From a delta proteobacterium MLS_D (GTDB lineage Bacteria > Desulfobacterota > Syntrophia > Syntrophales > UBA2210), in the NCBI GenBank assembly GCA_002030015.1, contig LQBH01000024.1:77501-128162 (forward strand): a stretch of DNA of 50,662 bases, given 5' to 3'. Every line of letters starts with the position of its first letter. The first letter of the stretch is position 1. Below, one piece after another: positions 1-50,662 of the stretch. The translations under genes were made by a program, and so were the position numbers. The notes beneath the pieces were generated by a model, which saw nothing but the letters and a program-made list of their open reading frames with translations, was not told where the DNA came from and ran no database searches.

Positions 1-342
1 ATCATTTTTGAAGCCGTCATGGAAATCGCGTCCCGCCATCGTCCCGACGCGATGGCCATTGAAGATATCTTTTACGGCAAAAACGTCAAAAGCATGATCC
101 GTCAGGGTTACGCCCGGGGAGTTGTTCTGCTCGCGGCTTCGCTGAACGATCTGCCCGTGTTCGAATATTCACCCCTGGAAGTCAAGCAGGCCGTCGTCGG
201 TTACGGAAGGGCCGAGAAGCACCAGGTACAGCGGATGGTGACGATGCTGCTCAACCTTTCCGAGTCTCCACCGCCCGACGCCTCCGACGCCCTTGCCGTG
301 GCCATATGCCACGCCCATTCCATGAGAAAGGACCAGGTTTAA
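1..342 (+). CDS. ruvC: Crossover junction endodeoxyribonuclease RuvC, C-terminal part (partial)
   Basis: This is the 3' part of the Holliday-junction resolvase; the start lies before the window, and the reading frame is open from base 1. The visible 113 residues carry family hallmarks: an 'AIEDIFYGKN' segment, the 'ARGVVLLAA' helix, 'YSPLEVKQAVVGYGRAEK' and a C-terminal 'DASDALAVAICHA' motif with the last acidic active-site residues. RuvC cuts four-way DNA junctions after branch migration by RuvAB. The stop codon is immediately followed by the ruvA ATG without a spacer, so the three ruv genes are almost certainly one transcript with coupled translation. Confidence 0.95.
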   Translation: MIFEAVMEIASRHRPDAMAIEDIFYGKNVKSMIRQGYARGVVLLAASLNDLPVFEYSPLEVKQAVVGYGRAEKHQVQRMVTMLLNLSESPPPDASDALAVAICHAHSMRKDQV

Positions 343-936
343 ATGATCGCGAGCCTCTGCGGCGTGCTCACCCGGAAATCGATACAATCGGTCATCATCG
401 ATGTCCACGGCGTCGGCTATGACGTGTTTGTCCCCCTGACAACGTTCTACCGCCTTCCCGAGATCGGCGACACCGTCTCCCTCATCATCCACACCCACGT
501 CAGGGAAGATGCGATCACCCTTTTCGGCTTTCTCACGAATGAAGAGAAAGCAATGTTCCAGTTGATCATAACCGTGTCGGGTATTGGTCCCCGCCTCGCC
601 GTAAATATACTCTCCGGCATTGCTTCGACGGAACTTTACGGAGCGATCATGACCGAAGATGTCGGCCGGCTGGTGTCGATTCCCGGTGTCGGCAGGAAAA
701 CGGCCGAACGATTGATCTTTGAATTGAAGGAGAAACTGGAGACGGCGGGCATCGATCACAGAAAATCTCTTGATGAAAGTGATACCATCGCCAGAGACGT
801 CCTTTCGGCCCTGGCGAATCTCGGCTATCGCGAGGCGGCGGCGAAAAAAGCCGTTGACCAGGCCCTGAAAGAGTGCAAAGATCACCCTGCTCTCGAATCG
901 GTGCTCACGGTCTCGCTCAAAATACTATCGAAATAA
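343..936 (+). CDS. ruvA: Holliday junction branch migration protein RuvA
   Basis: RuvA binds the four-way junction as a tetramer and loads the RuvB motor. The 197-residue length is normal. The N-terminal OB-fold begins 'MIASLCGVLTRKS' and contains 'DVHGVGYDVFVP'. Two helix-hairpin-helix motifs follow, 'VSGIGPRLAVNILS' (around residues 78-91) and 'SIPGVGRKTAERLIFEL' (around 112-128). A C-terminal three-helix domain that contacts RuvB ends in 'LTVSLKILSK'. The ATG abuts the ruvC stop codon, and ruvB follows after 15 bases, which supports a ruvCAB operon. Confidence 0.97.
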   Translation: MIASLCGVLTRKSIQSVIIDVHGVGYDVFVPLTTFYRLPEIGDTVSLIIHTHVREDAITLFGFLTNEEKAMFQLIITVSGIGPRLAVNILSGIASTELYGAIMTEDVGRLVSIPGVGRKTAERLIFELKEKLETAGIDHRKSLDESDTIARDVLSALANLGYREAAAKKAVDQALKECKDHPALESVLTVSLKILSK

Positions 937-951
937 CCGGAAGCATTCTCT

Positions 952-1974
952 ATGGATACGACTATCATTACTCCCCTGCAATCAGACGAGGAAAAGGGAT
1001 TTGAACATTCCATCCGGCCCCGGTTTTTGCGTGAATACGTGGGGCAGAAAACAATAAAGGAAAACCTCTCCATTTTCATCGAGGCCGCCCGCGGACGGAA
1101 CGAAGCCCTGGACCATGTTCTTCTGTACGGTCCACCGGGATTGGGGAAAACAACCCTCGCCCACATCATGGGGCAGGAAATGGGCGTCGAGATCAAGGTC
1201 ACGTCAGGCCCCGTGGTGGAACGTCCGGGCGACCTGGCGGCCATGCTGACGAACCTCAACGAACATGACATTCTCTTCATCGATGAGATTCACCGTCTTT
1301 CCCACGTCGTCGAAGAAGTGCTCTATCCGGCCATGGAGGATTACTACATCGACATCCTGATCGGCCAGGGTCCGTCGGCGCGGTCCGTGAAACTCGATAT
1401 TCCCCGCTTCACACTGGTCGGCGCCACCACGAGGGCGGGCCTCCTCACATCGCCGCTCCGGGATCGCTTCGGCATGACCTTCCGTCTCGAATTTTACGAC
1501 GAAGAGGATCTGACTACCATCATCACGCGGTCAGCCCGAATTCTCTCGATCGAAGTAGATGCTTCGGGCGCGCGGGAAATAGCCCGCCGCTCGCGAGGTA
1601 CGCCCCGAATAGCAAACCGGTTGCTGCGCCGGGTCCGCGATTTTGCCCAGGTTAAGGCGGACGGGCACATCACCGGCCCGGTCTCACGTGAGGCCCTGGA
1701 GATACTCGACGTGGACCATCGCGGTTTTGATCTCATGGACCGCACGATTCTGCTCGCGGTCATTGAAAAGTTCGACGGCGGTCCCGTGGGAATCGACAGC
1801 CTCGCCGCCGCTATCGGCGAGGAGAAAAACACGCTGGAAGATGTCTATGAACCCTTTCTCATACAGGAAGGGTTTCTGCACCGGACCGCCAGGGGACGGG
1901 TCGCCACGAAAAAGGCATACGATCATTTCGACATAATCTGGAAACGGGACGACCGGCAGGAACAACTGTTCTGA
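952..1974 (+). CDS. ruvB: Holliday junction branch migration ATPase RuvB
   Basis: This is the AAA+ hexameric motor that drives branch migration with RuvA. At 340 residues it has the usual length. It shows the RuvB N-terminal '[12 protein letters not shown]' segment, Walker A 'GPPGLGKTT' near residue 60, Walker B 'LFIDEIHRL' near 105, sensor 1 'LVGATTRAG', an arginine-finger region 'SPLRDRFG', and the C-terminal winged-helix domain ending in '[10 protein letters not shown]'. It is the last gene of the ruvCAB group; the next gene, lpxC, starts 239 bases downstream. The ribosome-binding site is weak (GGAAG). Confidence 0.97.
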
Positions 1975-2213
1975 AAACACGTGGGCGCGACAGCGAGAGA
2001 GAACGGCGCAGTTGCGGTACACCAGGGGGGCATGGTGTTGCAGAGGAAACACACCTGTGCCGCGATCTCCCCGATTTTGAGAGATGCGCAGAAAACATAC
2101 ATAGGTATATATCATAATATATCAATAACTTGCAGTATAACCAGGATATGGCATTATTGTTGCTTAACAATTATAACTGAACGCTGAACGGCAGAAATAA
2201 CCGGAGTTAATCA

Positions 2214-3128
2214 ATGCAAAAAACGCTGGCCCGCGACGTTACCTGCAGAAGCGTCGGGCTTCATTCAGGACGGAAAGTCCGCATGACCATACGGCCGGCC
2301 GCCGCTGATGAAGGCATAGTCTTCTGTAGATCGGACGTCGGCCGTGACAACATGATACAAGCCACGCCGTCGAATGTTTCCGATACGACGCTGGCAACCA
2401 CACTTGGATTGAACGGAACCCGTATTTCCACGGTGGAACATCTTCTTTCAGCCCTTTTCGGTCTCGGCATCGACAACGCCGTGGTTGAAACCGACTCGTT
2501 TGAAATTCCCATCATGGATGGAAGCTCCGAACCCTTTGTCGCACTCCTGAAAGAGGCGGGCCTGGAGGAACAGCACAGGGAAAAAAAGTGCCTCGTCATA
2601 ACAAAACCCCTTTCAGTGACCGACGGTATGGGAACAGTATCGCTCCATCCGTCGGCCCTGTTTGAAATAACCTGCCACATCGATTTCACCCATCCCGCCG
2701 TGGGGAAGCAATCACACCACCTTGTTTTTTCACATGACAGTTATGAGCGGACCATATCTCCGGCGCGCACCTTCGGATTTCTTCACGAGGTGGAATACTT
2801 ACAGGCGAAAGGCCTTGCCCTGGGCGGATCACTCAAGAACGCGATAGTCCTGAACGGCACGAAAGTAATCAACAAGGAAGGTCTGCGCTTTCCCGATGAA
2901 TTCGTGAAGCATAAGATTCTCGACGCCATCGGCGATATTTCTCTTCTGGGCGTTCCGATCCGGGGACACTTGGTGGCGCGCCGCTCCGGCCACAAGTTGA
3001 ATAACATGTTGCTCCGGACACTGTTGCAGCGACCGGATTGCTGGACGATGGAAACGTTGGAACCGGAGGTCGCCGCACAACCCTCGCAGGCCACGGTGGA
3101 AGAGGCCGCCGGGTCCGTCCAAGCCTAA
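2214..3128 (+). CDS. lpxC: UDP-3-O-acyl-N-acetylglucosamine deacetylase LpxC
   Basis: LpxC catalyses the committed, zinc-dependent step of lipid A synthesis in the cytoplasm. The 304-residue protein shows 'VGLHSGRKVRMTIRPA' at the N terminus, the zinc-binding 'STVEHLLSALFGLGIDN' helix (His near residue 79), and the second zinc and catalytic segment 'KHKILDAIGDISLLG' with the following 'RGHLVARRSGHKLN'. An alanine- and glutamate-rich tail of about 20 residues extends past the core. A GGAG ribosome-binding site lies 8 bases before ATG. A weak promoter-like pair (TTGCAG at 2130, CATTAT at 2152) lies in the AT-rich stretch upstream. Its presence implies an outer membrane. Confidence 0.96.
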   Translation: MQKTLARDVTCRSVGLHSGRKVRMTIRPAAADEGIVFCRSDVGRDNMIQATPSNVSDTTLATTLGLNGTRISTVEHLLSALFGLGIDNAVVETDSFEIPIMDGSSEPFVALLKEAGLEEQHREKKCLVITKPLSVTDGMGTVSLHPSALFEITCHIDFTHPAVGKQSHHLVFSHDSYERTISPARTFGFLHEVEYLQAKGLALGGSLKNAIVLNGTKVINKEGLRFPDEFVKHKILDAIGDISLLGVPIRGHLVARRSGHKLNNMLLRTLLQRPDCWTMETLEPEVAAQPSQATVEEAAGSVQA

Positions 3129-3325
3129 ATAATCCTTGCTTTTTTGAATCCCCTTTCCTAGTATCAATAGTTCTGTTACGGCATCCCCGATGGAAGCCCT
3201 TCGGCGGATTCCGTCAAACATCTCTCCCGTTCACAGGAGAACTCCGAAGCAGGAAAAACAGTGATTCTCATTCGTCGAGCGCCGGGGGCGGCACGGATAC
3301 AGGCAACGCGAATAATCGGTCGAGA

Positions 3326-3910
3326 ATGAACTCTACGATCAGAAAGATTTTTTTCTTACTCTTCCTCCTGGCAGCAGCCGTCTTTGCCGTTGAAGCGGCC
3401 CACGCAAACGCCCGACAGGCCAACATAACGGACGTCATCGTAACAAATTCAGAGGAAGATGTGATCGTCTACCTCAGCCTGGAGGATTGTTTTACCCCGG
3501 AAATGGAAAAGGCCGTTTTCGCGGGCATTACCACCACCTTCATTTTTACCATCGAACTTTACCTGCATCGGGGCGTCTGGTTCGACAAAAAGATTTCGTC
3601 CGTCGAAATCCGGCACTCCATGAAATACGACAACATCAAGCGGACGCTCTTCGTCTCCTACTCACACCGTGGCGCGCGAGGAGAACCCGAACAATTCACA
3701 GACTTTACCAAGGCCCAGCGGGCCATGACGGACCTGAACGGCGTGCCCGTGGCCGAACTGGCGGATCTCGACCGGAGTCGCCGATATTACGTGCGCATCA
3801 GGGCAAAACTCGACAAGGTTCCGTTACCGATGGACATCAGGAATACTATGCTTTTTTCGTCGTTATGGTATTTTGAAACGGACTGGGTCCGCCAGGATTT
3901 CGTATACTGA
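3326..3910 (+). CDS. Exported DUF4390 family protein
   Basis: This is a 194-residue protein of unknown function that I place in the DUF4390 family. The frame is open further upstream, but the ATG at 3326 is chosen because it opens a clear signal peptide: basic 'MNSTIRK', a hydrophobic 'IFFLLFLLAAAVFAV' core and an 'AHANA' cleavage region. The mature part has 'VIVTNSEEDVIVYLSLEDCFTPEMEKAV' and an Arg/Tyr-rich C-terminal half ('RRYYVRIRAKLDKVPLP'). It ends 6 bases before the ntrY-like kinase, an arrangement I know from related anaerobes, so it may act with that sensor in the periplasm. That partnership is inference. Confidence 0.8.
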   Translation: MNSTIRKIFFLLFLLAAAVFAVEAAHANARQANITDVIVTNSEEDVIVYLSLEDCFTPEMEKAVFAGITTTFIFTIELYLHRGVWFDKKISSVEIRHSMKYDNIKRTLFVSYSHRGARGEPEQFTDFTKAQRAMTDLNGVPVAELADLDRSRRYYVRIRAKLDKVPLPMDIRNTMLFSSLWYFETDWVRQDFVY

Positions 3911-3916
3911 CGTGAT

Positions 3917-6172
3917 ATGAAAATGGAATCGACATCACAAGACCCCAAAGAACGTGCCCGGCGCCGCAGGGAACGGGTTATCATTGTCGTCACCATCGTG
4001 GTCGTCGTCACCCTGACCCTGCTCGAGAGCCGACTCATCGGCACGGAAACGCCGCTTTCCTTCTCCGGCGAAGTCCTCATTTTCGGGCTTATCAACATCA
4101 ACCTGATCCTTATCATTCTGCTTATTTTCCTGATCATCAGGAACCTCGTCAAACTCATATTCGAGCGGCGGCGGGGCATTCTCGGATCCAAACTTCGGAC
4201 GAAGCTGGTGGCCGCTTTCGTCAGCCTTTCACTGATACCGACCGTCGTCCTGTTTCTGATTTCCATACAATTTCTCTCTTACAGCATCGACAACTGGTTC
4301 AACGTGAAAATCGGCAGGGCCCTCGACTCGTCTCTCGAAATCGGCCAGACCTACTACCAGGCATACAGCGAAAGCGCCGTTCACGCGGCCAGGGAATTGA
4401 GCCGGGAAATAACCGAGCGGAAACTATACGAACGCGACGTTGCCGACCGGCTGACTGAACTGCTGGAGCAGTACCAGGAGATCTTCAATATTGAGGCGGT
4501 CGAAATCGTTCTTGACAACCGGCAGGAACAGTTTTTTCTCCCTCATCCGGCTCACCCGGACCTCCATCCCCAGAAACTGGCGGCGCACATGGTGGACGAC
4601 GTATATCACGGCCGGGAACTTTCCAGTATACAGGCAGCCGGCGGGGGTGAGCTGATCACCGGTATCGTGCCCATCTATATAAATTTCGAACTGGAGGACG
4701 TGATCGGCATTGCTATGGCCGGCCACTTTATCACCGGTGACCTGGCCGAAAAACTGTCTCATATATCGAAGACTTCCGAAGAATACCGACAGTTCAATCT
4801 CCTGAAAAATCCCATCAAGTCGAGCTTCATCGTGACCCTTTTCATCGTCACCCTGCTGATTATTTTCTCGGCCACCTGGTTCGGGCTGTACCTTGCGAAG
4901 GGCATCACCATCCCGATTCAGGATCTCGCCGAGGCGACCAACGAGATATCCGAGGGCAATCTCGATTACCATATCGACGTGCTCGCCGACGACGAGATCG
5001 GAGTACTTGTCGATTCCTTCAACCGCATGACGAAAGACTTGAAAAAAAGCAGTGACGAACTCAAAAAAGCCAATATTCACCTTGACGAGCGCCGGCATTA
5101 CATGGAAACAGTGCTTCGCAATGTCTCGGCCGGCGTCATATCCCTTGATCGAAACGGCGTCATCACCACCGTCAACCGGGCCGCCGAAACCATGCTCGGA
5201 ATTAAAACCTCGAAAGTACTTAATAAGCCCTTTGAAACGGTGTTGAAAGCCGAGCACAAGAGCATGGTTTCCGAATTTCTAACAGAACTGCGGCAGAGCG
5301 GCGAAGATTTTCTTGAAAAGCAGGCCCAGCTCATGCTGCAGGACAAGGTGCTGACCGTTCTCATATCCACGACTATTCTGCGGGACGACGGCGACAACTA
5401 CATGGGCATGGTGGTTGTTTTCGAAGATATCTCGCAGCTTCAGAAGGCCGAGCGGATAGCCGCATGGCGGGAAGTGGCCCGGCGGATCGCTCACGAAATA
5501 AAAAATCCGCTGACGCCGGTTAAGCTTTCGGCGGAGCGCCTGCAGAAAAGATACGGCAACAAGATGGAAGGAAGCGAACGGGACGTTTTCCGGGAATGTA
5601 CCGGGGCCATTGTGAATCAGGTCGACATTCTCAAAAATCTCGTGGATGAATTTTCGAAATTCGCGCGGCTGCCCCTTTCAAACCCCGTGCCCAACGACAT
5701 GAACGAGGTTATCGAGGAGCCTTTCCTTCTCTTCCAGGACGCTCACAAGGATATCGATTTTGTTTTCACCCGGCAGCCGGGGCTTCCCCCTGTCATGGTC
5801 GATGCCGAACAGATCAGGCGGGTCATGGTAAACCTCCTGGACAACGCCGTATCGGCCGTCGCCTCGGAGGACGGAAGGAAAAAAATCGAGGTTGCCACGA
5901 TGCAGAGTCCGGACGGCAAACGGGTTCGCGTCGAGGTCAGCGACAACGGCGCGGGCATCGAACCCAAAGACAGGATGAAACTGTTCGAACCCTATTTTTC
6001 AACGAAAAAATCCGGCATGGGACTGGGACTCACCATCGTCAGCTCAATCGTGAACGACCACGACGGCACGGTGGGAATAAAAGACAATCACCCCCGGGGA
6101 ACAACGGTTTATTTTGACATTCCCGGCACAGAGGATTGGAAGCATGAGCAAATCAATACTGATCGTCGATGA
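3917..6172 (+). CDS. NtrY-like membrane sensor histidine kinase
   Basis: This 751-residue sensor kinase has three N-terminal membrane segments (about residues 22-40, 54-77 and 97-120), an extracytoplasmic sensing region, a fourth membrane segment (about 303-327), a HAMP linker, a PAS domain (around 395-505) containing 'NRNGVITTVNRAAE'-like sequence, a HisKA domain with phospho-acceptor His526 in 'RRIAHEIKNPLTP', and a HATPase domain with an N box 'VNLLDNAVSAV' and G boxes 'DNGAGIEP' and 'GMGLGLTIVSS'. This order is typical of NtrY. Its end overlaps the start of the response regulator by 29 bases, so the two form a cognate pair. The signal sensed is unknown. Confidence 0.92.
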   Translation: MKMESTSQDPKERARRRRERVIIVVTIVVVVTLTLLESRLIGTETPLSFSGEVLIFGLININLILIILLIFLIIRNLVKLIFERRRGILGSKLRTKLVAAFVSLSLIPTVVLFLISIQFLSYSIDNWFNVKIGRALDSSLEIGQTYYQAYSESAVHAARELSREITERKLYERDVADRLTELLEQYQEIFNIEAVEIVLDNRQEQFFLPHPAHPDLHPQKLAAHMVDDVYHGRELSSIQAAGGGELITGIVPIYINFELEDVIGIAMAGHFITGDLAEKLSHISKTSEEYRQFNLLKNPIKSSFIVTLFIVTLLIIFSATWFGLYLAKGITIPIQDLAEATNEISEGNLDYHIDVLADDEIGVLVDSFNRMTKDLKKSSDELKKANIHLDERRHYMETVLRNVSAGVISLDRNGVITTVNRAAETMLGIKTSKVLNKPFETVLKAEHKSMVSEFLTELRQSGEDFLEKQAQLMLQDKVLTVLISTTILRDDGDNYMGMVVVFEDISQLQKAERIAAWREVARRIAHEIKNPLTPVKLSAERLQKRYGNKMEGSERDVFRECTGAIVNQVDILKNLVDEFSKFARLPLSNPVPNDMNEVIEEPFLLFQDAHKDIDFVFTRQPGLPPVMVDAEQIRRVMVNLLDNAVSAVASEDGRKKIEVATMQSPDGKRVRVEVSDNGAGIEPKDRMKLFEPYFSTKKSGMGLGLTIVSSIVNDHDGTVGIKDNHPRGTTVYFDIPGTEDWKHEQINTDRR

Positions 6173-7538
6173 CGAAGAAAGCATCCTTCAATCGCTGACC
6201 GGAATCCTGCAAGACGAGGGATACGACGTGATTACGGCGGAAAGCGGCGAGGCCTGTCTTTCCCTCATCGAACAGGAGCTGCCCGATCTGGTGCTGCTCG
6301 ATATATGGCTTCCGGGAATTGACGGTCTCGAAACACTGGAACAGATTAAATCGAGACAGGCTGACATTCCCGTGGTCATTATTTCCGGCCACGGCACGGT
6401 CGAATCGGCTGTAAGGGCCACGAAGCTTGGCGCTTTCGATTTCATAGAAAAACCCCTCTCGCTGGAAAAGGTCGTGCTCGTCGTAAATCACGCGATCGAG
6501 CAGACCAAGCTTCAGGAGGAAAACCGGCTTCTGAAAGAACGGTATCGCCAGGATTACGAATTGCACGGCGAAAGCGCTGTGATACGGGATCTGAAAGAAA
6601 TGATCGAGATCATCGCCCCCACCAACGCCTGGATACTGATCATGGGAGAAAACGGCACCGGCAAGGAACTCGTGGCCCGTTCCATTCACACGAACAGTCG
6701 CAGGGCCGGAAATCCCTTTGTCGAAGTGAACTGCGCGGCCATACCGGAAGAGCTCATCGAAAGCGAGCTGTTCGGCCACGAAAAAGGCGCCTTCACGGGC
6801 GCCACGACGAAGAAACGGGGCAAATTCGACATGGCCAACGAGGGAACGCTCTTTCTCGACGAAGTAGCCGACATGAGCCTCAAGGCCCAGGCAAAAATCC
6901 TCAGGATTCTTCAGGAAAAAAGGTTTCAGCGGGTAGGTGGCACGAAGATCATCGAGACGGACGTGCGCGTTCTGGCGGCCACCAACAAGGACCTGGAACA
7001 GGAAATGGAGGCGGGTCGGTTCCGCCAGGACCTCTTTTATCGTCTCAACGTGATTCCGCTGTTCGTCCCTCCCCTCCGTGACAGGAAAGAAGATATCCCC
7101 CTTCTGGCGGAACATTTTATCAGCGAGTTCGCCGCCAAGGAGGGAAAATCACTGACGGGTATCGAAGACGAGGCCCTTGAGCTGCTCATGAGCCACAACT
7201 GGCCGGGTAACGTCAGGGAACTGAAGAATATCATCGAGCGGATCGTAATCATGTGCCGCGGCGAAACCATCACCGCCGCCGACATACCGCCGCTCCCGAG
7301 CAGCGCCGACCCCGCGAAGGAACCGCCGGGCATGTCCGGCGCCGCCTTTTCGGACACATTCCGGAAAGCAAAAAAGCTGTTCGAAAAGGCCTACATCACC
7401 CGCAAGCTTTCAGAACACGACTGGAATATCTCGAAGACGGCGGCGGCGATCGGACTCGAGCGGAGCAACCTGCACCGTAAAATCAAGTACTACGGCCTTG
7501 ATGAAGAGAAAGAAAAGAAAGACGCCTCGACGACATAA
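6144..7538 (+). CDS. NtrX-like sigma54-dependent response regulator
   Basis: This is a 464-residue transcriptional activator of the NtrC/NtrX class. The ATG at 6144 is preferred over an in-frame ATG 30 bases upstream because it has a GAGGA ribosome-binding site and begins directly at the receiver ('MSKSILIVDDEES'). The receiver phospho-acceptor is Asp53 in 'LVLLDIWLPG'. The AAA+ domain has Walker A 'GENGTGKE', the sigma54-contacting 'GAFTGA' loop, and Walker B 'GTLFLDEV'. A Fis-type helix-turn-helix ('ISKTAAAIGLERSNLHRKI') closes the protein. It overlaps the kinase gene by 29 bases. Target genes are not evident; I saw no clear sigma54 promoter in the window. Confidence 0.93.
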   Translation: MSKSILIVDDEESILQSLTGILQDEGYDVITAESGEACLSLIEQELPDLVLLDIWLPGIDGLETLEQIKSRQADIPVVIISGHGTVESAVRATKLGAFDFIEKPLSLEKVVLVVNHAIEQTKLQEENRLLKERYRQDYELHGESAVIRDLKEMIEIIAPTNAWILIMGENGTGKELVARSIHTNSRRAGNPFVEVNCAAIPEELIESELFGHEKGAFTGATTKKRGKFDMANEGTLFLDEVADMSLKAQAKILRILQEKRFQRVGGTKIIETDVRVLAATNKDLEQEMEAGRFRQDLFYRLNVIPLFVPPLRDRKEDIPLLAEHFISEFAAKEGKSLTGIEDEALELLMSHNWPGNVRELKNIIERIVIMCRGETITAADIPPLPSSADPAKEPPGMSGAAFSDTFRKAKKLFEKAYITRKLSEHDWNISKTAAAIGLERSNLHRKIKYYGLDEEKEKKDASTT

Positions 7539-7562
7539 TAACCGCCAGAATCCGCCCGCACC

Positions 7563-7585
7563 GATCGTAACCGGCTGTTACGGTC
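7563..7585. terminator. Hairpin between convergent genes, possible bidirectional terminator
   Basis: A 9-base-pair stem (GATCGTAAC with GTTACGGTC, one G-U pair) closes a 5-base loop between the 3' ends of the NtrX-like gene and the minus-strand lipoprotein gene. It has no run of T on either side, so termination is only suggested by its position. Confidence 0.35.
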
Positions 7586-7610
7586 AGTAGCGGACAATCC
7601 CGGGCAAAGG

Positions 7611-8012
7611 CTAGGAAAGATTGGCGGCAATCTTGTCGTGTATCCGCTGCGAAGCGGTTCTGTTGCCAAGCACACCCACACGTACCGAGACGTTGGTCAA
7701 GTCTTTCGACTTGTACTGCACGGAGATACGCACACGCTCGTTGTCAATAAGCGCCTCTATCCGCGCATTACCGATTTCCTTGCTGGGAACGACATCAATG
7801 GCCTGCATATCAGCCACGACCCGTTCACAGGCAGCCCACACTTCCTCAAACGAATTCGGGTAATCGGTTTTCAGCTCACCCTGAACGTACACGTAAGTAC
7901 CCGCTCCCGCCGTTACGGCGGCGCCCCCCACGATAAGAGGCGCACAACCCGCGAGACATAGTGTAAAGCCGATCGCTGCAAATATGCAGGAATTTTTCAA
8001 GCGTTCTACCAT
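7611..8012 (-). CDS. Small DUF3568-type lipoprotein
   Basis: This is a 133-residue predicted lipoprotein. The frame is open further upstream, but the ATG at 8012 is chosen because AAGGAG lies 7 bases before it and it opens a type II signal peptide ('FAAIGFTLCLAGC', lipobox LAGC). After the lipidated Cys comes a glycine/alanine segment ('LIVGGAAVTAGAGTYVYVQGEL') and then the conserved-looking 'YPNSFEEVWAACERVVADM' and 'RISVQYKSKDLTNVSVRVGVLGNR' blocks. These match my recollection of DUF3568, a family without assigned function. It is convergent with the NtrX-like gene and divergent from the M23 peptidase. Confidence 0.85.
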   Translation of the reverse strand: MVERLKNSCIFAAIGFTLCLAGCAPLIVGGAAVTAGAGTYVYVQGELKTDYPNSFEEVWAACERVVADMQAIDVVPSKEIGNARIEALIDNERVRISVQYKSKDLTNVSVRVGVLGNRTASQRIHDKIAANLS

Positions 8013-8170
8013 GGCATGCTCCTTATGTACCGCGGTGTGCTCCGCGGAAGTACGATTCCCGCGGAATATAATTGAAAATCCATAATTTGTCCATATATTT
8101 GTGATTTTTTGTTGCGCTTCGGAGGGCTTCCCCGTTAGGATTTCCACATTATCCGCGAGAGGTTTGTCAG

Positions 8171-9082
8171 ATGACGTCCGTTCTTCGACGAACATTTTTC
8201 ATGTTTCTGGCAGGTTTATTTCTTCTGCCGGTTCCGTGTCACGGTGGAGACAGCTTCGAATTCCGGGCAGAAACCAAACGGGGCCCGGTACTGCTTCAAT
8301 CGTTCTGCCGCTGTCCCGTCGAGGGAGAGGCGGTCATGCTGCGCCTCGAAGCCCCGCCTTTCAAAACCGCCGGCGCCGTATTCAACGGCAGGAACCATTC
8401 CTTTACCGCCACGGGTGAAGGAAAATATTATTTTACGCTGATACCGATTGAACTGGACACGCCCCCAGGCAATCACGAGATCCGTCTCGAGATTGTTTTC
8501 CCCGATGATTCCAGGCTTGACGCACCGGTTTCACTCGCCGTCCTCGAGGGAACCTTTCCGTCTTCCAAAATCAGCGTGGAATCCTGTTTCACCGATCCCT
8601 CCCCTGACGAACTTCGCCGCATCGAGGAGGAACGGACCCTTGTTACCGGAATCTATAGAAATCGCCGGAGCGAGTGGCTTGGCAACGGCTCCTTTATCAG
8701 ACCCCTGGACGGCGCCGTAACAAGTCCCTTCGGCGTCAGAAGGCTGTTCAACGGCGAAATCCGGTCGCGTCATCGCGGCGTCGATCTCAGGGCTCCCGAG
8801 AGAACACCTGTACAGGCGGTAAACAGCGGCGTCGTCGTTCTCGCCCGTTCCCTGTTCTTCGCCGGTGGCACCGTTATCATCGATCACGGCGCCGACCTGT
8901 TCACTCTGTACTGTCACTTGTCTGAAATTGCGGTGAACGAAGGGGACCACGTGGGCAAGGGAACAGTGATCGGCAGAGTCGGCGCCACGGGCAGGGTCAC
9001 GGGACCCCACCTTCACTGGGGAACCCGGCTCGCGTCTGTTTTCGTGGACCCGACGTCGATACTGCATCTCCCCTTCGATTAA
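8171..9082 (+). CDS. Exported M23 family metallopeptidase (LytM-like)
   Basis: This is a 303-residue putative cell-wall hydrolase or hydrolase activator. An N-terminal signal peptide ('FFMFLAGLFLLPVPCHG') is followed by an immunoglobulin-like region to about residue 120 and a C-terminal LytM/M23 domain. Zinc-site residues are present: 'RHRGVDLRAP' supplies His and Asp, and 'GPHLHWGTR' supplies the catalytic and metal histidines; 'GNTVIIDHG'-type sequence appears as 'GGTVIIDHGADLFTLYCHLS'. Because the catalytic residues are intact it is likely an active endopeptidase cleaving peptidoglycan cross-bridges in the periplasm. It is transcribed away from the neighbouring lipoprotein from a 158-base shared upstream region. 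Confidence 0.9.
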   Translation: MTSVLRRTFFMFLAGLFLLPVPCHGGDSFEFRAETKRGPVLLQSFCRCPVEGEAVMLRLEAPPFKTAGAVFNGRNHSFTATGEGKYYFTLIPIELDTPPGNHEIRLEIVFPDDSRLDAPVSLAVLEGTFPSSKISVESCFTDPSPDELRRIEEERTLVTGIYRNRRSEWLGNGSFIRPLDGAVTSPFGVRRLFNGEIRSRHRGVDLRAPERTPVQAVNSGVVVLARSLFFAGGTVIIDHGADLFTLYCHLSEIAVNEGDHVGKGTVIGRVGATGRVTGPHLHWGTRLASVFVDPTSILHLPFD

Positions 9083-9147
9083 AGGACATCGCGCCTCCTT
9101 CCGGTGCCGGAACGGGGGAACGATCAATCAACGGTCTTTTTCGGAAA

Positions 9148-10539
9148 TCACGTGACGAAATTCGGCGGATACGGAGAAATACCGTCGAAACAGGTGAGGC
9201 AGAGATTGCCCCGCTCGGTCATAAGCGCGGCGACGAAATCTTCTATGGTATTGTACTTGACGGAATCGGCGCCTATCCGGCGGGCCATCCATTCCTCCAG
9301 GGCGCGGAGTTGTTCCATGGTGGTGATGTCGCCGGTTCTCATAAAGGACCGGGCGACCAACTCGTCGTAGGAACGTGTTGAAATACCGAATTCACAGGGA
9401 TACATGAGCGGCGGACAGGCGATTCGCACATGCACTTCCTTGGCGCCCGCCTCTTTCAGGTCCAGTACCTTGTAACGGATCTGCGTGCCCCGGACGATGG
9501 AATCGTCGCACAGCACGATGCGTTTCCCCTTCACGTAGGGAAGGATCGAAAGTTTCCGCTTGGCCATTTTGTCGCGGTCTCGCTGGGTCGCCTGGGTATA
9601 GCTCCGGTCGGCATAACGGTTGTAGAGAAAGACTTCCTGGTAGTTGATGCCTGAGCGCTTGTGATACCCGAGGGCGTGGCCGATTCCGGACATGGGAACA
9701 GGCGCCACGATATCCGCCCCGAGGTTCCCTTCGTCGATATCCCGCTGCGCGAGACTTTCGCCCAGGTTGTCACGGGCTTCCTGGACATACACGCCCTCGA
9801 TGATGGAATCCATGCTCGCCGTGTAGGCCCACTCGAACGCGCAGTGCGCCCGCCGGGGCGAATCTAATTGCGCCACGGTACGGAATCCCTCGTCGTTGAT
9901 GAGAACAATCTCGCCCGGCTCAACGTCGCGGTATACTTCCATGTCCAGGTTCTGAAGCGCCCTTGATTCCGAACTGACGGCATACCTGGTTCCTTCGGCA
10001 TCCTGGCCCATGATAAGCGGCCTGAAGCCGAACACGTCCCGGGCCGCGTAAATCCCTTCCTTCGACAAGACCAGGAGCGAATAAGCGCCCCGCACCTTCC
10101 GGGCGAGATCGGATATGCCGCTTACCAGATTGTTTCCCTCGATGATGATCTTGGATATAATTTCAACGTCCGTACCTTCCAGGAACGACTTGCCCCGACC
10201 CATCATTTCCCTCATCAGGTCACTTGCGTTAATGACGTTGCCGCTGAAACACACCGATATCTCGCCTATACCGGTGAGCCAGCGCAGAGGCTGCCTGTCC
10301 TGCAGACTTACGTGGCCGATTCCCCAACGTCCCGACAATTGTTTCAGTTCTTCTTCAGGAAAGGAATTTGCCGCCCTGCCCCGGTGCGTTTCGTGGTGAA
10401 TCGTTCCGTCGCAGGTCGAGATGCCGCAATATTGCTGCCCCCTGTGCTGAAGAAAATCGATACCCTGAAAGATTTCAGTCGAGCATGAATACTGCGAGAA
10501 CAAACCGAAAACTCCACAATTTTCCCGGATTGTTTCCAT
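9148..10539 (-). CDS. purF: PurF-like amidophosphoribosyltransferase, divergent glutaminase domain
   Basis: This is a 463-residue class II amidotransferase fused to a phosphoribosyltransferase. The ATG at 10539 is chosen over one at 10602 because it has a TGAGGA ribosome-binding site and places the nucleophile Cys8 ('CGVFGLF') after a short propeptide. The PRPP loop is intact ('LCDDSIVRGTQ'). Cysteines that bind a [4Fe-4S] cluster in the Bacillus-type enzyme appear present ('HCAFEW', 'YPCEFGI', 'LCLTCF'). However, the segment that reads GHVRYxT in E. coli PurF reads 'GHVSLQD' here, and AHNGN reads 'CFSGN', so the residues equivalent to Arg73 and Asn101 of the glutamine site are replaced. It follows carB by 63 bases. 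It may be a PurF with altered nitrogen supply or a specialised paralogue. Confidence 0.8.
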   Translation of the reverse strand: METIRENCGVFGLFSQYSCSTEIFQGIDFLQHRGQQYCGISTCDGTIHHETHRGRAANSFPEEELKQLSGRWGIGHVSLQDRQPLRWLTGIGEISVCFSGNVINASDLMREMMGRGKSFLEGTDVEIISKIIIEGNNLVSGISDLARKVRGAYSLLVLSKEGIYAARDVFGFRPLIMGQDAEGTRYAVSSESRALQNLDMEVYRDVEPGEIVLINDEGFRTVAQLDSPRRAHCAFEWAYTASMDSIIEGVYVQEARDNLGESLAQRDIDEGNLGADIVAPVPMSGIGHALGYHKRSGINYQEVFLYNRYADRSYTQATQRDRDKMAKRKLSILPYVKGKRIVLCDDSIVRGTQIRYKVLDLKEAGAKEVHVRIACPPLMYPCEFGISTRSYDELVARSFMRTGDITTMEQLRALEEWMARRIGADSVKYNTIEDFVAALMTERGNLCLTCFDGISPYPPNFVT

Positions 10540-10602
10540 GACGTCCTCAAAACAGTGGGCGACGGGAAGGCACGATCGTTCCCGCTGCTCCGCTGTTTTC
10601 AT

Positions 10603-13600
10603 TCACTTGATATCACCGTGATAGCTCTGCAGCGACCTGACGGTCCCGTGCCCTTTCCGTACCGCCGTGATTCCCTTGACCGTGGCAACCGCCGCCGCCA
10701 TGGTCGTTATATAGGGAACCTTGTACTTGATCGCCGCTTTTCTGATATAGGAATCATCGTACTGACTCATGCGACCGCTCGGTGTGTTGATAATCAGGTC
10801 TATTTCCTTGTTTTTTATGCCGTCCACGATGTTGGGCCGTCCCTCGTGCATCTTCAGGACCACCGCCGACGGAATGCCGTTCTGATCAAGAAAGGCGTGC
10901 GTCCCTTTCGTCGCCTTCAGTGCGAAGCCGAGACGATGAAACTCGCCCGCCACATCGAGCAGGTCGGGATTCGTCTTGTCGTAAACAGTGATCAGTACCA
11001 CGCCGCCCTGGTAAGGGAGTTGCTGCCCGGCCGCCTCTTCGGCCTTGAAAAAGGCGAGCCCGAAGGAATCGGCGAGCCCGAGCACCTCGCCGGTCGATCG
11101 CATCTCGGGACCCAGGAGGGGGTCTACTTCCGGAAACATGTTAAAGGGAAAGACAGACTCCTTGACGCCGAAGTGTGGAACGTTACTCCGTTTAAGACCG
11201 ATATCGGCGAGACGTTCGCCCAGCATTATTCTGGTGGCTATCGTCGCCATGGAAAGCCTGCAGACTTTTGACACCAGAGGCACCGTCCGCGATGCCCTGG
11301 GATTGGCTTCCAGTATGTACACTACACCGCCGGCGATCGCGTACTGGATATTCATCAAACCCTTCACCCCGAGGGCCTCGGCGATCCTCTGCGTGTATTC
11401 GTACATTGTTTCCACGTGCTGCGGTGGAATGCTGATCGCCGGAATCACGCAGGCCGAGTCGCCGGAATGAACACCCGCCAGTTCGATATGTTCCATGATG
11501 GCGGGAACAAAAGAGCTCTCGCCGTCGGCGATGGCATCAGCTTCCGCCTCGATGGCGTTTTCCAGGAACTTGTCGATCAGAATGGGCCGCTCCGGCGTCA
11601 CCTCTACGGCCGCGGCAAGGTAGCGACGGAGACTCTCCTCGTCGTAGACAACTTCCATCCCCCGTCCTCCGAGTACGTAGGAAGGTCGAACTATCAAAGG
11701 ATAGCCGATCCGTCCCGCCGCCGCGAGGGCCTCTTCAAAGGTGCTTGCCATGTCCGATGCCGGTTCCGGAATTCCAAGAGATTCCATCATTCGTCTGAAC
11801 CGGTCCCGGTCCTCAGCCAGGTCAATCATCTCCGGCGCCGTCCCTATGATGGGCACGCCCTGTTCGGCGAGTTCGTTGGCAATGTTCAGCGGCGTCTGGC
11901 CTCCGAACTGGACGATGACGCCGTCGGGCCGCTCCCGGTCGTAAATGGCCAGGACATCCTCCACGGTGAGCGGTTCAAAGTAGAGGCGGTCCGACGTATC
12001 GTAGTCGGTAGACACCGTTTCCGGGTTGCAATTGATCATGACAGATTCGATGCCGGCGTCTCTCAGGGCGAACGCCGTGTGCACGCAGCAATAATCGAAT
12101 TCGATACCCTGCCCGATACGATTCGGCCCGCCGCCGAGAACGATGATCCGCCGCCGGTTCTTCTCGGGCACCGGCGCCGCGTCGGGCGCGTTGTAGGTGG
12201 AATAATAATAGGACACGTCGCGGACACCGCTCACGGGAACCGGTTGCCATCCATGCCTGATGCCGAGCGACGTGCGGCGCTCGCGAATGTCCCTCTCGGG
12301 AACTCCCAGCAACATTGCCAGGTAACGATCGGCAAAGCCGTCTTTTTTCGCCCGTTCCAGCAGCTCGTCGGGGAGTGTTTTCCCCCGGCAGGCGATAATC
12401 TCTTCCTCGAGCCGCACCAGTTCCGCCATCTGTTCGATGAACCAGGACTTGATCCGCGTCTTCTGCCGAAGGTCCTCGACGGAAGCTCCCTTGCGCAGCG
12501 CTTCGTACATGACGAACTGCCGCTCGCTGGTTGGCCTGGTGAGAAACCCCATCAATTCCTCAAGCGACCGCTTGTTATAATCACGGGCGAACCCCAGGCC
12601 GTACCGGTTAATTTCCAGGGACCTGATCGCTTTCTGAAGGGCCTCCTTGTATGTCCGGCCGATGCTCATCACCTCGCCCACGGCGCGCATCTGCGTTCCC
12701 AGCGCGTCTTCGGCGCCGGGAAATTTTTCAAAGGCCCAGCGGGCGAATTTCACCACCACGTAATCACCGGAAGGTACATAGCGATTAAGTGTGCCTTCCT
12801 TCCACCAGTAAATCTCGTCCAGTGTCACGCCTGTTGCGAGCATGGCCGAAATAAAAGCGATGGGAAATCCCGTCGCTTTCGAGGCCAGCGCCGATGACCG
12901 GGAGGTGCGGGGATTGATCTCGATGACCACGATCCTTCCCGTTTCGGGATCATGGGCGAACTGCACATTGGTGCCGCCAATCACCTTGATCGATTCGACG
13001 ATGGCGTAAGCGAAACGCTGCAACCGTTGCTGCACCTCCGTGGAAATTGTCAACATCGGCGCTGTGCAGAATGAATCCCCCGTGTGAATCCCCATGGAAT
13101 CGACATTTTCGATAAAACAGACGGTAATAATATTATTGTTGCTGTCCCGAACAACCTCGAGTTCCAGCTCTTCCCATCCCAGGACGGATTCTTCCACCAG
13201 TATCTGGCCGATCAGGCTCGCCGCGATGCCGCGGCCGGCAACGGTCTGCAGTTCTTCCGTGTTATATACGAGGCCGCCCCCGGTTCCTCCCATGGTGTAG
13301 GCTGGTCGAATAACAACGGGATATCCCAGTTCATCGGCGATCTGCTCGGCCTCTTCCACGGAATAGGCAGGCTTGCTGCGGGGGATATCGATTCCCAGCC
13401 TGCCCATGGTTTCCTTAAAGGCGATCCGGTCCTCGCCCTGCTCGATGGCGTCGATATTGACGCCGATGATTTCGACGCCGTATTCCTGAAGAACACCCTT
13501 CCGGGAAAGTTCCGCCGTCAGGTTCAGGCCGGTCTGCCCGCCCAGGTTCGGCAATATGGCGTCCGGATGTTCCTTTGCGATTATTTCCCGAAGGGATTGG

Positions 13601-13812
13601 AAGTTGAGCGGTTCGATGTACGTGAAATCGGCCATTCCCGGATCGGTCATGATCGTGGCGGGATTGGAGTTTACAAGAACGATCTCGTATCCGAGCGCCC
13701 GCAGGGCCTTGCAGGCCTGGGTTCCCGAATAGTCGAATTCACAGGCCTGGCCGATGATGATGGGCCCGGACCCGACAATCATTATTTTTTTGATGTCTTT
13801 TCGAGCGGGCAT
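10603..13812 (-). CDS. carB: Carbamoyl-phosphate synthase large subunit
   Basis: CarB makes carbamoyl phosphate from bicarbonate, ammonia and two ATP, feeding pyrimidine and arginine synthesis. At 1069 residues it has full length with two homologous ATP-grasp halves. The N-terminal half contains 'IGQACEFDYSGTQACKAL' and 'EINPRTSRSSALASKATG'; the second half repeats this as 'IGQGIEFDYCCVHTAFAL' and 'EANPRASRTVPLVSKV'. The C-terminal allosteric domain includes 'NTPSGRMSQYDDSYIRKAAI'. No carA is in the window, so the glutaminase subunit must be encoded elsewhere. A strong promoter lies at 13873-13901, and the purF-like gene is immediately downstream on the same strand. Confidence 0.97.
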   Translation of the reverse strand: MPARKDIKKIMIVGSGPIIIGQACEFDYSGTQACKALRALGYEIVLVNSNPATIMTDPGMADFTYIEPLNFQSLREIIAKEHPDAILPNLGGQTGLNLTAELSRKGVLQEYGVEIIGVNIDAIEQGEDRIAFKETMGRLGIDIPRSKPAYSVEEAEQIADELGYPVVIRPAYTMGGTGGGLVYNTEELQTVAGRGIAASLIGQILVEESVLGWEELELEVVRDSNNNIITVCFIENVDSMGIHTGDSFCTAPMLTISTEVQQRLQRFAYAIVESIKVIGGTNVQFAHDPETGRIVVIEINPRTSRSSALASKATGFPIAFISAMLATGVTLDEIYWWKEGTLNRYVPSGDYVVVKFARWAFEKFPGAEDALGTQMRAVGEVMSIGRTYKEALQKAIRSLEINRYGLGFARDYNKRSLEELMGFLTRPTSERQFVMYEALRKGASVEDLRQKTRIKSWFIEQMAELVRLEEEIIACRGKTLPDELLERAKKDGFADRYLAMLLGVPERDIRERRTSLGIRHGWQPVPVSGVRDVSYYYSTYNAPDAAPVPEKNRRRIIVLGGGPNRIGQGIEFDYCCVHTAFALRDAGIESVMINCNPETVSTDYDTSDRLYFEPLTVEDVLAIYDRERPDGVIVQFGGQTPLNIANELAEQGVPIIGTAPEMIDLAEDRDRFRRMMESLGIPEPASDMASTFEEALAAAGRIGYPLIVRPSYVLGGRGMEVVYDEESLRRYLAAAVEVTPERPILIDKFLENAIEAEADAIADGESSFVPAIMEHIELAGVHSGDSACVIPAISIPPQHVETMYEYTQRIAEALGVKGLMNIQYAIAGGVVYILEANPRASRTVPLVSKVCRLSMATIATRIMLGERLADIGLKRSNVPHFGVKESVFPFNMFPEVDPLLGPEMRSTGEVLGLADSFGLAFFKAEEAAGQQLPYQGGVVLITVYDKTNPDLLDVAGEFHRLGFALKATKGTHAFLDQNGIPSAVVLKMHEGRPNIVDGIKNKEIDLIINTPSGRMSQYDDSYIRKAAIKYKVPYITTMAAAVATVKGITAVRKGHGTVRSLQSYHGDIK

Positions 13813-13872
13813 GGAGGGTTGTCCCTTCTGTTGTGCCCGCCGTGTTCTTCGCGGGCGATGGAAGCTGCGGGA

Positions 13873-13901
13873 TATATAGAAAAGTCACCCGGCTCTGTCA
13901 A
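13873..13901 (-). promoter_or_regulatory. Sigma70-type promoter for carB and the purF-like gene
   Basis: On the minus strand TTGACA (13901-13896) and TATATA (13878-13873) are separated by exactly 17 bases, a near-consensus arrangement. It lies about 60 bases before the carB start codon, leaving a short leader with an AAGGGA ribosome-binding site. Confidence 0.8.
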
Positions 13902-13961
13902 GTAACAAAAACCTGACCCGGGGGAAACCACAGTCTGAGATGAACGAGGCCCCTGTCACCG

Positions 13962-15020
13962 TTACCGTTCGTACCTCAGTTTCGCGAACTCTTTCAGCAA
14001 TTTCTCTTCTTTTCTGGTAAGATCGGTCGGAATTTCAACGGCGATCTGCAGTACCTGGTCACCCCGCCCGGAACCACGAAGACGGGGAACGCCTTTGCCT
14101 TTCAACCTGATCAGGTTGCCGTGCTGTGTCCCCCTGGGAATTTTGACCTCTTCCACTCCCTCCAGGGTCGGCACCTCCATTTCCCCGCCAAGAACAGCCG
14201 TGATCATGGGCACGGGAACATGGCAGACCACGTCGTTGCCCTTCCGGTGAAAAAATTCATGCGGCTCGACGTGAATGAAGACATACAGATCGCCCCGCGG
14301 ACCTCCGTTGCGCCCGTCCTCACCCTCGCCCCGCAGCCGGAGGCGAACTCCCGTTTCCACACCCGGAGGAATTTTCAGCTGGACGTTTTTCGTGACCTCT
14401 TTCATGCCCATTCCGCGGCACGAACGGCAGGGATGCTCGACAATCCGGCCGGCGCCGCCGCAATGAGGACAGGTCGAGCTCACGGTGAAAAAGCCGCTCG
14501 CTCTGGTAACCTGACCCGACCCGTGGCAGGTGGGACACATGACCGGCGTTGTTCCCGGCGTTGCTCCGGTACCGCCGCATTCATCACAGGTCTCGAGCCG
14601 CTGAATGTCGACGTCCGCGACTTTGCCGAACACGGCGTCCATGAACGAAATGGAAAGATCATAGCGAAGATCGGCGCCGGGGCGCGCGGCCGTCCGGGAA
14701 CGGGACCGCCGTCCCGAAAAACCGAAAACATCCTCGAAAATATCGCCGAAACTTGAGAAGATGTCGTCGAAACCGGAAAAACCGCTGAACCCGGCGCCGT
14801 TCAAACCCTCGTGGCCGTAGCGATCATAGAGGGCCCTTTTTTCCGGGTCCCGCAACACCTCGTAAGCTTCGGCGGCTTCCTTGAAACGCTCTTCCGCCTG
14901 CCGGTCCCCCGGGTTACGGTCGGGATGAAATTTCAAGGCAAGCTTTCGATAATTCTTTTTTATTTGTTCATCGGAGGCATTCCGGTCGATGCCCAGTATC
15001 TCGTAATAATCCTGTTTCAT
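13962..15020 (-). CDS. dnaJ: Chaperone protein DnaJ
   Basis: This is a type I J-domain co-chaperone that stimulates DnaK ATPase and delivers substrates. The J domain starts '[20 protein letters not shown]' and carries the HPD motif ('KFHPDRNPG'). A Gly/Phe-rich linker ('[19 protein letters not shown]') is followed by four zinc-binding CxxCxGxG repeats: 'CDECGGTG', 'CPTCHGSG', 'CPHCGGAG', 'CRSCRGMG'. The substrate-binding beta domains contain '[13 protein letters not shown]'. At 352 residues it is somewhat shorter than the usual 370-380. It lies 87 bases downstream of purC on the same strand and could be read from the same transcript; dnaK and grpE are not in the window. Confidence 0.95.
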
Positions 15021-15107
15021 GGTTGACCGTTTATATCCGTCGGCCGCATTTGAGCGGCAATGATTTGTTTGATTTGTTCCTGTATGAAAAACACGAACCG
15101 GATCGGA

Positions 15108-16004
15108 TCATTCCTCGGGACGACCCGTGATGCGTTCCAGCACCTCCTCATAGCGCTCTTTCGTGCGCGCGATGATGTCCTCCGGAAGAACCGGAGCGGG
15201 AGGTTCCCTGTTCCACTTCAGTGAAATAAGATAGTCACGAAGAAACTGTTTGTCAAAACTCGTCGGCGGCCGCCCCGCCTCGAGATCGGCACGTGGCCAG
15301 AACCGTGACGAGTCCGGCGTCAGCAACTCGTCGATCAAAATGATCCGCCCGTCCAGAATGCCGAATTCCATCTTGGTATCGGCAATAACGATGCCCGACT
15401 TTTCGGCGATTTCCGAGGCGTGTCGGTAAAGCCGCAGGCTGATGTCGATCACCTCGGCCGTCGTTTCTTCTCCCACGAGATCGACCATCTGTTTCCGGGT
15501 GATGGGTTCGTCGTGAAGGCCGCGCTCGGCCTTCGTGGACGGTGTGAAAATCGGTTCCTCCAGCCGGCTGAACTCCTGCAGACCCGCGGGCAGGGAAATG
15601 CCCGATACGGGCCGCCCTGCAATGTAGTCTTTCCAGCCCGATCCCGCCAGGTATCCCCGGACGATGCATTCCACGGGGAGCGGTTCCGCCCGCCGCACCA
15701 GCATGCTTCGCCCCCGCAGTACATCGCGGTAAGGACGGCACGTCTCGGGAAATTCATCCACATCTGTCGAGATGAGATGGTTATTCACGATTTCTTCCAT
15801 CATGCCGAACCAGAAAGCAGACATGCGGGTCAGGATCTTTCCCTTGCCCGGAATGGGATTCGGCATCACCACGTCAAACGCCGAGATGCGGTCCGTGGCG
15901 ACGATAAGCAGCGTTTCGCCCACTTCGTACAGGTCGCGGACTTTGCCCCGGTTTACCAGGCGCATCCCCTCAAAATCAGTTTCCAGCAAACCACCGTTAT
16001 TCAC
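15108..16004 (-). CDS. purC: Phosphoribosylaminoimidazole-succinocarboxamide synthase
   Basis: PurC joins aspartate to CAIR to form SAICAR in purine synthesis. The sequence has the family N terminus 'RGKVRDLYEVGETLLIVATDRISAFD', the 'VECIVRGYLAGSGWKDY' block and 'DTKMEFGILDGRIILIDE'. The product resembles the longer, yeast-like branch (about 300 residues). I chose GTG at 16004 because GGGGGAG lies about 8 bases upstream; an in-frame ATG at 16040 overlaps the upstream gene by 4 bases but its AGGAAGG lies almost against the codon. The gene directly follows the metallo-hydrolase and precedes dnaJ. Confidence 0.94.
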   Translation of the reverse strand: MNNGGLLETDFEGMRLVNRGKVRDLYEVGETLLIVATDRISAFDVVMPNPIPGKGKILTRMSAFWFGMMEEIVNNHLISTDVDEFPETCRPYRDVLRGRSMLVRRAEPLPVECIVRGYLAGSGWKDYIAGRPVSGISLPAGLQEFSRLEEPIFTPSTKAERGLHDEPITRKQMVDLVGEETTAEVIDISLRLYRHASEIAEKSGIVIADTKMEFGILDGRIILIDELLTPDSSRFWPRADLEAGRPPTSFDKQFLRDYLISLKWNREPPAPVLPEDIIARTKERYEEVLERITGRPEE

Positions 16005-16036
16005 AGCTTCTTCTCCCCCCGGTATCACTCCGGCCG

Positions 16037-16672
16037 TCATCCTTCCTGCAGAAAGGGGTTGTTACGTTTCTCATGCCCGATTGTGGAAGTCGGCGTCCTG
16101 CCGTAGTTGTGGCCTGGAAGCACCACTGTGTCGTCGGGAAGCGTCAGAAGACGAGTTCGTATGGAACGAAGCATCACCGGCCAGGAACCGCCAGGAAGAT
16201 CAGACCGTCCGACGGCCTCGACAAAGAGCGTGTCTCCCGTGAAGACATAGCCGGGGGTGTACAGTGCAATTCCTCCCGGAGAGTGGCCGGGAACATGGAT
16301 AACCTCCAGGCTCACGGAGCCCGCCGAAACAATGTCGCCGTCCTGGACGGTCCGGTCAGGCGGAGGCGACGGCTTGCCTCCGAACATCCGCAGCATCATG
16401 GACGGCGTATTCGTCAGCATCTCCACGTCGTCTCCGTGAATGATGATGTCCGCGCCCGTCCGCGCCTTCATATCCGCGTTGCCCGAAATATGATCGACGT
16501 GACCGTGGGTATTAACGATAGAACGTATCACCAGGTTTTTCCGGGAGGCCGCGTCGAGAATGGACTGAACATCACCGGCGGGATCGATCACCATGGCGTC
16601 GCCGGTTTCCGAGTCCCCCACCAGGTAGGCGAATACCGCCATGGATCCGACTTCCATCTGTTGCAAGATCAT
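16037..16672 (-). CDS. MBL-fold metallo-hydrolase (glyoxalase II-like)
   Basis: This 211-residue protein belongs to the metallo-beta-lactamase superfamily. The ATG at 16672 has GAGGAG 7 bases upstream and starts at the conserved 'MEVGSMAVFAYLV' strand, so an in-frame codon 45 bases further upstream is unlikely. The binuclear metal site is visible: 'NTHGHVDHISG' (HxHxDH), 'HVPGHSPGGIAL', 'VFTGDTLF' and 'VLPGHNYG'. This pattern is that of glyoxalase II-like thioester hydrolases, but the natural substrate cannot be read from sequence. It is the first gene of an apparent group with purC and dnaJ, behind its own promoter at 16726-16754. Confidence 0.88.
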   Translation of the reverse strand: MILQQMEVGSMAVFAYLVGDSETGDAMVIDPAGDVQSILDAASRKNLVIRSIVNTHGHVDHISGNADMKARTGADIIIHGDDVEMLTNTPSMMLRMFGGKPSPPPDRTVQDGDIVSAGSVSLEVIHVPGHSPGGIALYTPGYVFTGDTLFVEAVGRSDLPGGSWPVMLRSIRTRLLTLPDDTVVLPGHNYGRTPTSTIGHEKRNNPFLQEG

Positions 16673-16725
16673 ATAGTGCTCCTCTGTTTCTGAACCGTCA
16701 CCCCGACGCCGAACCAAGAGGGGTT

Positions 16726-16754
16726 CAAATACCTTTTTTACCTTTCAAAGTCAA
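16726..16754 (-). promoter_or_regulatory. Sigma70-type promoter upstream of the metallo-hydrolase and purC
   Basis: On the minus strand TTGACT (16754-16749) and TATTTG (16731-16726) are separated by 17 bases. The predicted transcript would start about 45 bases before the metallo-hydrolase ATG at 16672. Confidence 0.55.
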
Positions 16755-16897
16755 TCGTTTTACCCCGCTGCCAAATCCGTAACTGGTTTAGCCTGTTCAT
16801 GGCAGAGACAGGTCAACATCCCGGTAATTCGGCAAGATGTGTGCTGTCCCAGGCACATCCAGACCGAACCATCAGGGTTGCTGTAATGACAGAACAA

Positions 16898-17135
16898 GCT
16901 GAACTCCACCCTTCCCCTTGAAGGGTGGAGTTCAGCACTATTTATTCCTTTTCTCCTTTGAAGGGAGAGGTCAGCACTGTTCATTCCCCTCCCCCTTGAA
17001 GGGAGAGGTCAGCACTGTTCATTCCCCTCCCCTTTGAAGGTGGAGGTCAGCACTGTTCATTCCCCTACTCCTTCAAGGGGTGGAGGTCAGCACTATTTAT
17101 TCCCCTCCCCCTTGCAGGGGGAGGGTCAGGATGGG
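16898..17135. repeat. Tandem array of about 40-base units with internal palindrome
   Basis: About six imperfect units follow one another. Each has a pyrimidine-rich half and its complement around 'cttgaaggg', followed by 'aggtcagcactgttcattc'. Each unit can form a small hairpin. The array fills part of a 1055-base stretch without a gene (16673-17727). Two further units of the same kind occur at about 17427-17500. I see no coding potential in the array. Confidence 0.85.
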
Positions 17136-17243
17136 GGTGAACGAGCAGGGCGTGCATGGTGGCGCGAAAACCGCAGAAAAATATTATACCTGGTGTAGCC
17201 GCCCCCTCCCCTTCATCCCCTCCCTCCCGGGGAGGGGACAAAA
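17088..17243. repeat. Long direct repeat, copy 1
   Basis: About 155 bases here recur almost unchanged at 17484-17638. The unit starts with the last tandem repeat ('cagcactatttattcccctc'), continues through 'gcatggtggcgcgaaaaccg' and 'attatacctggtgtagccgc', and ends in a 'ccctccctcc...ggggagggg' palindrome. The copies differ by few bases, among them one extra G here. Confidence 0.9.
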
Positions 17244-17483
17244 TAAGATATGAGCTGCTCCGACAGGGTGAAGGGTAAAGATAAGATATGAACTGCCCCG
17301 CCGGGAGAGGGTGAGGAAAGATATTGTGTGGCTCCTTCTTGCCCGTTCTATCCTTCGACGGGCTCAGGATGACCGGTTATTGGCCATCCCTTCCTCTCGG
17401 ATGGGTTTTAATGCCTCCTTCCTTTCCCCTTTGAAGGTGGAGGTCAGCACTGTTCATTCCTTTCCCCTTGAAGGGAGGAAGTT

Positions 17484-17638
17484 CAGCACTATTTATTCCC
17501 CTCCCCCTTGAAGGGGGAGGGTCAGGGTGGGGGTGAACGAGCAGGCGTGCATGGTGGCGCGAAAACCGCAGAAAAATATTATACCTGGTGTAGCCGCCCC
17601 CTCCCCTTCATCCCCTCCCTCCAGGGGAGGGGACAAAA
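17484..17638. repeat. Long direct repeat, copy 2
   Basis: This is the second copy of the repeat at 17088-17243, offset by about 396 bases. Between the copies lie 'ttcgacgggctcaggatgac' (17346-17375), a member of the other palindrome family in this window, and additional degenerate tandem units. Near-identity of non-coding sequence suggests recent duplication or ongoing gene conversion. Confidence 0.9.
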
Positions 17639-17727
17639 AAATGTGGCCCATCACCCATCGCTTCCAGCCTCTCTGTTATACCCTTTTACTTTGCATCCTG
17701 ATGAGTCCTGACTTGCATTACAGAAAA

Positions 17728-19110
17728 TCAATCGGTGATTTCGGGCACCGCCGCCTGGCCCGGGTCCCGCTTCGCCAGGACGGCGCCGAAGAACCCGTCC
17801 GTCCCGTGACGGTGCGGCAACGTCCTGAAAAAACCTTCGTCGTCGATCATGGCGTCGCTCACCGGCGGCCCGGGTCGCCGCAGCTCAAAGAAAGAATGTT
17901 GCTCCAGAAACGTCCTGACCACGTCCTCGTTCTCCCGCCTCGACATGGCGCATGTCGCGTAAACCAGCACGCCGCCAGGCTTCAGGCAGTCCGCGCCGGA
18001 CCGCAGAAGACGCTCCTGCAACGCTGCCGCCTCTCCGATGTCCCCTTCCCCGGTAAACCACCTGATCTCCGGTTTGCGCCGGACCGTTCCCAGTCCTGAA
18101 CAGGGCGCGTCCAGAAGCACGCGGTCAAACTTCCCGAGCAAACCGGAACCCGTCAGTTCGACAGCGTCGGCCGGGTAATGCTCGATGATTGTCGCGCCCG
18201 CGGCGTGGGCGCGGACGCGTCCCGCCTCCAGCTTCCGCCCGTTCCGGTCAACGGCGACGATCGTTCCCCGGTTTTCCATCATCGCCGCCAGGTGCACCGC
18301 CTTAACGCCCACGCCCGAGCAGAGATCGAGCACCCGCTCACCGGGGCGGGGCGCGACCAAAAACGAGACCAGCTGCGACGCCTCGTCCTGAACCTGGAGA
18401 TACCCTTCCTCCAGCAGGGACAGTTTCCGGGGCGGAACGCCCCGCCGTTCCAGGATCACCCCGTCGGGCGACCAATGACCGGCGGCGGCACTGAACCCCT
18501 CGTCCGACAGTGACCGGATCGCCTCTTCGACGGTGATTTTCAGACGGTTTACGCGAAGGGTAAAGGGTGGCGTCCGGTTGTTCGCTTCACAGAGTTCCAG
18601 GGTTTCGCCGGGACCGTACTCGTCGATCCACTGTTTTACGAGCCACCGCGGATGTGAGTGATATCGGACGGCGAACTCAACGGGATCGTTTTCGCGGTCG
18701 GGAAAAGACAGTTTCTCGGCCTGTCGCAGCGCGTTTCTCAAAAGCCCGTTCACCAGGGCATCGCGGCCGGGATAACGGCGCTTCGCCAGCTTGACCGCTT
18801 CGTTCACCGCCGCGTAGGACGGCACGCGGTCCATGCAGAACAACTGGTACAGGGCAACCCGAAGAATATTTCGAAGGCCAGGATCGAGCGTTGCGGCGTT
18901 CCCCCGTAAGAACCGATCCAGGATCCAGTCAAGGCGGTTTCGCAGGCGGAGGGTCCCGTAGGCCAGTTCCGTGAGCAGTCCCCGGTCCTCGTCGCGGGCG
19001 GCGGGCGCCCGCTCCAGAAGATTGGCCAGCAGGGGCTCCAGAAAAGCCCGCGTGTCTTCCACGCGAGTCACCAGGTCAACGGCGGCGCGTCGGGGATCAA
19101 GGGGTTTCAT
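17728..19110 (-). CDS. rsmB: 16S rRNA (cytosine-967 C5)-methyltransferase RsmB
   Basis: RsmB methylates C967 of 16S rRNA. The 460-residue protein has an N-terminal NusB-like RNA-binding domain ('PRRAAVDLVTRVEDTRAF', 'FLRGNAATLDPGLRNILRVALYQL') and a C-terminal Rossmann methyltransferase. The SAM-binding motif is 'VLDLCSGVGVKAVHLA'. The two motif cysteines of RNA m5C methyltransferases are present in 'LLDAPCSGLGTVRR' and 'VYATCAMSRRENEDVV'. The gene overlaps the upstream DUF3047 gene by 14 bases, and fmt lies before that, so fmt, DUF3047 and rsmB form one tight operon. fmt-rsmB pairing is common in bacteria. Confidence 0.95.
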   Translation of the reverse strand: MKPLDPRRAAVDLVTRVEDTRAFLEPLLANLLERAPAARDEDRGLLTELAYGTLRLRNRLDWILDRFLRGNAATLDPGLRNILRVALYQLFCMDRVPSYAAVNEAVKLAKRRYPGRDALVNGLLRNALRQAEKLSFPDRENDPVEFAVRYHSHPRWLVKQWIDEYGPGETLELCEANNRTPPFTLRVNRLKITVEEAIRSLSDEGFSAAAGHWSPDGVILERRGVPPRKLSLLEEGYLQVQDEASQLVSFLVAPRPGERVLDLCSGVGVKAVHLAAMMENRGTIVAVDRNGRKLEAGRVRAHAAGATIIEHYPADAVELTGSGLLGKFDRVLLDAPCSGLGTVRRKPEIRWFTGEGDIGEAAALQERLLRSGADCLKPGGVLVYATCAMSRRENEDVVRTFLEQHSFFELRRPGPPVSDAMIDDEGFFRTLPHRHGTDGFFGAVLAKRDPGQAAVPEITD

Positions 19111-19897
19111 CGTGCTCCCGTTTCAAGAAAACGACGCTGCCGAAATACGCGATCACGCCCTCGTTGGTCCTTTCAGTATCGGTCAATACCAGCAGTCCCG
19201 CAATATCCGGGGGCTTACCGCCGAAGCAGCGTTCGTAATCCGCCCGCACGTCCCGCTGTTCCCACACCCACCGCCCGGCCTTTTCGCCGCCCGACTGCAG
19301 AAATATCATGAAATGGTCCCGCGCCCCGGGATACGCGACAACCGTCCCCTGCGGAAGATAATTCCCCCAGACGTAATCAATTTTTTCCCCGTCCGGTTCA
19401 CCGGCACCGAGGTCGACACCGCCCAGCTTCAGCACTCTTCTGGCCAGTGTGTCTCCCGTCGGCGCGGGCTGTGGAGTTTTAAACACCACCCGCACCCTGG
19501 CTGCGCAGTCGTTCCGGTCCCGTCGGTCTTCCCGGGCCATACCCACAACACGGTTTACCTTCCACCGCCAGGCAAGGAGCGGATATTCGGCAATATCGAC
19601 GTCGGGCGTCGCCAGAAGGGCCGACACACTGTTGAGGCTGCGCACCTGCAGGACTGTACCGCGATCCGCTTCAAGCCGGAATTCGTTCTCGTTCTTTCCC
19701 AGGTACGTGACGTGATCCCAGCCTTCGGGAAGTGAATCTACTTCAGGGTCGCCGCGGAATCCCACGAGAACGCAGGAATCACCGCTCTTTGCGCTTGCCG
19801 GGACGGCAATAATGAGAAGAAGCATCACGGGCACTACCAAGCACTGCACCGCGCCGGTGATCGAACGTCGCAAGGCCTTATTCAAGTGCGTCGTCAT
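19097..19897 (-). CDS. Exported DUF3047 family protein
   Basis: This 266-residue protein matches the DUF3047 pattern as I know it: 'PEGWDHVTYLGKNENEFRLEADRGTVLQVRSLNSVSALL', 'YPLLAWRWKVNRVV', 'AARVRVVFKTP', 'IDYVWGNYLPQGTV' and 'VLTDTERTNEGVIAYFGSVVFL'. It has an N-terminal signal sequence ('LVVPVMLLLIIAVPASA'), so the mature protein is probably periplasmic. No function is established. It is wedged between fmt (20-base overlap) and rsmB (14-base overlap), which implies coupled translation although an exported protein has no obvious link with translation genes. Confidence 0.85.
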   Translation of the reverse strand: MTTHLNKALRRSITGAVQCLVVPVMLLLIIAVPASAKSGDSCVLVGFRGDPEVDSLPEGWDHVTYLGKNENEFRLEADRGTVLQVRSLNSVSALLATPDVDIAEYPLLAWRWKVNRVVGMAREDRRDRNDCAARVRVVFKTPQPAPTGDTLARRVLKLGGVDLGAGEPDGEKIDYVWGNYLPQGTVVAYPGARDHFMIFLQSGGEKAGRWVWEQRDVRADYERCFGGKPPDIAGLLVLTDTERTNEGVIAYFGSVVFLKREHDETP

Positions 19898-20819
19898 CGG
19901 TCAGGGAGAACCCCCGAAGAAAAAGATCGATAGGAAGGCGTTTTCGTCCCTCCATCTGGACGTCCTGCAGGTACACGTGACCGTCACCGGCCATCACCTG
20001 GAGTCCCGACTCTACCAGCTTGCCGATACTGCCCGGCGCCTTTTCACCCGACGCTTCCTCTTTGCCCGCCACGGCGAAAAAAATCTTCAGTTTGCGGTCC
20101 CGCAGGAAGGAATACGCGCCCGGAACGGGAGAGAGCCCCCGAATCAGGTTGGCCACCTCCTCCGCGGGCCGGCTCCAGTCGATGTGGCCGGTTTCCGGCG
20201 TCAGGCGGGGCGCGAAGGTCGCCGCCGACGCATCCTGGGGTATCGGAACGGCGGTCCCGTCCGCCACGACCTTTACCGCGTCCAGGAGCAGGTCGGCTCC
20301 CAGGAGTGACAGCCGGTCGGTCAGGTCGCCGCAGGTATCCTCCGGCTCAATGGGTACTTCCTTTTGAAGCAGCACGTCGCCCGAGTCGACGCCCTCGTCC
20401 ATGAGCATGATCGAAACGCCGGTTTTTGTCTCACCCCGAATAAGGGCCCAGTTGATCGGCGCGGCGCCCCGATAGCGGGGAAGCAGCGACGGATGCACGT
20501 TGAGACATCCCAGTGGAGGGGTGTCGATGATTTCCTTCGGCAAAATCTGGCCGAAGGCCGCGAGTACCACCATGTCGGGCGCAAGCTCTCGGAACTGCTC
20601 GAGAAAGGACTCGCCACGGACCCTCGCGGGTTCGTAAACGGGAATGCCCGCCTCCAGCGCGCGGACCTTGACCGGCGTCGGCAACTGCTTCCTTCCACGT
20701 CCCTTCGGCCGGTCTGGCTGTGTCACCACGCCGATGACGGGATAATCGTTTTCAATGAGCCGCTCCAGCGACGGAACGGCGAATTCGGGAGTTCCCATAA
20801 AAAGTATGGTCGGTTTCAT
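19878..20819 (-). CDS. fmt: Methionyl-tRNA formyltransferase
   Basis: Fmt formylates initiator Met-tRNA using 10-formyltetrahydrofolate. The 313-residue protein starts 'MKPTILFMGTPEFAVPSLERL'; the ATG at 20819 is chosen because the open frame upstream of it has no family similarity. The catalytic block is 'LNVHPSLLPRYRGAAPINWAL' with the family Asn, His and, downstream, the Asp of 'LMDEGVDSGDVL'. The C-terminal tRNA-binding domain includes 'LIRGLSPVPGAYSFL'. It is followed, with overlaps, by the DUF3047 gene and rsmB. No def gene is present beside it, unlike the common def-fmt arrangement. Confidence 0.96.
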   Translation of the reverse strand: MKPTILFMGTPEFAVPSLERLIENDYPVIGVVTQPDRPKGRGRKQLPTPVKVRALEAGIPVYEPARVRGESFLEQFRELAPDMVVLAAFGQILPKEIIDTPPLGCLNVHPSLLPRYRGAAPINWALIRGETKTGVSIMLMDEGVDSGDVLLQKEVPIEPEDTCGDLTDRLSLLGADLLLDAVKVVADGTAVPIPQDASAATFAPRLTPETGHIDWSRPAEEVANLIRGLSPVPGAYSFLRDRKLKIFFAVAGKEEASGEKAPGSIGKLVESGLQVMAGDGHVYLQDVQMEGRKRLPIDLFLRGFSLTDDDALE

Positions 20820-20951
20820 GGCTTGAACGTCCTTGAAGAGATATGACAGGTTGTACCACGCACGGCCCGTTAAATCCACCGATCCGACTGTAGCAGGCGC
20901 CACAAAAACGGGAAAAAATTATTTTTTTGCTTATTTCGCGCTCGGTACCGG

Positions 20952-21407
20952 TTAATAAATGCCCAGGGCGATACCGGCGGCGAGCGTCTGCCCCAGCTCC
21001 TCGCACGCGCGCAGGTCTTCTTCCGTCACGGAGCCCCGGACGATCACCGGGTCGTAAATTTTCTTGAACCGGTACCCCAGTGTGATCCGCTCGATGCTGT
21101 TCAGCGCGCCCGTTCCGTCGTTGCCTGCCGAGATGAACACCGCGCAGGGCAGGCGGAATGTCTCATCCTGCACCTCGTAAAAGGTCCGGTCGAAAAAATC
21201 CTTCATCATGCCCGACATATAGCCGAAATTCTCCGGCGTGCCCAGGGCGATGCCGTCACAACCGCGCAGATCATCCGCCGTGGCCTCGCTGGCACGCTTC
21301 AGAACCGCTTCGGCGCCCTCCGTCGACAAAACGCCCCGCTCGACGGCCCGGGCCATCCGCTCCGTGTTACCCGTCTTACTGTGGAAAACAATCAAAATTC
21401 GATGCAT
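20952..21407 (-). CDS. Flavodoxin family protein
   Basis: This is a 151-residue FMN-binding flavodoxin-like protein. The phosphate-binding loop is 'FHSKTGNTERMA' at residues 8-19. A second family segment, 'CDGIALGTPENFGYMSGMMKDFFDRT', lies around 50-75 and resembles flavodoxin/NAD(P)H:quinone reductase proteins. It may carry electrons or act as a quinone or small-molecule reductase; the substrate is not determinable. It is 132 bases upstream of fmt on the same strand and could be cotranscribed. Its 5' side borders a block of intergenic palindromic repeats. Confidence 0.85.
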   Translation of the reverse strand: MHRILIVFHSKTGNTERMARAVERGVLSTEGAEAVLKRASEATADDLRGCDGIALGTPENFGYMSGMMKDFFDRTFYEVQDETFRLPCAVFISAGNDGTGALNSIERITLGYRFKKIYDPVIVRGSVTEEDLRACEELGQTLAAGIALGIY

Positions 21408-21435
21408 AATTCATTACGCCTTTCAGATTACCCTC

Positions 21436-21890
21436 TATCCCGTCCACCCTTCGACAGGGCTCAGGGTGAACGGAGATTTTTATTATGCTCAGGACGAACG
21501 GGTCTGTAAAAATCCGTTCGCACCCGGAACCGTTCGTACCGAGCCTGTCGAAGTACGGACGGTAACCAGAAATCCGTTCGTACTGAGCCTGTCGAAGTAC
21601 GAATGGTGATGCCTTTCCCTTTTCCCGGTCATCTTTCGACGGTGCTCAGGACGAACGGGTGATTCAAAAATCCGTTCGTACTCGCGTGCCCGACATGGTA
21701 GAGCCCTTCGACAAGCTCAGGAGAGCCCTGTCGAAGTACAGACGGTAACCAAAAATCCGTTCGTACTGAGCCTGTCGAAGTACGAATGGTGATGCCTTTC
21801 CCTTTTACCGGTCATCCTTCGACAGGCTCAGGATGATCGGTAAAATCCATTGTGCTCAGGACGAACGGGGAAATCTATTGCGCTCAGGAT
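21436..21890. repeat. Cluster of 'cttcgacaggctcagg' palindromic repeats
   Basis: This non-coding stretch holds about ten imperfect copies, in both orientations, of an element with the core 'cttcgacaggctcagg' flanked by 'cgttcgt' and 'gaacgg' ends. Pairs of ends can fold as 'cgttcgtac...gtacgaacg' hairpins. One segment, 'aaaaatccgttcgtactgag' with its continuation, occurs twice about 180 bases apart (21565 and 21745). The same family appears at 30300, 32800, 37540 and 38500. It resembles REP-type dispersed repeats. Confidence 0.85.
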
Positions 21891-21934
21891 GAACGGGTGC
21901 AAAATCATTGCTGCACGTCCGCCCCGAAGCGACA

Positions 21935-21965
21935 AGACCCCCGGAGTATGTCGCTCCGGGGGTCT
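21935..21965. terminator. Strong hairpin downstream of the ETF:quinone oxidoreductase gene
   Basis: A perfect 12-base-pair stem (AGACCCCCGGAG with CTCCGGGGGTCT) closes a 7-base loop. It lies 30 bases after the minus-strand stop codon at 21995. There is no clear T run after it, so it may terminate inefficiently or protect the mRNA 3' end. Confidence 0.6.
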
Positions 21966-21994
21966 CGTGTTGTACGATACACTGGAAGAACCTG

Positions 21995-24145
21995 CTATTC
22001 TTCCGCCTCTTGATTTTCGGCGGCAGGCGCAGCAGCTTCCGCCGCCGGTGCCTGTTCAAGATCCATGGAACGCCAGACAATCTCGGCAATATCGATGGAC
22101 TTCATTGATTCTTCCCGGTCCCGGTCCTTGATGCCGTCCGACAACATGGTCAGGCAGAAGGGACAGGCAACGGCGATTGTGTCGGCCCCGGCCTCGATGG
22201 CCTGGTCCGTCCGCATATCGTTGATGCGCTCGCCGATATCCTCTTCCATCCACATGCGCGCGCCGCCTGCGCCACAGCAGAAGGATTTCTTGTGGTTGCT
22301 TCTCATTTCCACCAGGTTCATTCCCGGCACCGCCTGCAGGATTTTCCGGGGCTCATCGTAAATGTCGTTGTAGCGGCCCAGGAAGCACGAATCGTGGTAC
22401 GTCGTCACACCCTCGAGGGGTTTCTTCAGCGCGATCTTTCCTTCGGCGATGAGCTTCGCGATAATCTCGGTGTGGTGATACACCTCGTAGTTGCCGCCGA
22501 AGTTGGGATAATCCTTCTTCAGAGCGTTGTAGCCGTGCGGACAGGTGCAGATGATCTTCTTCACGCCGTAGCCGTTCATGACCTCGATGTTCGTCTGCGC
22601 CAGCGTCTGGTAAAGGTACTCGTTGCCGCCCCGCATTGCCGAGTCTCCACAGCAGCCTTCCTCTTCCCCGAGAATGGCGAAGCTTACGCCGGCTTCCTTG
22701 AGAATCTTCGCGAATGCCGTGGCGACCCGCTTCCCCTGGTCGTCGAACGACCCGGAGCAGCCCACGTAGAAAAGATACTCGACGTCGGAATTTTCGGCCA
22801 TCGTGGGAATTCCCAGTTCCTTGGCCCAGTCGCCCCGCGTGTGCGCGCCGATGCCCCAGGGGTTGGAATTATTTTCCATGTTGCGGTAGGTGAGCTGCAG
22901 CTCCGGCGAGAAATCCGCCTCCATAAGCACCTTGTACTGGCGCATGCCGACGATCTTGGGCACATGTTCGATCATGGCCGGACAGTTTTCCATGCAGTAC
23001 ATACAGTTGGTGCAGGCCCACAACTCCTCCAGCTCGATGACCTCGCCCACAAGCACTTTATCCGGTTCCGGAATCTCCGGTTCGTTGCCGCTCTTCTTCG
23101 CCGCCGCCCGTGCGGCCAGCACCTGGGACGCTCTCGTCTCCCAGTGTTCCTTTATATCCTGGATTAGTTTTTTCGGCGAGAGGGGCTTACCCGAGAGATA
23201 GGCGGGGCAACCGTCCTGACACCGCCCGCATTTGGTACAGGCGTCTGAATCGAAAATCTGTTTCCAGGGGAGCTCCTCAAGCCGTCCCACGCCGAAGGAT
23301 TCGGCGTTTTCGAAGTCCTCGATGGGTTTCAGGGCGCCCGTGGGTTCCAGCGACCGCATATAGAGGTTCGCCGGCGTTGTGATCATGTGCAGAAGCCGCG
23401 AGAAGGGGATATAGGCGATGAACGCCATCGCGATGAGTGCGTGGACCCACCAGGTGATCTTGTGCAGCGTCACGACCGTGCCGAAATCGACGCCGGTCAG
23501 TGTTTTCGCCAGCAGGTACCCCACGAACGACCAGTGTCCCCAGGTGAACCCGTCCACGTTCACGTTCACGTATAGCCGCAGGGCTTCAACCATGAAACCC
23601 GTCACGATGATGGCGGCTATCAGCAGGAGGACGACGGCGTCATCGGGGGTGTTGTCAGGTTTCCCCCGGTACCCCAGCAGATCCGGTTTCTGAATATAAC
23701 GTCGGATGACGGCGAGCGTCACGCCGACGAGCACCGCCAGTCCGAATATTTCCATGGTCAGGGAAAACCACAGGTAGAAGGGTCCGTGGAAAAAAGGAAG
23801 TCCGAAATGAAACTGGGTGGCGTCCACGGCGGCGCCGAATATGAGTACAAAGAAACCGAAAAATATAAGCCCGTGAAAAATGCCGGCATAGGCCTCGCGG
23901 AACGTCCGTGCCTGGAGCAGGCCGTTTATTATAAGCGACTTGATCCGCTCGCCGGGTTTATCGGTCCTGGTTTCGGGAAGCCCCAGGGCTTTCCACATCT
24001 GCCAGCGCCGGTACAACCCGTAGGCGAAAATCGCGAGGGCTACCGCCGCAAAAACAAACAGCAATATCTCGTAAGATTGGGCGTTCCAGAATACCTCGCG
24101 CCCCTCGTGTCCTGGACCGAAAACGTGTCCGCCCTGTGATGCCAT
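21995..24145 (-). CDS. Membrane-bound iron-sulfur ETF:quinone oxidoreductase (HdrD/DUF224-like, EMO type)
   Basis: This 716-residue protein joins a NarI-like membrane part (several hydrophobic segments in residues 22-250) to a heterodisulfide-reductase-like soluble part. Two [4Fe-4S] motifs are visible, 'CTKCGRCQDGCP' near residue 302 and 'CTNCMYCMENCP' near 378. Two CCG domains follow, with 'GEEEGCCGDS' near 497 and 'SFCCGAGG' near 622. The ATG at 24145 is chosen because GGAGGAGGAG lies upstream; the long open frame before it is not protein-like. It sits after etfB and etfA. Proteins of this build pass electrons from reduced ETF to menaquinone in related anaerobes, so it probably does so here during acyl-CoA oxidation. 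Confidence 0.88.
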   Translation of the reverse strand: MASQGGHVFGPGHEGREVFWNAQSYEILLFVFAAVALAIFAYGLYRRWQMWKALGLPETRTDKPGERIKSLIINGLLQARTFREAYAGIFHGLIFFGFFVLIFGAAVDATQFHFGLPFFHGPFYLWFSLTMEIFGLAVLVGVTLAVIRRYIQKPDLLGYRGKPDNTPDDAVVLLLIAAIIVTGFMVEALRLYVNVNVDGFTWGHWSFVGYLLAKTLTGVDFGTVVTLHKITWWVHALIAMAFIAYIPFSRLLHMITTPANLYMRSLEPTGALKPIEDFENAESFGVGRLEELPWKQIFDSDACTKCGRCQDGCPAYLSGKPLSPKKLIQDIKEHWETRASQVLAARAAAKKSGNEPEIPEPDKVLVGEVIELEELWACTNCMYCMENCPAMIEHVPKIVGMRQYKVLMEADFSPELQLTYRNMENNSNPWGIGAHTRGDWAKELGIPTMAENSDVEYLFYVGCSGSFDDQGKRVATAFAKILKEAGVSFAILGEEEGCCGDSAMRGGNEYLYQTLAQTNIEVMNGYGVKKIICTCPHGYNALKKDYPNFGGNYEVYHHTEIIAKLIAEGKIALKKPLEGVTTYHDSCFLGRYNDIYDEPRKILQAVPGMNLVEMRSNHKKSFCCGAGGARMWMEEDIGERINDMRTDQAIEAGADTIAVACPFCLTMLSDGIKDRDREESMKSIDIAEIVWRSMDLEQAPAAEAAAPAAENQEAEE

Positions 24146-24291
24146 AATGTCTCCTCCTCCTGGATGGATTGCGAGAACCCGCGGCCGAACCGTCCACGTG
24201 GAAAGCCCCGCGCGGGGAGTCGATACGGCAGGCGACGCCGCCGTGCCGGGAGCCCGGTTCTCGGCTAGCGACTGTTCCGGGACATGCTGCG

Positions 24292-24318
24292 GGCGGGGGA
24301 AGATGTCCTTCCCCCGCC
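24292..24318 (-). terminator. Hairpin between etfA and the iron-sulfur oxidoreductase gene
   Basis: A perfect 11-base-pair GC-rich stem (GGCGGGGGAAG with CTTCCCCCGCC) closes a 5-base loop 8 bases beyond the etfA stop codon. No T run follows on the minus strand. It could attenuate transcription into the downstream gene or stabilise the etfBA message. Confidence 0.5.
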
Positions 24319-24326
24319 ACGGGTTA

Positions 24327-25301
24327 TTACAGAATCTTCTTGACCTCGGTCGTAATTTCGGGAACGACCTTGAACAGGTCATCCACGATGCCGTAGTCGG
24401 CCTTGGCAAAGATGGGCGCCTCGTCGTCCTTGTTGATGGCGACAATGTACTTGGATGAACCCATGCCTGCCAGGTGCTGAATGGCGCCGGAAATGCCGCA
24501 GGCGATGTACAGGTTCGGTGAAACCACCTTGCCGGTCTGTCCCACCTGGTCCGTCTGGGGCCGCCAGCCGGCGTCAACCGCCGCGCGGGAGGCGCCGACA
24601 GCCGCGCCGAGCACATTGGCCAGTTCTTCCAGAATCTGGTAATTTTCCGGACCCTTCATGCCGCGGCCGCCGGAAACGATGACGGTGGCTTCCGTCAATT
24701 CGACCTTGCCCGAAGTATCCTTGTTTATGTCGGCCACTTTCGTCTTCAACGCCGACGCGTCCACGCCCGCGTCAAATTTCTCGACGGCGCCCGCCTTGGC
24801 GTTTTCAACGACGGGAAACACGTTCGGCCGAAGCGAAGCCATCTGGGGGGAACCCGTAATTTCCAGCTCGGCAAAAGCCTTGCCCGCGTACACGGGGCGC
24901 GTGGCGATCAGCTTGCCGCCTTCCAGCCGAAGCTCGGTACAGTCGGACGCCATGCCCGTGGCCAGCGAGCCCACGAGCCGCGATGACAGGTCTTTTCCTT
25001 CCACCGACGCGGCAAGCAGCAGGATCGCCGGATCTTTTTCCTTGACCAGTTTCGTCACGGCCGCCGCGTAAGCCTCGGTGGTGTATTTCTCGAAAACGGG
25101 GTCGTCGGCCAGGTAGATCGTGTCGACGCCGTATTTCCCCAGTTCGCCGGCGATTCCCTCGACGCCCGAACCGAGAACAACGGCGCTGACCTCTTCGCCC
25201 GCCTCATCGGCAAGCTTGCGCGCCGCGCTCGCTATTTCGAAGGAAACCTTGCGAAAGGCTCCGTCTCTCTGTTCCGCTACAACCATTATTCCTTTAGCCA
25301 T
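24327..25301 (-). CDS. etfA: Electron transfer flavoprotein alpha subunit
   Basis: EtfA binds FAD and pairs with EtfB to shuttle electrons from acyl-CoA dehydrogenases. The 324-residue protein has the N-terminal ETF fold and the C-terminal FAD-binding block '[40 protein letters not shown]', followed by '[29 protein letters not shown]' and '[25 protein letters not shown]', all typical of EtfA. GGAGGA lies 6 bases before ATG. It follows etfB after 22 bases and precedes the membrane oxidoreductase. Confidence 0.96.
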
Positions 25302-25323
25302 TTTTATCCTCCATTCCCTTCGC

Positions 25324-26094
25324 TTAGATTACCTTGGCCTCTTCCCTGAGAAGCTTGACCAGTTCGGCGGCCTTCTGGGCCGGTTCCTCGCCGGCGATCT
25401 TCTTGCCGGGCGCCCGTTCCGGAGGCGGCGTCATCTTGGCGACTTTCGCCTTCGGCTCGGCGGAGATGCCCAGTGCCGCGGCGTCCTTCACGTCGACCGG
25501 TTTCTTCTTCGCCTTCATGATGCCGGGAAGCGAGGCGTACCGTGGCTCGTTGAGACCCTTGGCGGCCGTAATCACGCAGGGAAGCGACGTTTCATAGGTA
25601 ACCAGTCCTCCCTCGATCGCCTTTGTCGCTTTCGCGGAAGCGCCTTCCACCTCGAGCTTGGTGACCACCGTCACCTGGGGCAGTCCCATAAGCTCCGCCA
25701 GAATGGAGCCGACCTGGCCTGCGTCATCGTCGATGGCGCGCATACCGCAAAAAATAATATCGGGTGAAAGCTCTTTGATCGCCGCCGCGAGCGCGCTCGC
25801 CGTGGTATAGGCGTCTGCGTTGTCAAGAGCCGGATCACTGATATGAATGCCCTTTTCGGCGCCCATTGCCAGAGCGGTCCGAATAGTTTCCAGGGCACGG
25901 GCGGGACCCACCGAAACGATGGTAACCTCGCCGCCGTTTTTTTCTTTCAGCTTCAGGGCCTCTTCGACGCCGTATTCATCGTAGGGATTCATGACCCACT
26001 TGATCCCGCCTTCATCGATGCCCGAACCGTCGGCCTTCACCTTTATCAAGGCCTCCGTGTCCGGAACCTGCTTTACACATGCCACTATGTTCAC
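25324..26094 (-). CDS. etfB: Electron transfer flavoprotein beta subunit
   Basis: EtfB is the AMP/FAD-interacting partner of EtfA. The 256-residue sequence begins 'NIVACVKQVPDTEALIKV' and contains 'MNPYDEYGVEEALKLKEK', 'DIIFCGMRAIDDDAGQVGSILAELMGLPQVT' and the C-terminal 'PERAPGKKIAGEEPAQKAAELVKLL', all family features. The start codon is GTG at 26094, with GGAGG five bases upstream. Its position between acs and etfA on the same strand suggests a unit for energy metabolism based on acyl-CoA or acetate. Confidence 0.95.
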   Translation of the reverse strand: MNIVACVKQVPDTEALIKVKADGSGIDEGGIKWVMNPYDEYGVEEALKLKEKNGGEVTIVSVGPARALETIRTALAMGAEKGIHISDPALDNADAYTTASALAAAIKELSPDIIFCGMRAIDDDAGQVGSILAELMGLPQVTVVTKLEVEGASAKATKAIEGGLVTYETSLPCVITAAKGLNEPRYASLPGIMKAKKKPVDVKDAAALGISAEPKAKVAKMTPPPERAPGKKIAGEEPAQKAAELVKLLREEAKVI

Positions 26095-26191
26095 ATGAAC
26101 CTCCTTCCACCGGCGCCGCCGGGGGCCTCTGTCGGCGCCCGCGCCCGGTCAAGTGATTATTGATGCTCTTTCCGGTTGTCCGTTCACCGTC

Positions 26192-26221
26192 CGGACGGGG
26201 CGTTTCTGAACGTCCCGTCCG
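26192..26221 (-). terminator. Hairpin after acs
   Basis: A 13-base-pair stem (CGGACGGGGCGTT with AACGTCCCGTCCG, one G-U pair) closes a TCTG loop 10 bases beyond the acs stop codon. No T run follows. It separates acs from etfB by structure and may partly terminate the acs transcript. Confidence 0.5.
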
Positions 26222-26231
26222 AACGTGATCG

Positions 26232-28199
<1,968 letters not shown>

Positions 28200-28270
28200 G
28201 TCAACCTCCGTTTTTTTCGATTATTTGGCGGCGCCGCCGCGCCCCGTGATCGTACCGCTTCAAGCCCGGC

Positions 28271-28299
28271 TATATAATGTACCCGCCCATCGCTGTCAA
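28271..28299 (-). promoter_or_regulatory. Sigma70-type promoter for acs
   Basis: On the minus strand TTGACA (28299-28294) and TATATA (28276-28271) are separated by exactly 17 bases, a near-consensus promoter about 75 bases before the acs ATG. Confidence 0.8.
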
Positions 28300-28437
28300 G
28301 GAAAAATTTCCGGCGAAGATCGCGAAGAACCCCCTGAAGAAACAGGGAAAACGCCGCCGTTCCGCCTCCGCGCTTGAAATCCCGCCACCCCGCCCGCCCG
28401 TTCCCACAGACACACTCCATTCCTGCATGACCCGAGG

Positions 28438-28622
28438 TCACCTTTCCGTGACCACAGGTCAGCGCCCCACCCATCGCCCATCGCCCATCGCCCATCGCCC
28501 CGTATTCATCACTCCGAGCCTATAGCCTATCACCCCGCACCAGGATCTCCCTCCCCTTTATCCCCTCCCTCGGAGGGAGGGGATCCGAAAAAGAAGCCCA
28601 TCGCCTCTTGCCCCTCACCTCC
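28438..28622. repeat. Repeats between acs and the porin gene
   Basis: Four direct 'catcgcc' units stand in a row at about 28470-28500. A 'ccctccctcggagggagggg' palindrome at 28562-28582 is followed by 'atccgaaaaagaagcccatc', the same composite that borders hflX. The rest of the 651-base gap between acs and the porin holds their divergent promoters and the porin leader. Confidence 0.75.
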
Positions 28623-28670
28623 TACCTCAACAAAAAATGACATGCCCCCGTTTTTCAAGAAAAAAACCGC

Positions 28671-28699
28671 TTGACAGAAGGACGTCCCGGTGCTAGCGT
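28671..28699 (+). promoter_or_regulatory. Sigma70-type promoter for the porin gene
   Basis: TTGACA (28671-28676) and TAGCGT (28694-28699) are 17 bases apart, and TGC just before the second box resembles an extended -10. The predicted start near 28706 leaves an untranslated leader of about 145 bases before the porin ATG. Confidence 0.65.
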
Positions 28700-28850
28700 T
28701 CCCGCAAAGTGCGCCGTGAGCGCGCTTCAGCACGTCGAGGAAAGGGGGTGGCCGCCGGGACAGCAAATCCAGCAAAAAGTACAATCATTACACTACGGTA
28801 ACGCAATCAAGGGTTTTAACCATTTAAACAGTTTTCAGGAGGAAACGAAT

Positions 28851-30218
28851 ATGAAGAGACTTCTTATCGGTATCCTCGCCCTGGGCCTGGTGATCGCCTT
28901 CGCCGCGCCCGCAGCGGCGGCGGACGTCAAGGTAAGCGGTGAGTACAAGATTCAGGGCTTCTATATCAACAACCAGGCCCTGCAGGATCCGGGCAACACC
29001 TCCGACGCCTTCTATACCCAGCGTCTCCGGGTTGCCACCACCTTCGCCGTGAACCAGCGGCTCATGATCAACACCCGCTTCGACGCCATGGAAGGTGTCA
29101 TGGGCGCGGGCGACGGCCTGGTCTATGACCCGGCAGGTGTCCCGAAGGGTACCCCCGGCGCCGCCGAGGAAACGAACATCGACATCGACTACGTGAACAT
29201 GACCATCCTCTCCAACTGCGGCAAATTCGATATCGGTTACCTGCGGGACGGCGTTTACGGGACGGGTTTCGGCGACGCGGAAATCTTCGTTCCCAAGGCG
29301 AGCTGGACCCTGCCCATCAAGGGTACCAAGTTCATCAACTTCTTCCAGGTAAAGAAGATGACCGAGAACGACTGGAATACCCTCAACAATGCGACCGACC
29401 TTGACGAGGACCGCTACATGTGGATCGGCATGTACCTGGAAAAGACCTGGCAGGCCGCCCTGCTGCTCCAGTATCACCGCACGGCGGACAACAGGCAGCT
29501 CTGGCCGACGATTCCCGCGGCCGGCTTTGAGAACAAGCAGGAACTCTTCCTGGTATCGCCCTACTTCAAGGGCACCTTCGGCGACCTCTACCTGGAGGCC
29601 CAGGTTTACTGGTTCGCCATGGGCGACCTTGAGTGGGAAAACAACACCGCTGCCGCGGCTGCTAGCCGTGCTGGTGCTGGTGCTTATGGGCAAGACATGG
29701 ATGTGGAGGGCCTTTCCTACTACATCAAGGCGCAGTATGACCTCGGTCCCGCCTACGTGGGCGCCCTCTACGGCATGGCCACGGGCGACGATCCGAACGA
29801 TATTACTACCGCCGGCGGCGCGCTCAGCGGCGGCGCTGACTGGGATCCCATGCTGATCCTCTGGAACTCCGAACTGGCCAAATGGGGCGGCGCCATGGGT
29901 CCCGCCGCCGGAAACCAGACGGGCGACACCATGTCGAACGCCTCGCTGTTCCAGCTCTTCGCCGGCTACCAGGTGAACAAAGACCTGGAGATCTTCGCGT
30001 CCTACGGCTTCGCCAAGGCTGACGAAGTTGCCGCCGGCACGGATGACAGCATCGGCAACGAGTTCGACCTCAAGGCGACCTACAAGATGTTCGAGAACCT
30101 GGAATACGAAGTGGCCTTCGGCTATTTCTGGTCCGACGACTGGTACAAGGCTGGCGCCGCCGTGCCCCAGGTCGACGACAACTACCTGCTCTTCCACAAG
30201 CTGACCCTGAACTTCTAA
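28851..30218 (+). CDS. Outer-membrane porin-like beta-barrel protein
   Basis: This 455-residue protein begins with a typical signal peptide ('MKRLLIGILALGLVIAFAAPAAAA') cleaved before 'DVKVSGEYKIQGFYINN'. The mature part consists of alternating-residue, aromatic-rich strands separated by Gly/Asp loops, with an alanine-rich loop near residues 265-280, and ends in 'DNYLLFHKLTLNF', the terminal Phe expected of an outer-membrane barrel. AGGAGG precedes the ATG at 28851, which excludes the 60 extra codons open upstream. Codon use is strongly biased to C-ending codons, consistent with high expression. The transported solute is unknown. Confidence 0.85.
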   Translation: MKRLLIGILALGLVIAFAAPAAAADVKVSGEYKIQGFYINNQALQDPGNTSDAFYTQRLRVATTFAVNQRLMINTRFDAMEGVMGAGDGLVYDPAGVPKGTPGAAEETNIDIDYVNMTILSNCGKFDIGYLRDGVYGTGFGDAEIFVPKASWTLPIKGTKFINFFQVKKMTENDWNTLNNATDLDEDRYMWIGMYLEKTWQAALLLQYHRTADNRQLWPTIPAAGFENKQELFLVSPYFKGTFGDLYLEAQVYWFAMGDLEWENNTAAAAASRAGAGAYGQDMDVEGLSYYIKAQYDLGPAYVGALYGMATGDDPNDITTAGGALSGGADWDPMLILWNSELAKWGGAMGPAAGNQTGDTMSNASLFQLFAGYQVNKDLEIFASYGFAKADEVAAGTDDSIGNEFDLKATYKMFENLEYEVAFGYFWSDDWYKAGAAVPQVDDNYLLFHKLTLNF

Positions 30219-30266
30219 GAAGGATCAGCCCAGCCGTCGCGTGACGGCAGAGCACAACGCAACACC

Positions 30267-30297
30267 AGCCCCCGGGGTTTTCGCCCCGGGGGCTTTT
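30267..30297 (+). terminator. Rho-independent terminator of the porin gene
   Basis: A perfect 11-base-pair stem (AGCCCCCGGGG with CCCCGGGGGCT) with a 6-base loop is followed by TTTT. It lies 49 bases after the porin stop codon. Confidence 0.9.
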
Positions 30298-30299
30298 CA

Positions 30300-30575
30300 T
30301 TGCCCGTTCACCCTCGCGTGCCCGCGATTTTTCCTTCCCCGTTCGTCCTCGCGTTCCCGCGATTCCCACATTCCCGTTCGTCCTCGCGTGCCCGCAAGGG
30401 TAGAGCCCTGTCGACGGAGCTCAGGACATGCTTGTCGAAGGATGAACGCTCTGAACGGATTCCTGCTTCCCCGTTCGTCCTGAGCCCTTCGACAGGCTCA
30501 GGAGAGCCCTGTCGAAGGATGAACGGGGCATATAACAAGATCAACCGTCCGTACTTCGACGGGCTCAGCATGAAC
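30300..30575. repeat. Palindromic repeat cluster downstream of the porin gene
   Basis: The stretch contains four 'cgttc(g/a)(t/c)cctcgcgtgcccgc'-type units (30305, 30342, 30375 and a variant) and several 'cttcgacaggctcagg' elements in both directions. The block 'gaaggatgaacgctctgaac' occurs here at about 30437 and again at about 32970 on the far side of hflX. No coding potential was seen. Confidence 0.8.
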
Positions 30576-30654
30576 GGTGTGAATGGATTTCCCGGAAACA
30601 AAGCAATCACCCCTTATGTCTCACCTGTCGCCTATAATCCATAGCCTCTCATCC

Positions 30655-30840
30655 TTACCCCCCTCCCCTTAATCCCCTCCCTCCAGGGGAGGGGAAAGAC
30701 ATGTTGCGGAATCATCCCTCCCACTAAGGGGAGGGGAAAGACATGTTGCGGAATCATTCCTCCCTCCAGGGGAGGGGACCCGAAAAAAGGAGCCCCTCAC
30801 CCATAGCCCCTTGCCCCTCGCCTATCGCCCATAGCCCCCC
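30655..30840. repeat. Composite repeat upstream of hflX (inverted partner downstream)
   Basis: The order is 'ctccccttaatcccctccct', two units of 'ggggaggggaaagacatgtt' continuing to 'gcggaatcat', a final 'ctccaggggaggggacccga', then 'aaaaaggagcccctcaccca' and a run of 'tagcccc' and 'tcgcc' words. The same modules in the same order appear on the opposite strand at 32533-32760, so hflX lies between long inverted repeats. Confidence 0.85.
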
Positions 30841-30848
30841 GTTCCCCC

Positions 30849-30878
30849 TTGACTCCGCCCCGCTCCCGGCTCTATTAT
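30849..30878 (+). promoter_or_regulatory. Sigma70-type promoter for hflX
   Basis: TTGACT (30849-30854) and TATTAT (30873-30878) are 18 bases apart. The expected transcription start, near 30885, lies at or after the TTG codon at 30883, so that codon would not be preceded by a ribosome-binding site on the mRNA. Confidence 0.6.
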
Positions 30879-30882
30879 CAGG

Positions 30883-32556
30883 TTGTCTGAACAGACACTG
30901 CTGAAAGGAGTACATGCCATAGCACAGAAAATCCACGGCGTTATCACGAGTCTCAAGGCGGGCGACGTCAGGGCGCTGGAACAGTTCTACCGGAAGCGTC
31001 TGCCGCCGGACCGGGTGGTGACGCAGGAATACGCCCGCTCGCTCACGGAACTGTCCCGCCGACTGGGCCGGCAGGTGGGCGTTCTGGTGAACCGGCGCGG
31101 CGAAACGGAGATCGTCATACTGGGCGATAACCGGCAGATCGTCATTCCTGACCTGGAAGGCCGCCGGGGCGCCTCGTCCCGTCTCACCGGCCTGCGGCTG
31201 CTGCACACCCACCTCCAGAACGAACCCCTCTCGCGGGAAGACCTCACGGACCTGGCGCTGCTCCGGCTCGACCTGGTGGCGGCGCTCACCATGGACGAAA
31301 AGGGACTTCCGGGCCCGATGCACCTGGCCCACCTGGTACCCGAAAATCCCCGGGGCGATTACTGGCTGATCATGGAACCGGCACGGCCCTCGGAATTCAC
31401 GCTCGATTTCGCCGCCTTCATACAGGCCCTGGAGGGCGAACTGGCCGGACGACAGGCCCTGCGGAAAGTGGATTCCACGGACCGGGCCATCCTGGTGTCC
31501 GTGACGGACGGCGGCGGTCCCGGCGCCGAAGAATCAATGGCGGAAATGAAGGAGCTGGCCCGGACGTGCGGTGTCGAGGTCTTCGACACCCTGGCCCAGC
31601 GGCGGGCCCGGGTCGATCCCCGGTTCATTCTGGGCCGGGGCAAGCTCTCGCATCTCGTGATGAAGGCCCTCCAGATAGACGCGAACCTGCTCATTTTCGA
31701 CCGGGAACTGACGCCCGGCCAGGCCCGATCCATCGCCGATGTAACAGAGTTGAAGGTCATCGACCGGACCCAGCTTATTCTCGACATTTTCGCGCAGCGG
31801 GCCCATTCCCGCGACGGCAAGATACAGGTGGAGCTGGCGCAGCTCAAGTACATGCTGCCGCGGCTGGCGAAGAAGAACACCGCCATGTCGCGGCTCACCG
31901 GCGGCATCGGCGGACGGGGCCCCGGCGAAACGAAGCTCGAGGTGAACCGCCGCCACGTGCGCGACCGCATTCACCGGCTGGAAAAAGAGATTGCCGGCGT
32001 CCGGCGGGGGCGGGCGCAGCGCCGTTCGTTGCGTCAACGGGAGGGACTGCCCGTCATATCCATCGTGGGCTACACCAACGCGGGGAAATCGACGCTGCTC
32101 AACGCCCTTACCGGGAGCAACGTCCTTGCCGAGAATCGTCTCTTCGCGACGCTGGATCCCAAAAGTTCGCGCCTTCGTTTTCCCCGCGACCGCTCCGCCG
32201 TCATCACCGACACGGTGGGATTTATCCGCGACCTGCCGAAGGAACTGGCGGCCGCCTTTCGGGCCACGCTGGAAGAACTGGACGAGGCGGACCTGCTGAT
32301 TCAGGTGATCGACATCGCCAATCCCGCCTTCGAGGAACAGATGGCCGCCGTTGAATCCATCCTGACCGATCTGGAGCTGGCCCGCAAACCCATGATCCGG
32401 GTGTTCAACAAGATCGACCTGTGCCCCGACCGGGCGATCCTGGAAAACATTCGCCGCCGCCACGACGGCATTCTCGTCTCGGCGCGCGACCCCTCAACCT
32501 TCGGTCCCCTGCTTGAACGCATCGAGGGGGTGTTGGTGAGAGGCGAGGGGCTGTAG
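30883..32556 (+). CDS. hflX: GTPase HflX
   Basis: HflX is a ribosome-associated GTPase that splits stalled ribosomes. The 557-residue frame has a long N-terminal region of the larger HflX type, the subdomain 'FILGRGKLSHLVMKALQIDANLLIFDRELTPGQARSIADV', the glycine-rich 'GGIGGRGPGETKLEVNRR', and a G domain with G1 'GYTNAGKST', G3 'DTVGFIRDLP' and G4 'NKID'. The start is doubtful. The frame opens with TTG at 30883, at the predicted transcription start. A good AAAGGAG (30904-30910) instead serves an ATG at 30914 that is one base out of frame and stops after two codons. The last few codons lie in the downstream repeat. Confidence 0.9.
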   Translation: MSEQTLLKGVHAIAQKIHGVITSLKAGDVRALEQFYRKRLPPDRVVTQEYARSLTELSRRLGRQVGVLVNRRGETEIVILGDNRQIVIPDLEGRRGASSRLTGLRLLHTHLQNEPLSREDLTDLALLRLDLVAALTMDEKGLPGPMHLAHLVPENPRGDYWLIMEPARPSEFTLDFAAFIQALEGELAGRQALRKVDSTDRAILVSVTDGGGPGAEESMAEMKELARTCGVEVFDTLAQRRARVDPRFILGRGKLSHLVMKALQIDANLLIFDRELTPGQARSIADVTELKVIDRTQLILDIFAQRAHSRDGKIQVELAQLKYMLPRLAKKNTAMSRLTGGIGGRGPGETKLEVNRRHVRDRIHRLEKEIAGVRRGRAQRRSLRQREGLPVISIVGYTNAGKSTLLNALTGSNVLAENRLFATLDPKSSRLRFPRDRSAVITDTVGFIRDLPKELAAAFRATLEELDEADLLIQVIDIANPAFEEQMAAVESILTDLELARKPMIRVFNKIDLCPDRAILENIRRRHDGILVSARDPSTFGPLLERIEGVLVRGEGL

Positions 32557-32765
32557 GTGAGGGGTTATGGGCTGGAGGCGATGGGCTCCTTTTTCCGGGT
32601 CCTCTTCCCTGAAGGGAGATATGATTCCATAACAGTTCTTTCCCCTCCCCTGGAGGGAGGGATGATTCCGCAACATTTCCTTCACCTCCCCTGGAAGGAG
32701 GAATGATCTCATAACAATTCTTTCCCCTCCCCTGGAGGGAGGGGATTAAGGGGAGGGGGATGAAG
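32533..32765. repeat. Composite repeat downstream of hflX, inverted copy of 30655-30840
   Basis: Read on the minus strand, this shows the same modules as the upstream copy: 'ctccccttaatcccctccct', then three rather than two 'ggggaggggaaaga...ggaatcat' units, then 'gaggacccggaaaaaggagc' and 'cc' followed by 'tcgcc' and 'taaccc' words. It begins inside the hflX 3' end, so the last codons and stop of hflX derive from repeat sequence. Confidence 0.85.
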
Positions 32766-32799
32766 GACAGGGGCTATGGGGATTGCATTGTGTCCGGGA

Positions 32800-33085
32800 C
32801 GAATGGGTTCCAATAAACCGTTCATGCTAAGCCCCGTCGAAGGATGAACGGGGTCAAGCGCACTGTTGCCGTCCGTACTTCGACAGGGCTCAGTACGAAC
32901 GGATTCTTACAGACTCGGTTATCCCCGCGTGCCCGCGATTTTCCTTCCCCGTTCGTCCTGAGCCTGTCGAAGGATGAACGCTCTGAACGGATTCCCGTAT
33001 TCCCGTTCGTCCTCGCGTGCCCGCAAGGGTAGAGCCCCTGTCGAAGGATGAACGGCTCCGTGCGAACGCGCAGGGTGAACGGGGA
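32800..33085. repeat. Palindromic repeat cluster between hflX and the small RNA candidate
   Basis: Several 'cttcgacagggctcagtacg'-like elements occur in both orientations, together with 'tcgcgtgcccgcgattttcc' (also at about 30325) and 'tcctcgcgtgcccgcaaggg' (also at about 30382). It is the same family as at 21436 and 37540. No gene was seen. Confidence 0.8.
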
Positions 33086-33110
33086 TGAAACATCGGGACG
33101 GAATTTTCAT

Positions 33111-33140
33111 TTGACTTTTGCGAAATAATGCTGGTAGGGT
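33111..33140 (+). promoter_or_regulatory. Sigma70-type promoter for the structured RNA candidate
   Basis: TTGACT (33111-33116) and TAGGGT (33135-33140) are 18 bases apart, immediately after the repeat cluster ends. Transcription would start near 33147. Confidence 0.6.
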
Positions 33141-33145
33141 ACGCC

Positions 33146-33339
33146 GATCTCTTGTTACCGAATAGGACGCTGCGACTGATGATATTGATTGACGACAGGA
33201 AAGCGGGTATCGATTTTTTGCGCGTAGTATGCCTCGCTCTTCCCGGGCCCACATAGGGGGGCCTCGTCGTCGAACAGCAGCACCACGTAACGGAACAGCG
33301 TAAATAAGATGAGGCCTCGGGCGGCGCCCGGGGCTTTTT
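33146..33339 (+). ncRNA. Structured small RNA candidate, 6S-like shape
   Basis: A stretch of about 190 bases without a convincing reading frame lies between a promoter and a terminator. By hand folding, an outer stem (33150-33156 with 33303-33309) and an inner one (33167-33172 with 33296-33301) close a large central bubble (18 bases on the left, 24 on the right). An apical stem (33191-33199 with 33262-33271) carries two hairpins (33202-33210 with 33229-33238; 33242-33250 with 33256-33261). A closing stem, wide bubble and apical arm is the general layout of 6S RNA, but no sequence signature confirms this. A leader regulating the oxidoreductase operon is the main alternative. Confidence 0.45.
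33311..33339 (+). terminator. Rho-independent terminator of the structured RNA candidate
   Basis: A 9-base-pair stem (GCCTCGGGC at 33314-33322 with GCCCGGGGC at 33326-33334, one G-U pair) with a 3-base loop is followed by TTTTT. The next gene begins 50 bases later, so this also works as a possible attenuator. Confidence 0.8.
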
Positions 33340-33389
33340 ATTGGGTTTGTCTCGTTCCCCTCCGGGGCATGTACAGATGGAGCGGTATC

Positions 33390-33977
33390 ATGCATGAAAT
33401 ACTCTGGCACGGCCGGGGCGGACAGGGCGTCGTCCTGGCATCGGAGGTACTCGCCGAGGCCGCGTATCTGCAGGGTTACAGGGGCGTCACCTCCGCTCCC
33501 ACCTTCGGCCCGGAGCGCCGCGGAGCGCCGCTGACGGCCTCCACCAGGATCGACGACGAACCGATACGGACCTTCTCGCAGATCGCCCTTGCGGATATTG
33601 TGATTGTGCTCGATGAATCGCTCTTTGGTTCCGTCGATATCGGGGCGGGGCTTCGGAACGGGGGCGTCCTGATCGTCAACTCGGCGCGACCCCCGGAGAG
33701 TTTTCGCCTTCCCGACAAGCCCGCCGCTCGCACCGCTTCGGTGGACGCCGCCGCCATCGCGCGGGAATTCCGTCTCACCGTGGGAGGCGCGCCCGTGGTA
33801 AACACGCCGCTTCTGGGATCGCTGGCCCGCCTCTGGGACAGGATCAGCCTCGCCGGCATCGAGCGCGGCCTTGCCTTCAAAATGCCGCCCGCGTCTGCCT
33901 ACAACAATTACCAGGCCGTCCGGCGCGCCTTCGAAATGACTGTCGTGGGAGACACTCGTCATGAACAGACAGGATGA
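33390..33977 (+). CDS. 2-oxoacid:ferredoxin oxidoreductase, gamma subunit
   Basis: This 195-residue protein is the gamma subunit of a CoA-dependent 2-oxoacid:ferredoxin oxidoreductase. It starts 'MHEILWHGRGGQGVVLASEVLAEAAYLQGY' with the family 'GRGGQG' loop, followed by 'PTFGPERRGAP' and 'NTPLLGSLARL'. The ATG at 33390 is chosen over an upstream frame extension because the family begins here and GGAG precedes it. The four genes in gamma, delta, alpha, beta order overlap or nearly touch, as in pyruvate (Por) or branched-chain (Vor) enzymes. The substrate cannot be assigned from sequence. Confidence 0.9.
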   Translation: MHEILWHGRGGQGVVLASEVLAEAAYLQGYRGVTSAPTFGPERRGAPLTASTRIDDEPIRTFSQIALADIVIVLDESLFGSVDIGAGLRNGGVLIVNSARPPESFRLPDKPAARTASVDAAAIAREFRLTVGGAPVVNTPLLGSLARLWDRISLAGIERGLAFKMPPASAYNNYQAVRRAFEMTVVGDTRHEQTG

Positions 33978-34254
33978 CAATATATCGGGCGTCTGCACGC
34001 CCGCCGTGGGAGAAGCGGGAAAAACGGGCGACTGGACGGAGATGAAGCCCGTCATTGATCCCGCGAAGTGCACGCCCGCCGTCAAGGGAAAACCGTCCTG
34101 TTTTCTCTGCTGGCTTTACTGCCCGGAAGGTGTGGTCTCCATGACCATCCCCGTCACCATCGACCTGGACTACTGCAAGGGCTGCGGCATCTGCGCCGAG
34201 GAGTGTCCCCCCAACGCGATCACCATGGTCGGAAAGGAGCGCGGCCGTGAGTGA
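33961..34254 (+). CDS. 2-oxoacid:ferredoxin oxidoreductase, delta (ferredoxin) subunit
   Basis: This is a 97-residue polyferredoxin-like subunit expected to carry two [4Fe-4S] clusters between the catalytic site and external ferredoxin. The second motif is classical ('CKGCGICAEECPP'). The first is unusual: 'CTPAVKGKPSCFLCWLYCPEG' spaces its first two cysteines by nine residues where two are usual, although eight cysteines in the cluster motifs are still present. It overlaps the gamma gene by 17 bases and the alpha gene by 8, so the subunits are translationally coupled. GGGAG precedes the ATG. Confidence 0.9.
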   Translation: MNRQDDNISGVCTPAVGEAGKTGDWTEMKPVIDPAKCTPAVKGKPSCFLCWLYCPEGVVSMTIPVTIDLDYCKGCGICAEECPPNAITMVGKERGRE

Positions 34255-35455
34255 CGTGCGCATCATCACGGGCAACGAAGCGGCCGCTCTCGCCGTGACT
34301 CTCTGCGAACCCCAGGTGGTGGCGGCCTATCCCATCACGCCTCAAACAAAGATCTCCGAACTGCTCTCGGAGTACGTGGAACGCGGAACCCTGAAGGCGG
34401 AGTACGTGCGCGTTGAAAGCGAACACTCCGCCCTGTCGGTGCTGATCGCGGCCTCGACGACGGGCGTCCGAACCTTCACGGCCACCAGCTCGAACGGCCT
34501 GCTCTACATGCACGAGCAGCTTCACTGGGCAGCGGGGTCTCGCCTTCCCATCGTCATGTGCTGCGTCAACCGCGGCGTGGCGGCCCCCTGGTCGATCTTC
34601 AACGACCAGCAGGACTCCATGTCCCAGCGCGACACGGGGTGGATACAGCTCTACTGCCGGAACAACCAGGAGATTATCGACACGGTGATTCAAGCCTACC
34701 GGATCGCGGAAGAAGTGTATGTGCCCGTCATGGTCTGCTACGACGGGTTCATTCTTTCCCATACCATGATGCCCGTGGAAATCCCCGACGCCGCCGAAGT
34801 GCGGCGCTATCTGCCTCCCTACAAACCCCACACATTCCTCGAGCCGGAACGGCCACGGACGATCAATCCCGTTTTTTTCCCCTGGCGCCGGCAGAACGCG
34901 GACGGTGTCCTCTGTGACGGCTACATGGAAATGCGGCGAAAGCTGCAGACGGGTCTCGAAAAGGCCCGGGATGTCATCGCCGCGGCGAGCAGCGATTACG
35001 CCGAACGTTTCGGCCGGGATCACGGCGGTCTTTTCTGGACGCACCGGGTGGAAGACGCCGATATAATTCTGACCGGCATGGGCTCCATCGCCGCCGAGGC
35101 GACCCTGGCGGCCGACCTGCTGCGGAATGAGGGCGTCAGGGCGGGCGTCGTCGGTATCCGTTCGTACCGGCCCTTCCCGCCGGGACTGCCGGCGGTTCTG
35201 AGAAACGCCCGCCTGATCGTGGTCTTCGAAAAATGCTTCAGTTACGGCTACGAGGGAGGCGTGACGTCCGACCTGAAGGCCTCCCTGTACGGAACGGGCG
35301 TGGACGCGCCGGTAATTGACGTCATCGCCGGACTGGGAGGTCGGGATGTAAAAACCGCCGACCTGCTGGGAGCGGTCCGGGAAGCCGTGAAATCACTGGA
35401 ATCGGGCGACAGGGCGTGCCGCACCGTATGGCTCAACTGCCGGGAGGAAGAATAA
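34247..35455 (+). CDS. 2-oxoacid:ferredoxin oxidoreductase, alpha subunit
   Basis: The 402-residue alpha subunit carries the pyrimidine-binding transketolase-like domain: 'ITGNEAAALAVTLCEPQVVAAYPITPQTKISELLSEY' at the N terminus, 'VESEHSALSVLIAASTTGVRTFTATSSNGLLYMHEQLHW', and domain II with 'ADIILTGMGSIAAEATLAADLL'. 'YPITPQT' and the 'ESEHSA' segment are the usual cofactor and substrate regions. Together with the beta subunit it oxidatively decarboxylates a 2-oxoacid to an acyl-CoA and reduced ferredoxin. Start ATG overlaps the delta gene by 8 bases. The protein resembles PorA, but substrate identity is open. Confidence 0.92.
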   Translation: MSDVRIITGNEAAALAVTLCEPQVVAAYPITPQTKISELLSEYVERGTLKAEYVRVESEHSALSVLIAASTTGVRTFTATSSNGLLYMHEQLHWAAGSRLPIVMCCVNRGVAAPWSIFNDQQDSMSQRDTGWIQLYCRNNQEIIDTVIQAYRIAEEVYVPVMVCYDGFILSHTMMPVEIPDAAEVRRYLPPYKPHTFLEPERPRTINPVFFPWRRQNADGVLCDGYMEMRRKLQTGLEKARDVIAAASSDYAERFGRDHGGLFWTHRVEDADIILTGMGSIAAEATLAADLLRNEGVRAGVVGIRSYRPFPPGLPAVLRNARLIVVFEKCFSYGYEGGVTSDLKASLYGTGVDAPVIDVIAGLGGRDVKTADLLGAVREAVKSLESGDRACRTVWLNCREEE

Positions 35456-35457
35456 CC

Positions 35458-36357
35458 ATGCAGGAGAACCTTTTCAGGATCAACGACAAGGAATACATCC
35501 TGCCGGGCAGCCGGGCCTGCCAGGGATGCGGCCTGTCCATCGCCTATCGTTTCATTCTCAAGGCGCTCAGGGAAAATACCATCGTGGCCATTCCGCCGAG
35601 TTGCCTCTGTGTCCTGCACGGCCTGTATCCCACCACATCAGTGATCGTTCCCGCGATTAACAACTCCTTCGCCTCAACCGCCGCCTCCGCCTCGGGAATC
35701 GTGGCCGCCCTCAAGGCCCAGAATCGTCCCGATATCAACGTGCTGGCTCTGTGCGGCGACGGCGGGACCTACGACATCGGCATCCAGTCTTTGTCGGGAG
35801 CGGCGGAGAGGAACACGGATTTCATTTTCGCCTGCTACGACAACGAGGCGTACATGAACACGGGAACTCAGCGGTCCGGGGCGACGCCGGCGGGCGCCGT
35901 CACAACTACCACGCCGGTGCTGACCAAGCAGGGCCACAAGAAAGACTTCGTCAAAATCATGGAGGCCCACAACCTGCCGTACATCGCCACGGTATCGCCG
36001 GCCTATCCCATCGACCTGTACGACAAGTTCGTCAAGGCCGGCAGGATCAAGGGAACCCGCTACATACAGATCGACACGCCCTGTCCACCGGGCTGGGGCT
36101 ATCCCGCAAAGGACACGATAAAAATCGGAAAACTCGCCGTGGAAACGGGCCTGTTTCCCCTGCTGGAAATTGAGGACGGCAAGCTGCGTTTCACCGGCCG
36201 AAGCAAGACCCTCGCGGAAAAGGGGAAACGGACGCCCCTGGTACATTACGTGGAGCGGCAGGCCAGGTTCCGAAAAATGAGCATGGAACAGCTCAACCAG
36301 CTCCAGGCCTGGGTGGACAGGCGCTGGAACGAGTTTCTCAGACGCGCCGGCGAATGA
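35458..36357 (+). CDS. 2-oxoacid:ferredoxin oxidoreductase, beta subunit (TPP-binding)
   Basis: This 299-residue subunit binds thiamine diphosphate and the proximal cluster. It starts at ATG 35458, with GGAGGAAG upstream and 2 bases after the alpha gene. It shows 'GSRACQGCGLSIAYRFILKAL' with the cluster CxxC, 'PPSCLCVLHGL' and the TPP motif 'LCGDGGTYDIGIQSLSGAAERNTDFIFACYDNEAYMNTG'. A further cysteine lies in 'IDTPCPPGWGYP'. The family length and motif order are normal. It is the last gene of the operon; the HDOD gene begins 137 bases downstream. Confidence 0.93.
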   Translation: MQENLFRINDKEYILPGSRACQGCGLSIAYRFILKALRENTIVAIPPSCLCVLHGLYPTTSVIVPAINNSFASTAASASGIVAALKAQNRPDINVLALCGDGGTYDIGIQSLSGAAERNTDFIFACYDNEAYMNTGTQRSGATPAGAVTTTTPVLTKQGHKKDFVKIMEAHNLPYIATVSPAYPIDLYDKFVKAGRIKGTRYIQIDTPCPPGWGYPAKDTIKIGKLAVETGLFPLLEIEDGKLRFTGRSKTLAEKGKRTPLVHYVERQARFRKMSMEQLNQLQAWVDRRWNEFLRRAGE

Positions 36358-36494
36358 AAGCCCTCCACTGTCCGTCTGCGACGGTATATCCTTACGTTCG
36401 GTCCTTTTCCGGTAAAGACGCTTGAAGCAAACCGACAAATGTGCCACAAGAAAGTGTAAATCACAGAACGGGGGAAAACCGGCGGGAGGGTGTC

Positions 36495-37508
36495 ATGATC
36501 ATCACTTGCAGGACCTGCGGGAAGGTATTCCATGTAACCGATGATGAACTGCGCCTGAACGACGCCGGGGAAATCGCCTGCCCGGCCTGCGGGACCCTTC
36601 ATGAAACCGGATCGCGGGACAGGCCGGTTGAACGTACGTCGGCCGGCTCAGGTCCGGCGCCGATCTCCGGCACAGCGTTAAAAAAACGCATACTCAGGAC
36701 CGTGGACGAACTGCCGCCCATGCCGGAAGTCGCCCGCAAGGCCCGGCGTCTCCTCGCGGACGAGCGCTCGAGTTTCGGGGATCTCGCGCGGGTCATCGAA
36801 ACCGACCAGGCAATCGCCGCGCGTGTTCTGAAGATCGCCAATTCATCCTACTACGGCTTCGCGAACAGAATTTCTTCCATTCAGCACGCGGCGGCGATGC
36901 TGGGCATGAAAACACTCAACGAACTTTTAACGTTTGCCTGCACCGGCAGCCTGCTGGAAGGCGAACTGACGGGATACGCCATGCGTTCCGGCGACCTGTG
37001 GAAACATTCACTGGCCGTCGCCGCCTGCGCCCGCTCCATCGCTAAGGAGAAAAAGCCCGCCCTCGCCGATGACGCCTTCGCCGCCGGGCTGCTTCACGAC
37101 TGCGGCAAGCTCATCCTTGATCAGTACATCGCCGAGCGTCGCGACTTGTTCACCGCCTTTCTCGCCGAGCCGGAAACATCGTTTCTGGAAGCAGAAAAGG
37201 AACTGCTCGGATTCGATCACGCCGAAATCGCTGCGGAAATCTGTCGAAAATGGCAGATTCCCTCCCCCCTGACCCTGGCCATCAAGGCACACCACAAGCT
37301 GGCGTCGGCGAGCGGGGACAACCTCGCCTCTATCGTGCACGCCGCGGACGCCATAGCACTCATGAGCGGCATCGGTTCGGGCATCGACGGCATGAAATAC
37401 GAGATCGACCCGGTGGTCATGGAAAACCTGCGGATCACCGGAAACGAGATCGGGCTCTACATGGCTGAAGCCCTCGAATTCGTGGAAGAAACCGTGGATA
37501 ACCTGTAA
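36495..37508 (+). CDS. HDOD domain signalling protein with N-terminal zinc ribbon
   Basis: This 337-residue protein begins with a small zinc-ribbon-like region ('CRTCGKVF...CPACGTLH', two CxxC pairs) and continues with an HDOD domain: 'LPPMPEVARKARRLLADERSSFGDLARVIETDQAIAARVLKIANSSYYG', then 'GLLHDCGKLILDQY' and 'AHHKLASASGDNLASIVHAADAIALM'. HDOD proteins are usually regulatory and often lack phosphohydrolase activity; the HD pair in 'LLHDCGK' is retained here. ATG at 36495 has GGGAGGG upstream. Its partner pathway is not shown by the neighbours. Its 3' side borders a repeat array. Confidence 0.88.
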   Translation: MIITCRTCGKVFHVTDDELRLNDAGEIACPACGTLHETGSRDRPVERTSAGSGPAPISGTALKKRILRTVDELPPMPEVARKARRLLADERSSFGDLARVIETDQAIAARVLKIANSSYYGFANRISSIQHAAAMLGMKTLNELLTFACTGSLLEGELTGYAMRSGDLWKHSLAVAACARSIAKEKKPALADDAFAAGLLHDCGKLILDQYIAERRDLFTAFLAEPETSFLEAEKELLGFDHAEIAAEICRKWQIPSPLTLAIKAHHKLASASGDNLASIVHAADAIALMSGIGSGIDGMKYEIDPVVMENLRITGNEIGLYMAEALEFVEETVDNL

Positions 37509-37539
37509 ACGCGCCAGTCAGCGTCTCACCCAAAATAAT

Positions 37540-38115
37540 CACAACCGTTCGCACCAGGAACCACTCGCACTCGCGTACCCTCCAGGAAACCGTTCGTACT
37601 CGTGTGCCCGTCAGGAATCCGTTCGTACTGAGCCCTTCGACGGAGCTCAGGACATGCCTGTCGAAGTGCGGACGGTGGACCTGCAGCGTCAGCCCCGTTC
37701 ATCCTTCGACAGGCTCAGGACGAACGGGGGAGGTAAATCGCGTGCCTGACAGGGCTCAGGACGAACGGGAAATTTCATCGCGCTCAGGGTGAATGGGGGA
37801 TTCCATAAACCGTTCGCACCCGAAACCGTTCGTACTCGTGTGCCCGTCAGGAATCCGTTCGTACTGAGCCCTTCGACGGAGCTCAGGACATGCTTGTCGA
37901 AGTGCGGACGGTGGACCTGCAGCGTCAGCCCCGTTCATCCTTCGACGGTGCTCAGGACGAACGGGGGAGGTAAATCGCGTGCCTGACGGTGCTCAGGATG
38001 AACGGGATATTTCATCACGCTCAGGGTGAATGGGGGATTCCATAAACCGTTCGCACCCGAAACCGTTCGTACTCGTATGCCCGTCAGGGTAGAGCCTGTC
38101 GAAGTACGAACGGCA
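37540..38115. repeat. Tandem array of about 236-base units made of palindromic repeats
   Basis: Two nearly identical units of about 236 bases (starting at about 37591 and 37827) and a truncated third (from about 38064) stand head to tail. Each contains 'cgttcgtactcgtgtgcccg', 'cttcgacggagctcaggaca', 'gtgcggacggtggacctgca' and ends in 'gggggattccataaaccgtt'. Copies differ at few positions. The array fills the 627-base gap between the HDOD and GIY-YIG genes. The short open frames within it repeat with the unit and are not convincing genes. Confidence 0.9.
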
Positions 38116-38135
38116 AGGACCCTGACAAGCCGATT

Positions 38136-38432
38136 CTATTTCCGAAAGTTTCGCTTTGACCGGGCCAGTCGAGATACCTCAGCCCAGTCGCCCCGTATCA
38201 TGGCTTCTTTCTTCTTGCGGTTCCAGCCCTTTATCCTCCGTTCAGACTCCAGGGCTTCCTCGCGAGTTGGAAATTCCTGATGAAAAACACATTCCAGGGG
38301 GCGACGTTTGAAGGTATAGCACGTGGGAATCTTTCCCTCCTGATGCTGGTCAATGCGCTTGTCCAGGTCATCCGTGTGGCCGGTGTAGTAACTCCCGTCG
38401 GAGCAACGAAGAATGTAAACCCAGAATGACAT
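38136..38432 (-). CDS. Small GIY-YIG nuclease family protein
   Basis: This 98-residue protein consists of one GIY-YIG domain: 'MSFWVYILRCSDGSYYTGHTDDLDKRIDQHQEGK', with VYI and YTG in the positions of GIY and YIG, the conserved Arg in 'DKRIDQH', and Glu in 'EEALESERRIKGWNRKKKEAMI'. The spacing from the Tyr motif to the Arg and Glu is normal, so it may be an active nuclease. Proteins like this are common in bacteria and their biological role is generally unsettled. It lies between a large palindromic repeat array (ends 38115) and another short repeat fragment (38500-38522). Confidence 0.85.
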   Translation of the reverse strand: MSFWVYILRCSDGSYYTGHTDDLDKRIDQHQEGKIPTCYTFKRRPLECVFHQEFPTREEALESERRIKGWNRKKKEAMIRGDWAEVSRLARSKRNFRK

Positions 38433-38499
38433 TTTTCTATTTCATTCCTTTTGCCGTCCGTTCCGCATACTTCGCATGTCACTTCAGGAACAGGATTGA

Positions 38500-38522
38500 G
38501 CTCCAGTCGAAGTGCGGACGGA
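38500..38522. repeat. Single fragment of the palindromic repeat family
   Basis: A short piece, 'ctccagtcgaagtgcggacg', matches the 'gtcgaagtgcggacggtgga' part of the tandem unit at 37540-38115. It sits between the GIY-YIG gene and the end of waaA. Confidence 0.5.
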
Positions 38523-38542
38523 GGAATTCCCCCTATCCGAAC

Positions 38543-39853
38543 CTAGAGCCCCAAACTCCTGCTGATCATCTCCGCGTACCGCGCGGCGGCGCCCTGGTTT
38601 TCCTCGACAACCCGCCGTCCCGCTTCTCCCCGCCTGCGACGACCTTCCGGATCGAGCACGAGTTCGCGCAGCCGTGCTTCCAGTTCCCCGCCGTTCCGGA
38701 CGGCGATGCCGCCGCCGGCCTCGTCGAGGCGCCGTCCCTCACTGCTGAAATCATCCATGAAGGGTCCGTGAAGTACCACCTTGCCCCAGGCGGCGGGCTC
38801 CAGTACATTTTGCCCTCCCCGGGGCACCAGGCTGCCTCCGCAGAACACGACCGCGGCCACCGAGTAGAGGCTGAAAAGGCGTCCCATGACATCTGCTACG
38901 ATCACCGGCGCTCGGGCATCGCCCGTCCCTTCTTCGACGGCCGTCAGCGTGGTCGCCGCGCATCCGCGGTTCCGGAGCATCATCAGGAGACCGGCGGCCC
39001 GGTCAACGTGACGGGGCGCCAGGATGAGCCGCAGTCCCGGCACGCGTTCTCGCAACTTCAGGCAGGCGTCGACGACCAGGGTTTCCTCCCCCTCGTGGGT
39101 ACTGCCGGCGACGATCATCGGCGTGTCGTCGTCGATGAACAGCAGGCGAGCCGTCGCTTCGCGCACGGCGGGATCGGCCCGTTCCGTCAGGTCGTCGTAC
39201 TTGGTGTTGCCCAGCACGAATACACGTGAAGGATTCATTCCCAGTTTCCGCAGCCGCTCTCCGTCGGTTTCGGAAATCACGCCGGCGGCGTCCATCCTGC
39301 CCAGCACGTCCTTCCAGAAAAATTTTGTTGCCCGATACTTCCTGAAGGACCGGGGCGACAGGCGACCGTTCACCATGACCACTTTCACGGAACGCTCGCT
39401 GCAGATCCTGATGAAATTGGGCCAGAGTTCCGTCTCCACGGTAACGAACACGTCCGGGGCGACACGATCCATGACGCCCCGTATAACCCATGGAATATCA
39501 AGGGGAAAATAAAACCACGCCGACGCTTCGGGAACAAGTCGGCGAGCCGCTTCCTGGCCCGTTTCGGTACTGGTGGAAAGGAACAGCGCCCCCGTCGGAT
39601 AGAACTTTCGCAGACGCGCCACGACGGCGGCGGCGGCGTTTACCTCGCCTACTGAAACGGCGTGAATCCACACACGGGGACTGCCGTCCGTGACCGTGAA
39701 TGTGTCCGCGGGGTGAAATCCCAGCTTGGGTCCCACGCTTTTCCGGTACTTGCCCGACGCCAGAATGCGCCAGGCGTACCAGGGACCCAGCACCATCGCC
39801 GCACCTGCAAGCAACGTATTGTAGAGGATCATTTTCATGGTGAAAATCTGCAT
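38543..39853 (-). CDS. waaA: 3-deoxy-D-manno-octulosonic acid (KDO) transferase
   Basis: WaaA/KdtA transfers KDO from CMP-KDO to lipid A precursor at the inner face of the cytoplasmic membrane. The protein has an N-terminal membrane anchor ('LYNTLLAGAAMVLGPWYAW'), the acceptor-side catalytic motif 'WIHAVSVGEVNAA', 'VTVETELWPNFI', 'VNGRLSPRSFRKY', and the donor-side block 'VFCGGSLVPRGGQNVLEPAAWGKVVLHGPFMDDF'. The start is uncertain: ATG codons at 39853 and 39838 both lack a clear ribosome-binding site, and a TTG at 39877 is less likely. With lpxC it shows a full lipopolysaccharide-type outer membrane. Confidence 0.93.
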   Translation of the reverse strand: MQIFTMKMILYNTLLAGAAMVLGPWYAWRILASGKYRKSVGPKLGFHPADTFTVTDGSPRVWIHAVSVGEVNAAAAVVARLRKFYPTGALFLSTSTETGQEAARRLVPEASAWFYFPLDIPWVIRGVMDRVAPDVFVTVETELWPNFIRICSERSVKVVMVNGRLSPRSFRKYRATKFFWKDVLGRMDAAGVISETDGERLRKLGMNPSRVFVLGNTKYDDLTERADPAVREATARLLFIDDDTPMIVAGSTHEGEETLVVDACLKLRERVPGLRLILAPRHVDRAAGLLMMLRNRGCAATTLTAVEEGTGDARAPVIVADVMGRLFSLYSVAAVVFCGGSLVPRGGQNVLEPAAWGKVVLHGPFMDDFSSEGRRLDEAGGGIAVRNGGELEARLRELVLDPEGRRRRGEAGRRVVEENQGAAARYAEMISRSLGL

Positions 39854-39990
39854 AACACGGCCCGTCGCGTGGCGCAACTCCGGAGCGCGCGTGAGGGGCG
39901 AATGCGGTTGACAGAAGAAAAAGCCCTGTAGTAAAAAGGTGATGCGAGCGACGCCGACCGGAAAAAGCGCGCCCCGGAAAGGATACTGCC

Positions 39991-40728
39991 ATGAAGATGA
40001 ACCGTTTCGCTTTCGCCGTCGCCGTGGTTCTGCTCGCGGCGCTGCTGGCGGCCGGGTGCGCCCGTTATGACCGGAAAGTGGTCCCCTTCAGAATGCCCGA
40101 CGCCTACCCCAACATGGTAACAGCCGCTGGCGCCGCCATAGCCGCCGAGGCCTTCAGCGACTCCAGCGCCGCCCACGACGCGTTCGGGTTCGATATTCTC
40201 GGCGCGGGGGTGATGCCCGTGCAGGTTGTATTCGATAACCGAGGCGGCCATTCACTTGAAATTATTCCTGAACGCACCTACCTGGTTGACCGCGACCGGA
40301 ATCTCTGGCCCGTTCTCGAGGCGAATCTCGCCTATGACCGAATCGCGAAGAAAACCAGGTACGGTGAAGTGGCCCCGCGGGGGGCGACGTCGGGTCTGCT
40401 CGGCGCTGCCGGAGGCGCGATAATCGGCGCCGCCGTGGGAATCGTGACGGGTGAAAACGTGGGTGAAGCGGCAGGCAAGGGAGCGGCTGTGGGAGGAGCG
40501 GCGGGCGCCGTCATGGGCGGCGCCGGCGGCGTATCCGACGGAGAGGTGCGGCGTCAGATCGGCGAGGACCTGCACACCAGGAACCTGGAGCGAAAACCGG
40601 TGCCGCCCGGCGATGTAGCCCACGGATTCATCTTCTTTCCCGGCGAAGCGAACAAACCGGCGGAGCTTCGCCTGTCGCTGAGAGAGACCGACACGGGCAC
40701 CGTGCATTCACTGGTCCTGGCCTTTTGA
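39991..40728 (+). CDS. Glycine-zipper lipoprotein
   Basis: This is a 245-residue predicted lipoprotein of unknown function. A type II signal peptide ('FAVAVVLLAALLAAGC', lipobox AAGC) is followed by a beta-rich region ('AGVMPVQVVFDNRGGHSLEIIPERTYLVDRD'), a long glycine-zipper segment around residues 130-180 ('GLLGAAGGAIIGAAVGIVTG', 'GAAVGGAAGAVMGGAGG') that could insert in a membrane, and a C-terminal beta domain ('HGFIFFPGEANKPAELRLSL'). AAAGGA lies 7 bases before ATG. A TTGACA at 39908 may be part of its promoter, with a poor -10. It precedes rpe by 82 bases. Confidence 0.85.
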   Translation: MKMNRFAFAVAVVLLAALLAAGCARYDRKVVPFRMPDAYPNMVTAAGAAIAAEAFSDSSAAHDAFGFDILGAGVMPVQVVFDNRGGHSLEIIPERTYLVDRDRNLWPVLEANLAYDRIAKKTRYGEVAPRGATSGLLGAAGGAIIGAAVGIVTGENVGEAAGKGAAVGGAAGAVMGGAGGVSDGEVRRQIGEDLHTRNLERKPVPPGDVAHGFIFFPGEANKPAELRLSLRETDTGTVHSLVLAF

Positions 40729-40810
40729 ACGGGACGGAACGGACGGACGATTATTTCGCGATGGCACAGCCGCGCGTCATCATGATACACGTCAACAACC
40801 AGGAAATTTC

Positions 40811-41476
40811 ATGAAAAAAATAGCACCTTCGATATTATCGGCGGACTTCGCCCGTCTGGGCAGCGAGATCGCCGCCGTGGAAACGGCCGGCGCCGACCTG
40901 ATTCACGTGGACGTTATGGACGGCCGGTTCGTCCCGAATCTCACCATCGGTCCCCCCATCATCCGGTCCGTCAGAAAAACAACGAAGCTGCCCCTGGACG
41001 TGCACCTGATGATCGAGCGTCCCGAGCGTTCTCTGGACCAGTATATCGACGCGGGAAGCGATATCATCACCGTGCACGCGGAGGCGTCGATACACCTGCA
41101 CCGGGTCGTCCAGGCGATCAGGGAAGGCGGCTGCAAGGCGGGCGTGTCACTGAACCCTTCCACGCCGCTGTCGGTCCTTGACTGCATCATCGACGACATT
41201 GATCTATTGCTTGTCATGACGGTGAACCCCGGTTTCGGCGGCCAGGCATTCATAGACGCCATGCTGCCCAAGATCGCCCGCGCCCGAGAATTTATCGACA
41301 GGCGCAAGCCTTCGGTCGTTCTGGAAGTGGACGGCGGCGTCAACGTGGACAATATCGCCGCCATCGCGGGGGCGGGCGCCGACGTGCTCGTGGCCGGATC
41401 GGCCGTGTTTCACAGCAACGACTACGGGGAGACGATCAACCTCATGCGGCGGCGGCTGGACTTGATGCCGCGATGA
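40811..41476 (+). CDS. rpe: Ribulose-phosphate 3-epimerase
   Basis: Rpe interconverts ribulose 5-phosphate and xylulose 5-phosphate. The 221-residue TIM barrel shows all family blocks: 'IAPSILSADFARLGSEIAAVETAGADLIHVDVMDGRFVPNLTIGP' with the metal-site residues, 'LDVHLMI', 'MTVNPGFGGQAFI', and the phosphate-binding 'EVDGGVNVDNIAAIAGAGADVLVAGSAVF'. AGGAAA lies 5 bases before the ATG. A methyltransferase gene follows after 22 bases. Confidence 0.97.
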   Translation: MKKIAPSILSADFARLGSEIAAVETAGADLIHVDVMDGRFVPNLTIGPPIIRSVRKTTKLPLDVHLMIERPERSLDQYIDAGSDIITVHAEASIHLHRVVQAIREGGCKAGVSLNPSTPLSVLDCIIDDIDLLLVMTVNPGFGGQAFIDAMLPKIARAREFIDRRKPSVVLEVDGGVNVDNIAAIAGAGADVLVAGSAVFHSNDYGETINLMRRRLDLMPR

Positions 41477-41498
41477 ACCGAATCGACGGATTATCTGT

Positions 41499-42170
41499 AT
41501 GAATATTCACGATATACTGAGCCGCGACATCAAGGGTTTTCTGGACAACGCGGAGGCGGTGAGGCTGTACGAGCTGGCGCGGGAAGCGTCACTCCTGGGC
41601 CCGTGCCTGGAGATCGGCGGCTATTGCGGAAAATCGACCGCCTGCATGGCACTGGGATGCCGGGAGCGGGGAACGGTCCTCTTTTCCGTCGATCACCACC
41701 GGGGTTCGGAAGAACAGCAACCCGGCGAGGAATACTTCGATCCCGACCTTCTCGATCCGGCAACCGGCATGATTGATACCTTTCGTTTTTTCAGGGCGAC
41801 AATCAGTGAACTGGGTATCGACGACACGGTGGTGCCCGTCGTCTCAGCCTCCGAGCCGGCGGCCCGTTGCTGGCGGACACCGCTGTCACTGGTCTTCATC
41901 GACGGCGGTCACGCGCTGGAAACGGTTTTCCGTGATTACGCCTGCTGGTCGCCGCATGTGCTTCCCGGGGGATATCTCGCCATGCATGACATTTTCCCGG
42001 ATCCGGCCGACGGCGGCCAGGCGCCCTGGCAGGTGTATCGCACGGCGCTTGCCTCGGGACTTTTCAAGGAACTGCCGCGCGTTAAAACTCTGGGAATACT
42101 TCAAAGGATCAACCCGTCATCCGATGAATGCCGCGCGCCGGAGACGCGGTCGGGACACGACGGGGATTGA
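41499..42170 (+). CDS. Class I SAM-dependent methyltransferase (Methyltransf_24-like)
   Basis: This 223-residue protein has the SAM-binding motif I 'CLEIGGYCGKSTACMALGC', an acidic strand end 'LFSVDHHRGSEE', and the later 'PLSLVFIDGGHALETVFRDYACWSPHVLPGGYLAMHD' block that I associate with Methyltransf_24. The substrate is unknown. The core is complete. It lies 22 bases after rpe and 77 bases before the phosphate transporter on the same strand, so the three may be cotranscribed. Confidence 0.82.
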   Translation: MNIHDILSRDIKGFLDNAEAVRLYELAREASLLGPCLEIGGYCGKSTACMALGCRERGTVLFSVDHHRGSEEQQPGEEYFDPDLLDPATGMIDTFRFFRATISELGIDDTVVPVVSASEPAARCWRTPLSLVFIDGGHALETVFRDYACWSPHVLPGGYLAMHDIFPDPADGGQAPWQVYRTALASGLFKELPRVKTLGILQRINPSSDECRAPETRSGHDGD

Positions 42171-42247
42171 CCGCATGCCGTCCACCGGCGGCGGCGCACT
42201 TTCTGATTGACGCCGGACGCACCCTCTGGTAACACCGTTTGTCCGCC

Positions 42248-43912
42248 ATGGACAAAACCGTGACGGCGACGATAACGTCAAATTCGGCGGCGGATACATT
42301 CTCCATGGAACTCCAGACATTCCTCGGCATTGTCGGCGGTCTCGGGCTGTTCGTCTATGGAATGTCCCTTTTCAGCGACGCCCTTCAGAAAGGCTCCCAC
42401 GGTCTTCTCAAAAGCATGCTGGAACCTCTGACGGTCGAACGGTTCAAGTCCGTTCTCGTGGGTACGGGGGCGGCCGCCGTCATACAGAGTTCGTCCGCGG
42501 CGGCGGTAACGGTCAGCGGTTTCCTGAACGCCGGCATCATCCAGCTCCCCGCGGCCCTCGCCGTGATGACCGGCGCCAATATCGGGACCACTGTGACGGC
42601 GCATATTCTCGCCTCCCGGCTGACCGGCGTGGCGCCGCTCTTTGTTTTCGCCGGCGCGTTGTATTATTTTTTCGGAAGGAAGGCTCGGCAGAAAAACCAG
42701 GCTCTCGCCGTTTTCGGGTTCGGCGCCTTATTTATCGGTCTTGCCATGATGAGTTCCGCTGTTCATGATTTGGCGGAAATCACGGCCGTAGATAATTTTT
42801 TCCTCGCCCTTGCCGGGCTTCCACCGGTCACCATCCTGGCAGGCGTTGTTCTCGCCGTGATACTGAGAAGCGGCAGTACGGCGATGGGACTGGTCATCGC
42901 CTTCGCCCTGGGCGGTCTGATCGATCTTACCCTGTCACTCTATCTCGTTTTCGGAATTAACCTGGGGGGCGCCCTGAATATCCTGATTTCAGAAACCGGC
43001 ACCTATCCCGCCGGCGTGCGACTGGCCCTGGGCAACCTCCTTTTTAACGCGGCGGGCCTGGCGGCCGCCGTCATCATGGCTCCCCTGTACCTTGAACAGT
43101 TGCCGCTTCTATCGGGACACCTGCCGCGCCAGATAGCCCTGGCCCACACGTTTTTCAACGTAGTCGTCCTGGCGTTTTTTCTGCTCCTGGCGCCGATAGC
43201 CGTGAAAGCACTGAAATGGACCGTCCCGGGTGAAAGCGACAGAAAACAGGAGATCCGTTACCTTAATGAAAGCCTGATATCAACGCCTTACCTGGCTCTC
43301 ATGGCGGTTATCAAGGAACTGACGGTGATGCTTTCCATCTGCCGGGGCATGCTCGATAAGGCGGAGGCATGCATCGTGGCCTACAACCACAAGATCAAGA
43401 ACGAACTGATCTTCGACGAGGAATCCGTTGATGAAATGCAGAAAAATATCACCGCTTACCTGGTTGAAATAACCAGGAACGACCTGACTGACCGACAGCG
43501 AAGGCTGATTCCGGCCCTCCTGCACAGCGTGAACGACCTTGAAAAAGTCGGCGATTACTGTGAAAACATTGTCATCCTGGCCCAGCGGCTTTCCGAAGAA
43601 AACCTCGCATTTTCGGGTAATGCCCGGGAAGAACTGGAACGTCTCTTCGCGAAAACAAGAACCATGATGAAACACACGCTGCACGCCGTCGAAAGCAACG
43701 ACCGCGAGGCGGCGCAAATCACCCTCACCATCAGGAAGGAAATCGACGAACTCATCGAACGGTACAAACTGAGCCACGTGACGCGTCTCGAAACGGGTGC
43801 CTGCACAAGCGAACCGGGACTCGTTTTTTCCGATGTTCTTACCGACCTGGACCGTATCAACGGTCACCTCCTGAATATAACCAAGGGGGTCCTCCACATG
43901 GGCAAGCGCTGA
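42248..43912 (+). CDS. Na/phosphate cotransporter with C-terminal PhoU-like domain
   Basis: This 554-residue NptA/YjbB-type protein has eight or so hydrophobic segments in its first 335 residues and a helical PhoU-like domain in the last 200. The first transport repeat has the signature 'AAAVIQSSSAAAVTVSGFLNAG'. The matching position of the second repeat reads 'AVILRSGSTAMGLVIAFALGG', so the usual QSSS is RSGS. The PhoU part contains paired helical repeats with 'LLHSVNDLEKVGDYCENIVILA'. Start is uncertain: ATG at 42248 was chosen, with an alternative at 42305 beginning 'MELQTFLGIVGG'. It probably moves phosphate across the cytoplasmic membrane. Confidence 0.88.
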   Translation: MDKTVTATITSNSAADTFSMELQTFLGIVGGLGLFVYGMSLFSDALQKGSHGLLKSMLEPLTVERFKSVLVGTGAAAVIQSSSAAAVTVSGFLNAGIIQLPAALAVMTGANIGTTVTAHILASRLTGVAPLFVFAGALYYFFGRKARQKNQALAVFGFGALFIGLAMMSSAVHDLAEITAVDNFFLALAGLPPVTILAGVVLAVILRSGSTAMGLVIAFALGGLIDLTLSLYLVFGINLGGALNILISETGTYPAGVRLALGNLLFNAAGLAAAVIMAPLYLEQLPLLSGHLPRQIALAHTFFNVVVLAFFLLLAPIAVKALKWTVPGESDRKQEIRYLNESLISTPYLALMAVIKELTVMLSICRGMLDKAEACIVAYNHKIKNELIFDEESVDEMQKNITAYLVEITRNDLTDRQRRLIPALLHSVNDLEKVGDYCENIVILAQRLSEENLAFSGNAREELERLFAKTRTMMKHTLHAVESNDREAAQITLTIRKEIDELIERYKLSHVTRLETGACTSEPGLVFSDVLTDLDRINGHLLNITKGVLHMGKR

Positions 43913-43960
43913 AAAACAGCCTTCCCTGCAAAAAAAATAGCCGGCAATCTCTTTCTTCCC

Positions 43961-43988
43961 TTGACAGGGCCCGTTTGATGTTTATGTT
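43961..43988 (+). promoter_or_regulatory. Sigma70-type promoter for groESL
   Basis: TTGACA (43961-43966) and TATGTT (43983-43988) are 16 bases apart, about 80 bases before the groES ATG. I saw no CIRCE (TTAGCACTC-N9-GAGTGCTAA) element between promoter and gene. Confidence 0.6.
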
Positions 43989-44065
43989 ATGGCCAATCGA
44001 TTCGATCCATAAGGATTTTATTGTCTTAAATCAAAACATTGTTCGAGGAAAGGAGAGTCAGCAAG

Positions 44066-46020
<1,955 letters not shown>

Positions 46021-46056
46021 CAGACACCGGTAACAAGGAAATCATCGTGACGAGCA

Positions 46057-46088
46057 AGGGGCCTTCCTGCGGGAGGGTCCCTTTTTTT
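46057..46088 (+). terminator. Rho-independent terminator of groESL
   Basis: An 11-base-pair stem (AGGGGCCTTCC with GGAGGGTCCCT, two G-U pairs) with a 4-base loop is followed by a run of seven T. It begins 37 bases after the groEL stop. Confidence 0.88.
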
Positions 46089-46231
46089 ATGCCGCCGCCG
46101 ACAATACGCTAATCACCGCGCACGGCGGTTTGCGACCTTTAGTGCCTGTTTTCAGAAACGTATTTGGCTATTGCCTGCCTCACGCGGGATGTGATATAGG
46201 GACGCCCTATCAAAGCTGCCAGGAGTCATCC

Positions 46232-49045
46232 ATGAACTACAAAGATACGCTGAACCTTCCCACAACAGATTTTTCCATGAAGGCCAACCTTTCGGTTAAA
46301 GAACCGGAAATGCTCAAAAAATGGGAAGAAATTAATATTTATTCAAAAATCCGCGCGGCCTCGCGGGGACGAAAACCCTATATCCTGCACGACGGTCCTC
46401 CGTATGCCAACGGGGACATCCACCTGGGCACGGCGCTCAACAAGATCATCAAGGACATCGTTATCAAGTCGAAGAACATGGCGGGCTACGACAGCGTCTA
46501 CGTACCCGGCTGGGACTGCCACGGCCTTCCCATCGAACACCAGGTGGACCAGCAGCTGGGAGACAGGCGGTACACCATGAGCCAGGCCGAAAAACGACGG
46601 CTCTGCCGAACCTACGCCGAAGGGTTCGTGAACATTCAGCGTGAACAGTTCAAACGATTCGGCGTCTTCGGCGAATGGGAACACCCCTACATAACGATGG
46701 ATTTCGACTACGAGGCGACCACCGTGCGGGAATTCGGCAAGCTCCTTCTCGCCGGCGACGTCTACAAGGGGAAAAAGCCGGTATACTGGTGCGCCTCCTG
46801 CAAAACGGCCCTGGCAGAGGCGGAAGTGGAATACATGGATCACGAAACGCCTTCCATATACGTGAAATTTCCTTTTATTTCAGACCTGTCGGACGTGCTG
46901 CCCGAACTGGCGGGAGAAAAGGTGAGTCTGGTCATCTGGACCACCACGCCCTGGACGATTCCGGCCAACCTGGCCATCGCCCTCAAGGATGATTTCGATT
47001 ACGCCGCCGTCAAAGTGGACGGCGAGGTGTTTATCTTCGCCGAGGAGCTGACCGATTACTGCCTCGATGCCTTCGGCATGAGGAACCGGGAACATGAAGT
47101 ACTGGCCGTTTTTCCGGGGGCAAAACTGGAAGGCCTGGCGTGCCGCCATCCCTTCATCGACCGGAAAAGCACCGTTATTCTCGCCCCCTTTGTCACGCTC
47201 GACGCGGGAACCGGCTGCGTTCACATCGCGCCGGGTCACGGCCAGGAAGACTACGAAATCGGTCTCGAATACGGGCTCGACGTGTACGCGCCGGTAGACG
47301 ACGACGGGAAATTCACCGACGATGTCGACTATTTCGCGGGGCAATTCGTTTTTGACGCGAACGAAGCCGTCAATGAAAAACTCCTCGAATGCGGGGCGCT
47401 CCTGGGACGGATGGATATAACCCACCAGTACCCCCATTGCTGGCGCTGCAAGAACCCCATTATTTTCAGGTCCACTGAACAGTGGTTCATCTCGATGGAT
47501 AAAAACGGGCTTCGCCGCAAGGCACTGGAAGCAGTGGACAGCGTTTCCTGGCTTCCCTCCTGGGGCAGGGACCGCATTTATGGCATGATCGAGAACCGGC
47601 CTGACTGGTGCATTTCGCGGCAGCGCTCCTGGGGTGTGCCGATTACCGTCTTTTACTGCGAACAGTGCCGCGAATACGTGGCTTCGCCCGAGATCCTGGA
47701 TCATGTTGTCGATCTCATCGGGCGTGAAGGCGCCGATGTGTGGTTCGAGCGGGAAGCGGCGGACCTGCTGCCTCCCGGCACGACCTGCCCTTTCTGCGGC
47801 GGCTCTTCCTTCGCCAAGGAAACAAATATTCTGGATGTCTGGTTCGACTCGGGCGTCAGTCACGCGGCGGTCCTGGAAAACACCTCCCGGTGGCCCGACC
47901 TGTCGTCGCCGGCTGATATCTATCTTGAAGGCAGCGACCAGCACCGGGGGTGGTTTCACTCGTCACTTCTTGAATCGGCGGGTACCCGTGGCCGCGCGCC
48001 CTATCGCTCGGTGCTGACCCACGGCTTCGTCGTGGACGGCGAAGGAAAAAAGATGTCGAAATCTCTGGGCAACTTTATTGATCCCCAGCAGATGGTTAAC
48101 GCCTATGGCGCGGAGATTCTTCGGCTCTGGGTGGCCGCAGAAGACTACACCGCTGACATCCGGATATCCGATGAAATCCTCAAGCGTCTCGTCGAGGCGT
48201 ACCGGAGAATCCGCAATACGAGCCGCTACATCCTGGGCAATCTGTATGATTTTGATCCCGACGCGGACGCCATTCAGCCGGAAGACATGGAGGAAATGGA
48301 CCGCCTGGCGCTGCACCGTCTTCAGGAGATCATCACCCGCGTCAGGAACGCCTACGAGCAGTTCCAGTTCCACATGGTATATTATACGCTGTACAATTAC
48401 TGCACTGTCGATTTGAGTTCCCTGTACCTCGACGTTCTGAAAGACCGACTGTACACGTCCAGGGAGCAATCGAGGGAACGTCGGTCGGCCCAGACGGCGA
48501 TGTACCGTATCCTCGACACCCTTGTACGCCTGCTGGCGCCGGTGCTGACCTTCACCGCCGAAGAAATCTGGGCGGCAATGCCCGCCGTAACGGGCAGGGA
48601 AGAGAGTGTGCACATGAGCCTGTTTCCCGACGTGGATCCGAACCTTCTCGACAGTAAACTCGGAGAACGCTGGAAAACGCTTCTGGCCGTGCGGGCTGAA
48701 ATATCAAAAGCCATCGAAGTTGCTCGTCGGGAAAAAATCGTGGGACATTCCCTGGACAGCAGCGTCAGCCTTGCGGCACCGGAACAACTCCGGGCATTCC
48801 TGCTGGATTACCGGGACGACCTGGAACGACTCTGCATTGTTTCACATCTTGACGTGCTGCCCGGCGAACAAAAGGGCGAAACCATTTTCGAAAGCACGGA
48901 ATTCACCGGTCTTACCATCAGCGTCTCAAAAGCACCCGGGGGAAAGTGTGAACGCTGCTGGCATTACAGTACAACGGTGGGATCCGATTCGGACCATCCG
49001 ACCATCTGCCGGCGATGCCTCGCCAATCTTCCGAAGAACCCATGA
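46232..49045 (+). CDS. ileS: Isoleucyl-tRNA synthetase
   Basis: IleS charges tRNA-Ile. The 937-residue protein is a class I synthetase with the HIGH-type motif in '[20 protein letters not shown]', the editing domain ('[14 protein letters not shown]', '[18 protein letters not shown]'), the KMSKS motif in '[12 protein letters not shown]', and a C-terminal zinc finger, '[12 protein letters not shown]...ICRRCL', as in bacterial type enzymes. ATG at 46232 has AGGAG 8 bases upstream; 34 open codons before it have no family similarity. Its stop overlaps the lspA start by 4 bases (ATGA), a common ileS-lspA arrangement. Confidence 0.97.
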
Positions 49046-49539
49046 CGGCGGACGCGACAGGCCGGGGACGGATCGCGGTGTACCTGGCGGCGCTTCTGGT
49101 GGTTCTCGTCGACCAGGCAACGAAATACGCCGTACAATCCACAATACCCCTGTATGAGTCCCTGACCGTCATCGACGGGTTTTTCTCTCTCACTCACGTG
49201 CGGAATCCCGGCGCCGCATTCGGTTTTCTCGCGCAGGTTTCGCCCGCGTACCGTTTTGCCTTTCTCGTAACCGTCACCCTGGCGGTGATCGTCCTGATAA
49301 TTTTTTTCCTGGAACGAAACAGGCAGGCGGGAACGATCCTCAACGCCGCTCTTGCCCTTGTACTGGGAGGAGCGGCGGGAAATCTCATAGACCGCGTAAG
49401 CCAGGGGGAAGTCGTCGACTTTCTTGATTTTTACATCGGGACCGTGCACTGGCCCGCCTTTAACGCCGCCGACGCCGCCATATCGGTCGGGGCGTTCCTG
49501 CTTATCATCGACATGGTGTTACGAAAGAAAAACGACTGA
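49042..49539 (+). CDS. lspA: Lipoprotein signal peptidase
   Basis: LspA cleaves signal peptides of prolipoproteins in the cytoplasmic membrane. The 165-residue protein has four hydrophobic segments and both catalytic aspartates in their motifs, '[19 protein letters not shown]' and '[14 protein letters not shown]', with the conserved '[10 protein letters not shown]' before them. Start ATG overlaps the ileS stop codon (ATGA), implying coupled translation. The several lipoproteins in this window are among its expected substrates. Confidence 0.96.
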
Positions 49540-49648
49540 CGCGCAACCGGTTCCCGTCATGCTTGCCCCGAGGATGTCGAACCTCTCGCGCATTCTCCGG
49601 TGTCGCGCGATTTGGGATCTGTTGTACGCGACGGCACGCGCGGCGTCG

Positions 49649-50131
49649 TCAACGTTTCGGCTTCAGAATAATAACTTTCAGTGTCTGTCTGCCCCATTTA
49701 AGGGCGTCCTTGCGGCTGGCAAAAAAGACGTCGAGATGATCTCCCCGAATGGCTCTGCCCCGGTCCTGGACCTCGCCCCACCCGTAGCCGGGCACGTATA
49801 TTTTGGTGCCGAAGGGATAGCGGGGATCGGCGGCTATGGTGCCTTTTTTCGCCCTGGCGCCGCTGGCGGTTATTCCCACCTTCTTGCGCTGCCCCTTGAG
49901 GGGGCCGTAGGCGTATACGGGCGGGCCGATGCAACCGTATTTCCGCTTCCAGCCACAGGATTCCGGCCCGGCATCGTAGGCGGTGACCACCATTGTCCGT
50001 TCTTGCCGTTCATACCCGAGCCGTTTCGGGGAAGGAAAGAGACAGCAGCCCGCCAGAAAAATAAGGATCATCGAAACCAGGATTGCCAGCATCGCCGCGC
50101 GCCGGGCGCCGGATGATTTCTTCGCGATCAT
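49649..50131 (-). CDS. 3D-domain lipoprotein (MltA-like barrel)
   Basis: This 160-residue predicted lipoprotein has a type II signal peptide ('AILVSMILIFLAGC') and a 3D domain named for three aspartates, seen as 'TMVVTAYDAGPESCGW', 'ITASGARAKKGTIAADPRYPFGTKIYVPGYG', 'GEVQDRGRAIRGDHLDVFFASRKDAL'. The same fold forms the catalytic part of MltA-type lytic transglycosylases, so a role in peptidoglycan turnover is likely. ATG at 50131 is chosen because GAGGTGG lies 8 bases upstream. It is convergent with lspA and downstream of the nitronate monooxygenase-like gene. Confidence 0.87.
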   Translation of the reverse strand: MIAKKSSGARRAAMLAILVSMILIFLAGCCLFPSPKRLGYERQERTMVVTAYDAGPESCGWKRKYGCIGPPVYAYGPLKGQRKKVGITASGARAKKGTIAADPRYPFGTKIYVPGYGWGEVQDRGRAIRGDHLDVFFASRKDALKWGRQTLKVIILKPKR

Positions 50132-50171
50132 GAATATTGCCACCTCTCCTTCGAACACACCCCTCCCGCTG

Positions 50172-50662
50172 TCAATTCACCGTTTTTTCGAGTTTTTCAG
50201 GTAGTTCTGAAGCCTGAGAGATAATTCTGTCCATGAGTTCGGCAACTGAAGGAATGTCGTGCAGAAGTCCCGTGGTCTGGCCCGCGGGCAGGACGCCTTT
50301 CGTCGTGTCTCCGTCCTCGGCGGCTATTCGGAGCATTTTGAACGCGTTGGCCAGGTAGGCCATCATCTTGGCGTTTTTCCATCCCGAGGCGAGTACCCCG
50401 ATGAACAGCTTCGCGTAGGGAAGACCCAGTGATTTCGCGATATCACGTGAATTCACCAGTGCTGCGGGAAAATTCGGCCAGCCGAGCAGGCCCTTCCGGT
50501 AGGACTTGACGGCGATCGGCGTCTTCATGGACCGGCATCCCAGACCATCGAAATAAGAACCGTAAATGGTACCCTCGATTGTTTTCTCCAGTGCCAACTG
50601 TTTGTAGACATCATGGAGCGGGCTCTCCTTTGTTCTCATGAAGGCCGTTCCCATTGCGATGC
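50172..50662 (-). CDS. Nitronate monooxygenase-like flavoprotein, C-terminal part (partial)
   Basis: The gene runs off the window edge; 163 C-terminal residues are visible. They match the end of the 2-nitropropane dioxygenase/nitronate monooxygenase family: 'AMGTAFMRTKESPLHDVYKQLAL' corresponds to the family 'MGTAF..T.E' FMN phosphate-binding segment, followed by 'MKTPIAV', a helical region and 'GVLPAGQTTGLLHDIPSVAELMDRI', the last being a typical 'GQ..GL' end. The family also includes enoyl-ACP reductase FabK, so without the N-terminal half the exact reaction stays open. Downstream gene is the 3D-domain lipoprotein. Confidence 0.8.
   Translation of the reverse strand, partial: IAMGTAFMRTKESPLHDVYKQLALEKTIEGTIYGSYFDGLGCRSMKTPIAVKSYRKGLLGWPNFPAALVNSRDIAKSLGLPYAKLFIGVLASGWKNAKMMAYLANAFKMLRIAAEDGDTTKGVLPAGQTTGLLHDIPSVAELMDRIISQASELPEKLEKTVN

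Follow-up and report, generated by a model that had tools for sequence, protein, structure and literature searches.

The region at 33111-33339 of the window, which is the whole stretch of 50,662 nucleotides that was analysed, is very probably a transcription attenuator of the trp/leu type, in which translation of a leader peptide would control the porGDAB operon located downstream (Table 1). Leader-peptide attenuation is a classical mechanism. The computed part of this reading comprises the conserved ORF, promoter and terminator, the mutually exclusive pairings, their dependence on the ribosome position, the conservation across the order and the homology to leuA leaders. What we infer beyond this is that the leader is actually translated, that ribosomes stall at its leucine codons and in which direction the operon is regulated. 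A wrong 6S RNA call is thereby replaced by a mechanistic and testable one. Furthermore, the attenuator family, which is absent from Rfam 15, would join leuA and a ferredoxin-dependent oxidoreductase operon as one leucine regulon in the Syntrophales, an order of mostly uncultured syntrophs.

Table 1. Leader elements and genes of the downstream operon, given in window positions.
Feature	Position	Strand	Details
Promoter	33111-33140	+	-35 TTGACT 33111-33116, 18-base spacer, -10 TAGGGT 33135-33140; from the sequence, kept in G002, G003 and G004
Weak Shine-Dalgarno-like AGGA	33164-33167	+	11 bases before the leader ATG, a spacing beyond the usual
Leader peptide ORF	33179-33256	+	MILIDDRKAGIDFLRVVCLALPGPT*; stop TAG 33254-33256; same end, in frame, in four congeneric species
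Predicted control codons CTC GCT CTT (Leu-Ala-Leu), conserved	33233-33241	+	L-x-L kept in all 26 leader peptides that were aligned
Hairpin 1:2 (anti-antiterminator)	33245-33264	+	GGGCCC 33245-33250 with GGGCCT 33259-33264; -10.8 kcal/mol
Antiterminator 2:3	33258-33318	+	GGGGCCTCGTC 33258-33268 with GATGAGGCCTC 33308-33318, 11 pairs; fold with the ribosome on CTT
Intrinsic terminator 3:4	33313-33339	+	GGCCTCGGGCG-GC-GCCCGGGGCT-UUUU; stem-loop 33313-33335 plus U tract; -18.9 kcal/mol
porG	33390-33977	+	gamma subunit, 2-oxoacid:ferredoxin oxidoreductase, predicted first regulated gene; TIGR02175, 158 bits (cut-off 81)
porD	33961-34254	+	delta (ferredoxin) subunit; TIGR02179, 83 bits (cut-off 60)
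porA	34247-35455	+	alpha subunit; best model NF040682, pyruvate synthase PorA, 428 bits (cut-off 550); PDB 9bt4
porB	35461-36357	+	beta subunit; best model NF008818, 358 bits (cut-off 405)

Transcription unit and leader reading frame

An earlier note on this DNA had described a promoter, a non-coding stretch and an intrinsic terminator, and had read them as a stand-alone 6S RNA. The outer elements of this description were confirmed. The promoter TTGACT-N18-TAGGGT is kept with its surroundings in three further congeneric species, and its extended pattern occurs once in the window with zero occurrences expected; the terminator stem is retained despite base changes in relatives, for example as GGCCGCGAA..TTCGCGGCC in G002. 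Both had been missed by an automatic scan because its consensus was strict. Transcription would start at about 33146-33148.

The unit is not non-coding, however, since it contains a 25-codon ORF whose frame and endpoint are shared by all four species of the genus. This ORF is open from ATG in each of the four, encoding, besides the window peptide, MTTTDGRDAGIHSGRPVCLALPGPT in G004 and MATDSGKGRAPFERLVSLALPRPT in G002. The window peptide ends in ...VCLALPGPT*, and the last nine residues are conserved in the genus as V[CS]L[AV]LP[GR]PT*, while the N-terminal part varies. At the nucleotide level, the promoter, a 45-base core GTATGCCTCGCTCTTCCCGGGCCCACATAGGGGGGCCTCGTCGTCG, which includes the end of the leader ORF, and the terminator are kept in the four species, and the remainder varies in sequence and length. 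Substitutions give little coding signal in close pairs and a mean z of 1.6 in diverged pairs, which are not independent of one another. An overlapping ORF in another frame, starting at 33229 (MPRSSRAHIGGPRRRTAAPRNGTA), was rejected because it is broken in G002 by a 5-G instead of a 6-G run; it is present in G003 and lies within a longer ORF in G004.

The hand-folded closing stems, central bubble and apical stem with two hairpins did not withstand comparison. The whole-unit minimum free energy has a z of -1.87 against shuffles in the window; the values for two relatives are -1.40 and -0.68. Moreover, the whole-unit folds predicted for the different species are unlike one another. Since the folds differ and are barely better than those of shuffled sequences, the 6S layout drawn by hand does not represent a conserved structure; the conserved part consists of the 45-base core and the terminator, not of the bubble. 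In a covariance-model search of the locus with the 6S model, no match was obtained even at E<=10, whereas the genome carries a clear 6S RNA (RF00013) at G000:C4:16271-16468, which scores 103.3 bits (gathering score 46.4). The leader resembles 6S RNA (SsrS) in having its own promoter and terminator and a length of about 190 nt, and these properties, together with the hand folding, had suggested an RNA that sequesters RNA polymerase via a promoter-like bubble. With a true 6S gene elsewhere, no signal at the locus, a position fixed before porG and a conserved ORF inside, this reading is refuted and retains virtually no probability. The alternative raised in the same note, in which the unit is an attenuating leader for the oxidoreductase operon, gains strong support from the order-wide comparison described below.

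Alternative pairings and ribosome position

The leader stop codon sits in the loop of hairpin 1:2, between its two arms, and in the window the antiterminator is mutually exclusive with both this hairpin and the terminator. According to the proposed mechanism, RNA polymerase would initiate at the promoter and a ribosome would translate the 25-codon leader. When leucyl-tRNA is scarce, the ribosome would halt on CTC-GCT-CTT and cover arm 1 (GGGCCC), so that arm 2 (GGGGCCTCGTC) could pair with arm 3 (GATGAGGCCTC), the terminator would be blocked and transcription would read through into the operon. When leucine is plentiful, the ribosome would continue to the UAG, which lies between arms 1 and 2, and would cover arm 2, whereupon the 3:4 terminator would form and transcription would end after about 190 bases. 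Without translation, the formation of 1:2 and 3:4 would likewise lead to termination. In explicit folds of the window leader, the terminator forms both with the ribosome at the stop and without a ribosome.

The dependence on the ribosome position was computed with a fold scan, in which each codon in turn was placed in the A-site, 13 nt ahead were covered and the leader downstream of the ribosome was folded. The energy gained by segment 3, the 5' half of the terminator, through upstream pairing was used as readout; the 13-nt footprint and the minimum free energies are model choices. In all 34 scanned leaders, a simulated ribosome on the Leu run favours the antiterminator and one at the stop favours the terminator. 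The segment-3 gain was larger in the Leu zone in each of them, typically 5 to 20 kcal/mol, than at the stop, where it is nearly gone (0 to about -4), and the antitermination zone coincides with the Leu control codons. In the window, the gain is -11 kcal/mol upstream, -17 with Ala, Leu, Pro or Gly of LALPG in the A-site (33236-33247), where the largest antiterminator gain is predicted, and -2 at Thr and stop. Compared to dinucleotide-shuffled versions of the same segment, the 34 leaders have a mean z of -3.2, ranging from -1.1 to -5.2. For the window leader, a gain of -16.2 kcal/mol contrasts with -5.0 +/- 2.4 for the shuffles (z -4.7), none of the 300 being as low.

The antiterminator itself exists in several versions. 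In explicit folds, the window genus forms GGGGCCUCGUC:GAUGAGGCCUC, most of the order forms GCCCGU.GUUUUUAGGA:UCCUAAAGGC.AUGGGU, and other leaders form CCCGUGGCC:GGCCAUGGG; once the ribosome is placed at the stop, the folds of these leaders contain the terminator. The antiterminator cells are paired in 91.2% and 92.5% of cases in two subtypes, compared to 29-60% in slid controls. Strict covariation is modest because the antiterminator varies little within each subtype. In the window genus, it has been rebuilt with a different helix. Many relatives carry hairpins of differing sequence directly behind the Leu run, with the self-complementary arms GAUGGG/CCCAUC, GCUGGG/CCCAGC, GCAGGG/CCCUGC, GCCGGA/UCCGGC and UGACGCGG/CCGCGUCA, although the stability of hairpin 1:2 is not unusual in every relative.

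An order-wide leader family and its probable signal

A leader ORF and a terminator precede porG in 38 of the 40 Syntrophales orthologues with enough upstream sequence, the order label being a reading of the relatives' names (Syntrophaceae, Syntrophus and related MAGs). This wider family was first hidden by the motif search, in which the exact core motif CCCACATAGGGGG matched in the window genus only, and was uncovered via synteny with porG. Its layout consists of a promoter, an ORF of 24-42 codons, in many members a hairpin after the Leu run, and the terminator. Typically, the peptide ends in ...LLCLALLLGxxPxPVVFRK* and is followed by a terminator of the form GGCCATGGG..CCATGGCC-U(n). Leucine accounts for 23.9% of the residues in the leader frame compared to 8.5% and 3.7% in the other frames, all six Leu codons are used, and the Leu runs vary in their exact sequence among relatives. 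Outside the order, no leader-like sequence was found in a sample of 297 genomes of the phylum, the two matches both belonging to the same order, nor in the inspected porG relatives of other groups. A BLAST match in G040 (L006) was dismissed as chance similarity.

The two orthologues lacking the leader are L047 (upstream of 947) and L052 (upstream of 423), in which the promoter is kept and the leader is missing or truncated, reflecting either a loss of attenuation or assembly faults. At the ends of two contigs of one genome (G054:C79 and G054:C48, loci L156 and L157), two near-identical por leaders are found, possibly representing two operon copies or strain variants.

Within this family, the window genus is set apart by its reduced leader. 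Its peptides, 24-25 codons long, contain 2-4 Leu and are thus poorer in Leu codons than those of the relatives, with only two of these codons conserved, and the distance from stop to terminator is 51-56 nt compared to 21-26 nt in most of the family. Given the weak Shine-Dalgarno sequence and the minimal L-A-L codons, the leucine sensitivity of this leader may be low or altered. The rebuilt leader peptide and antiterminator suggest that a genus can replace both and yet keep the switch.

Further leaders point to the signal. In the same genome, leuA at 94,973 is preceded by a leader at G000:C1 ~94,758-94,871 (L161 4259-4372), with the peptide VIDNGRTILLSLLSLSGLGLALTGVHIVPVSPALPTE* and the terminator GGCCATGGGC..GCCCATGGCC-U(n). 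Across the order, the leaders of leuA (loci L172-L197) have Leu-run peptides and a terminator GGCCATGGG..CCCATGGCC-U(n) as in the por type. Most of them are found by a DNA profile of the por antiterminator, with E-values down to 3e-12 compared to at least 0.095 for shuffled controls; those of the window genus are matched weakly or not at all. Both leader types encode a Leu-run peptide, with a PPPVVFR-type end in several species, but the leuA leader controls isopropylmalate synthase, and the por leader of the window genus differs in its shortened peptide and rebuilt antiterminator. Judged by these sequences, the por leader is homologous to the leuA leaders of the order, and leucine is therefore the most likely signal. 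A Val-rich peptide VRNRSVVAVLAEVVEVLVVVPSGTAARPL* with GTG start, followed by a terminator, precedes ilvB (G000:C2 ~98,209-98,298; L169 2710-2799), and an Ile-rich peptide MTNRDFSTIIIIGGIIRGTQPCAAW* with a terminator precedes cimA, a citramalate-synthase-like gene (G000:C1 ~92,908-92,985; L161 2409-2486). They are probable valine and isoleucine attenuators, respectively. The fold scan gave a ribosome-dependent switch in the leuA, ilvB and cimA leaders, weakest for leuA. Based on the leuA homology and these Val- and Ile-rich leaders, the por leader probably senses charged leucyl-tRNA.

The same attenuator could also operate with a ribosome arrested by its nascent peptide upon sensing a metabolite, as in TnaC, and not by uncharged tRNA-Leu. 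The conserved last nine residues, the prolines near the stop and the variable N-terminal part in the window genus would fit such an arrest. However, the predicted antiterminating positions lie on the Leu run upstream of the stop, a ribosome at the stop favours termination, the Leu runs of the relatives differ in exact sequence, and the leuA, ilvB and cimA leaders encode the cognate amino acid, which makes nascent-peptide arrest unlikely. A stand-alone sRNA acting in trans from its own promoter and terminator is very unlikely. Termination would release a discrete RNA of about 190 nt, and in some bacteria attenuator RNAs can work in trans, such as the trp leader RNA of Sinorhizobium, but the synteny with porG across the order, the readthrough geometry and the same design before leuA, ilvB and cimA speak against such a role.

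Known attenuators and the target operon

The proposed attenuator shares several properties with the enterobacterial leu, trp and ilv attenuators (Rfam Leu_leader and Trp_leader), namely a short ORF with control codons, hairpin 1:2, antiterminator 2:3, terminator 3:4 and a stop codon near arms 1 and 2. Correspondingly, a short, predicted ORF is conserved upstream of the operon at 38 loci, the control codons lie just upstream of arm 1 (Leu 24%, L-x-L invariant), and, by computation, the terminator and antiterminator are exclusive and switched by the ribosome position. It differs from the enterobacterial systems in its target, a ferredoxin-dependent 2-oxoacid oxidoreductase operon, and in its short Leu run, with L-A-L alone conserved in the window genus. 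A search against Rfam 15, including Leu_leader, T-box and riboswitches, gave no match at the gathering cutoff in the window and none at E<=0.05 in 20 related loci. This also argues against a metabolite-binding riboswitch or a protein-dependent attenuator, either of which would have the same terminator/antiterminator architecture. As the upstream part is variable in length and sequence, with just the ORF, hairpin and terminator kept, these are highly improbable.

A leucine-rich attenuator peptide controlling branched-chain amino acid synthesis has been described in Staphylococcus aureus (PMC5794164). As far as the accessible part of that report goes, the peptide resembles the por leader in its leucine content and in the control of branched-chain amino acid genes in S. 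aureus, but it belongs to another phylum and acts on other target genes. A literature search, largely outside subscription papers, revealed neither an attenuator before a ferredoxin oxidoreductase operon nor leader-peptide attenuation in Syntrophus. The target operon, the leader family and the lineage thus appear to be undescribed in this context.

The substrate of the oxidoreductase is ambiguous from its sequence. The NCBIfam models are at odds, with the alpha subunit pointing to pyruvate (352 bits with the 2-ketoisovalerate model) and the beta subunit pointing to 2-ketoisovalerate, as NF008818 describes a 3-methyl-2-oxobutanoate (2-ketoisovalerate) dehydrogenase beta subunit and the PorB model reached 344 bits (cut-off 405). 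All of these scores are below the equivalog cutoffs. A second porGDAB-type cluster at G000:C1:206476-209018 (L170), beside fumarate hydratase, is closer to the pyruvate synthase models, and inspection of its upstream region revealed no leader. An enzyme of the 2-ketoisovalerate type acting in branched-chain synthesis would be compatible with leucine control, and so would a pyruvate synthase that feeds this synthesis. Tentatively, and with more doubt than confidence, porGDAB may encode a leucine or branched-chain biosynthetic enzyme of the 2-ketoisovalerate type that works reductively and carboxylates isobutyryl-, 2-methylbutyryl- or isovaleryl-CoA in the Syntrophales. If so, forming branched 2-oxoacids by carboxylation would be an alternative route to leucine and valine beside the ilv and leu genes. 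By naming its amino acid, the RNA would predict a role in branched-chain amino acid supply for an oxidoreductase with a sequence-ambiguous substrate.

Repeats were observed as well. Between hflX and the leader, repeated CCCTCCCCTGGAGGGAGGGATGATTCCGCAACA-type units occupy 32605-32760 of the window. A palindromic repeat GTTCGTCCTGAGCCTGTCGAAGGATGAAC is dispersed in the window at 32951-32979, 37697-37725 and 21810-21838, with two exact copies and one with 3 mismatches against zero expected, and variants of it are also found upstream of porG in G003 and G004.
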